Source: Candidatus Pacearchaeota archaeon (GTDB lineage Archaea > Nanobdellota > Nanobdellia > Pacearchaeales > GW2011-AR1). From it: a stretch of DNA of 41,788 nt. Below the pieces are notes generated by a model. The model searched no databases. It was not told where the DNA came from and saw only the letters and a program-made list of their open reading frames with translations. The stretch spans positions 1 through 41,788 of the forward strand of contig JAGVXG010000014.1 in NCBI GenBank assembly GCA_018303885.1, given 5' to 3'. Positions 1 to 41,788 of the stretch are shown here, one piece after another; positions within the stretch are counted from its first letter, which is position 1; every line of letters begins with the position of its first letter. A program made the translations under genes and the position numbers.

Positions 1-843
1 TGGAGTTTGCACAATTCCATCACCGCAATATTCAGGTGCTCCACAATTATTAGGTGTACATGATAAGCTACACGTTGCGGGACAAACCCCATTTTGAGCA
101 CCATCATCACATTGTTCTCCAGCTTCAACAATACTGTTTCCACATGAAACACAACTTCCCGTCGTTACAGAAGCCGATGCGTTCATATTTGGAATGTATG
201 CGCCATTCTGCAGAGCCCTGATTAAATATGTATAAGGAGTATTAGGGTTGAAGGGGGATCCTATACCATCGTCAATAAAAGAATTAGTAGATGGTTGTGC
301 AATAGGCCTATCCGATAAATCTAAACCCATATCACTACGCCAAACATTGTAATAAACCCCGGTTCCAGGAACAGCAGTCCAATTAAGAGTTACTTTGGAC
401 GGCGAACAACTATGTACAGCCGTCATTACTGGCTTAACAATAACATTAAGAGTTGCAACAGCATCTGCACAAACGCTCGGCGGACAACTTTGGCCAACTT
501 GTGCTTTAAAATAATAAGTTCCCGGAGCCACTCCTGAAAGCGTCCATTGTTTTCCACCTGGACCAATTGATTCTATTCCACTCCATCCAGCATAATTTGA
601 TAATTTTTCTACTTTTAGATTTGAACTAGTTGTATCATTAAATTCTATTCTTATTTTAAAAGATGATTTATTTGTAATTAATGTAGGTTGATAACTAGTA
701 CTGCTATAGGTTTCTACATAACCGTCTGTTGAAGACGCAGCAAAAATAAATTGGTCAACAGCAAGAACTGGTTTCACGAATAAAAATAAGAAAACTATGA
801 AAAAACTGAATAATACAATACTTTTTTTAAATTGTTTTTTCAT
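1..843 (-). CDS. Secreted/surface protein with signal peptide, N-terminal part only (gene continues past window start)
   Basis: Open minus-strand frame from CAT at 841-843 to the window edge; reads MKKQFKKSIVLFSFFIVFLFLFVKPVLAVDQFIFAASS..., homologous to the N-terminus of the 1594-3123 ORF; ends in CGAPEYCGDGIVQTP Cys-rich repeat. Confidence 0.8.
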   Translation of the reverse strand, partial: MKKQFKKSIVLFSFFIVFLFLFVKPVLAVDQFIFAASSTDGYVETYSSTSYQPTLITNKSSFKIRIEFNDTTSSNLKVEKLSNYAGWSGIESIGPGGKQWTLSGVAPGTYYFKAQVGQSCPPSVCADAVATLNVIVKPVMTAVHSCSPSKVTLNWTAVPGTGVYYNVWRSDMGLDLSDRPIAQPSTNSFIDDGIGSPFNPNTPYTYLIRALQNGAYIPNMNASASVTTGSCVSCGNSIVEAGEQCDDGAQNGVCPATCSLSCTPNNCGAPEYCGDGIVQTP

Positions 844-880
844 TAAAAATTTAATCCTCTTCTCTTCTGATTAGCCATTT

Positions 881-1639
881 TTATCTTCTATTTTTTCTTT
901 TCCCAGATTTCCTCATTACCAAAACCCAGTAAACCAAGCCGATGACAATTACAGCAACTATCAAATTGTAGAAGCTAAAGAAAGGAAGAGCAATTTGTGC
1001 AGGGCATTCAGCTCTTCTTGAGCCGCTTACGCATTGCAAGGAAAGTCCTTCAGGATCGTCTGCAAGAGTTTTTCCAGAAAACCATGTCCAGTTCGCAGTC
1101 CAGCTGAATGTCAAAAATCCGTCGCTGCAATCATCAGTTGTTTGTTGCGTGTAAACACATTTTCCAGCCGGCCCATTTACGTTTGCATCACAATCATTAG
1201 TTGTTACATTCCACGCGCAAACACAGACAATATTTGGATCATTACAATCCACGCCGCTTGGAACACTATTATCTGCAACATTACATAATATCTCATCATT
1301 ATTACAATCATTTTGATTTACATAATTTCCGCAAGTTGCAATATCGCTGCATTGAAAGATAACTGTACTTTGATTCACATGAAGCAGCTGATTATCTAGT
1401 GTTCCGCTTGAAAGAGGCGAGTTTCCAGCACCAGAAACACTCGCTAAGAAATAATATTCTGGATCATCGCCGAGAAGTCCATCGCCTTGCCATTCTGCTG
1501 CCCAGCTTCCTGTTGCAGTATTCCCAGAAAATGCAACACTAACAGGATTTACATTTACAGCGTCGTCAGTGCTTGTAGTATCGTCCTCCCAAACTACAAA
1601 AGAAACGATGTTAATTGACATTGTGGTGTTGTCGGACAA
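881..1639 (-). CDS. C-terminal fragment of a Cys-rich surface protein with terminal TM helix; apparently frameshifted from the upstream ORF
   Basis: Contains VVWEDDTTSTDDAVNV...DDPEYYFLAS, matching VSFGIWEDDSTSSDDPVNV...DPEYYFIAQ in the preceding ORF; C-terminal TM plus KSGKRKNRR tail; overlaps the upstream ORF in another frame. Confidence 0.65.
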   Translation of the reverse strand: MSDNTTMSINIVSFVVWEDDTTSTDDAVNVNPVSVAFSGNTATGSWAAEWQGDGLLGDDPEYYFLASVSGAGNSPLSSGTLDNQLLHVNQSTVIFQCSDIATCGNYVNQNDCNNDEILCNVADNSVPSGVDCNDPNIVCVCAWNVTTNDCDANVNGPAGKCVYTQQTTDDCSDGFLTFSWTANWTWFSGKTLADDPEGLSLQCVSGSRRAECPAQIALPFFSFYNLIVAVIVIGLVYWVLVMRKSGKRKNRR

Positions 1640-3123
1640 TCCTGAAGACAGCTTGCCGAAGTTTCTCCCAAAGAAGGCTCACAAATTCCATTCCCACATG
1701 ATGGAGGTGGCGGTACCGCTTGACAATTCACACTTAAAGGACTTGTTGGTTGATAACCAGCGCTACATTGACAAGAAGCAGTACATCCTGTTCCGCCATC
1801 ACATTGTTCTCCACTATTAATAACACTGTTTCCGCATTGTGGAGGAGGAATAATTTGCGTCACTGTTAACAACCCACTTTGTGCATTTACCCTTGCGTTT
1901 GTTGTTGATTGTGCAATGAAATAATATTCTGGATCGCCGGCAAGAGGATCATCTTGATATTCTGCAATCCATGTTGTTACAGCATTATTCCCGGAAAACA
2001 CTGCATTGCTCGCATTTACATTCACAGGATCATCACTACTTGTGCTATCATCTTCCCAAATTCCAAAAGAAACGCTCTGCCCAGCACAATTTGTTCCCTG
2101 GACATTCAAGCTTACAACATTTCCCTCGACAGTTGTCGATGTGCTCCATGCTGCAGACGTGAAAACGCATTTTGGTTCAACCTGACACGTGCTCGAACAA
2201 CCATCTCCGCTTACAACATTTCCGTCGTCGCATGTTTCAACTCCGGTTCTAATAATGCTATCTCCGCATACTGCATTCAAACACGAATTTGTACAGCCGT
2301 CATTATTATTTGTATTTCCATCGTCGCATTGTTCATTTTGTCCGTCATCGTTTGGAGTTTGCACAATTCCATCACCGCAATATTCAGGTGCTCCACAATT
2401 ATTAGGTGTACATTTAATAACACTATTTCCACATAAAGGAGTACAAGTTCCAGTTGCAACAAAAGCAGAAACAGAATTATCTGCAGGCAAGCCACTGTTC
2501 TTTGTTGGTTTAACTGTATAAATATAAGCAGTATTAGGACTTATGGTAGTATCAATATAAGAATTAGTTGTTATTTGCCATGCGCTTGGATATCCGAGAG
2601 GGTTTGCAGAATCGTTTCTATCAACTTCATACCAATCAGCACTAGGAACAGCAGTCCAATTTAAAACAGCTCTTGATGGATCACATAAATGTGTTATAGA
2701 TGTTATTGAAGGATTAACTTCAACATTTAAAGTTGCAACAGCGTTTGCGCAAACCCCACTTTCCCCACCTCCACAGCCCAATTGCCCGACTAAGACTTTA
2801 AAAAAATAATTTCCTGGAGGTACATTAGAAAAAGTCCAAACTTTTCCTTGACTATTGATTGATTCTGTACCATTCCAGTTAGCAAAATTTGATTGTTTCT
2901 CAACAAAGAGATTACTTTGAAGTGTATCATTAAATTCTATTCTTATTGTAAAAGTCTTATTAGTAGTTAATGTTGGTTGAGAAGAGCTGCTGCTATAAGT
3001 TTCAACATATCCATCACTTGCGGAGGCAGAAAAAATAAATTGATTAACAGCGAGAACTGATTGCGTAAGTAAAAATAATGAAGTTACTAAAAAAAGAATT
3101 AAAGTAAAGCCCTGTTTTTTCAT
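1594..3123 (-). CDS. Secreted Cys-rich repeat surface protein (signal peptide, CGDG..EQCDDGNT repeats)
   Basis: ORF track; signal peptide MKKQGFTLILFLVTSLFLLTQSVLA; CGDGIVQTPNDDGQNEQCDDGNTNNNDGCTNSC repeats; fibronectin-like stretch. Confidence 0.85.
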   Translation of the reverse strand: MKKQGFTLILFLVTSLFLLTQSVLAVNQFIFSASASDGYVETYSSSSSQPTLTTNKTFTIRIEFNDTLQSNLFVEKQSNFANWNGTESINSQGKVWTFSNVPPGNYFFKVLVGQLGCGGGESGVCANAVATLNVEVNPSITSITHLCDPSRAVLNWTAVPSADWYEVDRNDSANPLGYPSAWQITTNSYIDTTISPNTAYIYTVKPTKNSGLPADNSVSAFVATGTCTPLCGNSVIKCTPNNCGAPEYCGDGIVQTPNDDGQNEQCDDGNTNNNDGCTNSCLNAVCGDSIIRTGVETCDDGNVVSGDGCSSTCQVEPKCVFTSAAWSTSTTVEGNVVSLNVQGTNCAGQSVSFGIWEDDSTSSDDPVNVNASNAVFSGNNAVTTWIAEYQDDPLAGDPEYYFIAQSTTNARVNAQSGLLTVTQIIPPPQCGNSVINSGEQCDGGTGCTASCQCSAGYQPTSPLSVNCQAVPPPPSCGNGICEPSLGETSASCLQDCPTTPQCQLTSFLL

Positions 3124-3181
3124 TAAAAATATATCAACCTCTTAGTTCTTTATAACAGAAACTATTTTATAAAGATTTTGC

Positions 3182-4714
3182 TTATCTAGAATAAATTCCA
3201 GTAGAGCCTTTTTTCAATTTGTATTTTGTTGCGAGAACTAGGACTTCGAAAGGGGAAGGCGTAGGTGAATTAGAAAGATTAATTCCATTCATAATTTGAT
3301 TTAGATAAGAGGAATGTAAAAAACCAAAAATATGACCCAATTCATGAGCAACAGAGGTACTACGAGCAATATCCCCAACTTGAGCCGGATTCATTTCAAT
3401 TACCCCTTTTTTAAATAATATATTATTATTCCATCCGTGAGAAGCACCACCATTAGCAGTATAATCAACCCTAACCCCCTTAACAGGATCAGAGTTTACG
3501 ATTTCCGCAAGATTTATTTGTCTTCCTGGTGGAAGCCATTGGTTTATAACAGGTTGCCATAAATCCATTATTCCTCTTCGAACAGCTCCCTCATATTCTG
3601 TCGATGGAGGACTACCAATGAAAACTTTAATTGGCATATCTGCGTCGTCCCATCTCGCAGGAAGCATATAATCTTGCGTGAAGCTCAGTAAATCTACTTT
3701 TATTATTTGATTTTGAACTATTTGCGTCTCGTAAGCTCTTTGAATTAGTTGTAAATTCCCTAAGTTAACATCTTGTCCACTTGCATTAATGGGAATCTTT
3801 ACAATATAATATGAATCTTTGAAAAATCGAACATCTAAGGTATCCACGAATTTTGTGCTGTCAATTGGAGTTATTATTCTAAGAGTGTCATTTGAATTCG
3901 GAACCTGAAGCTCAAATTCTCCGTTGGCGTTTGCATTTATTTTAAGAGTATCATTTAAGCCTTTGACATATGAGAGTTGAATTCCAGGAACTCTCTCACC
4001 TGTTAAAACATGTTCAAGATAGCTGCGAATATCTGTTTGTGATGCGACAATTATGTTTCCTGTTCTTGTGTTTGCTTGTCTGCTTCCAGAGTCTGCAACA
4101 GCCCAGTCAATATAAGCAGGGCCTTTTGTTGAGCTCTCCCAATCTTTTGTTTTATTTGTTATGCTTGCCTGTAAATTGTTAGGATTTATTATAACATTTA
4201 AGTCAGGGCTTGTTGCAGTTATTGTTAAACTTGCTAAGGGATAAAGTGGACTCGTTACTTTTTCATTTAAATCCAAAACATAAGTTCCATCCTCATTAAA
4301 ATTGAAACTAGAAATATTTACCACAGGACTTCCATCTCTTCTAATTATTTGTTCTAGTTTTTGTGCGCTTCTTTCTCCTTTAGCATCCTCAACAACCAAT
4401 CCCACGTTGCCTTCTCCCGGATTTTGATAATTATAACAAGGTCTTACTCCAGAGGTTGAATCCATAACTCCTGGCTCAAAACTCCAAATGTATTTTACAA
4501 TTGAACTTCTTGGTGCTGTGCTTGAACTTCCATCAAAACAAACATTAACGGGAGCGTAACCTTCTTTTGGATTTCTAGTAAAATTTGCAGTTGGTTTAGG
4601 ATTTGGCTGAATTACATCATCATCACATCCATAAATAGGGCCAGCTAAAGCGCCGACTGTGAAAAGTACACGACTTTTTCTTACCAACCTTCCTAAAAGG
4701 CCATTTTCTACCAT
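3182..4714 (-). CDS. Secreted metzincin-like metalloprotease with N-terminal PKD-like domain
   Basis: HELGHIFGFLH fits HExxHxxGxxH, followed by a Met-turn-like QIMNG; PKD-like PTANFTRNPKEGYAPVNVCFDGSSS; lipobox-like LAGPIYGC near the N-terminus. Confidence 0.85.
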   Translation of the reverse strand: MVENGLLGRLVRKSRVLFTVGALAGPIYGCDDDVIQPNPKPTANFTRNPKEGYAPVNVCFDGSSSTAPRSSIVKYIWSFEPGVMDSTSGVRPCYNYQNPGEGNVGLVVEDAKGERSAQKLEQIIRRDGSPVVNISSFNFNEDGTYVLDLNEKVTSPLYPLASLTITATSPDLNVIINPNNLQASITNKTKDWESSTKGPAYIDWAVADSGSRQANTRTGNIIVASQTDIRSYLEHVLTGERVPGIQLSYVKGLNDTLKINANANGEFELQVPNSNDTLRIITPIDSTKFVDTLDVRFFKDSYYIVKIPINASGQDVNLGNLQLIQRAYETQIVQNQIIKVDLLSFTQDYMLPARWDDADMPIKVFIGSPPSTEYEGAVRRGIMDLWQPVINQWLPPGRQINLAEIVNSDPVKGVRVDYTANGGASHGWNNNILFKKGVIEMNPAQVGDIARSTSVAHELGHIFGFLHSSYLNQIMNGINLSNSPTPSPFEVLVLATKYKLKKGSTGIYSR

Positions 4715-4852
4715 ATTAATTTTAGCCTATTTTCGTATAATTATTTTACTATTTAAGGCTATTTAAGCTTTTCTTGCTGTTGTTACTAAAAAGGAACACT
4801 TTAACTTCTGGGTAAACGAAAGCTATATAAACTTTAAAGTAGTATCACAATT

Positions 4853-4996
4853 ATGCTCCAGCAAGCCTCTTTGCAGGATTGTGAAGCATTGCCTTATTAT
4901 ATAGAACTTTCTAACTCATTTTATCAAGAACTATTAGGTATGTCGGAATTAAGTTATTTAATTTTTTTGAGTCTCAGGATTTCAGACAGATTATGA
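4853..4996 (+). CDS. Hypothetical leaderless micro-ORF (47 aa)
   Basis: TATATAAA at about 4824-4831 lies about 25 nt before the ATG; ORF reads MLQQASLQDCEALPYYIELSNSFYQELLGMSELSYLIFLSLRISDRL. No homology known to me. Confidence 0.25.
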   Translation: MLQQASLQDCEALPYYIELSNSFYQELLGMSELSYLIFLSLRISDRL

Positions 4997-5061
4997 CATA
5001 ATTATTATGGAATATAAATAACTATTTAAAACAAAATCGGCAAAAATAATAAGACAAGAAA

Positions 5062-6228
5062 ATGACTAATTATAACAAATCTTGGTGTGCACAAGGAAGC
5101 GAGAGTAATGGCATAAGATTAGCAATTGTTGGAATTGGAAATTGTGCAAGCAGCTTGGTACAGGGTATAACTTGTTATGGCAATATGAATGATGCGGGTG
5201 GCGTTCCTGGCATAATCCACCCACTTGTAGGATCCTATTCAATAGGTTCTATTAAACCAATAGTAGGATTTGACATTGACGAGAGAAAAGTCGGAAAAGA
5301 TATATCTGAGGCTATATTCAAAAAACCAAATGTGACTACAAAGTTTTCTGATGTACCTAATTTGGATGCGAGAGTCTTTATGGGTCCAATACTTGATGGG
5401 CTTCCAAAACATATGGCTCTTATTGATCCCGAGATGAGTTTTGTTGCTTCAAAAGAAAGGCCTGTCGATGTAGCAAAGGTCTTAAGAGATTATTCTATTG
5501 ATGTGGTTGTAAATTATCTACCAGTCGGATCTAAGAAAGCCACAGAATTCTATGCAAACGCTGCAATAGATGCACGTTGCGCGTTTGTTAATTGCATACC
5601 TATTTTCATAGCATCAGATGAAAAATGGATTCAGACGTTTGAAGAGGCAGGGCTTCCAGTACTAGGAGATGATGTAAAATCTCAACTTGGTGCTACTTGG
5701 ACTCATAGGGTTCTTATTCAAGCATTTCTAGACAGAGGGGTAAGAATTTTAGATACAAAACAGGAGAATTATGCTGGGAATACAGACTTTTTGAATATGA
5801 TGGATCCAGAAAGAATAAAAACAAAATTAGCCAGCAAAAAATCTTCTATAGAACATTTAATTGAAGATCATAAAAATGGTGGATATGAAATTCCTCCTGT
5901 GTATGCAGGTCCCGCGCAAGGAGAGAATAATCACGGATATGTCCCAGGAAGAAATGACAGAAAGATGGCAAGAATAACTATTAATGGTGTCAGTTTTGGT
6001 AACCAACCCATAAATATTAAAGCAGAACTAGAAGTAGAAGATTCACCAAATTCTGCTGGAATAGTGGTAGATGCGATTAGATGCGCAAAACTATCTTTGA
6101 ATCGGGGTGTAAAGGGGGCTGTTCCATCAGCTTCATCATTTTTCTTCAAACATCCTTACGAGAAAATTCCTGATTCAGAAGCAATAATCCGTCTTGAGTC
6201 TTTTATTAGAGGAGATATAAGGAGATAA
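5062..6228 (+). CDS. Inositol-3-phosphate (myo-inositol-1-phosphate) synthase
   Basis: LAIVGIGNCASSLVQG Rossmann motif, NYLPVGSKKATEFYA, GDDVKSQLGATWTHRVL motifs typical of the archaeal/actinobacterial MIPS family. Confidence 0.92.
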   Translation: MTNYNKSWCAQGSESNGIRLAIVGIGNCASSLVQGITCYGNMNDAGGVPGIIHPLVGSYSIGSIKPIVGFDIDERKVGKDISEAIFKKPNVTTKFSDVPNLDARVFMGPILDGLPKHMALIDPEMSFVASKERPVDVAKVLRDYSIDVVVNYLPVGSKKATEFYANAAIDARCAFVNCIPIFIASDEKWIQTFEEAGLPVLGDDVKSQLGATWTHRVLIQAFLDRGVRILDTKQENYAGNTDFLNMMDPERIKTKLASKKSSIEHLIEDHKNGGYEIPPVYAGPAQGENNHGYVPGRNDRKMARITINGVSFGNQPINIKAELEVEDSPNSAGIVVDAIRCAKLSLNRGVKGAVPSASSFFFKHPYEKIPDSEAIIRLESFIRGDIRR

Positions 6229-6229
6229 T

Positions 6230-7525
6230 ATGGGAAGTATTTTTAACAATTTGTATGAAGACATTAAGAATGAGTTTGAGATGCGTAAACCTACTGGTGT
6301 CCGTTCAGCTGGAATCTATGGTTCTTTTTCTAGAGGCGAAGCAAAAGAGAATTGGTCTGATATGGATGTAATGATTTTTACAGATGAAGATAAAATAAAC
6401 CCCGAATTATTTCGCATATTAGAATCAATGAATAAATCTTTGTCCAAAAAATATCCTTCTATTCCTATAACATTTCGCATACATTCTTTTGATGAATTTC
6501 CCAGATATCGTCAGCACGAGGGTTCCATATGCCCTTATTCGCTCTTTTCATATTATAAAGATATGATATTTTTCTACGGGAAAGATCTCAGAGAAGAAAT
6601 GAAAATCATATTAAAATCAAGTTCAATAAAAGAATCTATTGCAGATCTTCGTTCTAAATTATTAAGCAGCCGCCACGAATCCCGAAGTCTCATTACATCT
6701 TCAAATGAATTCCAGCCGTTTATTCAATCATTTCATGTGAACATTCATACCGAAGATATTCTAAAATATAAAATCAGTAAATTTGCTGATATGGTGCTTG
6801 AGTGTGCCTTATGTTGTAATGTTTTAAAAGGTTATTTTGTAAGAAAAAAAGCTGAAATAGCTGAAAATTTTAAAGCTCTATTTCCAAATTTCAAGTATTC
6901 TAATTTACCATTAGAGTGCAATACAATAAGGGAGAATTGGTCTAATAAAAATATAGCCCTAAGCAATGATTTTTTCCAAAATTGTGCTAATTTTTTTGAA
7001 GAGATTATAGATTTATTTGATCAAAATATTGATTATAATCAGATTAATAATGCTTTTGAAGGTTTTTTGATAAATGATAGTAAATTAAAATATCGTAAAA
7101 ATGTTTGTGCGATAGCAATAGATGAAGACAATCGTATCCTAATTGTAAAAAAAGAAGAAGATAATTCTTGGCAGTTTATTCAGGGCGGAGTTAACGAGAA
7201 TGAGTCTCTTCTGGACGCGCTAAAAAGAGAAATTAAAGAAGAAATAGGACTAAATCCTGAACAATTAAAGACTATTGCAGCAGCAAGTCATCTAAATATT
7301 TATGATTGGCCAACTGAGTTGCAAACAAAAAAAGGCTTTCGCGGACAAGAGCAGAGTTTTTTTGTTGTGGGAATAAGTGACAAAAACAGGTTTAAACTAA
7401 ATGAAGAGGAACTTATGGATTATAAATGGGTAGATATAAATGAGATTCATTTTTTTATCACACGATCAGATTTAATAGAGTCACTTAATGCTATTAAAAA
7501 ACAATTTCCAGAAATGCTAAAATGA
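6230..7525 (+). CDS. Fusion: MNT/KNTase-like nucleotidyltransferase plus C-terminal Nudix hydrolase
   Basis: GSFSRGEAKENWSDMDVMIF (GSx..G..DxD) at the N-terminus; GGVNENESLLDALKREIKEEIGL matches GX5EX7REUXEEXGU at the C-terminus. Confidence 0.88.
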   Translation: MGSIFNNLYEDIKNEFEMRKPTGVRSAGIYGSFSRGEAKENWSDMDVMIFTDEDKINPELFRILESMNKSLSKKYPSIPITFRIHSFDEFPRYRQHEGSICPYSLFSYYKDMIFFYGKDLREEMKIILKSSSIKESIADLRSKLLSSRHESRSLITSSNEFQPFIQSFHVNIHTEDILKYKISKFADMVLECALCCNVLKGYFVRKKAEIAENFKALFPNFKYSNLPLECNTIRENWSNKNIALSNDFFQNCANFFEEIIDLFDQNIDYNQINNAFEGFLINDSKLKYRKNVCAIAIDEDNRILIVKKEEDNSWQFIQGGVNENESLLDALKREIKEEIGLNPEQLKTIAAASHLNIYDWPTELQTKKGFRGQEQSFFVVGISDKNRFKLNEEELMDYKWVDINEIHFFITRSDLIESLNAIKKQFPEMLK

Positions 7526-8772
7526 CCTTTTATGTATTTGTTTACGGGGCAACAGCAACTGGCACAGGAAAAACATCTTTTGCTTCTAGTTTAGCTTATC
7601 TTTTCTCCACTTATGGCTTATCGACCAGTGTGATAAAGTTTGATGGAATATTAAATATAAGCATGGAGAATATGTTCGCTTCGAAAAAGTCTGGAGAAAT
7701 AATCTGGGCGGGCGAAGAAGTGTTTATAACACGTGACGGAAAAAAAGTAGACTCCGATGTCGGGGTGTATGAAAGATTTTTGAATAGGGATTTTAGTGGA
7801 GAAAATAATATCCTTAATGGGGCTTGTTATTTTGATTTATTACAGAAGCAGGTTAATCAAGAATTCTTAAAAGGAGAACCTTTAAGTTCTAACAAATATC
7901 TAATCCCTCTTTATCTAGAGAAGATTGAATCTGTATTTAAGAATGAAGAAGTGGGTATAATAGAGATTGGCGGCACGTTGGGCGATGACGATTCTTCTAT
8001 GTTTTTAAGAGCTTTAAGAGCTCTGAAACAAAAAAACCCCAAGAATTGCATAACAATTTGTTATACATATCTCCCTCTTAAATCTAAAGCAGACATAATA
8101 AGTAACGACGAACCATTTCTTTTGAAAATAGTAAAAAATAATTATGAAACGGCTTTTAAATCTGATTTGCCACCAGATATTCTTGCAGTAAGGTCGGATT
8201 TTTCCCTCAGCGTAGACCATATAGGACGAATAGCGAGAGACACTTTTTTGGATAAAAACAATATTGTTTTTGTTCCCACAGTTAAAGAACTTTATGACCT
8301 CCCAATACAATTAATCAAAAAAGGGCATATTCTGAAAAAAATTGATAGCCTTTTTCCAGGAAAAATAAGGAAGCCGGGACATCTTGAAGAGTATAACAAG
8401 ATTGCGTTTTCTGGAAGAAGTTCTGTATTGGTAATTGGTGAAACGGAGTCATCAGGAACTTATATTTCCCTAAATGAAGCGATAAAACATGCACTTCGGC
8501 ATCTAGGTAAAGAAGCAGACATAACCTGGCTTAAACTAAATGAAATTAAAAATAAACCACAACATTTTGATTATATCATTGTAACAGAAGGAGAAACAGC
8601 TATTGAGGAAAAATGCAGCTTAATAAAAAACCTAAGAGCGCCCTTACTTTGCATAGGAAAAGTAAATGAGGCATTTAAAGGATTACCTCACTCATATATT
8701 ATAGAAGACCATTTAGAGTATTTATCCAGACCAATGAGGCCCAAATTAATTAAATTTTTTTCTTCACAATGA
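7522..8772 (+). CDS. CTP-synthase-like amidoligase-domain protein with degenerate, shortened glutaminase region
   Basis: DSDVGVYERFLNRDFSGENNILNG, EIGGTLGDDDSSMFLRALRAL and PPDILAVRSD match CTP synthase blocks; P-loop GATATGTGKTS; C-terminus IAFSGRSS...HLEYLSRPMRP resembles a shrunken CTPS GATase. ATGA overlap with the upstream gene. Confidence 0.85.
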   Translation: MTFYVFVYGATATGTGKTSFASSLAYLFSTYGLSTSVIKFDGILNISMENMFASKKSGEIIWAGEEVFITRDGKKVDSDVGVYERFLNRDFSGENNILNGACYFDLLQKQVNQEFLKGEPLSSNKYLIPLYLEKIESVFKNEEVGIIEIGGTLGDDDSSMFLRALRALKQKNPKNCITICYTYLPLKSKADIISNDEPFLLKIVKNNYETAFKSDLPPDILAVRSDFSLSVDHIGRIARDTFLDKNNIVFVPTVKELYDLPIQLIKKGHILKKIDSLFPGKIRKPGHLEEYNKIAFSGRSSVLVIGETESSGTYISLNEAIKHALRHLGKEADITWLKLNEIKNKPQHFDYIIVTEGETAIEEKCSLIKNLRAPLLCIGKVNEAFKGLPHSYIIEDHLEYLSRPMRPKLIKFFSSQ

Positions 8773-9674
8773 AAGAGTTATTAGTTAGATCAGGCAATGA
8801 AGAAGTTTTATTAAAAACCGAATTTGAAAGTCTAATAGAAAGAATAAAAAAAAGTCAGTATATAAGACATATAATTCCGGATTTGGAGTTATGCGATATT
8901 TCTAAAGTAGGGGGAGCACCTATCAATCTTGAACTTGTCGCGGGTATGGGAGATTATGAATATTCTGGAAATACTATGCGCATATCTGCAGATTTTGATA
9001 CAGTAGAAGAAGGCCAAATAAGTTTTATGATATTTCATTGTCTTCAAAGTCTGTCTTTAAAGAATTCAAGATATTTTGTTCATGGGGCGGCCGTACAACA
9101 TGAGCAAGAACCCTATTTATTTCTGGGATCGCCTAAAGCTGGAAAGAGCACGATTTCTCTTGATTTGGCGTTGAATGATGGCATGAAAATTTATGGTGAT
9201 GACTCAATCAGTTTAAAAGTCCAGGATAGTATTCTCATTCTTAACAATGGCAATACCCATATTGGGATTAATTCTAAGCTTAAGGAAAATCCAAAAATAA
9301 AAGCCCACTACCCTGGAGAACTTCTGCCCTATATAGATAGCAGGGTTTTAAATTTGCATACGAGTGATCCTAGGGAATTAAGAAATGTTATAATTTTAGA
9401 GTCGGATTTATTTGCTACAAATGGTAACCATAGAATTCTGGCCAATCGGGGAGGATTGTATTTATATGAATATATCTCCAGAGAGAGTCGGGGAGCAGGA
9501 TACTCCATATTTTCTCATGATCTGCCTTTCCCATCTAATGATACTTTTTCTACAGCAAGAAATCTAATTAGAGCAATAAGAAATTCTGATATTAATTATT
9601 TTATAGTATCTGGGAGTTATGAGGATATGTTAAGTTCTTGCAGGAGGATTATCAAAGAAAAGGATGTTAAATAA
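8769..9674 (+). CDS. HPr kinase (HprK)-like P-loop kinase
   Basis: YFVHGAAVQHEQEPYLFLGSPKAGKSTISLDLALNDGMKIYGDDSISL: HprK-type Walker A and downstream DD. ATGA overlap with the upstream gene. Confidence 0.8.
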   Translation: MKELLVRSGNEEVLLKTEFESLIERIKKSQYIRHIIPDLELCDISKVGGAPINLELVAGMGDYEYSGNTMRISADFDTVEEGQISFMIFHCLQSLSLKNSRYFVHGAAVQHEQEPYLFLGSPKAGKSTISLDLALNDGMKIYGDDSISLKVQDSILILNNGNTHIGINSKLKENPKIKAHYPGELLPYIDSRVLNLHTSDPRELRNVIILESDLFATNGNHRILANRGGLYLYEYISRESRGAGYSIFSHDLPFPSNDTFSTARNLIRAIRNSDINYFIVSGSYEDMLSSCRRIIKEKDVK

Positions 9675-10542
9675 AAAAATTGTTATTATCTCGCAAAGTT
9701 CACTTGATTTATTTGAGGATAATCTCTATTTAGGGGGGCCTGTATCCTATGGGGGCTCTCTTTTAAACAATCTTGGTGCAGATTTTACAGTTATACCGAT
9801 GTTTAAAAAAGATTTCCCTTTTATAGATTACTATAAACGCAAAATAAAAAATTACATGCCTATTTTTTCTAAAAATACGACAACATTTGTTATGAATCTT
9901 ATAGAAAATAAAAGATATGTAACTCCGATAAAAAAAGCAGATAAATTTGATTGTTCTATGATACCTGATGAAGCATTTAATGCAGGATTTATCTATCTTT
10001 CACCAATCATAAATGATATGCCTATTAATTTTATTAAAGACATTAAATCAAAATCTAAAGCTATAATCGCTATAGATCCTTTTAATAATGATTCAGGCCA
10101 TTTCAGTAAGGAGGAGATGTCTTATTTTAAAGAATTAGTGAAATATACGGATATTATCAAATTATCCGAAAATGAATTACTTGGGCTGGCAGGAAAAAAT
10201 GAGTTCTCAAAGGCAGTAGACTTTCTAAAAAATTTTGATAATTTATTTTTAATAACTCTTGGTGCATTGGGAACATTTGTTTTTAAGAAAGAACTGATAA
10301 ACAAAATTATCCCAACTTTAAGAATGAAAAAGATAGTAGATGCTACCGGATGTGGCGATGTCTTTTTGGCTGGTTTCTTATATGGGCTATCTAATGATTA
10401 CTCCCTGGAAAAAAGCGTCCTATGGGGAAATGTGTGCGCTTCATTATCAACCTCATCAAAAGGACCTGGGTATATGCCAGCTAAAGACCAAGTTATCCAA
10501 AGTCTAGAGTCATTCAATAAACGTGATAAATTTAAAAAATAG
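9664..10542 (+). CDS. PfkB/ribokinase-family sugar, nucleoside or cyclitol kinase
   Basis: DATGCGDVFLAGFLYG PfkB signature and N-terminal GGPVSYGGSLLNNLGA; 11-nt overlap with the upstream gene. Confidence 0.88.
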   Translation: MLNKKIVIISQSSLDLFEDNLYLGGPVSYGGSLLNNLGADFTVIPMFKKDFPFIDYYKRKIKNYMPIFSKNTTTFVMNLIENKRYVTPIKKADKFDCSMIPDEAFNAGFIYLSPIINDMPINFIKDIKSKSKAIIAIDPFNNDSGHFSKEEMSYFKELVKYTDIIKLSENELLGLAGKNEFSKAVDFLKNFDNLFLITLGALGTFVFKKELINKIIPTLRMKKIVDATGCGDVFLAGFLYGLSNDYSLEKSVLWGNVCASLSTSSKGPGYMPAKDQVIQSLESFNKRDKFKK

Positions 10543-10633
10543 GTATCCTATAGGTAGTAAAGGAAAACTGGAATGTAACGAGAAAAAGTTATAATAAAAT
10601 TTCTTATGAATTCTAACTAAGTCTTAAGAGAAA

Positions 10634-11089
10634 ATGAAACAAAAAATATTATCTTTTATTGTACATGATAGAAAGTTTTTAGTACTTAGAAATAACCCCC
10701 ATCCAAAACACGGAGGAGATTTTTGGTTTGTCGTTACAGGGGGAGTTGAGAAGGGAGAAAACCAAGTTGAAGCCGTTAAAAGAGAAGTTTTTGAAGAGAC
10801 TGGATTAATAGTCAATGAAATTTTTGATTTAAATTGGGGTTCAGTTTATAAATGGGAAAAAGATTTGTGTGAAGAACTAAATTTTGTCTCTTTTGTTGAT
10901 TCAGAAAATATAATCCTCAATGAAGAACATACAGAACATGAATGGTTAAATCTTGATTCATTTATAGATAGAATCAAATGGGAAGACGATAAAGAACTAT
11001 TAAGAAAAGTGTTAAAAAAAGCGTTGAATAAAAAACAATATTTTAAAAAACAAGAAATAAAGGACTATGGGGAAAATGAAAAGAACTAA
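10634..11089 (+). CDS. Nudix hydrolase
   Basis: GGVEKGENQVEAVKREVFEETGL matches the Nudix box exactly. Confidence 0.9.
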   Translation: MKQKILSFIVHDRKFLVLRNNPHPKHGGDFWFVVTGGVEKGENQVEAVKREVFEETGLIVNEIFDLNWGSVYKWEKDLCEELNFVSFVDSENIILNEEHTEHEWLNLDSFIDRIKWEDDKELLRKVLKKALNKKQYFKKQEIKDYGENEKN

Positions 11090-11564
11090 TGATCTTTCTG
11101 TCGCTATCATGAATTTTAATAATGAATCCAATGTAGGAGGCCTAATAAGGACCGCAAATGCAGCCGGATTAAAGGAAGTTGTTATAGTTGGAAGAAAGAA
11201 ATGGAACATTGGAGCTGCTACAGGGGCTCAATCTCTTACAAAAATTGTCAGAATGCCTACTACAGAAGAATTTTTATATTATTGCAAAGATGGGGGATAT
11301 AATCTTGTTTCTGTAGAAATTGGTGAAGATTCTTCAAATATTTTTTATTATAGTTATCCTGAAAACCCAATTTTGGTTATCGGAAACGAAGGCACAGGAG
11401 TTCCACTAAGAATCTTAGAAGCTTCTAAAGGGATAGTTTACATTCCTCAATTTGGAGAAGTTGAATGCCTAAATGCAGCAACATCAGGAAGCATAGCAAT
11501 ATATGATTGGATAAGAAAAAATAATGCTTTGGAAGAAAAATATAAAATTATAATTTCTTTTTAA
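11067..11564 (+). CDS. SpoU/TrmH-family (SPOUT) RNA methyltransferase
   Basis: NVGGLIRTANAAG, VIGNEGTGVP and IPQFGEVECLNAATSGSIAIYD motifs. Confidence 0.9.
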   Translation: MGKMKRTNDLSVAIMNFNNESNVGGLIRTANAAGLKEVVIVGRKKWNIGAATGAQSLTKIVRMPTTEEFLYYCKDGGYNLVSVEIGEDSSNIFYYSYPENPILVIGNEGTGVPLRILEASKGIVYIPQFGEVECLNAATSGSIAIYDWIRKNNALEEKYKIIISF

Positions 11565-11973
11565 TTTCCAATAATATTTTATTTGGGTTTGTATTAATTA
11601 TTGATTTCCAATCTATCTTTTTAGTTCCTTTCAAATATTTTTTTAGTTGTTTTCTTATTGGCGAATCAATATAAACTATTGGGCTTCTTAGCCATTCTGC
11701 AATTTGAGGATTTGATTTAATGCTTAACTCTACAAATTTCCTTATATCCCATCTCTCAACATCAAGATTATTTTTATTTAGGTTAATTTGTTTTGGAGAG
11801 TCATCTAAACCAATATAACTATCTAAATTTCCTATATGTATACTTCTAACATCATAATCTGAATCTTGTGAGGCAAATCCCCATGCCCGAGATCCGGATT
11901 CTATTGCCCATAATATTTTTACTTTATGCTTTTTTTCTATATCTTTTATTGCATTTAATACCTGTTTTTTCAT
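11548..11973 (-). CDS. Predicted nucleotidyltransferase of the RNA-repair-associated pol-beta superfamily (COG3541/YcgL-like), short form
   Basis: AIESGSRAWGFASQDSDYDVRSIHIG, DVERWDIRKFVELSIKSNPQIAEWLRSPIVY; C-terminus appears truncated relative to family members as I recall them. Confidence 0.75.
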   Translation of the reverse strand: MKKQVLNAIKDIEKKHKVKILWAIESGSRAWGFASQDSDYDVRSIHIGNLDSYIGLDDSPKQINLNKNNLDVERWDIRKFVELSIKSNPQIAEWLRSPIVYIDSPIRKQLKKYLKGTKKIDWKSIINTNPNKILLEIKKKL

Positions 11974-12016
11974 GACTTAGTTAGAAAAATATTCTTTTAA
12001 TATCTTATTATTTATT

Positions 12017-13441
12017 TTACCCCTTCACAACAACTAAAGGTCTTGTTTTAGCGACGAGGTTCCCTATTCCGAGCTCGTGAGAAACTCTGACTACTTCGTC
12101 GACGTCTTTGTATGCTTCTGGCATTTCTTCGGCAAGCCCTTTTAAACTTCCTGACTTAACTTCAATGCCCTTTTTAGCAAGATCAATTTTTACTTGTTCT
12201 CCTGTTTTTGTTTTTATTGCGGCATGTCTGCTCATTAATCTCCCTGCCCCGTGTGCAGTGCTTCCAAAAGTCAAGTCTTCTGCTTTTTTCATTCCGACTA
12301 AAACATAAGAAGAAGTCCCCATGCTTCCGGGAATAAGTATTGGCTGTCCTATCTTCCTATAAGACGCCGGAATTTCTTTTCTTCCTTTTCCAAGACTTCT
12401 AGTAGCCCCCTTTCTCATGACTAAAAATTCCTTTTCTTTTCCATTTACATTATACTTTTCAAATTTTGCAATGTTGTGACATACATCATAAACAACATCG
12501 ACTTCTGATTTTGGGAAAAGATACCTCATTTCTTCTCTTACCCAGTGTGTTATAAGCTGCCTGTTAGCAAAAGCAAAATTTGCAGCCGCAGCCATTGCTT
12601 TAAGATAGTTCTGTCCAAGCTTGCTTTTTATCGGCGCATTTATTAATTCTCTATCAGGCAAGTCTTGTATTCCATACTCGTCTTCCATTTCTTTGATATA
12701 ATCTGAAGCAACCTGATGCCCCAATCCTCGAGAACCGCAATGAATCATTATAACAACCTGTCCTTTTTTCAATCCGAAAGCCTTTGCAATTTCATTATCG
12801 AAAATCTCGTCGACAAATTGAACCTCTACAAAATGATTTCCTGCTCCAAGAGTTCCTAGCTGTCCTATTCCCCTTTTCAAAGCTCTATCAGAAACCATCG
12901 AAGGGTCAGCTCCCTCAAGACATCCTTCTTCTTCTGTATGTAAATAGTCTTCTTTTTTTCCATATCCTTTCTCGACAAGATGCTTTGCTCCGCCCCCCAT
13001 TATTTTCTTTAACTCATCTTTGCTCATATTGAATTTGCTTCCACGACCGACGCCAGAAGGGATTTTTCGGTAAAGAGCCTCGACAACCTCTTTTTGTCTT
13101 TTCAAAATATCTTCCTTCTTTAAATTAGTCCTTAAAAGCCTGACTCCACAATTAATATCGAATCCAATCCCTCCTGGACTAATTATACCCTTTTTACCGT
13201 CAGAGGCCGCCACCCCCCCTATAGAAAATCCGTAGCCAGAATGTATATCAGGCATGCCTATAGAATGTTTTTCTAATCCTGGTAACATAGCCACGTTTAC
13301 AACTTGTTGAATTGCATTGTCTTCTAAACTTTCTAGCATTTTTGGAGAAATAAAAATCCTTGCTGGAATAAGCATTTTACCGTCCTTGGGTATCTCGTAA
13401 ATGTTCTCATCAATTTTTACAAGTTTTTCTTTTATTCCCAT
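12017..13441 (-). CDS. rtcB: RNA ligase RtcB
   Basis: GGVAASDGKKGIISPGGIGFDINCGVRLLRTNL, GTLGAGNHFVEVQ, CGSRGLGHQV, GSMGTSSYVL, AHGAGRLMSR. Likely start is MGIKEKL at 13441 rather than the longest ORF start at 13459. Confidence 0.95.
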   Translation of the reverse strand: MGIKEKLVKIDENIYEIPKDGKMLIPARIFISPKMLESLEDNAIQQVVNVAMLPGLEKHSIGMPDIHSGYGFSIGGVAASDGKKGIISPGGIGFDINCGVRLLRTNLKKEDILKRQKEVVEALYRKIPSGVGRGSKFNMSKDELKKIMGGGAKHLVEKGYGKKEDYLHTEEEGCLEGADPSMVSDRALKRGIGQLGTLGAGNHFVEVQFVDEIFDNEIAKAFGLKKGQVVIMIHCGSRGLGHQVASDYIKEMEDEYGIQDLPDRELINAPIKSKLGQNYLKAMAAAANFAFANRQLITHWVREEMRYLFPKSEVDVVYDVCHNIAKFEKYNVNGKEKEFLVMRKGATRSLGKGRKEIPASYRKIGQPILIPGSMGTSSYVLVGMKKAEDLTFGSTAHGAGRLMSRHAAIKTKTGEQVKIDLAKKGIEVKSGSLKGLAEEMPEAYKDVDEVVRVSHELGIGNLVAKTRPLVVVKG

Positions 13442-13442
13442 T

Positions 13443-13853
13443 TTAAACATCAATAACAACTTGCGCTGTCCATCTTCCGGCAGATTTTTTTATAAACATA
13501 TCGTTGTAAGTTACAGCCTTAATATAATGTCTCGCCCTTCCAGCCAATTTTTCTTCTCCAAAAGCTTCTACCTTTAAATTTTTTTTATCGTCGCTTAATT
13601 TAACTTTTATATTAGAAATTAAAAATCCTTCTGTTTCAAACAGAAATAAAATTTCTTCTAGAAATCTGAACATAAGCGCTTCAAGGTCATTTCCTTTAAT
13701 TAAAAATTTCTTATTCACATCTTTTTTAATTTTCCCATCGTGTAAAACACTGGTAAAAGCCAGAGCAGAATTTTCAAATACCTCATTAAGGTTTTTTCCA
13801 AAAGCCCTGAATTTTATGTCTGCCGTATGCTCCAGAAACACGAATTTTTTCAT
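13443..13853 (-). CDS. Archease (RtcB activator)
   Basis: MKKFVFLEHTADIKFRAFGKNLNEVFENSALAF and C-terminal ARHYIKAVTYNDM; directly upstream of rtcB. Confidence 0.92.
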   Translation of the reverse strand: MKKFVFLEHTADIKFRAFGKNLNEVFENSALAFTSVLHDGKIKKDVNKKFLIKGNDLEALMFRFLEEILFLFETEGFLISNIKVKLSDDKKNLKVEAFGEEKLAGRARHYIKAVTYNDMFIKKSAGRWTAQVVIDV

Positions 13854-13937
13854 GAAAAAATAAAATCAAGGGACTTTATTAAATTACCCACAAGGTTTTT
13901 AGAAAAGTTTATAATCTCGAGAAACCCCCAAAATAAC

Positions 13938-15107
13938 ATGAAATCAAGGCCCTTTTTTGTTGTGAGTCTAGTAGTAATTCTCTTATTAACAAGCGTGGCA
14001 TTAGTGTCTTCTGCACGGGACGATGGAAAAAATAAACGAGACAACGGGGAAGATAAAATCAGAGTTGTTGCCCACACAGACAAAGAGGTTTCTGACGCGT
14101 TGGCAAATGGCTGTAAGGTGGTAAGAGAGGCAAGAGGTTTAAAAGCATTAACTTGCTCTCAAACTGTTGTTTCTTCGTTAGGGCTTCAAGAAGATATTAA
14201 GGTTTTTGCAATGGATTCCAATGCTAATAAGCAAATAAGGGCTGATGTTGTTCAAAGCTCTGGAAACAATGGACAAGGAAGAAAGGTTGTTATATTGGAT
14301 ACAGGATATGATTACAATCATCCTGAATTAAGTTCTAGTTATCTTGGAGGAAAAGATTTTGTAAATGATGACGATGATCCTTTTGATGGCAATGGACACG
14401 GAAGCCATATTGCAGGAATCATAACTGCTGACGGAATAGATCCAAAAGCAAAAGGAGTCGCACCCGCAGCAGGAATAATATCTGGAAAAGTTCTTAGTGA
14501 TTCTGGCGCAGGTTACTTTAGTGATGTTGTTGCAGCAATATACTGGGCAGTTGACGGCCCTGATGGAACTTTTGGAACAGGAGACGATTTTGGTGCAGAC
14601 GCGATAAGTATTAGTTTAGGAACAGCACCGCCTTATACCTACAAAGGATTTTGCGATGGTGTTTTGCCATCGTTAACAGACGCAATCAAATACGCAAAAG
14701 ATAAGGGTGTTTTAGTTGTGGTTGCATCAGGAAATAGCGGAGGCGCAGGAGCTTCAATTCCCGGTTGTATAAGCTATTCAACAACTATCGGAGCAGTTGA
14801 CAGCAGAAATAGAATTGCAAGTTTTTCTGGAACCGGTAACTCAGTTGATTTAACAGCTCCAGGAGTTAACATATATTCATCTTGGATTGGAAATTCTTCT
14901 TATGCAATATTAAGCGGAACAAGCATGTCAACACCAATGGTTTCCGGGGTTGTCGCCTTAATTAAGCTAGCTCACCCAAGTTACACCGCAGCACAAGTAG
15001 AAAATGCATTATTCAAGACGGCAAAAGATCTTGGAAAAAAGGGTAAGGACACAAGTTACGGATGGGGACGCGTTGATGCGTATAGCGCAGTAAGTTTTGT
15101 TCTTTGA
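13938..15107 (+). CDS. Secreted subtilisin-like serine protease (S8)
   Basis: Catalytic D (VVILDTGYDYNHPEL), H (GNGHGSHIAGII), S (SGTSMSTPMVSG); signal peptide MKSRPFFVVSLVVILLLTSVALVSS supports a start at 13938 rather than 13827. Confidence 0.93.
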   Translation: MKSRPFFVVSLVVILLLTSVALVSSARDDGKNKRDNGEDKIRVVAHTDKEVSDALANGCKVVREARGLKALTCSQTVVSSLGLQEDIKVFAMDSNANKQIRADVVQSSGNNGQGRKVVILDTGYDYNHPELSSSYLGGKDFVNDDDDPFDGNGHGSHIAGIITADGIDPKAKGVAPAAGIISGKVLSDSGAGYFSDVVAAIYWAVDGPDGTFGTGDDFGADAISISLGTAPPYTYKGFCDGVLPSLTDAIKYAKDKGVLVVVASGNSGGAGASIPGCISYSTTIGAVDSRNRIASFSGTGNSVDLTAPGVNIYSSWIGNSSYAILSGTSMSTPMVSGVVALIKLAHPSYTAAQVENALFKTAKDLGKKGKDTSYGWGRVDAYSAVSFVL

Positions 15108-15110
15108 TTA

Positions 15111-15374
15111 TTAGTTTCTAATTTTTTTTATTGCCCCGTTTATGGCTGTGATGTAATTTATTAGACTTTTTTGAAGCCCTGTTTCAATATTTTCATCAGA
15201 TCCGGAGCCAAATCGCTCAGAAAATTCTAATTTAATTCTTGCACTTTGGTTAAAGAGCAGCTCGCCTTCAACTAGTGTAAAATATTTAAGATAAGTATGG
15301 TTTGGCGCGAGGTTTTGCAAAACAATATAACTATCTCTAGCTTGATGAAGCAAATCCATAAGAGATTTTGCCAT
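15111..15374 (-). CDS. Hypothetical small protein at end of pilus locus
   Basis: ORF track; alpha-helical composition. Confidence 0.55.
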   Translation of the reverse strand: MAKSLMDLLHQARDSYIVLQNLAPNHTYLKYFTLVEGELLFNQSARIKLEFSERFGSGSDENIETGLQKSLINYITAINGAIKKIRN

Positions 15375-15421
15375 GGTTTTACTAAGATTTTCTACGCTTT
15401 AAACTTTATTCTGATTAAAAG

Positions 15422-15859
15422 CTACTTTTCCCAGCAGAACAATTTTAACAGTCTTGGTTTGAAAGTATTCAGCGTGGAAGTAATCATGACAGATTCTGCA
15501 TAGATGTTTTTTTCCTGAGTTCCTGAAAGCGCGCAAGAACCAGATGGGTTGCATATTTTTGCCTCACAATTAAGATTTCTTGGTATCTTGTTTTCTATCG
15601 CTATCTTTGTGCCTGGTGCTTGAGACGCAAAAGCAGCCCATTCAACTTCCCCATTTGTTGCTAAAACCTCTGCTCTTAATGTATTGTTTAATTCTATGCT
15701 TCGTAAAATTGAAATTTCAATATCTTGAACTAAAGCAGACGCGTCTGACCCAACGTCATTGCTTCCTTTGCTTATAACAAAAAGCACGATGCCTGCCAAT
15801 AGTAAAATTGCAACAAAAGCTTCGGCAATTTTTATCCAGCCGCGTTTATTTTTTTTCAT
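15422..15859 (-). CDS. Archaeal type IV pilin-like protein
   Basis: N-terminal MKKNKRGWIKIAEAFVAILLLAGIVLFVI: basic/G cleavage context plus hydrophobic helix. Confidence 0.7.
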   Translation of the reverse strand: MKKNKRGWIKIAEAFVAILLLAGIVLFVISKGSNDVGSDASALVQDIEISILRSIELNNTLRAEVLATNGEVEWAAFASQAPGTKIAIENKIPRNLNCEAKICNPSGSCALSGTQEKNIYAESVMITSTLNTFKPRLLKLFCWEK

Positions 15860-16038
15860 GTTTTATTTATTCTTATTGCTCGCATTAAAAATACTCAAAT
15901 TTATTTTATTTTTAATGTAAACTAACCATTTATACTAATTTTTATTTTTAACATTAGCCCATAATATTTATATCTAATTTCTTTTACTTAGCTATATTTT
16001 TACTTAACTATTTATTTCCTCTTTTTTCAATTATTCAA

Positions 16039-16773
16039 TCACCATATTTTTACGTTTAGGAAACCAGATTCTTCATTAGCCTTATCACTTATGTAAACTA
16101 TTGGAACATCCTTTGCATAGATGTTTATATTGCTTGAAATCGTCTGATTTTTACTCTGTGTTGATATTTCTGTTCCGTTACCATATGTAAAACTAAAATC
16201 GAATTCATTTCCTTGTGAAATTTTTAAATCATCTTTTAAACCATCGTAATTACTGCTGTAATTTTCAATTAGTTTTACAATTTTTGTCTGAAAAATGCTT
16301 TCGTCTGTTTTTACCAGTCCAAGAACGTAGCCGCTTCCTTGACTAAGTTGCGGGCAGGGATTTATTGCTCCAGTTACCGTGGCAGAAAATTCTTCTGATC
16401 CATAAACTTTGAAAAAGGTAGCACCATTTCTCACAACCAGCAAATCATCGACGTCAACCCGTGTTTGCAGGGTATTTCCAGAATTATCTCTTGATATGAC
16501 CTTGTTTCCAATACCTGTTGTGCTAAAAAAACCAGAAAGCCTCACGCAATCTTGAGAAGGGCTTGGTGGAACGATTGCTACAGAAACAGATGTTAAATTT
16601 GCCGAGATTTTTTCCATTAAACCTGTCGCCAAAAATTCCAGGGAGTTATCCTTTTTCTCTGTTTTTAATGCCGGCTGTGTTATCAAGTAAATAAAAAATA
16701 TGAATGTCATAAATATAACAAATGACAGAACAACGCCAACATGAGAACCTTTTTTTTGTTTCATTATATACAC
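16039..16773 (-). CDS. Pilin-like/membrane-anchored secreted protein
   Basis: N-terminal KQKKGSHVGVVLSFVIFMTFIFFIYLI followed by an extracellular-type domain. Confidence 0.65.
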   Translation of the reverse strand: MYIMKQKKGSHVGVVLSFVIFMTFIFFIYLITQPALKTEKKDNSLEFLATGLMEKISANLTSVSVAIVPPSPSQDCVRLSGFFSTTGIGNKVISRDNSGNTLQTRVDVDDLLVVRNGATFFKVYGSEEFSATVTGAINPCPQLSQGSGYVLGLVKTDESIFQTKIVKLIENYSSNYDGLKDDLKISQGNEFDFSFTYGNGTEISTQSKNQTISSNINIYAKDVPIVYISDKANEESGFLNVKIW

Positions 16774-16797
16774 AATTTTAATTAAATTTTTAAATTT

Positions 16798-16893
16798 TTA
16801 CAAATCTTTCCATGCCTCATTATCTTCTTCACTTAACCAATCTTCTGCTAAAACTGCTTCTGACATTATTGCCGCAAAAATCGCATTGTTCAT
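16798..16893 (-). CDS. Micro-ORF (31 aa) in pilus operon
   Basis: Starts one nt after the upstream TadC/FlaJ stop; reads MNNAIFAAIMSEAVLAEDWLSEEDNEAWKDL. Not in the supplied track because it is short. Confidence 0.45.
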   Translation of the reverse strand: MNNAIFAAIMSEAVLAEDWLSEEDNEAWKDL

Positions 16894-16894
16894 T

Positions 16895-17761
16895 TCATCC
16901 TCCGAAAAAAGCATTTGCTCCCGCAGAAATAATAAATGCCATTACCATCAGTATAAAAGAGTGTTTTATTCCTGGTTTTATAGTGCCTTCTGAAAGTTTT
17001 CCTATTGTTAAACCAGAGAAAAATCCCTGGATTAAGAGAAGATAAAGGAAAGCATTAGATAATTCTGACTGGCTTATTGGCGCCCCGCCACCGCCACCGA
17101 TAAAGCCGGCAACTCCGCCCAATCCTCCACCGCCCGAACCCCCGCCAGGAGAAGCAATTCCGCCGAGCAGAGGAATTATTTGGAATTGAAGAACAAGAAT
17201 TATAATAATGAAGACGACAAAGATAATGTAACCCTGAACAATTAATGTGGATATGCCCGCCTTTCTTTCTTTCTTCAGTTTATCAGTCGTGCTTACTGCC
17301 TCTGCAACAGATTCAAGTATTCCGCCTATTTCTCCCCCGCTTTTTTCTGCCTGTCCTATCAACGTCAAAGATCTTGAGATTGTCTTGTTTTTTACATCAT
17401 TTGCAAAAGTTTGAAGTGCGGCGCTTAATGGAATTCCTACAGAAATCTGATTAGCCAATTTTTTTATGTTTTCGCTTAACACACCATAGTACTTTCCTTT
17501 TACCTGGATTATGCTTTTGCTTACCGGTGTTCCTGTCTTTACACTCTCGACGAGGTTTCGCGCAAATTCAAGAAACATCTCCTCTTTTTCAGAAGCAATT
17601 CTTGTTTCTCTAACAATTGAAATAACAAATGGTAAAGCGCCAAGAAGTATCCCCATTCCGAAAATAAAAAAGAAAAACCTCGTGTTAATAAGAAGCAAAG
17701 AAACCAGCATAATTGCTAAAGCAACTCCAATTCCAAACCAATGTAGTTTTTTTATTTCCAT
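16895..17761 (-). CDS. Type II secretion/type IV pilus F-family (TadC/FlaJ-like) membrane protein
   Basis: FLEFARNLVESVKTGTPVSKSI...LSAALQTFANDVKNKTISRSLTLIGQAEKSGGEIGGILESVAEAV; multiple TM segments. Confidence 0.85.
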   Translation of the reverse strand: MEIKKLHWFGIGVALAIMLVSLLLINTRFFFFIFGMGILLGALPFVISIVRETRIASEKEEMFLEFARNLVESVKTGTPVSKSIIQVKGKYYGVLSENIKKLANQISVGIPLSAALQTFANDVKNKTISRSLTLIGQAEKSGGEIGGILESVAEAVSTTDKLKKERKAGISTLIVQGYIIFVVFIIIILVLQFQIIPLLGGIASPGGGSGGGGLGGVAGFIGGGGGAPISQSELSNAFLYLLLIQGFFSGLTIGKLSEGTIKPGIKHSFILMVMAFIISAGANAFFGG

Positions 17762-19099
17762 TTAAGCTCCTTCTGGCTGTTTAATATGTAAAAACGCCAA
17801 AAATAAAATGTTGATAAGAGAAACTGCGAGAATCATTATAAGTGAAATCATTCCAGTGCTTAACGATATTCCCAACCCGCTTATTCTCATCATCATTAAC
17901 AAAAGCATAAGAATCATCGGAGCAGCGATGACAGCGCTTATGTAAATATCCATAAATGTTTCAGAAGCCTTTGCCTGTTTTTCTTTTTCAAGCCTATGGT
18001 CAAAAAGTAAGCTCTGAGAGCGTTTCTCAAAAAATTCAGGGAGATCTCCACCAGAATTAATTGTCGTCGCCAAACCATTAAACAGCTCTGAAAGTTTTTT
18101 GCTCGGGCTGTTGAAAGAACGGTTTCTTAAAGCCGTAACTAAATCATATCCATAAACATTTATTTCATTTTGAATTTTTATAAATTCTTTTTCGAGTGCA
18201 GGATACTCTTTTGTTGAAATAATTATGTTGAAAATCTTACTTGGCTCTATCATAGAACTCGATATAGCTGACATATGCACAACAGCAAAAGGAAGCTCCT
18301 GATTAATCTTGCCTTCGCTGGATTTTTTCTCCATTGTTGGGTAAAAATAAGCAAAAAGTAAAGTTACTCCCGGTATTGCAAATAAAAGCCAAAAAACTTT
18401 CAAGAACCTGATAGCCAAACTTCCTTCTACAGGAACAATAAAAGGCGGCAATGCTACAAGATTAAAAAACAAAAAGAACAGCATTATGAAAATAGCCGCA
18501 AAAAAAGACAAAACAGTGCTGAAAAAAATTACAGACACATAAGCCGCAGGCACGAATTCCATGTTGGCTTTAATCAAGTCTCTGCTTAAGTCTTTGAATT
18601 TCCCTTTATTGATTAAGTTTGTTGAATAATTATGAAACATCTTGCTGGCGAATTTTACATACTTTCTGGGCTTTCTTTCCTTCGTCTTCGAGATTTTCTC
18701 TCCTTTTTTTCTCATTCTTGAAAGAGTCAGCTTCTCTAAAGAATCTGGCTTCACTCTTCTAACATCTTTGACAGAAACAGGTTCTGGCTGAGTTTTTTCC
18801 AGATTTCTCTTAATTTGGTTCTGAACAGGAATATTTCTTTCAAGCTCCAATTCTTCCATTTCTTCTGTGCTCTTGAGAGGCTTAAACACGAAGATTTTTT
18901 CTGCATTGGCAATAACTTCATTTCCGGTTTTCCTAAGCTCGTTTTTCAGCATCGAAGTCTGAGAAGAAATCATTCTCTTTTCTCCAGGACTATCCGCGTT
19001 TCTATAATGATTAAACAAAGAACTTAGCTCGTTGAGGATTTTTCTTTCTCTGGAAATACTTCCTCTAAGCTGTTCAATTAAGACATTTTTATCTAACAT
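17762..19099 (-). CDS. Type II secretion/type IV pilus F-family (FlaJ/TadC-like) membrane protein
   Basis: Two TM blocks, GGDLPEFFEKRSQSLLFDHRLEKEKQAKASETFMDIYISAVIAAPMILMLLLMMM; immediately upstream of the second F-family protein. Confidence 0.85.
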   Translation of the reverse strand: MLDKNVLIEQLRGSISRERKILNELSSLFNHYRNADSPGEKRMISSQTSMLKNELRKTGNEVIANAEKIFVFKPLKSTEEMEELELERNIPVQNQIKRNLEKTQPEPVSVKDVRRVKPDSLEKLTLSRMRKKGEKISKTKERKPRKYVKFASKMFHNYSTNLINKGKFKDLSRDLIKANMEFVPAAYVSVIFFSTVLSFFAAIFIMLFFLFFNLVALPPFIVPVEGSLAIRFLKVFWLLFAIPGVTLLFAYFYPTMEKKSSEGKINQELPFAVVHMSAISSSMIEPSKIFNIIISTKEYPALEKEFIKIQNEINVYGYDLVTALRNRSFNSPSKKLSELFNGLATTINSGGDLPEFFEKRSQSLLFDHRLEKEKQAKASETFMDIYISAVIAAPMILMLLLMMMRISGLGISLSTGMISLIMILAVSLINILFLAFLHIKQPEGA

Positions 19100-19113
19100 T
19101 TTATTTAAAATTT

Positions 19114-19224
19114 TAAAGCTGAGTCAGCAAATCTCGAATAATTTATTTCTAAGTTAATACAGAAGCTTGTTAATAGCTCATCACTGTTTTTGACATTAAC
19201 ATTTTCTATATCCTCTTTCATCAT
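19114..19224 (-). CDS. Micro-ORF (36 aa) in pilus operon
   Basis: Overlaps the stop of the 19221-19427 ORF (ATGA); reads MMKEDIENVNVKNSDELLTSFCINLEINIRDLLTQL. Confidence 0.4.
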
Positions 19225-19427
19225 TTTGCGACCTCAAAAATCCTCCTTTGTGTTTGAATTAAAATGGCTTTTGACCTGTTGAAATTTTCTGGGTCTTGCT
19301 TTTCGTAAGCTTTCTTAAGTTTTTCAAAAGAATCTTCTAATGTTTTTACAAGTTGATTAAGATTAGAAATTTCCTCTTCCACATTACCCTTTTTTTGTAC
19401 TACCTCTTTTCCCATTTTGAATTCCAA
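19221..19427 (-). CDS. Small coiled-coil hypothetical protein in pilus operon
   Basis: ORF track; EEISNLNQLVKTLEDSFEKLKKAYEKQ heptad-like composition. Confidence 0.6.
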   Translation of the reverse strand: MEFKMGKEVVQKKGNVEEEISNLNQLVKTLEDSFEKLKKAYEKQDPENFNRSKAILIQTQRRIFEVAK

Positions 19428-19485
19428 TCTAATAAAAAAGAGGATTTACGTTATTAAATATTTCTTTTTATTGAAGAACAAGCCT

Positions 19486-21030
19486 TTACTGAACCCCATA
19501 CTGGCTAAGAACTTCTGCAGGCTTCTTGTAATACTGTGTTATAACATCCTGGAATTTCTGGAAATCAAAAACTTTTTCCTCATAAAGCCTGTAAAGCAAT
19601 TGCACTCTTCTTAAAAACTCTTTTTGTAATTCTTCGTTGCTTATTCCGAATCTTTTTGAAATTTTTTCCAGTATCTTGCTGTTCTTCTTAAAGTAGAATT
19701 GGTCCTCGGCAGGATTCCATGTAAAAGGAGTATTTGTTACTGCAATGCCTTCAGGAGTCACATTTATTATTTCAACTATCTCCCTGAGTTTTCTTGTTTC
19801 CTGCTTTTGTGCTATTGCATGTGTCATAATGCAAATACAATCAAGAACATTCAGCAGCGTCGGAGAAAGTTCTATTGGCGGAGTTTCCAGTCTTTTTATG
19901 ACAGTATCAACAGAGTCTGCGTGAAGAGTGCTTATTGAAGAATGCCCAGATGCCATTCCCTGGAAAAGAACATACGCTTCTTTCCCCCTTACTTCACCGA
20001 CGATTACATAATCAGGGTTTTGCCTGAAAGAGCTTTTTAACAATGCAAATAGGTCGATTTCGCCAACACCACCCACACCAGTAGCACTTCTTGCAACACT
20101 TGGAAGCCAGTTTTCTCTAGGAAGGTTTAATTCTCGGGTGTCTTCAATACTTACAACTCTTGCTTCCGGCGGAATGAAAAAAGCAACAGCATTCAGCAAA
20201 GTTGTTTTTCCTGAAGAAGTTCCTCCGGCAATTAATATGTTCATTTTATACTGAACAAGAATCCAGAGATAAGCAAGCATTTCCGGACTTAAAGTTCTGA
20301 AAGAAAGAAGCTGCGGAGGAGTCCATGGTGTTTTAGTGAATTTTCTTATTGTGAATGTCGGCCCTTTTGTGGTAATGTCTTTTGTGTATGTTGCGTTTAT
20401 TCTGCTTCCATCAGGAAGACTCGCGTCAAGAATAGGAGAAGCGTACGATATATACTTCCCGCAACGCTGCGCAAGTTTTTCGACAAAACTCTCGAGTTTT
20501 TCTGTATCGTTAAAACGAAGCGTCGTTTTTAAATTTCTAAATATTCTGTGGACAATATAAACAGGGCTTTCGTTTCCGTTGCATTCTATATCCTCGACAA
20601 AATAATCTCTAAGAAGAGGATCTATTTCATTGAATCCAACAAAATCACGAACAAGATAATAATATATTTTTTTGTAAGATTCATATGACATGCTTATTCC
20701 CAATTCAAAAGCAATCATCTTGAATTTCTTGTCAATATAGTCTAAAAGTTTTTCAGTATCTTTCTCTACAACAGCATCAAAATTAATCATGTCTCTCAAG
20801 GCGGCAATAATCTGCATTTTGTACCTGCTCTCACCCTCGTCTAGCACAGGTTCTTCTATTTCATAAACGACTTCATAAATCTTAGGGTCCCAATAAACAT
20901 GAATAAAAGCAAACGGCGCAATGACGCTGTATCTAACATCAATCTTAGTCTTGTCTCTGACTTTTTTCAAAGGAGGAACTGCCGGCGAGAAATTTATTGC
21001 AACTCTCGGATAATCTTGTATGCTTTGCAT
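19486..21030 (-). CDS. Type II secretion/type IV pilus assembly ATPase (FlaI/GspE/TadA family)
   Basis: ILIAGGTSSGKTTLLNAVAFFIPPEARVVSIEDTRELNLP, RQNPDYVIVGEVRGKEAYVLFQGMASGHSSISTLHADS. Confidence 0.95.
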   Translation of the reverse strand: MQSIQDYPRVAINFSPAVPPLKKVRDKTKIDVRYSVIAPFAFIHVYWDPKIYEVVYEIEEPVLDEGESRYKMQIIAALRDMINFDAVVEKDTEKLLDYIDKKFKMIAFELGISMSYESYKKIYYYLVRDFVGFNEIDPLLRDYFVEDIECNGNESPVYIVHRIFRNLKTTLRFNDTEKLESFVEKLAQRCGKYISYASPILDASLPDGSRINATYTKDITTKGPTFTIRKFTKTPWTPPQLLSFRTLSPEMLAYLWILVQYKMNILIAGGTSSGKTTLLNAVAFFIPPEARVVSIEDTRELNLPRENWLPSVARSATGVGGVGEIDLFALLKSSFRQNPDYVIVGEVRGKEAYVLFQGMASGHSSISTLHADSVDTVIKRLETPPIELSPTLLNVLDCICIMTHAIAQKQETRKLREIVEIINVTPEGIAVTNTPFTWNPAEDQFYFKKNSKILEKISKRFGISNEELQKEFLRRVQLLYRLYEEKVFDFQKFQDVITQYYKKPAEVLSQYGVQ

Positions 21031-21057
21031 TTTAAAATTTTTTATTCTAATTCATCG

Positions 21058-21131
21058 TGGCAGGACAGGGAATTGAACCCTGCTCTCCAACTTGATGAGG
21101 GTTGGCGACTGAACCAATCGTCCATCCTGCC
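21058..21131 (-). tRNA. tRNA-like gene; apparent anticodon CAU in an atypical 9-nt loop (identity uncertain)
   Basis: Minus strand GGCAGGA TG GACG ATTGGTTC AGTC G CCAAC CCTCATCAA GTTGG AGAG CAGGG TTCAATT CCCTG TCCTGCC A: perfect acceptor, anticodon and T stems. Confidence 0.75.
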
Positions 21132-21184
21132 GTAAAGTTTAAATAGTTTGAATATATCAATATACTATTGATGAGGGTTGGCGA
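21092..21184. repeat. 17-nt direct repeat TTGATGAGGGTTGGCGA, one copy in the tRNA anticodon arm and one 76 bp away
   Basis: Exact copies at 21092-21108 and 21168-21184. Confidence 0.9.
21152..21172 (-). promoter_or_regulatory. TATA-containing promoter element upstream of the tRNA-like gene
   Basis: Plus strand ATATATCAATATACTATTGAT about 20-35 nt upstream of the tRNA 5' end; nearly the same 21-mer recurs near 40190. Confidence 0.6.
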
Positions 21185-21232
21185 ATTCTTATTTTTAATA
21201 TACATTTTTTATTTATGAATTTTCATATTTTT

Positions 21233-21787
21233 TTAGTTTGTTACATCTATGTTTATGACGCTTCCTCCTTTGTCTGAAATAATAAACTTATAAGGGGTTG
21301 AGGCTCTTGTTACATCTTTTAATTCATCTCTATTTTGAATAGTAATATTGTACTTTCCTGAATAACTCTTAATTAAAGTCACTTCATTAATATTTCCTTT
21401 TTTTTCTGTGTTCGCGATTATACCCCTAAAACTTACATTTTCACCTGGTTCACTATACTTATATCTGCTTTCTATTTTAAAATATAGCCTGTCATTTACT
21501 CCATCGATAGAAAGTGTTCCTTTGTTTAAGCCAACTTCAAGAACCCTCTGATTTCCAGGTCCACCAAAAGTTAACTCTGATACTATAGAGTCTATATCTT
21601 CTAAAATGCGAACAGATTGTTCTATTATTCCCTTGTCTTGAGTTTCTTGTATTTTTGGTTTTACAAAAGTTAAAACCAACCCAATCAAAGCAAATGCAAT
21701 CAAAGTATAAACCATTGTCTCTACCCAGATTTGCCCACGTCGAGAGAACCTCTGATTTTTGCTTTTCTTATTCATCACACCCTTCAT
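21233..21787 (-). CDS. Pilin-like secreted protein
   Basis: SRRGQIWVETMVYTLIAFALIGLVLTFVKPKIQ class III-like prepilin N-terminus. Confidence 0.7.
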   Translation of the reverse strand: MKGVMNKKSKNQRFSRRGQIWVETMVYTLIAFALIGLVLTFVKPKIQETQDKGIIEQSVRILEDIDSIVSELTFGGPGNQRVLEVGLNKGTLSIDGVNDRLYFKIESRYKYSEPGENVSFRGIIANTEKKGNINEVTLIKSYSGKYNITIQNRDELKDVTRASTPYKFIISDKGGSVINIDVTN

Positions 21788-21860
21788 TAACTTAACAGGA
21801 AAAAATAGTTTATTAATTTTCCCTACTAGGAATTCTAAATTTAAATAGCTTAGAGAAATA

Positions 21861-22382
21861 TTAAGGAGCTAAAGAAAGACAATTGTCAATTTCTTCAATA
21901 GCATCTGAAACCTCGCACTGGTCATTGCCTATTACAGGAGCTATTCTTATAGATTCAGCAGGGCCCGAAAGTCCTGCTGCGCCCATATTAAAAAGGTAAG
22001 TAAGTCCGGAGTTTTTCCCAGGCAACTTGACGTTTGTACTTCTGTCAGGATAAGCAACAAGATTAGCTACCTGTGTTACTCCGCTGGTTAGCCTAAAACT
22101 TGCAGAAGTTCCCGCAGCAGAAACCCCGATAAGGAGTTCATCTAAATTTACGTCGCCGACACTTATCGAAAATTGGAGTTCATTAGAACTGCTATTGTAG
22201 CAAGTATAATCATTGTTGATACTTATTTTCCCAAAAGTTTCGAAACAGCTGGATTTAGAAAGATTGTCTTCAACAAGATTGTTAACAACTGCCCAAACAA
22301 TTCCCACCAATGTAACTGTTAATGCTAGAATCAAAACCACGCTGACAATTTCTGACAAACCTTTTTTACCTCTTTTAACCAT
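21861..22382 (-). CDS. Archaeal type IV pilin/archaellin-like protein
   Basis: MVKRGKKGLSEIVSVVLILALTVTLVGIVWAVV, classic archaeal pilin N-terminus. Confidence 0.82.
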   Translation of the reverse strand: MVKRGKKGLSEIVSVVLILALTVTLVGIVWAVVNNLVEDNLSKSSCFETFGKISINNDYTCYNSSSNELQFSISVGDVNLDELLIGVSAAGTSASFRLTSGVTQVANLVAYPDRSTNVKLPGKNSGLTYLFNMGAAGLSGPAESIRIAPVIGNDQCEVSDAIEEIDNCLSLAP

Positions 22383-22492
22383 TATTTTATAAAATGATTT
22401 TGAAGTTTATAAATTTTGGTTTGGTTATTTTTATAGAATCATATTAAAAACAAGGGTTTTAAAGTCAAGACCTCGTTAGAAAAGATACATTT

Positions 22493-23101
22493 TTATTTTC
22501 TTATTCTTCCTTCGTATTCTAAATGCCCAATTTTAGCTAAAGCTTGAATAGTTGGACCGCCAGCACTTCCTAAATTTGGTCCTTCCCCCATTAATTTAAG
22601 TTCTGCAATTCTTAATCCTACTGGAGTTTTTTCTTGTTCATAAAACATTAGTTGGTATGCTGTATCTGGAATATTAAACGCATATCTAAAATATCCTTCT
22701 CTTTCAAAATTTGGAAGTAATTGTGATTTTTCTACTTCTTTACCGACTAAACTATCTAATGTTTCTAAATAGGGATTTAGTTTTGCAACTACGATTGGCC
22801 GTTGGTCCGGTTGTTCTCTATGATAGTTTCCTATATCCCATTTACCTTTTAACGACCATTTCCATCCATTATGAACATAACCCTTTTCTCTTTCATTTTT
22901 CTTAAAAAATTCTAATACCTCTTGTGGCGGTCTTTTATTTACTGCATCAGAATTAGGTCCAACAAAGATTGCCGCATCATAAAATGGCAAAACTAAATCT
23001 GTTGGAATTTCAACTCGCTCAAATTTTGCCACATAAATTAGAGGATAATCTTGTAAACCTTGAAATTCCCTTTCACAAGTTGGACATTTATCATTATCCA
23101 T
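22493..23101 (-). CDS. Hypothetical protein with N-terminal CxxC
   Basis: ORF track; CPTCEREF near the N-terminus, no family recognised. Confidence 0.6.
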   Translation of the reverse strand: MDNDKCPTCEREFQGLQDYPLIYVAKFERVEIPTDLVLPFYDAAIFVGPNSDAVNKRPPQEVLEFFKKNEREKGYVHNGWKWSLKGKWDIGNYHREQPDQRPIVVAKLNPYLETLDSLVGKEVEKSQLLPNFEREGYFRYAFNIPDTAYQLMFYEQEKTPVGLRIAELKLMGEGPNLGSAGGPTIQALAKIGHLEYEGRIRK

Positions 23102-23257
23102 AGTAAAACTTCATAATTGGGGGTTTAAAAAGTATTGTATACTAGAGTAATTGTATAGGTTCAGGACATATATCCTGGTCTCGCACAGACTAGAGTAATT
23201 GAGTACTTATTTTAAATATCCCATTATAAATGAAGACTTTAAAATTAATCCATGTTT

Positions 23258-23731
23258 TTATAAAACTAATTCCTGTCCCTGCCTCTCTTCACAAACATGA
23301 GTTTTTTCCCCGCTTTCAGAGCTTCCAACAAGAATAGGAATTAAGACAATTTCGGTTGCGCCAGAGAATTGCAAGTCAGAAGAGAAAATGCCGCCCTGCT
23401 TCAAGCCCGTCGCTGGCCAGAGGGTTGATAGAACTTTTATTTCTTTTGTTTCATGGCTTCCTGACCTTACTATTTTTACATTCATCCCAAAAATAGGAAC
23501 ATTTCCGACGTTTGATATTGTGAGCGTTCCAAAAGAATAATCAGCAGAAAAACTAACATCATCGCATACAAGCTCTATGTTTGTTCCGCCGAATTTTGTT
23601 ATAGACTCTTTCGTCAGTCCTCTGAACCAAAGAAAAATTATCAGCGCCAGAACTATAACCATGACAACCAAAAGAACTGTTGCAACAACAGGCGAAACAC
23701 CCCTTTTTTGAATCATGTTTTCTAAAGACAT
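23258..23731 (-). CDS. Archaeal type IV pilin-like protein
   Basis: QKRGVSPVVATVLLVVMVIVLALIIFLWFRG N-terminus. Confidence 0.85.
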   Translation of the reverse strand: MSLENMIQKRGVSPVVATVLLVVMVIVLALIIFLWFRGLTKESITKFGGTNIELVCDDVSFSADYSFGTLTISNVGNVPIFGMNVKIVRSGSHETKEIKVLSTLWPATGLKQGGIFSSDLQFSGATEIVLIPILVGSSESGEKTHVCEERQGQELVL

Positions 23732-23757
23732 TTTGAATTTATAAATTTATATTTAAT

Positions 23758-25122
23758 CTAAGATATTCTTGTAACATTAAATCCATCAAAGTAAAAATGA
23801 TCATTCTCATTATTCATATACCCTTGGAATTTTATTGCAACAGAACTATCAAATGTATACTGTGAACTACTTATAATTACGCTTTGTGTTATCCAGCTTA
23901 ATTGTGTAACAATATTTGGGTTGTTCATGCAATTAAGAGTTCCCCAGCCGCTTACATTAGTGTTATCTACTTTGAGTACAAGACAATCACTTTGGGTATT
24001 TTCAAATCCAGAATAGTACCCCCACCATTCTAATTTAATTTGATTTGCGCCGGAAAAATCGAAACTTTGTTCTGTATAAGAATTTGCGTTATTATCTCGA
24101 ATACGCCAAGACCAAGTTCCACCGCTTGCTCCGTTATCAAGAACTTTACTTCCAGGAGGATTTGAATTGCTTCTATCAGAATCTGCTCCAGACGGATCTA
24201 CCCAACCTTGGTTCGGAGGAGTATTTGATTCAAATCCAAAATATGCTATTTGTACTTGTTGGAATGTACATGTGCTTGGTGTTCCAGAACAAACATATCC
24301 AGATTCAATTTGACATGTTGAAGAACATCCATCTCCATTTGCGATATTTCCGCTTCCTTGGTCGCATTGCTCTACCCCGCTTTGAATTATTCCATCACCG
24401 CATGTAGCATTTTGGCAAGTATTTGTACATGCATCTGTATTCACAGTATTACCATCGTCGCATTGCTCGCCAGTATCAACAACATTGTTTCCACAAAGAG
24501 GTCCGCCACCCACAGGGCAATCTTGAGGACAACTAACCGAATTTTCGCCAGATTCACAGGCACTATTTCCACAAACAGATCCTCCGCCCGTGGCCGGCGC
24601 GCCGACAATCTGCTGAACTCTTGCATCTCCACAGCTTACAAATCTCTGCCTGTTGTTTTCTTCCTGGAATCTCGTCGGTATGACCCTTACAGAATAAATA
24701 TTTCCTATAGCTGCAGGAACGTTGAAGGTATTTGTCTTTTCTTCTCCTGGACTTAAAGAATTATCTCCTGTTACAGAAAACAAGACAGAATTACCGAATT
24801 TTATTCCTTGATCATCTTCATTAAGATAACTAGAAAGGTCAATTGAAGGCAGCTGTTGAGCTGAGGTGTTTGCAGCATGGATGAAATAACCTGCAGCATC
24901 AAATCTTCCATTATTCCTTATTTTAATGTTTAATACAGAAGTTGAAGAATTAAAACTAGCTTCTTTTGCAAATAAAGAAACACCATCAGGGCAGTTTAAA
25001 GGCTCGTTTGGAACATATGTTTTGAGCCAGGCATAAACACCGACGCTGATTACCATTGCGAATACAACCAAAAGCACATACCCAATTATTACGCTGACGC
25101 CTCTTTTTTGTTTTAGTAACAT
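23758..25122 (-). CDS. Large pilin-like adhesin: prepilin N-terminus, Cys-rich repeats, C-terminal beta-rich domain
   Basis: KQKRGVSVIIGYVLLVVFAMVISVGVYAWL, then CGNNVVDTGEQCDDGNTVNTDACTNTC and CGDGIIQSGVEQCDQGSG...C repeats, then an aromatic-rich C-terminal domain. Confidence 0.8.
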   Translation of the reverse strand: MLLKQKRGVSVIIGYVLLVVFAMVISVGVYAWLKTYVPNEPLNCPDGVSLFAKEASFNSSTSVLNIKIRNNGRFDAAGYFIHAANTSAQQLPSIDLSSYLNEDDQGIKFGNSVLFSVTGDNSLSPGEEKTNTFNVPAAIGNIYSVRVIPTRFQEENNRQRFVSCGDARVQQIVGAPATGGGSVCGNSACESGENSVSCPQDCPVGGGPLCGNNVVDTGEQCDDGNTVNTDACTNTCQNATCGDGIIQSGVEQCDQGSGNIANGDGCSSTCQIESGYVCSGTPSTCTFQQVQIAYFGFESNTPPNQGWVDPSGADSDRSNSNPPGSKVLDNGASGGTWSWRIRDNNANSYTEQSFDFSGANQIKLEWWGYYSGFENTQSDCLVLKVDNTNVSGWGTLNCMNNPNIVTQLSWITQSVIISSSQYTFDSSVAIKFQGYMNNENDHFYFDGFNVTRIS

Positions 25123-25343
25123 CTTTTAGTTTGCCTCGCTTCGTTTGGATTTACTTTATTATTGGTATATAAACTAATTTAACAACCTTTTTATTATTAA
25201 ACCCTTATTTAACATTTTATTATTAATCTAACTTTTAATCTAAACCGCCGCACTTTTTATATTAATATTTAATCTACTTTTACTTTATTATTCTTTCTTC
25301 ATTAACATTTAATATTTATTTCGAGCAGTTTACTGCTAGCAAA

Positions 25344-25880
25344 TCACCCCGTGACAACATATTCTCCCCCACCAGTATTTTGAGCTATGACGAAATAAAA
25401 GTTTTCTGCCGCGCTTAAATTAAAACCGTATGCATCTCCGTCAATGGAAAGAATTATCGTGTTCCCACTTGGATCAATACCCCCTGTAAAATTTCCCTTT
25501 GCCTGTGTTATTGTTGCCTGTGAGCTTCCAGAAGAAACAGAAACAGTTTTATCTTCTTCCTGATATCCTGAAACAGTTAAATTATTCCCGTTTCCGAATA
25601 TAAAATAAAGATCTTTCTCTGCTCTTGACTCGTGATTAACATAATAATTTGTAAAATTCTGCATAAGCCGATACATTTGTGTGCTATTGAGGTTGTTTCC
25701 AGTTCCGTAATCTAAAGTTTTTTCACTTTCTATGCCGATTTCTTCTTTTAGCTCATCTAAACCAGGACTCTTTTCTTTTTTTGAATAATTTGAAATTGCA
25801 GAAATGCCTATGATTATCCCAGCAAGGACAACAGCCGTAACAAGATAGAACTGTCCCGATTTACTCATCATCCGCTTCAT
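25344..25880 (-). CDS. Pilin-like secreted protein
   Basis: MMSKSGQFYLVTAVVLAGIIIGISAISNY N-terminus. Confidence 0.65.
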   Translation of the reverse strand: MKRMMSKSGQFYLVTAVVLAGIIIGISAISNYSKKEKSPGLDELKEEIGIESEKTLDYGTGNNLNSTQMYRLMQNFTNYYVNHESRAEKDLYFIFGNGNNLTVSGYQEEDKTVSVSSGSSQATITQAKGNFTGGIDPSGNTIILSIDGDAYGFNLSAAENFYFVIAQNTGGGEYVVTG

Positions 25881-25923
25881 TAATTAAACAAAGAAAAATA
25901 GTTTATTAATTTTTGTTTAGGGT

Positions 25924-26253
25924 TTATTTAACCACAACTTTCTTTTCTATTAGTCCTAGGCTATTTTTTACAAGAGCCCAATCGAGCTTTATAAGATTTA
26001 AAACAAATTGATTTTCTAGGTTCATTTTGTAATAATCAGATTTCCCGACTTTTCTTGTTTTTATTACTATACCAGATTCAATAAATTTATGGAAAAAAGC
26101 CTTAAGAGAGTTATAACTAACATTAGATTCTCTTGCAATCTCAGTTACAGGATAATCAAAAAAATGATTGTCAATTAAAAAATCCAAAACTCTCAACTGA
26201 GGAGTATCTCCAAAATGTTCCAAAAATATTGATTTATTTTCCTTGCGTCTCAT
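25924..26253 (-). CDS. Winged-helix transcriptional regulator
   Basis: TPQLRVLDFLIDNHFFDYPVTEIARESNVSYNSLKAFFHKFIESGIVIKTRKVGKSDYYKMN: HTH plus wing. Confidence 0.75.
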   Translation of the reverse strand: MRRKENKSIFLEHFGDTPQLRVLDFLIDNHFFDYPVTEIARESNVSYNSLKAFFHKFIESGIVIKTRKVGKSDYYKMNLENQFVLNLIKLDWALVKNSLGLIEKKVVVK

Positions 26254-26327
26254 TTTTAATTATATACGCAAATATTTATAAATCTTTCTATATAATTATA
26301 GTTGTTTCATAAATAGAAACATTCAAA

Positions 26328-26588
26328 ATGGAATTACAAAAAGCCCGGTTGATGTTTAAATTAATAAGAAAAAATAATTGGGGCGCTAAATACGATAGAT
26401 TAGAGCATTTTAAAAGTTTTCAAGAATTAGATAAAATAATTAAAGAATTATCTGGAATTGGATGGATAATTGTTCATAAAAAACCAAAATTTGTTGGAAT
26501 TTCTCTTGACACAGAATATAAACCTCAAATAAAGGAATTTGTGGAAAAATACATGTCTTATCTAAAAGGAACCAATTGGATAGCTTAA
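26328..26588 (+). CDS. Small hypothetical protein, divergent from the wHTH gene
   Basis: ORF track; possible winged-helix-like wing VHKKPKFVGISLDTEYK. Confidence 0.5.
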   Translation: MELQKARLMFKLIRKNNWGAKYDRLEHFKSFQELDKIIKELSGIGWIIVHKKPKFVGISLDTEYKPQIKEFVEKYMSYLKGTNWIA

Positions 26589-26589
26589 T

Positions 26590-26970
26590 TTAAGAAGATG
26601 CCCGTGATATTTCGTTGTTTATTTCCGGATCCTTTACTATTTCCGGATCCTTTACTCTATAAAAAGTAGTTCGGCCGTTAATTTGAGTATTTCTTTCAGA
26701 TATGTAAAGAGATATAATTCTTTTGCCTTCCGGCTCTCTATAAGCCCAAGCCCTTTCAACAAACCCCTTCTTGACCATAAGTTTAAGAATATTTCCATCA
26801 AGCCACGACGCTCTAAAATACCATTCTCCTTCATGTCTAAAAGCAGTCAAGGGGCTGCCCTGGACTTTTGAATCCAAATCATACCTGCGAACATAATCAA
26901 CCAATCTTTTTCTTGGTTCTGTGGATAAATTAGTCGTCCCCTGGTTTCTAAATTTAACTTCAAGTGTCAT
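26590..26970 (-). CDS. Hypothetical protein
   Basis: ORF track; C-terminal KDPEIVKDPEIN from an exact 18-nt tandem duplication (26621-26656). Confidence 0.55.
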   Translation of the reverse strand: MTLEVKFRNQGTTNLSTEPRKRLVDYVRRYDLDSKVQGSPLTAFRHEGEWYFRASWLDGNILKLMVKKGFVERAWAYREPEGKRIISLYISERNTQINGRTTFYRVKDPEIVKDPEINNEISRASS

Positions 26971-27020
26971 TTAAACTTAAGATTAAATTTGTTTATAACA
27001 ATTATTGTTTTGAGAAATAT

Positions 27021-27120
27021 AAGTGTAGACTCGGAAGAATAAGTGTAGACTCGGAAGATTGCTTCAGAACGACAACACTTTGGCGTTCGTGCAAAAAAGT
27101 AGACTCGGAAGATTGCCTCA
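27021..27120. repeat. Three copies of the SRP RNA 3'-end motif GTAGACTCGGAAGA
   Basis: At about 27024, 27044 and 27099; the third copy is the predicted SRP RNA 3' terminus. Confidence 0.85.
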
Positions 27121-27357
27121 AGTCGGCCAAAAAGTTTTTCTTATTCTTTCTCGGCTCTGCGACCTGTCAAGCACCTTAACAAATGTTTAGGGCTGCTCCG
27201 ATCAAGGCCTGACCCGTTTCGCATCTGCAAGATCGAGACAGACAAAGCTTCAACGTCCGAATAAGGACATTTTAACTAAATTGTCACGCACTTCCTTGCA
27301 GTTTGCCATAAAGCCCGTTTGCAAATGGCGGAGGGCTATCCCGCCGACCTAGTCTAC
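27099..27357 (-). ncRNA. Signal recognition particle 7S RNA
   Basis: Minus strand GGGTCAGGCCTTGATCGGAGCAGCCC (helix 8 hallmark) at about 27190-27215; 5' GTAGACT (27351-27357) pairs with 3' AGTCTAC (27099-27105), followed by a T-run; GTCGG/CCGAC also pair; TATA-like TTTATAAAT upstream of 27357. Confidence 0.85.
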
Positions 27358-27416
27358 ATTAAAACTAGGTATATGTCTATTTATAAAGCTTGCGAAGAAT
27401 TTTATTTTCTCAAGTT

Positions 27417-28673
27417 TTAATTTTTTCCTTTCCCGCTTGCAAAGAATATTATAATGAGAATAGCAATTATTGCTAAGGCAACTGATGTCAACATTTTTTT
27501 GTTTTTTTCTCCAAATCCAATCACTGCTCCTGTTATCGAAGACAAAAACCCTGGCTTTAAAGTTTCTTCCAGTGTTTCTTCATCAACATCTGCTTCTGAT
27601 GAGGTTTCATCAGATAAAGATTCTCCTCCAGCGCAACCTGATGGACTAAGGCAAGGACCTGGACCAGAATATGTTATAGTTGTTGCTCCTCCTCCACTAC
27701 TTCCTCTTCCTGAGCTTCCTCCCCCACCCCCACCACCATTGCTAGAGCCTCCCTCGCTGCCCGAACTTGAATCAGGACTTGTTGAGGAGTTGCTTTGGTT
27801 TTGATTTGTATTTGTGAATGTGCATGTAATGGTTTCTCTTGCTGAAAGATTTATCACGTCTAGATTGCTTCCATCATCGCAGCTGGCAGTTGTAGTGTAA
27901 TTTACATTTGATGTCTGCGATACGTCATATATTCCTGGCAATAGATTTTCAAAAGTTATTGTGCTTAATTTTCCGTCAGACCCGTTGCCGTTGTCTTGTA
28001 ACACGAATGAGCTATTAAGCGCGTTGCTTGTGAATGAGAATTCTGTTTCATCATCTGGTATCGTGTTTTTTATAATAATGATTTTTCCAATTTCGCTGGG
28101 ATTAGTATAATTGACAGTAATTGTAATGTAATCAACTCTTGCTAATTCTAATCCACCTGGGGTGCCGATAACAGATAAAGCAACTCCGAAACCAGCATTA
28201 TTAATATCTTCACTCGTCCAATTAATCCCCCAAAGATCTGTCGAATTACCATATGTTATTATCTCATCTGAAGGCGGCCAATTTTTGTTTGTTAAAGCTT
28301 TATTATTTCCGATAACTGTGCCATTTTTCAACAATTTTACACTATTATCCCTAATTATTCCTGCCTGTATCTGAGTTTGACTTTTTTCTATATCTACTGA
28401 AATTCCATTTATGACACTTCCGGAAGAAATATTGAAGCCAAAACCTTTTACAATAAGATAATTACTAACCTCATCCGGGTTGCTTATTTGCACTGTCGCT
28501 CTTAGGTTATCTGACATATTCGTATTATTCGCTCCAGTCCAATCAATGTCTCCTGAAGGAGCAGAAACATTTCCTAAGAAAGTCGTGCCACTATTTGGTC
28601 CAATTGAAGTAGCCATGACATTTTCAGAAACGAAAAGTAAAAGAATAAAAATCAAAATAATAGAAATTTTCAT
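27417..28673 (-). CDS. Surface protein with Gly/Ser-rich linker and C-terminal TM
   Basis: Signal peptide, SSNGGGGGGGSSGRGSSGGG linker, C-terminal SSITGAVIGFGEKNKKMLTSVALAIIAILIIIFF. Confidence 0.85.
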   Translation of the reverse strand: MKISIILIFILLLFVSENVMATSIGPNSGTTFLGNVSAPSGDIDWTGANNTNMSDNLRATVQISNPDEVSNYLIVKGFGFNISSGSVINGISVDIEKSQTQIQAGIIRDNSVKLLKNGTVIGNNKALTNKNWPPSDEIITYGNSTDLWGINWTSEDINNAGFGVALSVIGTPGGLELARVDYITITVNYTNPSEIGKIIIIKNTIPDDETEFSFTSNALNSSFVLQDNGNGSDGKLSTITFENLLPGIYDVSQTSNVNYTTTASCDDGSNLDVINLSARETITCTFTNTNQNQSNSSTSPDSSSGSEGGSSNGGGGGGGSSGRGSSGGGATTITYSGPGPCLSPSGCAGGESLSDETSSEADVDEETLEETLKPGFLSSITGAVIGFGEKNKKMLTSVALAIIAILIIIFFASGKGKN

Positions 28674-28676
28674 TTT

Positions 28677-31600
28677 TTATTTACTGACTTTTACAAACTT
28701 GACTATTGCAACAGATATCACAACTAGTATCAAAAGGAACAGGTTAAGAGCGAGGTAAATCGATGCAGGGCTTTGACTTTCTTGTTGCGATGTTTCTGTT
28801 GTTCCTTCTTTTTGATAAATAACAGCGCCGCCTTCTGTTGTCCCTTCTTGTCTGAGAACGTACACTGTCGCTGTTCTTGAGTCTTCTGTTTCATCTGCGA
28901 CAATTCTAATTTCTAAATCATAATCTCCTTCTCTTGCATTAGAAGGCACCCGAATACTCAAGATTTTGGTTTCTTCGTCGCTATCCCCGTATCTTTCTAA
29001 TTCAAACTCTTCTGATTTCTTTAGTATGCCAAGCTCGGAGTTTTTAATTTCAACATAAACATCTTCGTCTTCGCTTCCTTTATTTTGTACCTCTACTGTC
29101 AAATCAATGGCGTCTCCAGGGAAAAGCGGTTCTTGGTTCATTATTACATCTTTGATAACTATTTCATGATCTTTTCTTTTAATATCTACGTAGATAAACT
29201 GTTCATTACAAAAAACACCTTCACCATCCCCGTTTCCTTCTGCCGAAACAAAAATTGCAAAGTCACTGTTTTCAGTATCTTCTGGGATTGTTAAATCGAA
29301 ATTCACGGTTTTATCTTTTCCGCTATTAATGTTCACACTGTCTTTTTCTTTTTCTACGGCGTCTTCTTCGTCAATGTCATACAAGTAAACATTTACATCT
29401 ACATCTACATCTAAATCCTCTGTATGTTTGTTTTTAATCTCAATACTCACGCCGATTTTTTCTCCAATTTCAAATTCATCTCCATCATCGGGATCTTTTA
29501 CCGAGATTTCTAAATTAGGATTCTTAACTTCACATCTGTCTACGTCGCTGAATTCAGGAGGAATTCTTTTGTCTTTTACAGAGATTTTAACAACTTCCTG
29601 GCTTGATAAACCAGTTGAATCCCTCACAGCGAATGTAACTTCATAATCTCCTGCCTGCTCATATGTTGGCACCCATGAAAATACAGCTGCTCCACCAAGG
29701 TTGTCGACGAAACCAACGCCTTCTGGAGCGTTTTGAATGCTAAAAGTTACATTGTTTAGATCCTGGTCTGTTGCCGAAACTGTAAATTCTAAAGATTCAT
29801 TTTCATTCACGGATTTTTTCCCTATTGGCGCTAAAACAGGAGCGTCAGGGGCACTTATATTCAATGTCCTGTTGTCAGGAGCAAAGGCATAGTTTCTGCC
29901 GTCGTAACATCTTACACCCCAAGTATATTTTCCATCAGCAGTGCCATTCACTAGAATACTTTCAACAGTGTTATTCTGAATACTTTTATCTGTTGTCTTT
30001 AAGTTTCCGTTGAGATAAGCATCACATGTGAGTACGCTTGCTAAGTTATCAGTTGCAGTGAATTCAAAAGTTATGTCTCTTGTTTCTGTGAATAATGCAT
30101 TGTCTAGAGGACTTGACAGTTGAACAACAGGAGCAACCATGTCTGTGTTATTTGGCAATGCTTTTGTAGGATATTTGAATATTTTAAAGTCTGCAGCATC
30201 ATTACCTGTATCTAAACCATCAGGACTTCTGCCTGCAGATTCTCCGAGTTGTGGAGTTGCCGCATTATCAAGAAGATTTCCGTCGTCCCAAACACCATAA
30301 GCTACGCTGTCAACAATTTTGTCAGAGCAATACAGTGTTAAAATATCTGCTAAATTGTTTAGCTTGTTATTTATTTCAACAATCACAAATTCGTTTTTTC
30401 CAAGTGTCCCGTTTAATGTGAGGACATTGCCTGCTCCATCTTTTACAACGCAATTGCTGAGATTAACAACTTGATTAAAGTCATTGTAAAATTCTATCCA
30501 TTCATTTCCTGTTGTTGGATTTGGAACAAATTCATTTATGTAGAACTTTTGCAGGATTTGTATGTTAAATTCCTGTGAATCGCTTCCTCCATTTCCGTCA
30601 GAAACTGTTGCAGTTACTTTCTTAGTTCCTACATCTTGCTGGTTTGTCTGCCACTTTCCTTCATTGTCAAGAAGCAAGTTAAAAGTGAAACTTAAAGTGT
30701 CTCCGTCGGCATCTGTTGCAGTTGGATTTATGTCAACAAGCCCGCCAGCCAAAAGCAACTCATCATTAATTAGGTTGAGCACAGGAGCATCATTCACAGG
30801 AGAAACTGTCAAGTTGATTTCGTTGCTTAAAACATTAAATTCTCCGTCGCTTGCATTTATTTTTATTGTTTCTTTGCCATTCCAGTCTTTCGCAGGAATC
30901 AGCGTTGCCGTGTCGTCAGAAAAATTCACGCTAATCTGCGAGTTCCCTACAGCAGAGTAATTTAATTTGCTGTCAACATCTGTGAAATACTTGCTTAAAT
31001 TCAACACAAGAGATGTATCTTCATTCCAGATTTGATCCGGGATTGAATTCGTTAAAACAGGAGCATCATTCACAGGAGAAACTGTTAAAGTTACATTGTT
31101 TGATTCGGTTTTATCGTCGCCGTCATATGCAAAGAATATTATCCAGTCAAGGCCGCTCCAGTCGCGCTTTACTATGAAATTAACAACACCATTGAGAATT
31201 GACTCAACAGTTATATTCTGATCTGGGGAAGTCTTGGAAACCCCGAATGTTATGTTGTCTTGCGGATCTGGCTCGTAGAAGTAATCAGAAAGGTTCAATG
31301 ACAAGTTTGTGTCTTCATTCCAGGTTTGGTTTTGAATTGTTGTATTTAGTGCTGGGGGTTGATTCTTATCACTAATACTTACCTTAAAGTTTTTTGTCGC
31401 GTTAAGATTTCCGTCGCTGGCTATAGCCATGAAAGTATGATTTCCTGCATCATAGAATCCTGTCTGCCACTGGAAATTATTGCTGCTTGTATTTGATTGT
31501 ATGAATCTTGAATCATTTACATAATAAACAAGGGAATCGCCTTCAGGATCTGTTGCACTTACAGATAAAATAACAGCCTGTGATTCTCTGATGATGAAGT

Positions 31601-32594
31601 TAGGAATTGTTGAAATGATTGGAACATCGTTTACACAATTTAAAGATTGACTTGCACTTCTTGGATTTTCATTGAGGTTATTATCATTGCAGTCTGTTCC
31701 TAAAGCACTTGCTTCGCTAGGGCATTGTGCTGAGGCATTTTTTATCAGATACCCTAATTTGCAATAGCCATCGAAATCCACATCTGCTAAGTCGTAGCCA
31801 TTGCAATCTTGGTCTATTAAGTCATAAGCTATATCTTCTTTGCCAGGATTTATTCCAGCATTACTATCATCGCAGTCTTTATCAGTGTAAAATCCATCTT
31901 TATCATTGTCCTCGCCAATTAAAACCCATTTGAGAGAATTCCTGAAAAGCTGCCTTGAATCTACTGTCCAATATTTTGGCTCGACAATTCCGAAGAACAA
32001 ACTTCTTGCTTGTCCGGTTTTTCCGTTCAAATATTTTGTTCCAGGATATGCAATTGAAAGAACAGAATCAGAAGCCGCATGCCCGTCTACTTGTGTTATT
32101 AATTTAATTCCCGTTGCCTTTTTTCCAGTTAAATAATATGTATTGACCCCTGTATCTGTTACAGTGTATGCCTTGAACAATTCAGGAACGCCGTCTACTA
32201 TTGTCGTGTTAATTGTGCTTAATCTTAACTTTGTTGGGCTCGACGCAGCACCACGTCCAGCACTCCATCCCCATTGCGAATCACTAACAATGATAACGCC
32301 TTTTTGATAAAAATGATACTCGTTGATAATCAATGAACTATATTTTTCAACAGGTATATCTCTGAAGTTGTCAAAATTATCGTTTCCAATTAAAATCATT
32401 TTGTATTTTGAAAAATTCGTTGAAGTTATGTTTGAATCAAGAATAATAGTATATGTCAAGCCTGCGCTGCTCAGTTCACTCGTAAGAAATGGATCAGCCT
32501 TTGTTTTTACAACATAAGCCACGTCTGCAGCCAATACAGAACTAGCTAGAAATATCGTCAAAAAAACAGCGAATACGAGTACTATTTTCTTCAT
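28677..32594 (-). CDS. Giant surface protein: cadherin/Ig-like repeats, lamin-tail-like domain, MopE-like metal-binding segment, C-terminal TM
   Basis: Repeated PVNDAPVL...IPDQIWNEDTSLVLNLSKYF blocks; FYINEFVPNPTTGNEWIEFYNDFNQVVNLSNC; DKDGFYTDKDCDDSNAGINPGKEDIAYDLIDQDCNGYD. Confidence 0.9.
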   Translation of the reverse strand: MKKIVLVFAVFLTIFLASSVLAADVAYVVKTKADPFLTSELSSAGLTYTIILDSNITSTNFSKYKMILIGNDNFDNFRDIPVEKYSSLIINEYHFYQKGVIIVSDSQWGWSAGRGAASSPTKLRLSTINTTIVDGVPELFKAYTVTDTGVNTYYLTGKKATGIKLITQVDGHAASDSVLSIAYPGTKYLNGKTGQARSLFFGIVEPKYWTVDSRQLFRNSLKWVLIGEDNDKDGFYTDKDCDDSNAGINPGKEDIAYDLIDQDCNGYDLADVDFDGYCKLGYLIKNASAQCPSEASALGTDCNDNNLNENPRSASQSLNCVNDVPIISTIPNFIIRESQAVILSVSATDPEGDSLVYYVNDSRFIQSNTSSNNFQWQTGFYDAGNHTFMAIASDGNLNATKNFKVSISDKNQPPALNTTIQNQTWNEDTNLSLNLSDYFYEPDPQDNITFGVSKTSPDQNITVESILNGVVNFIVKRDWSGLDWIIFFAYDGDDKTESNNVTLTVSPVNDAPVLTNSIPDQIWNEDTSLVLNLSKYFTDVDSKLNYSAVGNSQISVNFSDDTATLIPAKDWNGKETIKINASDGEFNVLSNEINLTVSPVNDAPVLNLINDELLLAGGLVDINPTATDADGDTLSFTFNLLLDNEGKWQTNQQDVGTKKVTATVSDGNGGSDSQEFNIQILQKFYINEFVPNPTTGNEWIEFYNDFNQVVNLSNCVVKDGAGNVLTLNGTLGKNEFVIVEINNKLNNLADILTLYCSDKIVDSVAYGVWDDGNLLDNAATPQLGESAGRSPDGLDTGNDAADFKIFKYPTKALPNNTDMVAPVVQLSSPLDNALFTETRDITFEFTATDNLASVLTCDAYLNGNLKTTDKSIQNNTVESILVNGTADGKYTWGVRCYDGRNYAFAPDNRTLNISAPDAPVLAPIGKKSVNENESLEFTVSATDQDLNNVTFSIQNAPEGVGFVDNLGGAAVFSWVPTYEQAGDYEVTFAVRDSTGLSSQEVVKISVKDKRIPPEFSDVDRCEVKNPNLEISVKDPDDGDEFEIGEKIGVSIEIKNKHTEDLDVDVDVNVYLYDIDEEDAVEKEKDSVNINSGKDKTVNFDLTIPEDTENSDFAIFVSAEGNGDGEGVFCNEQFIYVDIKRKDHEIVIKDVIMNQEPLFPGDAIDLTVEVQNKGSEDEDVYVEIKNSELGILKKSEEFELERYGDSDEETKILSIRVPSNAREGDYDLEIRIVADETEDSRTATVYVLRQEGTTEGGAVIYQKEGTTETSQQESQSPASIYLALNLFLLILVVISVAIVKFVKVSK

Positions 32595-33244
32595 TTCTTT
32601 CTCCTTCCATTTACTTTCCTCCTTTTCACACTCTTTTTTGACAAGGCAATTATTAAAGCCACAAGAACAAGCAACAAAACAAAAACACTTCCAATCAACA
32701 ATCCAAGCGCAAGAGCAGGGCTTTTCTTTTCTGGATTTTGATCAGTAACAATATCTTCTGTAGTAGTTACTTCTGTGTTTTGGTCTTCTTCGTCCCTAAT
32801 ATTATCTTCATTTGTTCCGCTGCTCCCCTGGTCTTTTTTTGCAATTACAACGATCTCAGAAGACAACGCAACGCCCGCTTTTTTATCTCCATCAACAGGA
32901 GAGAAAAAAACAGCAATTTTACCTTTGTATGTCCCTTCGTCTTTCACCTTGACAATGAATTCTGCTTTTTTTTCTGTGTGCGGCTCCAAAATAAAAGTCT
33001 CATCAATTAGTTCTATGAATTTCGCGGTCTCATTGTCTACCTGAAGGCTGATATTTATCGGAACATCGTTAACATTTTTTGTTAAAATGCTCTTTTCAAT
33101 TTTAGTATAAGTAAAACCGTTTACTTCTGGATACAAAACCATCTTCGCGTTTCCCATTGCGCCCGTAATAGCACTCGCAAAGCTAGCAATTATCAATAAA
33201 ATAAACAAAACTGCTATTACACCAACGCTTAGCCTTTTAATCAT
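32591..33244 (-). CDS. Membrane-anchored surface protein, first gene of the surface operon
   Basis: Signal peptide; AITGAMGNAKMVLYPEV; C-terminal TM and KKSVKRRKVNGRRKK tail; 4-nt overlap with the next gene. Confidence 0.8.
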   Translation of the reverse strand: MIKRLSVGVIAVLFILLIIASFASAITGAMGNAKMVLYPEVNGFTYTKIEKSILTKNVNDVPINISLQVDNETAKFIELIDETFILEPHTEKKAEFIVKVKDEGTYKGKIAVFFSPVDGDKKAGVALSSEIVVIAKKDQGSSGTNEDNIRDEEDQNTEVTTTEDIVTDQNPEKKSPALALGLLIGSVFVLLLVLVALIIALSKKSVKRRKVNGRRKK

Positions 33245-33269
33245 ATTATTAATTTCATAGTAGTACCCT

Positions 33270-33331
33270 ATTTAAGCATTACTGTCGTCGAAAGAATAGT
33301 TTTTGTTATTACTTTTTTTTGATGAAATTAA
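33270..33331 (-). promoter_or_regulatory. Shared intergenic promoter module, copy 1
   Basis: TTTAAGCATTACTGTCGTCGAAAGAATAGTTTTTGTTATT...TTTTTTGATGAAA, near-identical to 37311-37370. Confidence 0.65.
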
Positions 33332-33366
33332 CAGAAAAAATAAGTTATCCATCATTCAAAAGATGC

Positions 33367-36300
33367 TCATCCTTCAAAATTATTGTCAATAATATCTTCA
33401 AACTCGAAATCAACATCCCCTACTCCAACCACCTTAATCTTTCCAGTAAGCAAGTAATAGGTTACATCAACATAGTCTTCTTCTATTGCTTCGGTTCCTT
33501 CCCCATAAACCCAGTAAGTTCCTCTTGCAGAATTTCTCCAGGTTACCTTTTCACAGTCTGATTCAATAATTTCTATGACTGTAAACTTAAGATTTATCTG
33601 AACCTTTGTTCCATTGCTTGATGTTCCTCTTGCATGCAAACTTCCTTCGCCATCAACTCTTCCATCTTCCTGATAAATCCATCCGTGAAAGAAATCAACA
33701 CGTTCTTCACTGAATGCAGAAAATCCGTCTAATAAAATCACATCTCCAGTATTTACTGCGCTATATTTTAACTTTTCAAATTCATTTCCGAGGCCCTCAT
33801 CAGTTAAACCATTACAGTTATTGTCTTTTCCATCACATATTTCATTTACAGGCTTGATTTCCCCGACACATGCCTTTCCCCTGTCACTTTCCCACTCACA
33901 ACTCGAGGTACATTGTACGACTATCTCTCCGGACCTGCATTCCCCAACATCTGTTCCGCATTCTATTGCCAGTTCTTCTCCAAGTTCGCATTCTGCCCCG
34001 CACATGTTTGCATTGCATGTATGCGTGAACTCATAAGTTCCTATTGTACAGGAATCTGTTCTTTCATTACAGACAGAAGTGAATCCAGGAGCAAAGTCTA
34101 ATGTTACTGGATTTGAATCAGGATTATTAGTGCACATGAGAATTTCAGGAAGATTGTTTGCAGTACAACTCACGGCAGTTCCTGGCTGACAGCCTATTAG
34201 GGGATTGCAATATTCTGTTCCATCGCAGAACAAACCATTATTGCAGAGATTATCATTAGGCTGATGCACAATCTTATTCAGGTTTTCATCACAGACATCA
34301 GTTGTGCACGCGACACTGTCATTAACAACTAAAGGATTGTGCAATACTTTATCTTGAGATTCATCACAGGAATCAGTTGTGCAGAATAAACCATCATTGA
34401 CTACAGGTGGCGTTCCAGCTACACACTCATAATTTTGGTTGCATATTTCTCCTCCATTGCAGAATAATCCATCACTGCAGTCAGAATTCTTTGTGCATTC
34501 TTTTTCTTCCTCGCAAATTGCGGAACATCCATCGCCATCAGCAGTATTTCCGTCGTCACAAACTTCGCCAGTTTGAACTATACCATCACCACAAAATTCA
34601 GTTAAACATTGATTCGTGCATCCGTCATTATTATAAGTATTTCCGTCGTCACACTGTTCTTGTCCTTGAACATACCCATCTCCGCATTGAGGCAGTTCAC
34701 ATTGATTCGTGCATCCGTCATTATTATAAGTATTTCCGTCGTCACATTGTTCTACTCCAGTTCTAACCTTCCCATCTCCACAAAATGCATTTTGACATGA
34801 ATTCGTGCAAGCATCAGTATTGTTTGTATTTCCGTCATCGCATTGTTCTCCGTTATCAAGATTTCCATCACCGCATTGAGGCTGTCTTATTGTACAATCA
34901 TTTCTGCATAAATCATTATTATTTGTATTGCCATCATCACATTGTTCTCCAGATTGAACATATCCATCCCCGCATTGAGGTAACTCACATTGATTTGTAC
35001 AAGAATCATTATTGACAGTATTACCATCGTCACATTGTTCTACTCCTACTCTAACAATTCCATCACCACACAGAGCAGTATTGCATTGATTTGTACAAGA
35101 ATCATTATTGATTGTGTTTCCGTCATCGCACTGCTCTACTCCTACTCTAACAATTCCATCACCACACAGAGCAGTATTACATTGATTTGTACAACCATCC
35201 CCATTTGCAGTGTTACCGTCATCACACTGCTCTCCGGCTTGAACATACCCGTCTCCGCATTGAGGCAGTTCACACTGATTCGTGCATCCGTCGTTATTGT
35301 AAGTATTTCCATCATCACACTGCTCTCCGGCTTGAACATATCCATCTCCGCATTGAGGCAGTTCACACTGATTCGTGCATCCGTCGTTATTGTAAGTATT
35401 TCCATCATCACACTGCTCTCCGGCATCAACATGACCATCTCCACAAACAGGAAGTTGAGGACAGCTTACAAGCATCCAATAAATGCTGTCTTCTGTGTCA
35501 ACTGAAAGCTCATAATTTCCAGATGAGCCTATTGTGTAATCTCCAACAACAACGCCTTGGACTCCAACTGGCGAAGGTTGAGTAAATGTTTGATTTTCTA
35601 TGACATTTGTATTGTTCTTAACAACAACATTCAATTTTCTTAAATCTGGGCTTACATCAGTTTTTGCATTAAATGTGTATTTATCAAAGAATACATAAGA
35701 ATAGCTATCTGGCGTCAAGAACATGTTGTTTGTTCTTTCATTATCAATAATAACCTGAAGAGAATTTATGTCATAAACCATGTTTGAAAGATTTTGTGAA
35801 AGATAACCCTGAACAGCTCTTGCATCGCCCTGTACAGGAGCAGAGCCCTCAATTGTAACAATGTCTCCTACTGATGTATTCAAAGAATAAATTCTGACTC
35901 TGAAAGGAGTTGCAACTTCTTTTGCAAGAGTTAATGCCTTTGGAACATTGTTTACCTTTGCATTTAAAGTTACGTCATCTCCTTTAGTGAAAATAAGCAA
36001 ATTATCTCCATCAACTTCAAAAGAAGTATTTATTGGCTGGAATGGATCATTGCCTTGGTAAACTAAAAGTTCTCCTTCACCCTTACATGTATTTACAGGA
36101 ATTTTTTCCAAGTTTGTCTTACATTGATTGGTGCAGCCATCATCATTGTTTGTATTGCCATCATCACATTGCTCTCCAGAATCAACATAGCCGTCACCAC
36201 AAAATGGAAGGTTAGTTAATTTGCAATCTTGAGTGCATTCTTGATTTTGTCCGACGCCGTCATTGCCATCACATTGCTCTTGCGGACTTTGTTTTACACC

Positions 36301-37248
36301 GTCTCCACAGAATGGCCCGTGTTTTGTTTTTGATTCACATGAGCTGCTGCAATATTGACAAGAGCTTTCATATGAAGGAGTACACTGATTTCCGTTGTCA
36401 TTGCCTTCGTCACATTCTTCACCATTTGATATTTGAATAATTTCATCGCCGCAGAAAACATCCACTGAGCAACTTAATACGCGGACAACGACAACTACAT
36501 CTTGATAATCCATGTCTGATTGGCTTACAAGCAGGTCTTCAAACGCAACCACATATTCATTACAAGAATCAAATACAACTACATGATCTTTTGAATCGGA
36601 ATTTAAAGAATTTTCAGTGGCAAATTTCAATGAACTGCCATCAGGAGTTTGGGAATCTATGGCAAATCCTAATTTTGAAACATCACTAATTGGAATGTCT
36701 ACTGTTATTTTATCACCTTCATTCAGCAAAGGAGCTCCGGGATAGCTAGAATGGTTTTTCGCCTTGAATAAAGCAACAAAGTTATTCAAATCAGAATCAG
36801 TATAATAACCAAATACGTTTTTGTTTTGGGCTATTCCTTTCACGAATTCTATCTCTAATGTTACCGTGTCTTTTTGATTATCAGTGAGCCAAATTTGATA
36901 TTGTTCCTGATCTTCTGTTGCATTAATACTAAATCCATTGTCATCAAGAACTTTTTGAAGAGAATTATCCTCGTCACCAAAGCTTTGATTGAATAACTCT
37001 TTTTCATTGTCTCCTAAAGAATCAGGAAAAATACATTTACCTTCGCATTGAGGCTCTTCAACCATGCATTGTGAACTGCAGCCATCGCCGCTGATTGTGT
37101 TTCCGTCGTCACACTGTTCATGATGAAGGCTTATTATACCATCGCCACAAACTGGTGGATGATAATCTCCACCGGCATTTATTAAAGAAACAAAACTAAT
37201 GCTTAAAAAAACCATAAAAAGCATCAATAAAACAATGTTTTTTGTCAT
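33367..37248 (-). CDS. Very large Cys-rich repeat surface protein with DUF4114-like domain
   Basis: Signal peptide; about a dozen CGDGxxxxGEQCDDGNTxxxDGCTNQC repeats, 11 of them consecutive; VAFEDLLVSQSDMDYQDVVVVV DUF4114-like; MopE-like EICDGKDNNCNGLTDEG. Confidence 0.92.
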   Translation of the reverse strand: MTKNIVLLMLFMVFLSISFVSLINAGGDYHPPVCGDGIISLHHEQCDDGNTISGDGCSSQCMVEEPQCEGKCIFPDSLGDNEKELFNQSFGDEDNSLQKVLDDNGFSINATEDQEQYQIWLTDNQKDTVTLEIEFVKGIAQNKNVFGYYTDSDLNNFVALFKAKNHSSYPGAPLLNEGDKITVDIPISDVSKLGFAIDSQTPDGSSLKFATENSLNSDSKDHVVVFDSCNEYVVAFEDLLVSQSDMDYQDVVVVVRVLSCSVDVFCGDEIIQISNGEECDEGNDNGNQCTPSYESSCQYCSSSCESKTKHGPFCGDGVKQSPQEQCDGNDGVGQNQECTQDCKLTNLPFCGDGYVDSGEQCDDGNTNNDDGCTNQCKTNLEKIPVNTCKGEGELLVYQGNDPFQPINTSFEVDGDNLLIFTKGDDVTLNAKVNNVPKALTLAKEVATPFRVRIYSLNTSVGDIVTIEGSAPVQGDARAVQGYLSQNLSNMVYDINSLQVIIDNERTNNMFLTPDSYSYVFFDKYTFNAKTDVSPDLRKLNVVVKNNTNVIENQTFTQPSPVGVQGVVVGDYTIGSSGNYELSVDTEDSIYWMLVSCPQLPVCGDGHVDAGEQCDDGNTYNNDGCTNQCELPQCGDGYVQAGEQCDDGNTYNNDGCTNQCELPQCGDGYVQAGEQCDDGNTANGDGCTNQCNTALCGDGIVRVGVEQCDDGNTINNDSCTNQCNTALCGDGIVRVGVEQCDDGNTVNNDSCTNQCELPQCGDGYVQSGEQCDDGNTNNNDLCRNDCTIRQPQCGDGNLDNGEQCDDGNTNNTDACTNSCQNAFCGDGKVRTGVEQCDDGNTYNNDGCTNQCELPQCGDGYVQGQEQCDDGNTYNNDGCTNQCLTEFCGDGIVQTGEVCDDGNTADGDGCSAICEEEKECTKNSDCSDGLFCNGGEICNQNYECVAGTPPVVNDGLFCTTDSCDESQDKVLHNPLVVNDSVACTTDVCDENLNKIVHQPNDNLCNNGLFCDGTEYCNPLIGCQPGTAVSCTANNLPEILMCTNNPDSNPVTLDFAPGFTSVCNERTDSCTIGTYEFTHTCNANMCGAECELGEELAIECGTDVGECRSGEIVVQCTSSCEWESDRGKACVGEIKPVNEICDGKDNNCNGLTDEGLGNEFEKLKYSAVNTGDVILLDGFSAFSEERVDFFHGWIYQEDGRVDGEGSLHARGTSSNGTKVQINLKFTVIEIIESDCEKVTWRNSARGTYWVYGEGTEAIEEDYVDVTYYLLTGKIKVVGVGDVDFEFEDIIDNNFEG
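34530..35455. repeat. Coding tandem repeat array (about 80-100 nt units) encoding Cys-rich modules
   Basis: Repeated TCATCACACTGCTCTCCGGCTTGAACATA..CC.TCTCCGCATTGAGGCAGTTCACACTGATTCGTGCATCCGTCGTTATTGTAAGTATTTCC; adjacent units near-identical in nucleotides. Confidence 0.9.
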
Positions 37249-37310
37249 TTACTTTACTCCTCACTTCCTTTAACTCTTATAAACATCATTTGTAATTTAA
37301 TGCGTTTTTC

Positions 37311-37370
37311 TTTAAAAGCATTGTTGTCGTCGAAAGAATAGTTTCTGTTATCCCTATTTTTTGGTGAACA
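37311..37370 (-). promoter_or_regulatory. Shared intergenic promoter module, copy 2
   Basis: TTTAAAAGCATTGTTGTCGTCGAAAGAATAGTTTCTGTTATCC...TTTTTTGGTGAA upstream of the 37248 start. Confidence 0.65.
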
Positions 37371-37476
37371 CTTGCCATCTTCGTCGGTAAAAACAGCCTT
37401 TCGTCATTACTTAGAATAAATGAATTTACCTAAAAATAGGCGAAATAAAACCAATTACCGTCGAGAAAAATTTAAA

Positions 37477-39258
37477 TTAAATCTGTTTCAGCCAAAAAAT
37501 GATTGCCAAAATAATCAAGAGTACTATCAATGCAAGCAACCAGAAAGATATTTTTATAGTTAACCCTGATTCCTTTACCGGCTTTGCTGCTTGAAGTTCT
37601 TCGATTAAGACTACTGGAGGATTAAACTGGCCGAGGTATTTTGCATTGTAGAAATCATCGGTAGGCAAGACTCTAACTGGTCCGGGGTTTCTGCTTTTGC
37701 CTTTGCCACCGTCATTAGTATCTTTATGTTCAGTATTACATGTTGAACTGCAGCCATCACCATCAGCCGTATTTCCATCATCGCATTGTTCACTTTGCTG
37801 ATTTACAACACCATCCCCGCAGAATGGAAGATTTGTTAATGTACATTCTTGAGTGCATTCTTGATGTAAGCCAACACCGTCATTGCCATCACATTGTTCT
37901 TGCTGCTCAACAATGCTGTTTCCGCATTGGGCGACAATCAGAATCTCTCTCGATGCAGGGTTGTCAGACATGTTGCAGTCTGTTTCATTGATTTTTTCAA
38001 CAAAAACAGTTACATTATGGCCTGAAAATGTTAAATTGGAAACATCAAGAACTACTTCTTTGCTGTGGAAAACATTTATTGAATTATTGTAATTTGCTAA
38101 AGTTTGATTATCAATCTTAACAACGACATGGATGTTATTCATGGTATTTTCTATTTTGTTATCGATGAAGTATTTTATTGTGTAGTTTTTTCCTTTTGTT
38201 AGCTCTGCAGGATTATCCAAAACCCAACCAGTTGCATTTGATTCAGGTCTTATTGCAATACCGGTTCCTGCGCTATTAGAATATGAAAATCTTATTCCAA
38301 CATCATGCTCGCATACTGGCTCTTCTTCATTACAAGTTACCGAACAACCATCACCGTTTGCAGTATTACCATCATCACATTGTTCTACTCCTACTCTAAC
38401 AATTCCATCACCACATTGAGGTAACTCACATTGATTTGTACAACCATCACCATTTACAGTATTACCATCATCACATTGCTCTCCAGAATCAACATAGCCG
38501 TCACCGCAAACCGGCGTATGTGGTGGTTCTACACATCCATCAATCATCCAATAAATACTGTCTTCTGTATCAACCGAAAGTGTATATGTGCCTGATGTTT
38601 GCACAGTAAAATTATCTGCAATAACCCCTTCTACAGGGCTTGGAAGTGGCTGAGTATAAGACTTATCCACAATATTTCCAGAAGTTCCATTTATAACTAC
38701 TCTTAATAACCTGTTATCAACCCCCTGCCCAGGCGCATTTTCAGAATATTTATCAAAGAAAATATATGAATAATTATCAGATGTTAAATTAAAAGTGCTT
38801 GTTCTTTCATCATCGATAACAACTTCTAATGTATCAAGATTAAAAACCGGATCTTCAGAATCTTGAGCTAAATATCCCTGAACCGACCTTGATTCATGTT
38901 GGTGTGTTCCATTAATATCTACTGTTGCCCCAGGAGAAGTTTCTAGAGAGTAAATTTTTACATGAAATGGGCTTGAAACTTCTTTTACAAGAACTAATGG
39001 TGTTGGCACACCGTTAACCTTTGCAGAAAGAGAAGGGTCATCTTTCGTAAAAACCAAAACCTGATTTCTGTCAACAACAAAAGAGGTTTCAATATCTTGA
39101 AATGGTTCTTGCTGATAAAGGAATAACTCTCCTTGCCCAATACAAGAATTCACTGGAATTTCAGCAAGAGGGAAATTATCCCATGCGCTTAGAATAGAGA
39201 TAAAACTAAAAGTTAAAATAACTGCAATAAAAGCAAAAGAAATAAAAGTTTTTTTCAT
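37477..39258 (-). CDS. Cys-rich surface protein with C-terminal TM, paralog of part of 33367-37248
   Basis: IPVNSCIGQGELFLYQQEPFQDIETSFVVDRNQVLVFTKDDPSLSAKVNGVP parallels the neighbour; three or more Cys-rich repeats; C-terminal TM FWLLALIVLLIILAIIFWLKQI. Confidence 0.9.
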   Translation of the reverse strand: MKKTFISFAFIAVILTFSFISILSAWDNFPLAEIPVNSCIGQGELFLYQQEPFQDIETSFVVDRNQVLVFTKDDPSLSAKVNGVPTPLVLVKEVSSPFHVKIYSLETSPGATVDINGTHQHESRSVQGYLAQDSEDPVFNLDTLEVVIDDERTSTFNLTSDNYSYIFFDKYSENAPGQGVDNRLLRVVINGTSGNIVDKSYTQPLPSPVEGVIADNFTVQTSGTYTLSVDTEDSIYWMIDGCVEPPHTPVCGDGYVDSGEQCDDGNTVNGDGCTNQCELPQCGDGIVRVGVEQCDDGNTANGDGCSVTCNEEEPVCEHDVGIRFSYSNSAGTGIAIRPESNATGWVLDNPAELTKGKNYTIKYFIDNKIENTMNNIHVVVKIDNQTLANYNNSINVFHSKEVVLDVSNLTFSGHNVTVFVEKINETDCNMSDNPASREILIVAQCGNSIVEQQEQCDGNDGVGLHQECTQECTLTNLPFCGDGVVNQQSEQCDDGNTADGDGCSSTCNTEHKDTNDGGKGKSRNPGPVRVLPTDDFYNAKYLGQFNPPVVLIEELQAAKPVKESGLTIKISFWLLALIVLLIILAIIFWLKQI

Positions 39259-39296
39259 TTTTTCATGATGTCAGTCATTATTTCACTATTATTTTT

Positions 39297-39360
39297 CTTT
39301 AAAAGCATTATTATCCTCGACAAACTACCTTTTGTCATTCCTTTTGCTTGATGAAACTTA
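39297..39360 (-). promoter_or_regulatory. Shared intergenic promoter module, diverged copy 3
   Basis: CTTTAAAAGCATTATTATCCTCGACAAACTACCTTTTGTCATTCC...TTGATGAAAC upstream of the 39258 start. Confidence 0.5.
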
Positions 39361-39485
39361 ATAATTACCCTCCGGAAAAGTTTTTTTTATGAAAATTAAA
39401 AACAATTAATAATGCTTAAGCAACATCTAGGACGAACAAGGAGAAGATTTATTTAAGCATATCTCTTCTATGGAGAATAAATAAA

Positions 39486-40037
39486 ATGGAAAAGAAAAAG
39501 GAGCGTATTGCGATTTTTATTGACGGGAGAAATTTTTATCATAGTACGAAACGTCTAGAAAGGAAAGGATTTAAAATAAATATTGAAGAATTAGTTAATG
39601 ATTTAGTAGGAGGTAGAGAACTCGTTACTGTATATTATTATAATGCTCTCTTAGACAAAGAATATGATCTAAAGAGATACGAAGAACACAACGAATATCT
39701 TGATGGTTTGAGAAAAATTCCTAAATTTAAAGTTATCTTGTGCGATTGGAGAAAAATAACAGAAAAAGATGGAAGTGTGAGATATGACATAAAAGGAGAT
39801 GATGTTTATCTAGCTCATGATCTTTTGATAGCAGCATTTGATGACCTCTACGACATTGCCATTATTGTGAGTGGCGATGCAGATTTCATTCCTGTGATTA
39901 ATACAGCAAGAAAGAGATTTAAGAAGAGGGTTGGGAATGGATTTTTTAGAAGAACTTCATCGTATAAACTAAGGAAAGCATGTGACTTCTCTGTAAATCT
40001 TAATAAAGTTCTAGTTAAGCTCAATCAGGAAAAATAA
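39486..40037 (+). CDS. NYN-domain (LabA/PIN-like) putative ribonuclease
   Basis: IAIFIDGRNFYHSTKR, KGDDVYLAHDLLIAAFDDLYDIAIIVSGDADFIPVINTAR. Confidence 0.88.
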   Translation: MEKKKERIAIFIDGRNFYHSTKRLERKGFKINIEELVNDLVGGRELVTVYYYNALLDKEYDLKRYEEHNEYLDGLRKIPKFKVILCDWRKITEKDGSVRYDIKGDDVYLAHDLLIAAFDDLYDIAIIVSGDADFIPVINTARKRFKKRVGNGFFRRTSSYKLRKACDFSVNLNKVLVKLNQEK

Positions 40038-40044
40038 TAGAAAA

Positions 40045-40170
40045 AGGAAGCGTCAGTGCCATCCGAAGATGGCACCTCGCAAGTATGATTACTCTTCGTC
40101 TTTAAAGTTTATAAAACTTTCGCGAGATCATTTTTCGTTGCTGTTAGTAAGTCAATGGCTCAGCATTGCC
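40045..40170 (-). ncRNA. Candidate structured ncRNA
   Basis: Minus strand: stem GTGCCATC-TTCG-GATGGCAC (8 bp, UUCG loop), AAAGTTT/AAACTTT hairpin, CTCGC/GCGAG closing stem, CAATG/CATTG hairpin, downstream T-rich tract; promoter element at about 40187-40207 shared with the tRNA. Confidence 0.5.
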
Positions 40171-40186
40171 CGAAGACCATACAGAG

Positions 40187-40207
40187 CATATATCAATATA
40201 CTAATGA
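40187..40207 (-). promoter_or_regulatory. TATA-like element for the ncRNA candidate, nearly identical to the tRNA upstream element
   Basis: ATATATCAATATACTAATGAT versus ATATATCAATATACTATTGAT at 21152 (one mismatch). Confidence 0.55.
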
Positions 40208-40257
40208 TTGCCGCCTTTATAGAATTTCCTTTCAATTATCAAAATTAATTAAAAATC

Positions 40258-41175
40258 TTAAGCAACATCAAAGCTAACTGCTTCACTGTCGCTGTTTCCT
40301 GCTTTATCTGTTGCCTTGATTACCAGGTCATGCATTCCTTTGCTGAATGTTTTTGTTTTTAGCCTATCCATACCATAGGAATCACAATCAACGCATAATG
40401 TCTTAAAAGAACCCCCACCGTCACTATATTCAAGATCAACTTTCTCACTAACACCTATACTAAAAGGAACTCTTCTCCCATAAGTCTCATCATCAACCGG
40501 CGAGTTTACAGTTAAAACAGGAGAAGTTGTGTCCACAAGAACATTAGTCGGAATAGAACTATCTGTGTTATTAGCAATATCTGTTATGTTGAACCAATAT
40601 TCAATTTCTTGTCCGTCAAAAGCCGTTAAATCAACTTGTATATTGCATGTTACATCTTCTCCAGATTCATCACATTCATCAGTAAGATTGAGAGTGGGAT
40701 TCCAGCTCAATAAAACTTCTTTTAAGTTATCTTCTGTATACTTGACATAAAAATCAGAACCATTTGTTACAGAACCTCTTCTTGGTTCTGTTCTTAAAAT
40801 TTGCGGATCATTGCTATCGATAAAGAAAGATATACTCTGCGATACAGTTCTATCACTGAATATAGCCAAAAACTCCAACTCATGAAATCCTTCATCAAAA
40901 CCCATTATTCTAGTTGACCAGAAACCAAAGTCATCACAATTCCTGCAAAGCGTCCTAAATCTTCCGCCATTATCGCTGACCTTGAAAGTGTCAACTTCAT
41001 CGCTAAACAATATTATAACAGGAATTCTTCTATCATCATAAATTTTGTCTTGCATAGGTGAAAGGATATTTATGTCTCCAGTTAGAACAGTTACTATCAA
41101 ACCCTGTTCCATAGTAAGTGCAAATACAGCTCCGACTAATAAAATTCCTAAAACTAAAAAAGCTATTTTTTTCAT
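40258..41175 (-). CDS. Secreted surface protein with repeated Ig-like modules
   Basis: Signal peptide; internal repeats RIPVIILFSDEVDTFKVSDNGGRFRTLCRNCDDFG and RVPFSIGVSEKVDLEYSDGGGSFKTLCVDCDSYG. Confidence 0.85.
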   Translation of the reverse strand: MKKIAFLVLGILLVGAVFALTMEQGLIVTVLTGDINILSPMQDKIYDDRRIPVIILFSDEVDTFKVSDNGGRFRTLCRNCDDFGFWSTRIMGFDEGFHELEFLAIFSDRTVSQSISFFIDSNDPQILRTEPRRGSVTNGSDFYVKYTEDNLKEVLLSWNPTLNLTDECDESGEDVTCNIQVDLTAFDGQEIEYWFNITDIANNTDSSIPTNVLVDTTSPVLTVNSPVDDETYGRRVPFSIGVSEKVDLEYSDGGGSFKTLCVDCDSYGMDRLKTKTFSKGMHDLVIKATDKAGNSDSEAVSFDVA

Positions 41176-41788
41176 GTTAATTTTTTCCTTTTATTATAAA
41201 TTACGAATGCCACAATCGCAAGTATAACCAAACCAGGCACGATTAATTTTTTAGCATTTATATCTCCCCAAATAGCTCCACCAGTTATTCCAGAGACATA
41301 ATCTTCTTGAGTTTCTCCCTCTGTTCTTGCTTCTGCATTTAATCCTAAATTTTCAAATCCTATTCCAGAACTGTTTGTTGCATTTGTAGAATTTTTTGTG
41401 GCAACAATTCCTCCGCCACCGCTTCCACCACCAGCGCCGCCGCCAGAACCCCCGCCTGACGAACCGCCAGAAGAAACTACTGGTTTCTCATTTATTAAAA
41501 CTTTAAGCCAAACACCAAATTTTATAATAGAATTGCCTTGCTGTTCTTCTTCAAACAATAAAACCCCATGATATTCTCCAATTTTATTTCCAGACAAGCA
41601 AACTTCAACTTCTCTTTCATCAATAGAAAGTTCATTGTCATAATTTATTGAAATTTCATGCTGGCTTGCTTCTGTGTCGAACGAACTAACCTTCCATTCA
41701 ACGCTTTCATTCTCTGCCCAGCTGTCTGAAGCTGTTATTGTTTCCGATTCTGAATCTATTGTTATCATTTTACATTCTTCCTGATTTT
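41172..41788 (-). CDS. Surface protein C-terminal part (gene continues past window end)
   Basis: Frame remains open upstream of M41768 to the window end; Gly/Ser linker, GITGGAIWG, C-terminal TM and KRKKLT; 4-nt overlap with the next gene. Confidence 0.8.
   Translation of the reverse strand, partial: NQEECKMITIDSESETITASDSWAENESVEWKVSSFDTEASQHEISINYDNELSIDEREVEVCLSGNKIGEYHGVLLFEEEQQGNSIIKFGVWLKVLINEKPVVSSGGSSGGGSGGGAGGGSGGGGIVATKNSTNATNSSGIGFENLGLNAEARTEGETQEDYVSGITGGAIWGDINAKKLIVPGLVILAIVAFVIYNKRKKLT

Follow-up and report, generated by a model that had tools for sequence, protein, structure and literature searches.

The protein encoded at positions 7522–8772 (plus strand; 416 residues) of the window, one entire contig of 41,788 bases from a 720-kb, 85%-complete archaeal draft genome, is, by its sequence, a genuine and strongly remodelled member of the CTP synthase family that has no working glutaminase. 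We propose that it acts as a diverged, glutamine-independent, ATP-using ligase or kinase that serves its own operon, and we put the probability of this reading at roughly 0.55. Counted in its favor are the retention of all six ATP/Mg residues, the preservation of Asp42 and Asp147, the loss of the glutaminase, the fold match and the overlaps within the operon. Counted against it are the lack of an ortholog, modest P values, a very long branch in the tree and the canonical guide alignment used for the structural model.

Family membership and predicted structure

The open reading frame and its coordinates were confirmed, as was the presence of an N-terminal CTP synthase domain (PF06418, CTP_synth_N; E = 4.8e-39, 134.8 bits versus a Pfam cut-off of 26.1). 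The synthase-domain motifs quoted in the original prediction (DSDVGVYERF, EIGGTLGDDDSS and PPDILAVRSD) are all present. By sequence, the closest solved structures are CTP synthases (phmmer, E = 3.6e-28). The protein falls far short of the equivalog thresholds of two NCBI CTP synthase models, scoring 143 bits for TIGR00337 (cut-off 463) and 150 bits for NF003792 (cut-off 308). Its match to PF01656 (CbiA; E = 1e-4, 22.6 bits) falls below the Pfam cut-off of 25.4.

The structure was predicted with AlphaFold under the guidance of 34 canonical sequences, giving a model with a mean pLDDT of 78 and a pTM of 0.77. When this model was searched with Foldseek, CTP synthases were the first PDB matches (E = 7.5e-29), the top matches were all CTP synthases, and the resemblance extended along the length of the predicted fold, a result to be read in light of the guide alignment, which consisted of canonical CTP synthases and thus biases the model towards their fold.

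Loss of the glutaminase and changes in the ammonia tunnel

The C-terminal part of the protein (residues ~271–416; 8332–8769, plus strand) is a collapsed glutaminase remnant. In phmmer and MAFFT alignments, residues from ~271 onward match the start and the extreme end of the glutaminase domain, and E. coli positions ~383–505 are missing; some 85–120 glutaminase residues are gone, leaving an HLE...SRP remnant. Class I glutaminases carry a Cys-His-Glu triad in GxCxG and HPE, and this protein does not have it: PLLCIGKV stands where GxCxG is expected, and HPE has become HLE. The short C-terminal domain without GxCxG had been predicted originally, together with the echo of HPEF.SRP..P in HLEYLSRPMRP, which is indeed found at the C-terminal end.

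The tunnel gate has changed as well. Pro54 and His57 are replaced (by Ala53 and Lys56, respectively), and the tunnel/gate loop contains an insertion at residues 53–66 (7678–7719, plus strand) that is modelled with low confidence (pLDDT < 50 at 53–57 and 59–64). The missing nucleophile motif, the replaced gate residues and the insertion together make glutamine-driven ammonia delivery by this protein very unlikely, and the earlier claim that it has no glutamine-dependent ammonia supply is well supported at the level of sequence.

Retention of the ATP/Mg site

For residue-level comparison, the protein was aligned with 35 canonical CTP synthases, which gave 54 near-invariant synthase-domain columns, 30 of them kept. 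The KER/IPH segments were included in this comparison and are presumably part of the interface and the UTP pocket. Functions were assigned to the ATP, UTP and tunnel residues according to the substrate-bound fly CTP synthase (PMC8325340). All six ATP/Mg positions (Lys18, Lys40, Asp72, Glu140, Gly143 and Arg211, E. coli numbering) are retained (P = 0.023), and among the 12 near-invariant positions of the UTP-phosphate, tunnel and KER/IPH groups only 3 are unchanged (P = 0.018); since these P values are modest (~0.02 each) and the residue groups were picked from the literature after looking, we treat the statistics as supportive only. The Walker A motif, GG..S..GKG in canonical CTP synthases, reads GATATGTGKTS (residues 9–19; 7546–7578, plus strand). 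Lys18 is kept here as Lys17, Ser14 has become Thr13, and Gly19 has become Thr18.

Remodelling of the UTP site

The original prediction had held that the UTP-binding motif KTKPTQ appears as KSKADI. That assignment is wrong in its particulars: phmmer, MAFFT and hhalign all place KSKADI (residues 187–192; 8080–8097, plus strand), an extended loop preceding a helix, opposite the preceding loop of the canonical enzyme (MAASGE in E. coli), and these three aligners rule it out as the UTP motif. The motif is altered all the same, in a different way from the one claimed. Its positional counterpart is LLKIVK (residues 200–205; 8119–8136, plus strand). In phmmer, the helix that begins in KTKPTQ matches LLKIVKNNYETAF without gaps, so that Lys187 and Thr188 both become Leu, Lys189 is kept (as Lys202) and Gln192 is replaced by Lys205; MAFFT agrees on the last two. 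Gapped alignments put Ser in place of Lys187 and Asn in place of Thr188, and Lys187 is therefore lost in either alignment. Lysines of the longer loop could replace it spatially.

Changes extend to most of the UTP triphosphate contacts: in addition to the loss of Lys187 and Thr188, we observed S14T, H57K, Q114S, Q192K and K223R, with Lys189 and Thr144 kept. The UTP-site features KTKPTQ, Lys223 and His57 thus correspond to LLKIVK, Arg236 and Lys56, and the near-invariant residues Glu103, Arg104 and Pro117 are also replaced. In contrast, the uracil contact Asp42 (Asp41 here) and the ribose contact Asp147 (Asp155) are kept, and Glu149 is conservatively replaced by Asp157; this residue usage is compatible with a uridine or pyrimidine-nucleotide acceptor. 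The earlier proposal of a changed acceptor substrate thus receives only partial support.

Occurrence in the genome and its relatives

No second CTP-synthase-like gene (PF06418 or canonical pyrG) was found in the 85%-complete draft. The term paralog, used in the original prediction, should accordingly be applied with caution. The missing pyrG counts in part against the prediction, with small weight because the draft is incomplete and most relatives likewise have no pyrG: a canonical CTP synthase was detected in 17 of 55, two of them from the same genus and with full-length frames of 556 and 559 amino acids. Since most relatives show no CTP synthase, the enzyme is seemingly not required in this group.

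These observations bear on the simplest alternative, that the protein is the archaeon's plain CTP synthase, ammonia-dependent and fast-evolving, with CTP perhaps made for the adjoining nucleotidyltransferase. It is the sole PF06418 gene in the draft, it keeps the uracil and ribose contacts, and canonical CTP synthases can use free ammonia too (PMC8325340, PMC11211670). We nevertheless consider this alternative unlikely, given the loss of Lys187 and Thr188, the replacement of Glu103, Arg104 and Pro117, the full length of the two same-genus enzymes and the apparent dispensability of CTP synthase among the relatives.

Orthologs of the protein were found neither in 200 genomes of the order nor in 371 of the phylum. 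Searches of phages, plasmids and IMG/VR also returned none, and matches inspected as loci were canonical full-length enzymes; a narrow GTDB pattern scan was negative as well, which is a weak negative. A literature search on CTP synthase paralogs or inositol clusters found nothing relevant. In the phylogenetic tree, the branch leading to the protein spans ~9 changes per site and its placement is without support, and a branch of this extreme length is also compatible with relaxed constraint. Together with the collapsed glutaminase and the failure to find orthologs, it would suit a catalytically dead remnant that persists as a scaffold or is being lost. Such a remnant would not be expected to have an intact frame of 416 codons, tight overlaps with the neighboring genes and a full set of ATP/Mg residues, and we judge this explanation very improbable.

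The five-gene operon

The gene lies third in a run of five on the plus strand that overlap or abut, in the order Ino1-like, nucleotidyltransferase–Nudix, the CTP-synthase-family gene, HprK-like and PfkB; its frame overlaps each flanking gene by 4 bases. The first gene (5062–6228) encodes a myo-inositol-3-phosphate-synthase-like (Ino1) protein (PF01658, E = 1.3e-24; PDB 1gr0, 332 bits) that scores 379 bits for TIGR03450, under the cut-off of 638. The second (6230–7525) encodes a fusion of an N-terminal minimal nucleotidyltransferase (PF01909, E = 3e-7) with a C-terminal RppH-like Nudix hydrolase (PF00293, E = 7e-19). No full-length relative of this fusion was found in 109 genomes of the order or in plasmids, where matches were confined to the Nudix part or to short nucleotidyltransferase segments.

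The fourth gene (8769–9674), which overlaps both of its neighbors, encodes an HprK-like kinase with a P-loop (GSPKAGKST) and an IYGDD motif read from the sequence. It belongs to no Pfam family and has only a weak match to TIGR04352 (E = 0.0056), and its single-sequence AlphaFold model (pLDDT 32) is unusable. Relatives were found neither in 180 genomes of the order, except for a partial match in one genome of the same genus (G009), nor in plasmids, the PDB or IMG/VR. In G009 (L195:5679–7478), a distant HprK/PEPCK-like gene adjoins a CDP-alcohol phosphotransferase gene within a group of surface-polysaccharide genes. The fifth gene (9664–10542) encodes a PfkB-family kinase with the signature DATGCGD (PF00294, E = 2.6e-23).

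The Ino1-like gene was not detected in any of the 51 other same-order genomes searched, and so the operon looks accessory. This gene also has bacterial relatives. Proteins 35–42% identical to it occur in 24 IMG/VR viral contigs and in Caulobacter and Stenotrophomonas phages, and none of the other operon genes was seen near the viral Ino1-like genes in the 24 viral loci examined. In the draft genome, 15% of which is missing, no member of the CDP-alcohol phosphotransferase or inositol monophosphatase families was found; the usual archaeal lipid fate of inositol phosphate is thus not evident.

The original prediction had also named inositol phosphates among the substrates to assay; the adjoining Ino1-like gene is the sole basis for a link to inositol. 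Taken further, the idea would be a kinase or ligase acting on a non-nucleotide acceptor such as inositol phosphate. Two kinases adjoin the gene along with the Ino1-like gene, the P-loop now reads as a standard GKT/S Walker A, and the contacts to the triphosphate are altered, all of which would agree with such an acceptor. Even so, we find it doubtful: Asp42, Asp147 and Asp157 (for Glu149) still occupy the places that contact uracil and ribose, and cyclitol binding is suggested by gene neighborhood and not directly.

Elsewhere in the window, genes for archease, RtcB and an RlaP fragment adjoin on the minus strand (11548–13853), an RNA ligase/repair set in which the fragment (141 amino acids) covers the first half of the model only and represents a shortened RlaP. 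Between positions 28677 and 39258 lie genes for several very large proteins of surface type, rich in DUF4215, Ig-like and cadherin-like repeats. The contig also carries archaeal type IV pilin genes and a PilB3-type pilus ATPase, which together with the archease–RtcB–RlaP set mark the source as a small archaeon.

Proposed function

From the family membership, glutaminase loss, ATP/Mg retention and operon structure read from the sequence, we infer an activity in which ATP and Mg would phosphorylate an acceptor oxygen, as in the synthase half of CTP synthase. Free ammonia or some other small nucleophile could then attack the activated acceptor; alternatively, the phosphoryl group could stay on. 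As the acceptor, a pyrimidine nucleotide whose phosphate tail is altered seems slightly more likely than a cyclitol phosphate. The enzyme would serve the five-gene operon, whose likeliest pathway would lead from Ino1-made inositol phosphate to a nucleotide-activated or phosphorylated cyclitol; this pathway assignment is made through guilt by association in a single genome. A bolder version, which we hold to be quite improbable, is that a CTP-synthase-derived ligase no longer makes CTP and that its joining or activation of a nucleotide and a cyclitol phosphate lies at the center of an undescribed inositol–nucleotide pathway encoded by the operon.

If our preferred reading of a diverged, glutamine-independent enzyme is true, this protein would be a natural CTP synthase family member without a glutaminase and with a rebuilt acceptor site, suggesting that the scaffold is adaptable to phosphate activation of other kinds. 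Its presence would, in addition, hint at a pathway for cyclitols or nucleotides in reduced archaea. The CTP synthase family is regarded as having a single function, and proteins with a CTP_synth_N domain should not automatically be called CTP synthases.

Comparison with known systems

With PyrG (EC 6.3.4.2; PF06418 plus class I GATase), the protein shares the synthase-domain fold, the ATP/Mg residues, the acidic residues that contact uracil and ribose, the DxDxGxYERF and GGTxGD motifs, and a trace of the GATase tail. Unlike PyrG, it has no GxCxG and lacks ~120 GATase residues, its Walker A motif has GKT in place of GKG, its gate loop contains an insertion, and the UTP-triphosphate contacts, tunnel gate and KER/IPH segments are replaced. 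An ordinary GxxxxGKT/S Walker A and the weak, sub-cut-off match to PF01656 recall P-loop proteins of the dethiobiotin synthetase/CobB/MinD type; however, the sequence is far nearer to CTP synthase, and CTP synthases also head the fold search. Finally, the synthetase domain of the human enzyme on its own (PDB 2vo1 and 3ihl) illustrates that the ATP-using half alone folds alike, with target-normalised TM-scores of 0.87–0.90 (best chains) to the predicted model. Those structures come from artificially truncated forms of a canonical enzyme, whereas the archaeal protein is a natural one with a remodelled acceptor region.
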